From Candidatus Jordarchaeales archaeon (lineage in GTDB: Archaea; Asgardarchaeota; Jordiarchaeia; Jordiarchaeales; Freyrarchaeaceae), in assembly GCA_038889235.1 (NCBI GenBank), contig JAWAHN010000007.1, positions 1-5,369 of the forward strand: a stretch of 5,369 bases of DNA, written 5' to 3'. A program made the position numbers and the translations under genes. Shown here piece by piece: positions 1 through 5,369 of the stretch. A model generated the notes under the pieces. It did no database searches. It saw nothing but the letters and a program-made list of their open reading frames with translations, and was not told the origin of the DNA. How positions within the stretch are numbered: the stretch's first letter is position 1; every line of letters begins with the position of its first letter.

Positions 1-72
1 GACCAAGCCCGCTATTAATCCTCCGAGAACCGTGTAGACAGCGTTGAAAACGTACTCCAACAGCTCTCCCAC
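1..72 (-). CDS. N-terminus of hypothetical membrane protein (partial)
   Basis: This is the beginning of a minus-strand gene that runs off the left edge; 24 codons are visible. After an in-frame TAA, a GTG at 72-70 opens a frame reading V(M)GELLEYVFNAVYTVLGG and then LIAGLV. The long uncharged stretch from about residue 7 suggests a membrane-spanning helix or a signal anchor at the N-terminus. A TTG at 60-58 is an alternative start, because GGTGGGAG lies a suitable distance upstream of it. The stop-free frame and the coherent hydrophobic helix are the only support, so the family cannot be named. A pair of 11-bp direct repeats (97-107 and 120-130) sits directly upstream and may belong to its control region. 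Confidence 0.5.
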   Translation of the reverse strand, partial: MGELLEYVFNAVYTVLGGLIAGLV

Positions 73-96
73 CAGTGGTTATGCCGCTGAGTGAAC

Positions 97-130
97 TAAG
101 TACTATTTTCAATCAAGATTAAGTACTATT
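97..130. repeat. 11-bp direct repeat pair upstream of the 1-72 gene
   Basis: TAAGTACTATT occurs at 97-107 and again at 120-130, start to start 23 bp apart, which is about two helical turns. The pair lies 25-58 bp upstream of the likely start of the minus-strand gene at 72, where an archaeal regulator or the basal promoter would act. A tandem operator is an inference. The repeat is AT-rich and short, so chance is possible. Confidence 0.4.
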
Positions 131-243
131 ATTTGCTAGGTTTCTCAACCACTTCAAGGTTTACCGCAACTTTATGCTCGCTTAAAGGTTCTTTATACCA
201 GAGTAGGTTTAGTTGAGTTTAAGTAGATGGAGTTTTTCAGCAT
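129..243 (-). pseudogene. Short ORF with a strong ribosome site, apparently frameshifted
   Basis: An ATG at 243-241 preceded by an excellent ribosome-binding site opens a 16-codon frame (MLKNSIYLNSTKPTLV) ending in TAA at 195-193. Another frame of the same strand is open across this point and gives a well-formed protein tail, KEPLSEHKVAVNLEVVEKPS then K, ending at the TAA at 131-129. From ATG to the final TAA is 115 nt, one base more than a multiple of three, so one indel near 195-200 would join the two parts into a protein of about 38 residues. It may be a decayed small gene, or a 16-residue peptide followed by unrelated sequence. The product is not recognised. It points the same way as the gene at 72 and could have been its operon partner. 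Confidence 0.35.
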
Positions 244-248
244 TTAGT

Positions 249-257
249 TCACCTCCT
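249..257 (-). promoter_or_regulatory. Near-perfect Shine-Dalgarno site
   Basis: On the minus strand the sequence AGGAGGTGA (257 down to 249) is a full 9-nt match to the complement of the archaeal 16S 3' tail. Five bases (ACTAA) separate it from the ATG at 243-241. It is the strongest ribosome-binding site in the window and fixes the start of the 129-243 ORF. Confidence 0.6.
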
Positions 258-300
258 TATCACATCTACATGTTCTCCGCTCTCTCGCGGATTCAAAGGC

Positions 301-366
301 TTTGAGTTATCCAAGCTCAGGGAGAAAGACCCAGAGCTCTACAGCTACGTTGAGAGCATTGCTCAC
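301..366 (+). pseudogene. Possible short remnant of a protein-coding gene
   Basis: In frame 1 the stretch reads FELSKLREKDPELYSYVESI followed by A. This is a charged, amphipathic, protein-like segment that looks unlike the low-quality translation on either side. No start codon with a ribosome site lies close upstream in frame, and after residue 22 the frame turns Ser/Arg-rich and stops at a TAG near 403. It is best read as a fragment of an eroded gene, but chance cannot be excluded at this length. No family is recognised. Confidence 0.22.
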
Positions 367-446
367 CGGAGTAGCTGGTCAAACTCTTCGAGTCGAAAGC
401 ACGCTTAGACACTTCAACACTTCAAACCCTACCCCGGGAGAAAGAA

Positions 447-470
447 CTTTCAATTCTTTGCATCGTATTC
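447..470 (-). repeat. Isolated CRISPR repeat copy
   Basis: This 24-bp segment begins CTTTCAATTCTTTG and ends CGTATTC. It matches the repeats of the array at 4585-4874 at 22 of 24 positions, differing only at repeat positions 15 and 18 (T to C in each). It has the same orientation as that array: on the minus strand it ends in the ATTGAAAG handle. It lies 4,138 bp from the nearest array repeat. A match of this length and register is very unlikely by chance, so it is a relic of the same array or a sister array. Confidence 0.8.
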
Positions 471-521
471 GTCTGACCCCTCCGCTTCTCGATGCCTTCA
501 GAGTCCTCTCTAAACACGCTT

Positions 522-543
522 TTGTCTCCAAATTTGGAAACAA
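522..543. repeat. 22-bp palindrome with perfect 12-bp core
   Basis: TCCAAATTTGGA (527-538) is a perfect palindrome. After one mismatched pair (C526/A539), four more pairs extend it to 522-543 (TTGT to the left, ACAA to the right). It could be a dimeric-regulator site or a hairpin. No gene start is near it, so its role is unknown. Confidence 0.5.
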
Positions 544-714
544 GATGCGAAGGATCAAGAGGGACTAGGGTAAGACATCGATTGTTCTCTGTATTATGCG
601 TTACTTTGCTTCTCCAAAGCACGAGTGGGAGAAGAATACTGCATAGCTTAAACACTCCTGAGGGATTCCAGCTAGTGGAAGACTGAAACTGCAGAGATCC
701 CTTGAACCCGTGTA

Positions 715-737
715 CTTTCAATGGGCATTGATGTCTC
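715..737 (-). repeat. Partial, decayed CRISPR repeat candidate
   Basis: The first eight bases, CTTTCAAT, are identical to the end of the repeat that encodes the crRNA handle; the rest (GGGCATTGATGTCTC) resembles the consensus only if small gaps are allowed. Its start is 268 bp from the repeat at 447, equal to four intervals of 67 bp, the usual interval in the intact array. The spacing makes a relic repeat more likely than an 8-base coincidence, but the match alone is weak. Confidence 0.35.
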
Positions 738-1080
738 GAAGATTCGTCGAAGACGCGAAGATTTTCACTTTGGGAAGTAATAGGTGAAAAAGCATCCTTC
801 TAGAGCTACTATTACTTGCCAATACCCCCTGTAGTTCAACGGCTTCGCTTCCAAGCAGAGGCTTCTTTTTATTAAGGAATCTAGCTCGCTCAGAGCTTTG
901 CGTAGAAACCTGCATCCAGCGGGGGCGCGTCTGGTTTGGGCTTCATAACGCTGATGTTCCTCACACAAGTATTTGTTGTAAAATCATGCTCAAGCTTAAA
1001 ACCCCAGCATTTTGTGAGACAAACATGCGTTAGTGATAGGATTCTAGGTCCTCATAGGTTAAGGACGGATGTTGAAGTAG

Positions 1081-1118
1081 ATTTTAATTTGAACCAGAGT
1101 TGTATTGAATATTTGGGG
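1081..1118 (+). promoter_or_regulatory. Candidate promoter and weak ribosome site of the restriction-modification gene
   Basis: TTTTAATTT at 1082-1090 is a TATA-like element preceded by purine-rich GAAGTAG, which could serve as BRE. Archaeal initiation about 25 bp downstream would fall near 1110-1115, giving a very short leader. GGGG at 1115-1118 lies 5 bases before the ATG but matches the 16S tail poorly, so the message may be leaderless or nearly so. This is an inference from spacing and composition only. Confidence 0.35.
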
Positions 1119-1123
1119 AAAAG

Positions 1124-4018
1124 ATGATCCCGGAGCCAACTGAAGACACTGTGACTAATCTTCTCGTTAAGGAGTTGGAGAAGTATGGTGTTAAGGCTGT
1201 ATCTTTTCCTAAGATTTCTACGCCCAGTGGTGTTAGAAAGCCTGACATTTGGTGCTCAAATAGCGGAGCATACGTCATTGAGGCTAAGTTCAAGGAGTCT
1301 GATCTAATTAAAGCTATAGCCAAAATTCAGAACGATTACATTAGATGGTTTGACGTTTTAGGTATCAAGGGCGGTTTTGCGGTTCTTTACCCTGAAGAGC
1401 TTATCAAACCTTTGCCTCCTGAAGTTTTAATGAGGAAGGCTCATCAGGCTAAGTTTAAAGTTGTGGCGATGTTTTCGCCGAAGGATGTTAGGAAAAGTTT
1501 TACGGTTTATGAGGGAACTTTGGCTGAAATTGCTAAGATACTTGCTGAGCATATTCTCACTCCTCCGGAACATGTTGAGCCAAGCGTGAATTACATAATA
1601 AAGGCATTGAGGGATTCAGCGGAATACATAACAGCTGCATTAAAACACTTGTCTGGGAGAGTGTTCGAGGATGTTTTTGGCGGGAAAGAAGTCTTTAAAA
1701 ACATTCTTCAATATGAAGAGCAGAAATATCCAGTTGAAACTTTAAGACTTGCTTCAGCCTATTTGCTAGTGAATCAGCTTCTTTTTTACCATGTTCTTTC
1801 TCGAAGAATGCCTGAAAAGTTCCCTGAAATTGACGCTGATGCTATTAAAAAACCAGCTGACTTAAATGTTTATTTTAAAAAAGTTTTGGATGTCAACTAT
1901 AGAGCGGTGTTTTCCTACGATGTAGCCTCAAAGATTCCGCCAAACTTCACGGACCGAGTTAAGGCTGTTATTAACGTTATCAAGGGCTTGTCTCCCGAAA
2001 AAGTGGGCGGAGATCTGCTTGGAACAATATTCCATGACTTGGTTCCTTTCGAAGTAAGAAAGACGGTTGGAGCCTTCTACACAAATGTCTTAGTTGCTGA
2101 ACTTCTTGCTTGGTTATCTATTGATAATCACAATTGCAAGGTCGCAGACTTTGCCGTAGGAAGCGGGGGCTTGCTCGTTGCTGCTTATCGAAGGAAACGC
2201 CATCTTTTGGAGAAGGAGAGAAAGTTCACCGAAGATGATCACAAACGGTTCGTTGGAAACGAACTTTTAGGCGTTGATATCATGCCTTTCGCCGCGAGTA
2301 TTGCTGCATGCCATCTCGCACTTCAATCCCCAGAGCATTTCACTAACAAGGTCAACATTGCGATTTGGGATTCAACAGAGCTTGAACCGGGCAGAACCAT
2401 TCCTTCAATAGCTAGCTTGAGATTTGTGCTTAAAGGGCAAACGACTCTTGAAATGTACCTTAAAAAACCCACTGAGAAATCCAAGGGCGTAGTGAGTCTC
2501 ACCGGGGAGATTCCCGAGGAGATTGTCCTCGAAAAATATGACGTTGTTATCATGAACCCTCCCTTCACAAGACAGGAGAGGATCCCCGAAGAATACAAAG
2601 ACTTATTATTTAAGAGGTTTAAGGACTACAAGGATTATCTTCATAGTCAGATGAGCTATTATGGCTACTTTGTATTGTTGGCTGACAGGTTTCTAAAGGA
2701 TAATGGTAGAATGGCGCTGGTCTTGCCAGCCACAGCCTTACATGTAAGGTCTGCGGAAGGACTCAGAAAACTGTGGGCTGAAAAATACCACGTAGAATAC
2801 ATCATTACTACATGGCATAGGCTCGCCTTTTCAGAAAGTGCGGTTTTCAGGGAGATTTTGCTGATTGCAAAGAAAACAAGACCTTCCAAGGATGCAGTTA
2901 CCAAAATCTGCGTCTTAAAAAGGCTTCCGGATAAGATGTCCAAAGCTCGTGAAATTGCAGACAAAATCAGAGAGCTGAAAAGCGACTATGAAGACGACGA
3001 AATTGCCGTTAAAATACATCCCTATGTAAAATTAACTGCTGATACAACTGACTGGTACAAATTCGTTTCCCTGAGCAATTTGAAACTTATAGAGATGTTG
3101 AATAACCTATTATCTTCTGAAAGGCTTGTCCCATTATCGCAGATTACAGAAGCGAAAGAGTGCGATCTAAGAGATTTCAAGTTCAAGGATTTTCACGGTT
3201 TTATCTTAAAGGATGCTAAGAGAATCCAAAGAAAAACTGATCACTGGTTTTTAGAAAAAGAAAAAGCAAATTCCATAGTGATTAAGCATAGTGAGTTCAT
3301 GCATACAATAGAAGTTCCATTAAATTGTCTAACTAGGGCGCTTAGAAGATTCTCCTATGTGAATACAATTGATGTAACAGAAAATTCAGATTACCTTATT
3401 CAGAGCTGGTTTGATAAAATACCGGAAATGGCAAAATACGCTCTATCATCAAAGGAACTTGATTCTCTTAATTCGAATGTTATCAGTTCATGGAAAAAGA
3501 GGTTTGAGAGAAAGAAAGCCCACTTGCTGTTAGCAAGAAGGCTTTACTTATCTTCTCCTGGTACGTGTTTAATTGCCTTTTACTCAGATGCTCCCATGGT
3601 GGGGGTTGATCTTTGGAGCCTAAGGGGGCTCAACAAAGAGGATGCAAAAATCCTTGCACTATGGCTAAACAGTTCCATAAACATCCTTCAACTCTTATAC
3701 CTTGGAGTTGCGTGCGAAGGACCATGGATGAAGATTCACGACTACATGTTCAACGGACTTCTCGTCCCGAATCCGAAAACGCTAACAATAGAAGAAAAAG
3801 AAGAACTACTTGAATTATTCAGAAAACTTGGAAAAGCGCCCTTTGAAAGCATAACAAAACAGCTAGAAAATGAAGACGAAAAAAGAAAAGCCATAGACAA
3901 AGCTTGGCTAAAATTACTTGGATACAAAGGAGATCCGGAAACATTCTTAACGCAAATTTACAGAGCTATTTTGGAAGAAATAAAGATTATTGAGCAATTA
4001 ATGCACGCGCGTGCATAG
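1124..4018 (+). CDS. Type IIG-like restriction-modification enzyme: PD-(D/E)XK nuclease fused to N6-adenine DNA methyltransferase
   Basis: This is a 964-residue single-chain enzyme expected to cut unmodified DNA at or near a specific site and to protect host sites by N6-adenine methylation using S-adenosylmethionine. Residues 1-130 form a nuclease domain with PD-(D/E)XK signature: KPDIW (D41) followed by VIEAKFK (E53, K55), after a helix at 6-21. Residues 150-310 are a helical linker. The methyltransferase shows motif X (GAFYTN, 316-321), motif I (ADFAVGSGG, 341-349), motif II acidic residue D385 (LLGVDI), D416 (IWDS), catalytic motif IV NPPF (478-481) and a VLP strand (533-535). The order X-I-IV fits the gamma class. 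Residues from about 640 to 890 are the probable target-recognition region, followed by a charged helical tail. In-frame TGA at 1106-1108 makes the ATG at 1124 the first start. No separate HsdS or HsdR is present, consistent with a self-contained system. Motif I has DF where DP is common. A PglX-like methyltransferase is less likely because the N-terminal nuclease motif is intact. Confidence 0.9.
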   Translation: MIPEPTEDTVTNLLVKELEKYGVKAVSFPKISTPSGVRKPDIWCSNSGAYVIEAKFKESDLIKAIAKIQNDYIRWFDVLGIKGGFAVLYPEELIKPLPPEVLMRKAHQAKFKVVAMFSPKDVRKSFTVYEGTLAEIAKILAEHILTPPEHVEPSVNYIIKALRDSAEYITAALKHLSGRVFEDVFGGKEVFKNILQYEEQKYPVETLRLASAYLLVNQLLFYHVLSRRMPEKFPEIDADAIKKPADLNVYFKKVLDVNYRAVFSYDVASKIPPNFTDRVKAVINVIKGLSPEKVGGDLLGTIFHDLVPFEVRKTVGAFYTNVLVAELLAWLSIDNHNCKVADFAVGSGGLLVAAYRRKRHLLEKERKFTEDDHKRFVGNELLGVDIMPFAASIAACHLALQSPEHFTNKVNIAIWDSTELEPGRTIPSIASLRFVLKGQTTLEMYLKKPTEKSKGVVSLTGEIPEEIVLEKYDVVIMNPPFTRQERIPEEYKDLLFKRFKDYKDYLHSQMSYYGYFVLLADRFLKDNGRMALVLPATALHVRSAEGLRKLWAEKYHVEYIITTWHRLAFSESAVFREILLIAKKTRPSKDAVTKICVLKRLPDKMSKAREIADKIRELKSDYEDDEIAVKIHPYVKLTADTTDWYKFVSLSNLKLIEMLNNLLSSERLVPLSQITEAKECDLRDFKFKDFHGFILKDAKRIQRKTDHWFLEKEKANSIVIKHSEFMHTIEVPLNCLTRALRRFSYVNTIDVTENSDYLIQSWFDKIPEMAKYALSSKELDSLNSNVISSWKKRFERKKAHLLLARRLYLSSPGTCLIAFYSDAPMVGVDLWSLRGLNKEDAKILALWLNSSINILQLLYLGVACEGPWMKIHDYMFNGLLVPNPKTLTIEEKEELLELFRKLGKAPFESITKQLENEDEKRKAIDKAWLKLLGYKGDPETFLTQIYRAILEEIKIIEQLMHARA
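4001..4016. repeat. Perfect 16-bp palindrome over the end of the restriction-modification gene
   Basis: ATGCACGCGCGTGCAT equals its own reverse complement. It encodes the last residues (MHARA) and its final base is the first base of the TAG stop. Its CG-rich centre stands out in AT-leaning sequence, and there is no T-run after it as in a simple terminator. It could be a binding site for a dimeric protein, a recombination junction or a transcript hairpin; nothing further in the sequence decides. Confidence 0.6.
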
Positions 4019-4025
4019 GTATCTC

Positions 4026-4280
4026 ATGAAGGATCTCTCTAAGGTCATGTTTCCACCTCGGGACGTAGTAGAAGCATCTACGTTGGAGAGCTTTTACCTC
4101 TGAAGTAAGCTATCCAAGGTTAGCAGAGTTTGCTGAAGTCTGTTCAGGTGCAATTAATACTCGAGCACGGAGGTAGCACTGGCTAGGTTTATTCTTGAGA
4201 AGCAAAACGAAAGCTCAAACAAGTATGTAATGCAATTACTTTCCACCTTCCCGAGTCTACCTCTTTGTGAACTTGATTAG
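4026..4280 (+). pseudogene. Frameshifted gene immediately downstream of the restriction-modification gene
   Basis: An ATG lies 7 bases after the preceding stop, with AGGT at 4017-4020 as a possible ribosome site, so translation would be coupled to the enzyme upstream. The first frame reads MKDLSKVMFPPRDVVEASTL and stops at a TGA (4101-4103). The next frame continues at once with protein-like sequence (SEVSYPRLAEFAEVCSGAIN, then TRARR) to a TAG at 4174-4176. The original frame then resumes (EVALARFILEKQNESSNKYV and on) to a TAG at 4278-4280. A shift one way and back again would restore a protein of roughly 80 residues. Since the 2.9-kb gene beside it is intact, real decay is more likely than sequencing error. 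No family is recognised. It could be a lost companion of the restriction-modification enzyme or an unrelated fragment. Confidence 0.42.
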
Positions 4281-4418
4281 CGCATTACGTGCTTCTCTCC
4301 GGGTGCCTCCTTCCTCTGCTTTCCCTTTTTTCCTGGGTAGTTCGACTCCCGCTGCTTCTTCTCCTCTGATAGCCTCCGGTTCAGCCTCGCACGCTCTCGC
4401 AAGTTCTCTCTTAGATGT
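4257..4418 (-). pseudogene. Open minus-strand stretch without a start, possible gene remnant
   Basis: Between a TAG at 4421-4419 and a TAG at 4259-4257 the minus strand is open for 53 codons and reads as a charged, protein-like sequence, including RACEAEPEAIRGEEAAGVEL and PRKKGKAEEGGTRREARNAL. It has no ATG, GTG or TTG near its beginning, so it is not an intact gene. The plus strand over the same bases gives only Ser/Ala/Pro-rich translation, as expected opposite a Glu/Arg/Lys-rich frame. It may be a 5'-truncated remnant. Composition alone supports it, and the function is unknown. Confidence 0.28.
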
Positions 4419-4497
4419 CTACTTCGGTGTTAAAGTAAGGAACTACGATAAAGCACTCGAGCTGGTGGGGCGCCTTGAAACACAAAAGGGACTGTAA
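4405..4497 (+). pseudogene. C-terminal remnant of an unknown gene
   Basis: The frame reads SLLDVYFGVKVRNYDKALEL then VGRLETQKGL and stops at the TAA at 4495-4497. This part looks like a genuine helical C-terminus, whereas the same frame upstream (4267-4400) becomes Ser/Ala/Pro-rich and is better explained as antisense to the minus-strand remnant. A strong ribosome site and a new ATG follow 13 bases after this stop, the arrangement of two adjacent genes in an operon, which supports the tail being real. The 5' part is missing or eroded. No family is recognised. Confidence 0.35.
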
Positions 4498-4499
4498 AC

Positions 4500-4567
4500 G
4501 GAGGTTTGCTATGATTGCTATTACAATGTTTCAACTATTTGCCCCCATGCCCCATCCCTCTGCATGA
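4500..4567 (+). pseudogene. Truncated gene start with good Shine-Dalgarno, ending before the CRISPR array
   Basis: GGAGGT at 4500-4505 is followed after 5 bases by ATG at 4511. The frame reads MIAITMFQLFAPMPHPSA and stops at a TGA (4565-4567), 17 bases before the first CRISPR repeat. The ribosome site is strong and the first residues are a plausible protein start, but 18 codons is very short and the tail looks random. It is probably the 5' end of a gene cut off where array-derived sequence begins; a real small peptide is the alternative. Confidence 0.35.
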
Positions 4568-4584
4568 TCAAAAAGTACGAAAAC

Positions 4585-4874
4585 CTTTCAATTCTCTCTA
4601 TTGTATTCTCGGAAGCGCTAACAACGCTACTGCTGTAGGCCTGTTGCACCTCTTTCAATTCTTTGTATTGGTATTCCTACATGCTGAAGCTGAGGAGGAT
4701 CAAGCGATTCTACGACATCTTCCAATTCTTTGTATTGTATTCCGCGAAGACATCATAGATGTCATTGTTGTTGATAAGTGGACCTTTCAATTTTTTGTAT
4801 TGTATTCACAAGCTCATGTACTCGTGTATCAGCGCCTTGATCCACGCGTGCTTTCAATTCTTTCTATTGTATTC
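4585..4874 (-). CRISPR. Small CRISPR array, five repeats and four spacers, ATTGAAAG handle type
   Basis: Repeats lie at 4585-4608, 4652-4676, 4719-4742, 4784-4807 and 4851-4874. Each begins CTTTCAATTCTTT or a close variant and ends ATTGTATTC. Spacers are 43, 42, 41 and 43 bp (4609-4651, 4677-4718, 4743-4783, 4808-4850) and unrelated to one another. On the minus strand each repeat ends in ATTGAAAG, the 8-nt crRNA 5' handle typical of archaeal type I-A and III systems, so the array reads from 4874 toward 4585. No two repeats are identical: the second has an extra G, the third carries T to C inside the handle (ATTGGAAG), the fourth has C to T, and the first and fifth vary in the middle. Such divergence suggests an old array no longer growing. 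No cas gene is present in the window. The 122-codon open frame across the array is spurious. Confidence 0.93.
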
Positions 4875-4970
4875 TGTGTGTGAGCTTTGATTTCGTCTCC
4901 TTAGTTTTGTTTACGAGGGTGGGGTTTTAAGCTTTAGGGTTGATCAAGTCTGTGGATGTTTTTATGGTGT
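4875..4970 (-). promoter_or_regulatory. Probable CRISPR leader and promoter
   Basis: The repeat orientation places the leader on the high-coordinate side. Read on the minus strand this stretch is A-rich, with two TATA-like elements: CATAAAAA (4966 to 4959) and GCTTAAAAC (4932 to 4924). The second lies about 50 bp before the first repeat, so transcription would start about 25 bp upstream of it. No open frame with a ribosome site occupies this segment. The leader extent is inferred from position and composition; no family leader motif is recognised. Confidence 0.4.
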
Positions 4971-5254
4971 TCATGGATATAGTTACGTTAATGATGCTGC
5001 ACTTTATTCACACCCGTACAGGAGTCTGCTGAGCAGTAGACGAAGCACTGTGTAGGTCCTTGACCCCTCAGAGTACTCACATGAGTGACTAGCCATGGGT
5101 GAACTTGGGAAGCACGAAGAACAAGTGTTCTACACTAGGAGACCTCGGAAGCAGCATCAATCATTAATCTTGCGATATGCCATAGATTACACTATGTGTT
5201 TGCTGTTCGGTACACGTAGGGACTACGTGCTTACATGCTCTACTCGTCGTATGT
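4971..5254. other. Intergenic stretch without a supported gene
   Basis: Nothing here passes as a gene. A 58-codon plus-strand frame (5095-5271) starting MGELGKHEEQVFYTR lacks a good ribosome site, becomes Arg/Cys-rich, and overlaps the end of the regulator on the other strand. Small inverted repeats are present: AGAACA-AG-TGTTCT at 5118-5131 and CACGTAG-GGA-CTACGTG at 5213-5229. Confidence 0.4.
5213..5229 (-). terminator. Inverted repeat downstream of the regulator gene
   Basis: Perfect 7-bp arms (CACGTAG and CTACGTG) flank a 3-base loop, 25 bp after the minus-strand regulator's stop codon. A transcript hairpin at the 3' end of that gene is plausible, but no U-run follows and archaeal termination usually relies on U-tracts, so an operator-like site is equally possible. 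Confidence 0.3.
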
Positions 5255-5369
5255 TTAAGCAGTTGCTTTGATCTGTTCTTCAAGTGTTTTCAAGTAGGAT
5301 TTTCCTTCTTCACTAATAGCGTACGCGTTTCTGCCGAGTGCTCTAACCTTACCTTCCTTCTTAAGCCTT
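5255..5369 (-). CDS. Winged-helix DNA-binding regulator, C-terminus (partial)
   Basis: The visible 37 residues are the C-terminal end of a minus-strand gene that begins beyond the right edge, with a TAA at 5257-5255. The sequence RLKKEGKVRALGRNAYAISE followed by EGKSYLKTLEEQIKATA is the hallmark of a small archaeal winged helix-turn-helix protein. The end of the recognition helix (LKKEGKV) leads into the beta-wing (RALGRNAYAIS), the conserved 'EEGK.YL' turn and a final helix that often mediates dimerisation. Such proteins bind promoter DNA as homodimers. It lies upstream of the CRISPR leader on the same strand, about 380 bp from the first repeat. That could be coincidental, or it could regulate local genes. 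The subfamily cannot be set without the N-terminus. Confidence 0.8.
   Translation of the reverse strand, partial: RLKKEGKVRALGRNAYAISEEGKSYLKTLEEQIKATA

Follow-up and report, generated by a model that had tools for sequence, protein, structure and literature searches.

The 5,369-nucleotide stretch of DNA analysed here (the window) carries a lone CRISPR repeat and a five-repeat CRISPR array on either side of an apparently intact Type IIG-like restriction-modification gene. On balance, and with modest confidence, we favor the interpretation that both sets of repeats belonged to one CRISPR array, whose decaying trailer (old) end was split by enzyme-carrying DNA. The earlier note had described a 22/24 repeat match at 447-470 in the orientation of the array, with the intact gene between the two, and our re-check of the sequence agrees. 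The features of the window are the following:

283-351, plus strand: decayed C-terminal fragment of an archaeal primase with a PriX domain, a mobile-element-type gene, recognized from relatives' proteins
447-470, plus coordinates, in array orientation: stray CRISPR repeat CTTTCAATTCTTTGCATCGTATTC, matching 22 of 24 positions, with 2 mismatches to the consensus CTTTCAATTCTTTGTATTGTATTC
989-1006, plus strand: leader-like 18-mer, 17/18 identical to the leader core at 4937-4920 and pointing toward the enzyme gene
1124-4018, plus strand: apparently intact Type IIG-like restriction-modification gene of 964 aa, identified by Pfam, PADLOC and motifs
4260-4412, minus strand: remnant of the C-terminal end of another Type IIG gene, distinct from that at 1124-4018, identified by similarity to the related genomes G653 and G697
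4585-4874, minus strand: five-repeat CRISPR array, with repeats at 4585, 4652, 4719, 4784 and 4851
4875-4940, minus strand: leader with promoter-like core AAGCTTAAAACCCC, identified by similarity to relatives' leaders and by a profile
5258-5369, minus strand: open frame running off the contig, C-terminal 37 aa, wHTH-like by eye

The repeats are 24 nt long and, within the array, are spaced 65-67 nt start to start by spacers of 41-43 nt, no two of which are alike, giving the regular succession of near-identical repeats that defines a CRISPR array. Relative to CTTTCAATTCTTTGTATTGTATTC, the array copies at 4719, 4784 and 4851 have 1 mismatch each, that at 4585 has 2 and that at 4652 has a 1-nt insertion; among them, only the 4851 copy is identical to the repeat of the relative G538. 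That its repeats all differ slightly from one another would fit an array that has stopped acquiring spacers. The stray repeat starts 4138 bp before the first array repeat, and all six copies share one orientation. Apart from these, the best ungapped match to the repeat in the window shows 8 mismatches, and the whole 2.14-Mb bin holds 5 sites with ≤3 mismatches, all on the window contig (a count that leaves out the indel copy at 4652), while the reversed repeat gave 0 sites at this threshold across the bin. About 1e-7 matches with ≤2 mismatches are expected by chance on both strands of the window (2557/4^24 x 10,700), and a chance origin of the 447 repeat is excluded. The earlier note had counted an absence of further relic repeats near 447 against its own reading, and this is what we found: a scan of the window, which is a complete contig (C7) ending at positions 1 and 5369, revealed no other relic near 447 or between it and the array.

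The repeat family ends on the minus strand in ATTGAAAG, the 5' crRNA handle of Sulfolobus-type repeats, so that the array would be transcribed leftwards; this handle is intact in the 447 copy. The leader lies to the right of 4874, which points to the same direction of transcription and places 447 on the trailer (oldest) side. Leader conservation is seen at 4875-4913, which aligns to the relatives G617 and G538: the repeat plus leader is 81% identical to G617 contig C4 over 63 nt, and the leader side 91% identical to G538 over 45 nt. When 126 nt of the leader region without the repeat were compared with G538 alone the match was weak, 25/500 shuffles being as good. When 609 kb were scanned with a profile trained on relatives only, the window leader scored highest of all sites not used for training, by a narrow margin. 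Leftward transcription of the short array may still start from this leader. No leader was found beside 447. The bin's Cas1 loci are on contigs C2 and C4, and the array examined on C2 has a different repeat.

We searched relatives around the Bathyarchaeia genome that carries the nearest enzyme homologue. The repeat family is present in ten of them (G538, G573, G588, G610, G617, G621, G624, G626, G627 and G628) and as a single copy in G653. A survey of 15 related arrays, each with its own consensus repeat, covered about 140 kb on the trailer side and 61 kb on the leader side. At three loci a stray repeat in the orientation of the array lay over 300 bp away from it, each time on the trailer side (window, -4138; G588, -2136; G538, -319), with an additional 5-mismatch site in G588 at -6430. 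The leader side (about 61 kb) yielded 0 stray repeats in this orientation, and reversed-repeat controls yielded 0 stray sites. The lone leader-side stray copy, in G610, has the opposite orientation and its own leader, and is thus read as a contracted sister array. The closest parallel to the window layout is the G588 locus (L148 7252-9964, on a 1.88-Mb contig): its stray repeat is followed by an open frame of 113 aa, an intact gene for an MFS transporter and a short open piece, and then by nine repeats, the short piece ending at the first repeat as an apparent truncated fragment. The G538 stray repeat lies 0.3 kb beyond the trailer end with no gene between. Since the 447 repeat is trailer-side and in the same orientation as the G588 and G538 strays, the survey favors a detached trailer end; three loci carry this orientation argument, and their agreement would arise by chance 1 in 8 times (two independent loci plus the window).

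Old repeats decay at the leader-distal end of arrays. A model that accommodates these data is that the array once ended at or close to the 447 repeat, that DNA with a stand-alone Type IIG gene and the tail of another would later have come between it and the five leader-proximal repeats, and that any intervening repeats would then have been lost. We infer both the common origin of 447 and the array and the insertion of the segment. The same repeat family stands in the same orientation on both sides, and the trailer-side position, the lack of a leader at 447, the G588 and G538 parallels and the separability of the enzyme speak for the earlier note's split by an enzyme segment, which is plausible; relic repeats, a junction and an intact allele did not turn up. 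Target-site duplications and terminal inverted repeats were looked for and none was found, and the relatives searched contain no uninterrupted (empty-site) allele. Of the two signs that the earlier note had proposed to seek elsewhere, continuous repeats were not found, and homologues of the enzyme were found outside arrays. A special arrangement with a defence gene set within a CRISPR array is not supported: the G588 parallel carries a transporter, so the cargo is not defence-specific and its being a restriction enzyme here is probably incidental. The 447 repeat is most likely functionless.

A possible explanation, though one to which we give clearly less weight, is the alternative raised in the earlier note: the window held two sister arrays with the same repeat, the left one now reduced to a single repeat without a leader, and the enzyme either an original feature of the intervening DNA or an independent arrival. 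Several arrays per genome with near-identical repeats are usual in this group, with two or more repeat loci in each of G610, G617, G628 and G573, and therefore this explanation keeps a sizeable share. Single-repeat relics exist in G610 (8.7 kb from the array, opposite, with leader), G627, G573, G653 and G626, and G626 holds a leaderless stray repeat. However, most such relics keep their leader, as those of G610, G627 and G573 do, whereas 447 shows no leader relic; the nearby relic of G610 is in opposite orientation, and 447 shares the trailer-side position and orientation of the G588 and G538 strays. The G610 single repeat with its leader (L122 19264-19605) overlaps the C-terminal end of a nucleotidyltransferase-like frame. 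In G653, the sole repeat copy (L143 1739-1762, 1 mismatch) has leader-like sequence on its right, and the genome also holds the full-length version of the window's second Type IIG gene.

The enzyme looks intact from its sequence. It matches the Pfam families Eco57I (7e-19) and N6_Mtase (6e-16) and the PADLOC model REase_MTase_IIG, and it combines in one chain, as Type IIG enzymes do, a PD-(D/E)xK-like nuclease motif (PD...EAK, near residues 40-55) with the methylase motifs, a SAM motif near 342-349 and NPPF at 478-481; all three are invariant across 3-4 aligned homologues of 57-73% identity. Such a protein is predicted to cut and methylate DNA alone, independently of CRISPR, if it is active as we presume. 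It shares the nuclease and N6-adenine methylase motifs in one chain with stand-alone Type IIG enzymes (Eco57I/MmeI-type) and as a protein is nothing unusual; only its genomic position differs. The nearest homologue, at 73% identity, is in a Bathyarchaeia genome (locus L009), and no CRISPR array lies within 8 kb on each side of the homologues in L009 and L010. G538 and G573, both with the window repeat, lack an enzyme homologue, and in G458 a partial homologue and an array of a more distant repeat are ~8 kb apart. Because the nearest homologues are outside arrays and two repeat-bearing genomes are without the enzyme, enzyme and array are separable modules.

The several gene fragments that the earlier note had placed between the repeats are partly there: the 4260-4412 Type IIG relic is inside the interval, and the PriX relic at 283-351 is outside, to the left of 447. 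The 4260-4412 relic is 44-60% identical over 50-54 aa to proteins of G653 and G697 (DNA, 74-75% over 130-216 nt), the G653 protein being the full-length version of this gene (Eco57I/N6_Mtase with HSDR_N). The 283-351 fragment matches PriX proteins of G573 contig C76 (61% identity over 23 aa, E 2e-5) and of G503 (61% over 18 aa); its DNA is 85-93% identical to relatives over 30-40 nt, and alone it gives a weak PriX match (E 0.08). Against Pfam, the left and right gene fragments alone gave nothing over the cut-off, their identity coming via relatives only, and neither did the 5258-5369 frame. Overall, the region gives the impression of defence and mobile-element genes in decay. The window has 0 Rfam matches, 0 tRNAs and no match to phage records, and searching viral contigs with 20-21-nt seeds of the four array spacers gave no exact match. 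An 83% match between 542-559 and 4687-4704 was read as chance, as 37/300 shuffles reach the same score. In G621 (L125 9499-10654), an array of two repeats has an integrase-family gene and a truncated PriX-primase relic immediately at its trailer end.

Insertions in CRISPR arrays are rare in Sulfolobales, according to a review which describes a spacer that received an IS under selection and, in the leaderless CRISPR locus F of S. solfataricus, two repeats separated by 899 bp derived from a pNOB8-like conjugative plasmid (PMC4390879). Locus F resembles our locus in having mobile-element DNA between two CRISPR repeats of an archaeon, but its insert measures 899 bp whereas that of the window spans 4.1 kb with an intact restriction-modification gene and has one repeat only beyond it; by analogy, the window would be a larger case of the locus F kind, with an intact gene. 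Contracted or degenerate trailer ends show the same decay of old repeats, whereas here the stray repeat is kilobases off with an intact gene between. It is rather unlikely that in this archaeal group foreign genes repeatedly settle at the trailer end of arrays, perhaps by repeat-repeat recombination between an array and a mobile element, which would leave genes framed by same-orientation repeats (the enzyme here, the transporter in G588). If this trailer-side layout recurs widely, the old ends of arrays would be places where non-spacer genes are taken up and retained, and such events could be traced by the stray repeats that mark them. So far the evidence amounts to three loci from a single archaeal group, the cargo being a restriction enzyme in one, a transporter in another and nothing in the third, and the layout looks like the ordinary break-up of an array's old end, not a special defence device.

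It is quite improbable that the 447 repeat came from the mini-array of a mobile element (virus or plasmid) of which the PriX relic, ending about 100 bp from 447, would be another piece. Bathyarchaeia viruses with mini-arrays, one with the host repeat, set a precedent (PMC10848311); however, a search of viral contigs for the repeat, with one position left free, gave no exact match, the G621 PriX relic has the opposite orientation relative to its array, and the PriX genes of G573 C76 and G503 have no repeat nearby. Still more doubtful is a CreA-like ectopic regulatory repeat whose RNA would guide Cascade to a promoter, perhaps the enzyme's. Ectopic repeats have known precedent (PMC9458426, PMC8501985), and 447, like those of CreTA, is a lone degenerate repeat outside an array with its 8-nt handle intact, but there is no second repeat and no seed complementarity of the pseudo-spacer to a promoter: its best match in the window lies off the enzyme promoter and, being no better than chance (28 and 83 of 200 shuffles), argues against such a role. 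A misassembly falsely joining 447 and the array, imaginable in a short contig whose bin is otherwise of different composition, is hardly credible given the long intact ORF, the lack of long repeats to mislead an assembler and the parallel layout on the 1.88-Mb contig of G588. A circular contig was rejected, as there is no terminal overlap.

The 5,369-bp window contig belongs to a 2.14-Mb bin of eight contigs whose own chromosomal array repeat, CTTTCAACTCTCTCGCTGAGATTC, is unlike that of the window. The G+C content is about 0.50 for the bin and 0.42 for the window, and the window-to-bin tetranucleotide correlation is 0.68 against a bin mean of 0.80, at the low side of the bin's range. These differences, together with the occurrence of the repeat family and the enzyme homologue in Bathyarchaeia-related genomes, suggest that the contig is probably mis-binned and from a Bathyarchaeia-related archaeon. 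In composition, the bin's three ~5-kb contigs (C6, C7 and C8) stand apart from its large ones, and they may represent mis-binned DNA or mobile elements.

Finally, the array leader (4920-4937) and a site 118-135 nt upstream of the enzyme start share the 18-nt sequence CTMAAGCTTAAAACCCCA, in the same direction relative to transcription. Taking 989-1006 as a second leader was rejected, for it has no leader-like extension and falls outside the top 30 of the relatives' leader profile. Near the enzyme, the motif may be a shared promoter element or a leader scrap; 0/500 shuffles reach the level of the match between 989-1006 and 4920-4937, and elsewhere the motif is almost confined to relatives' leaders.
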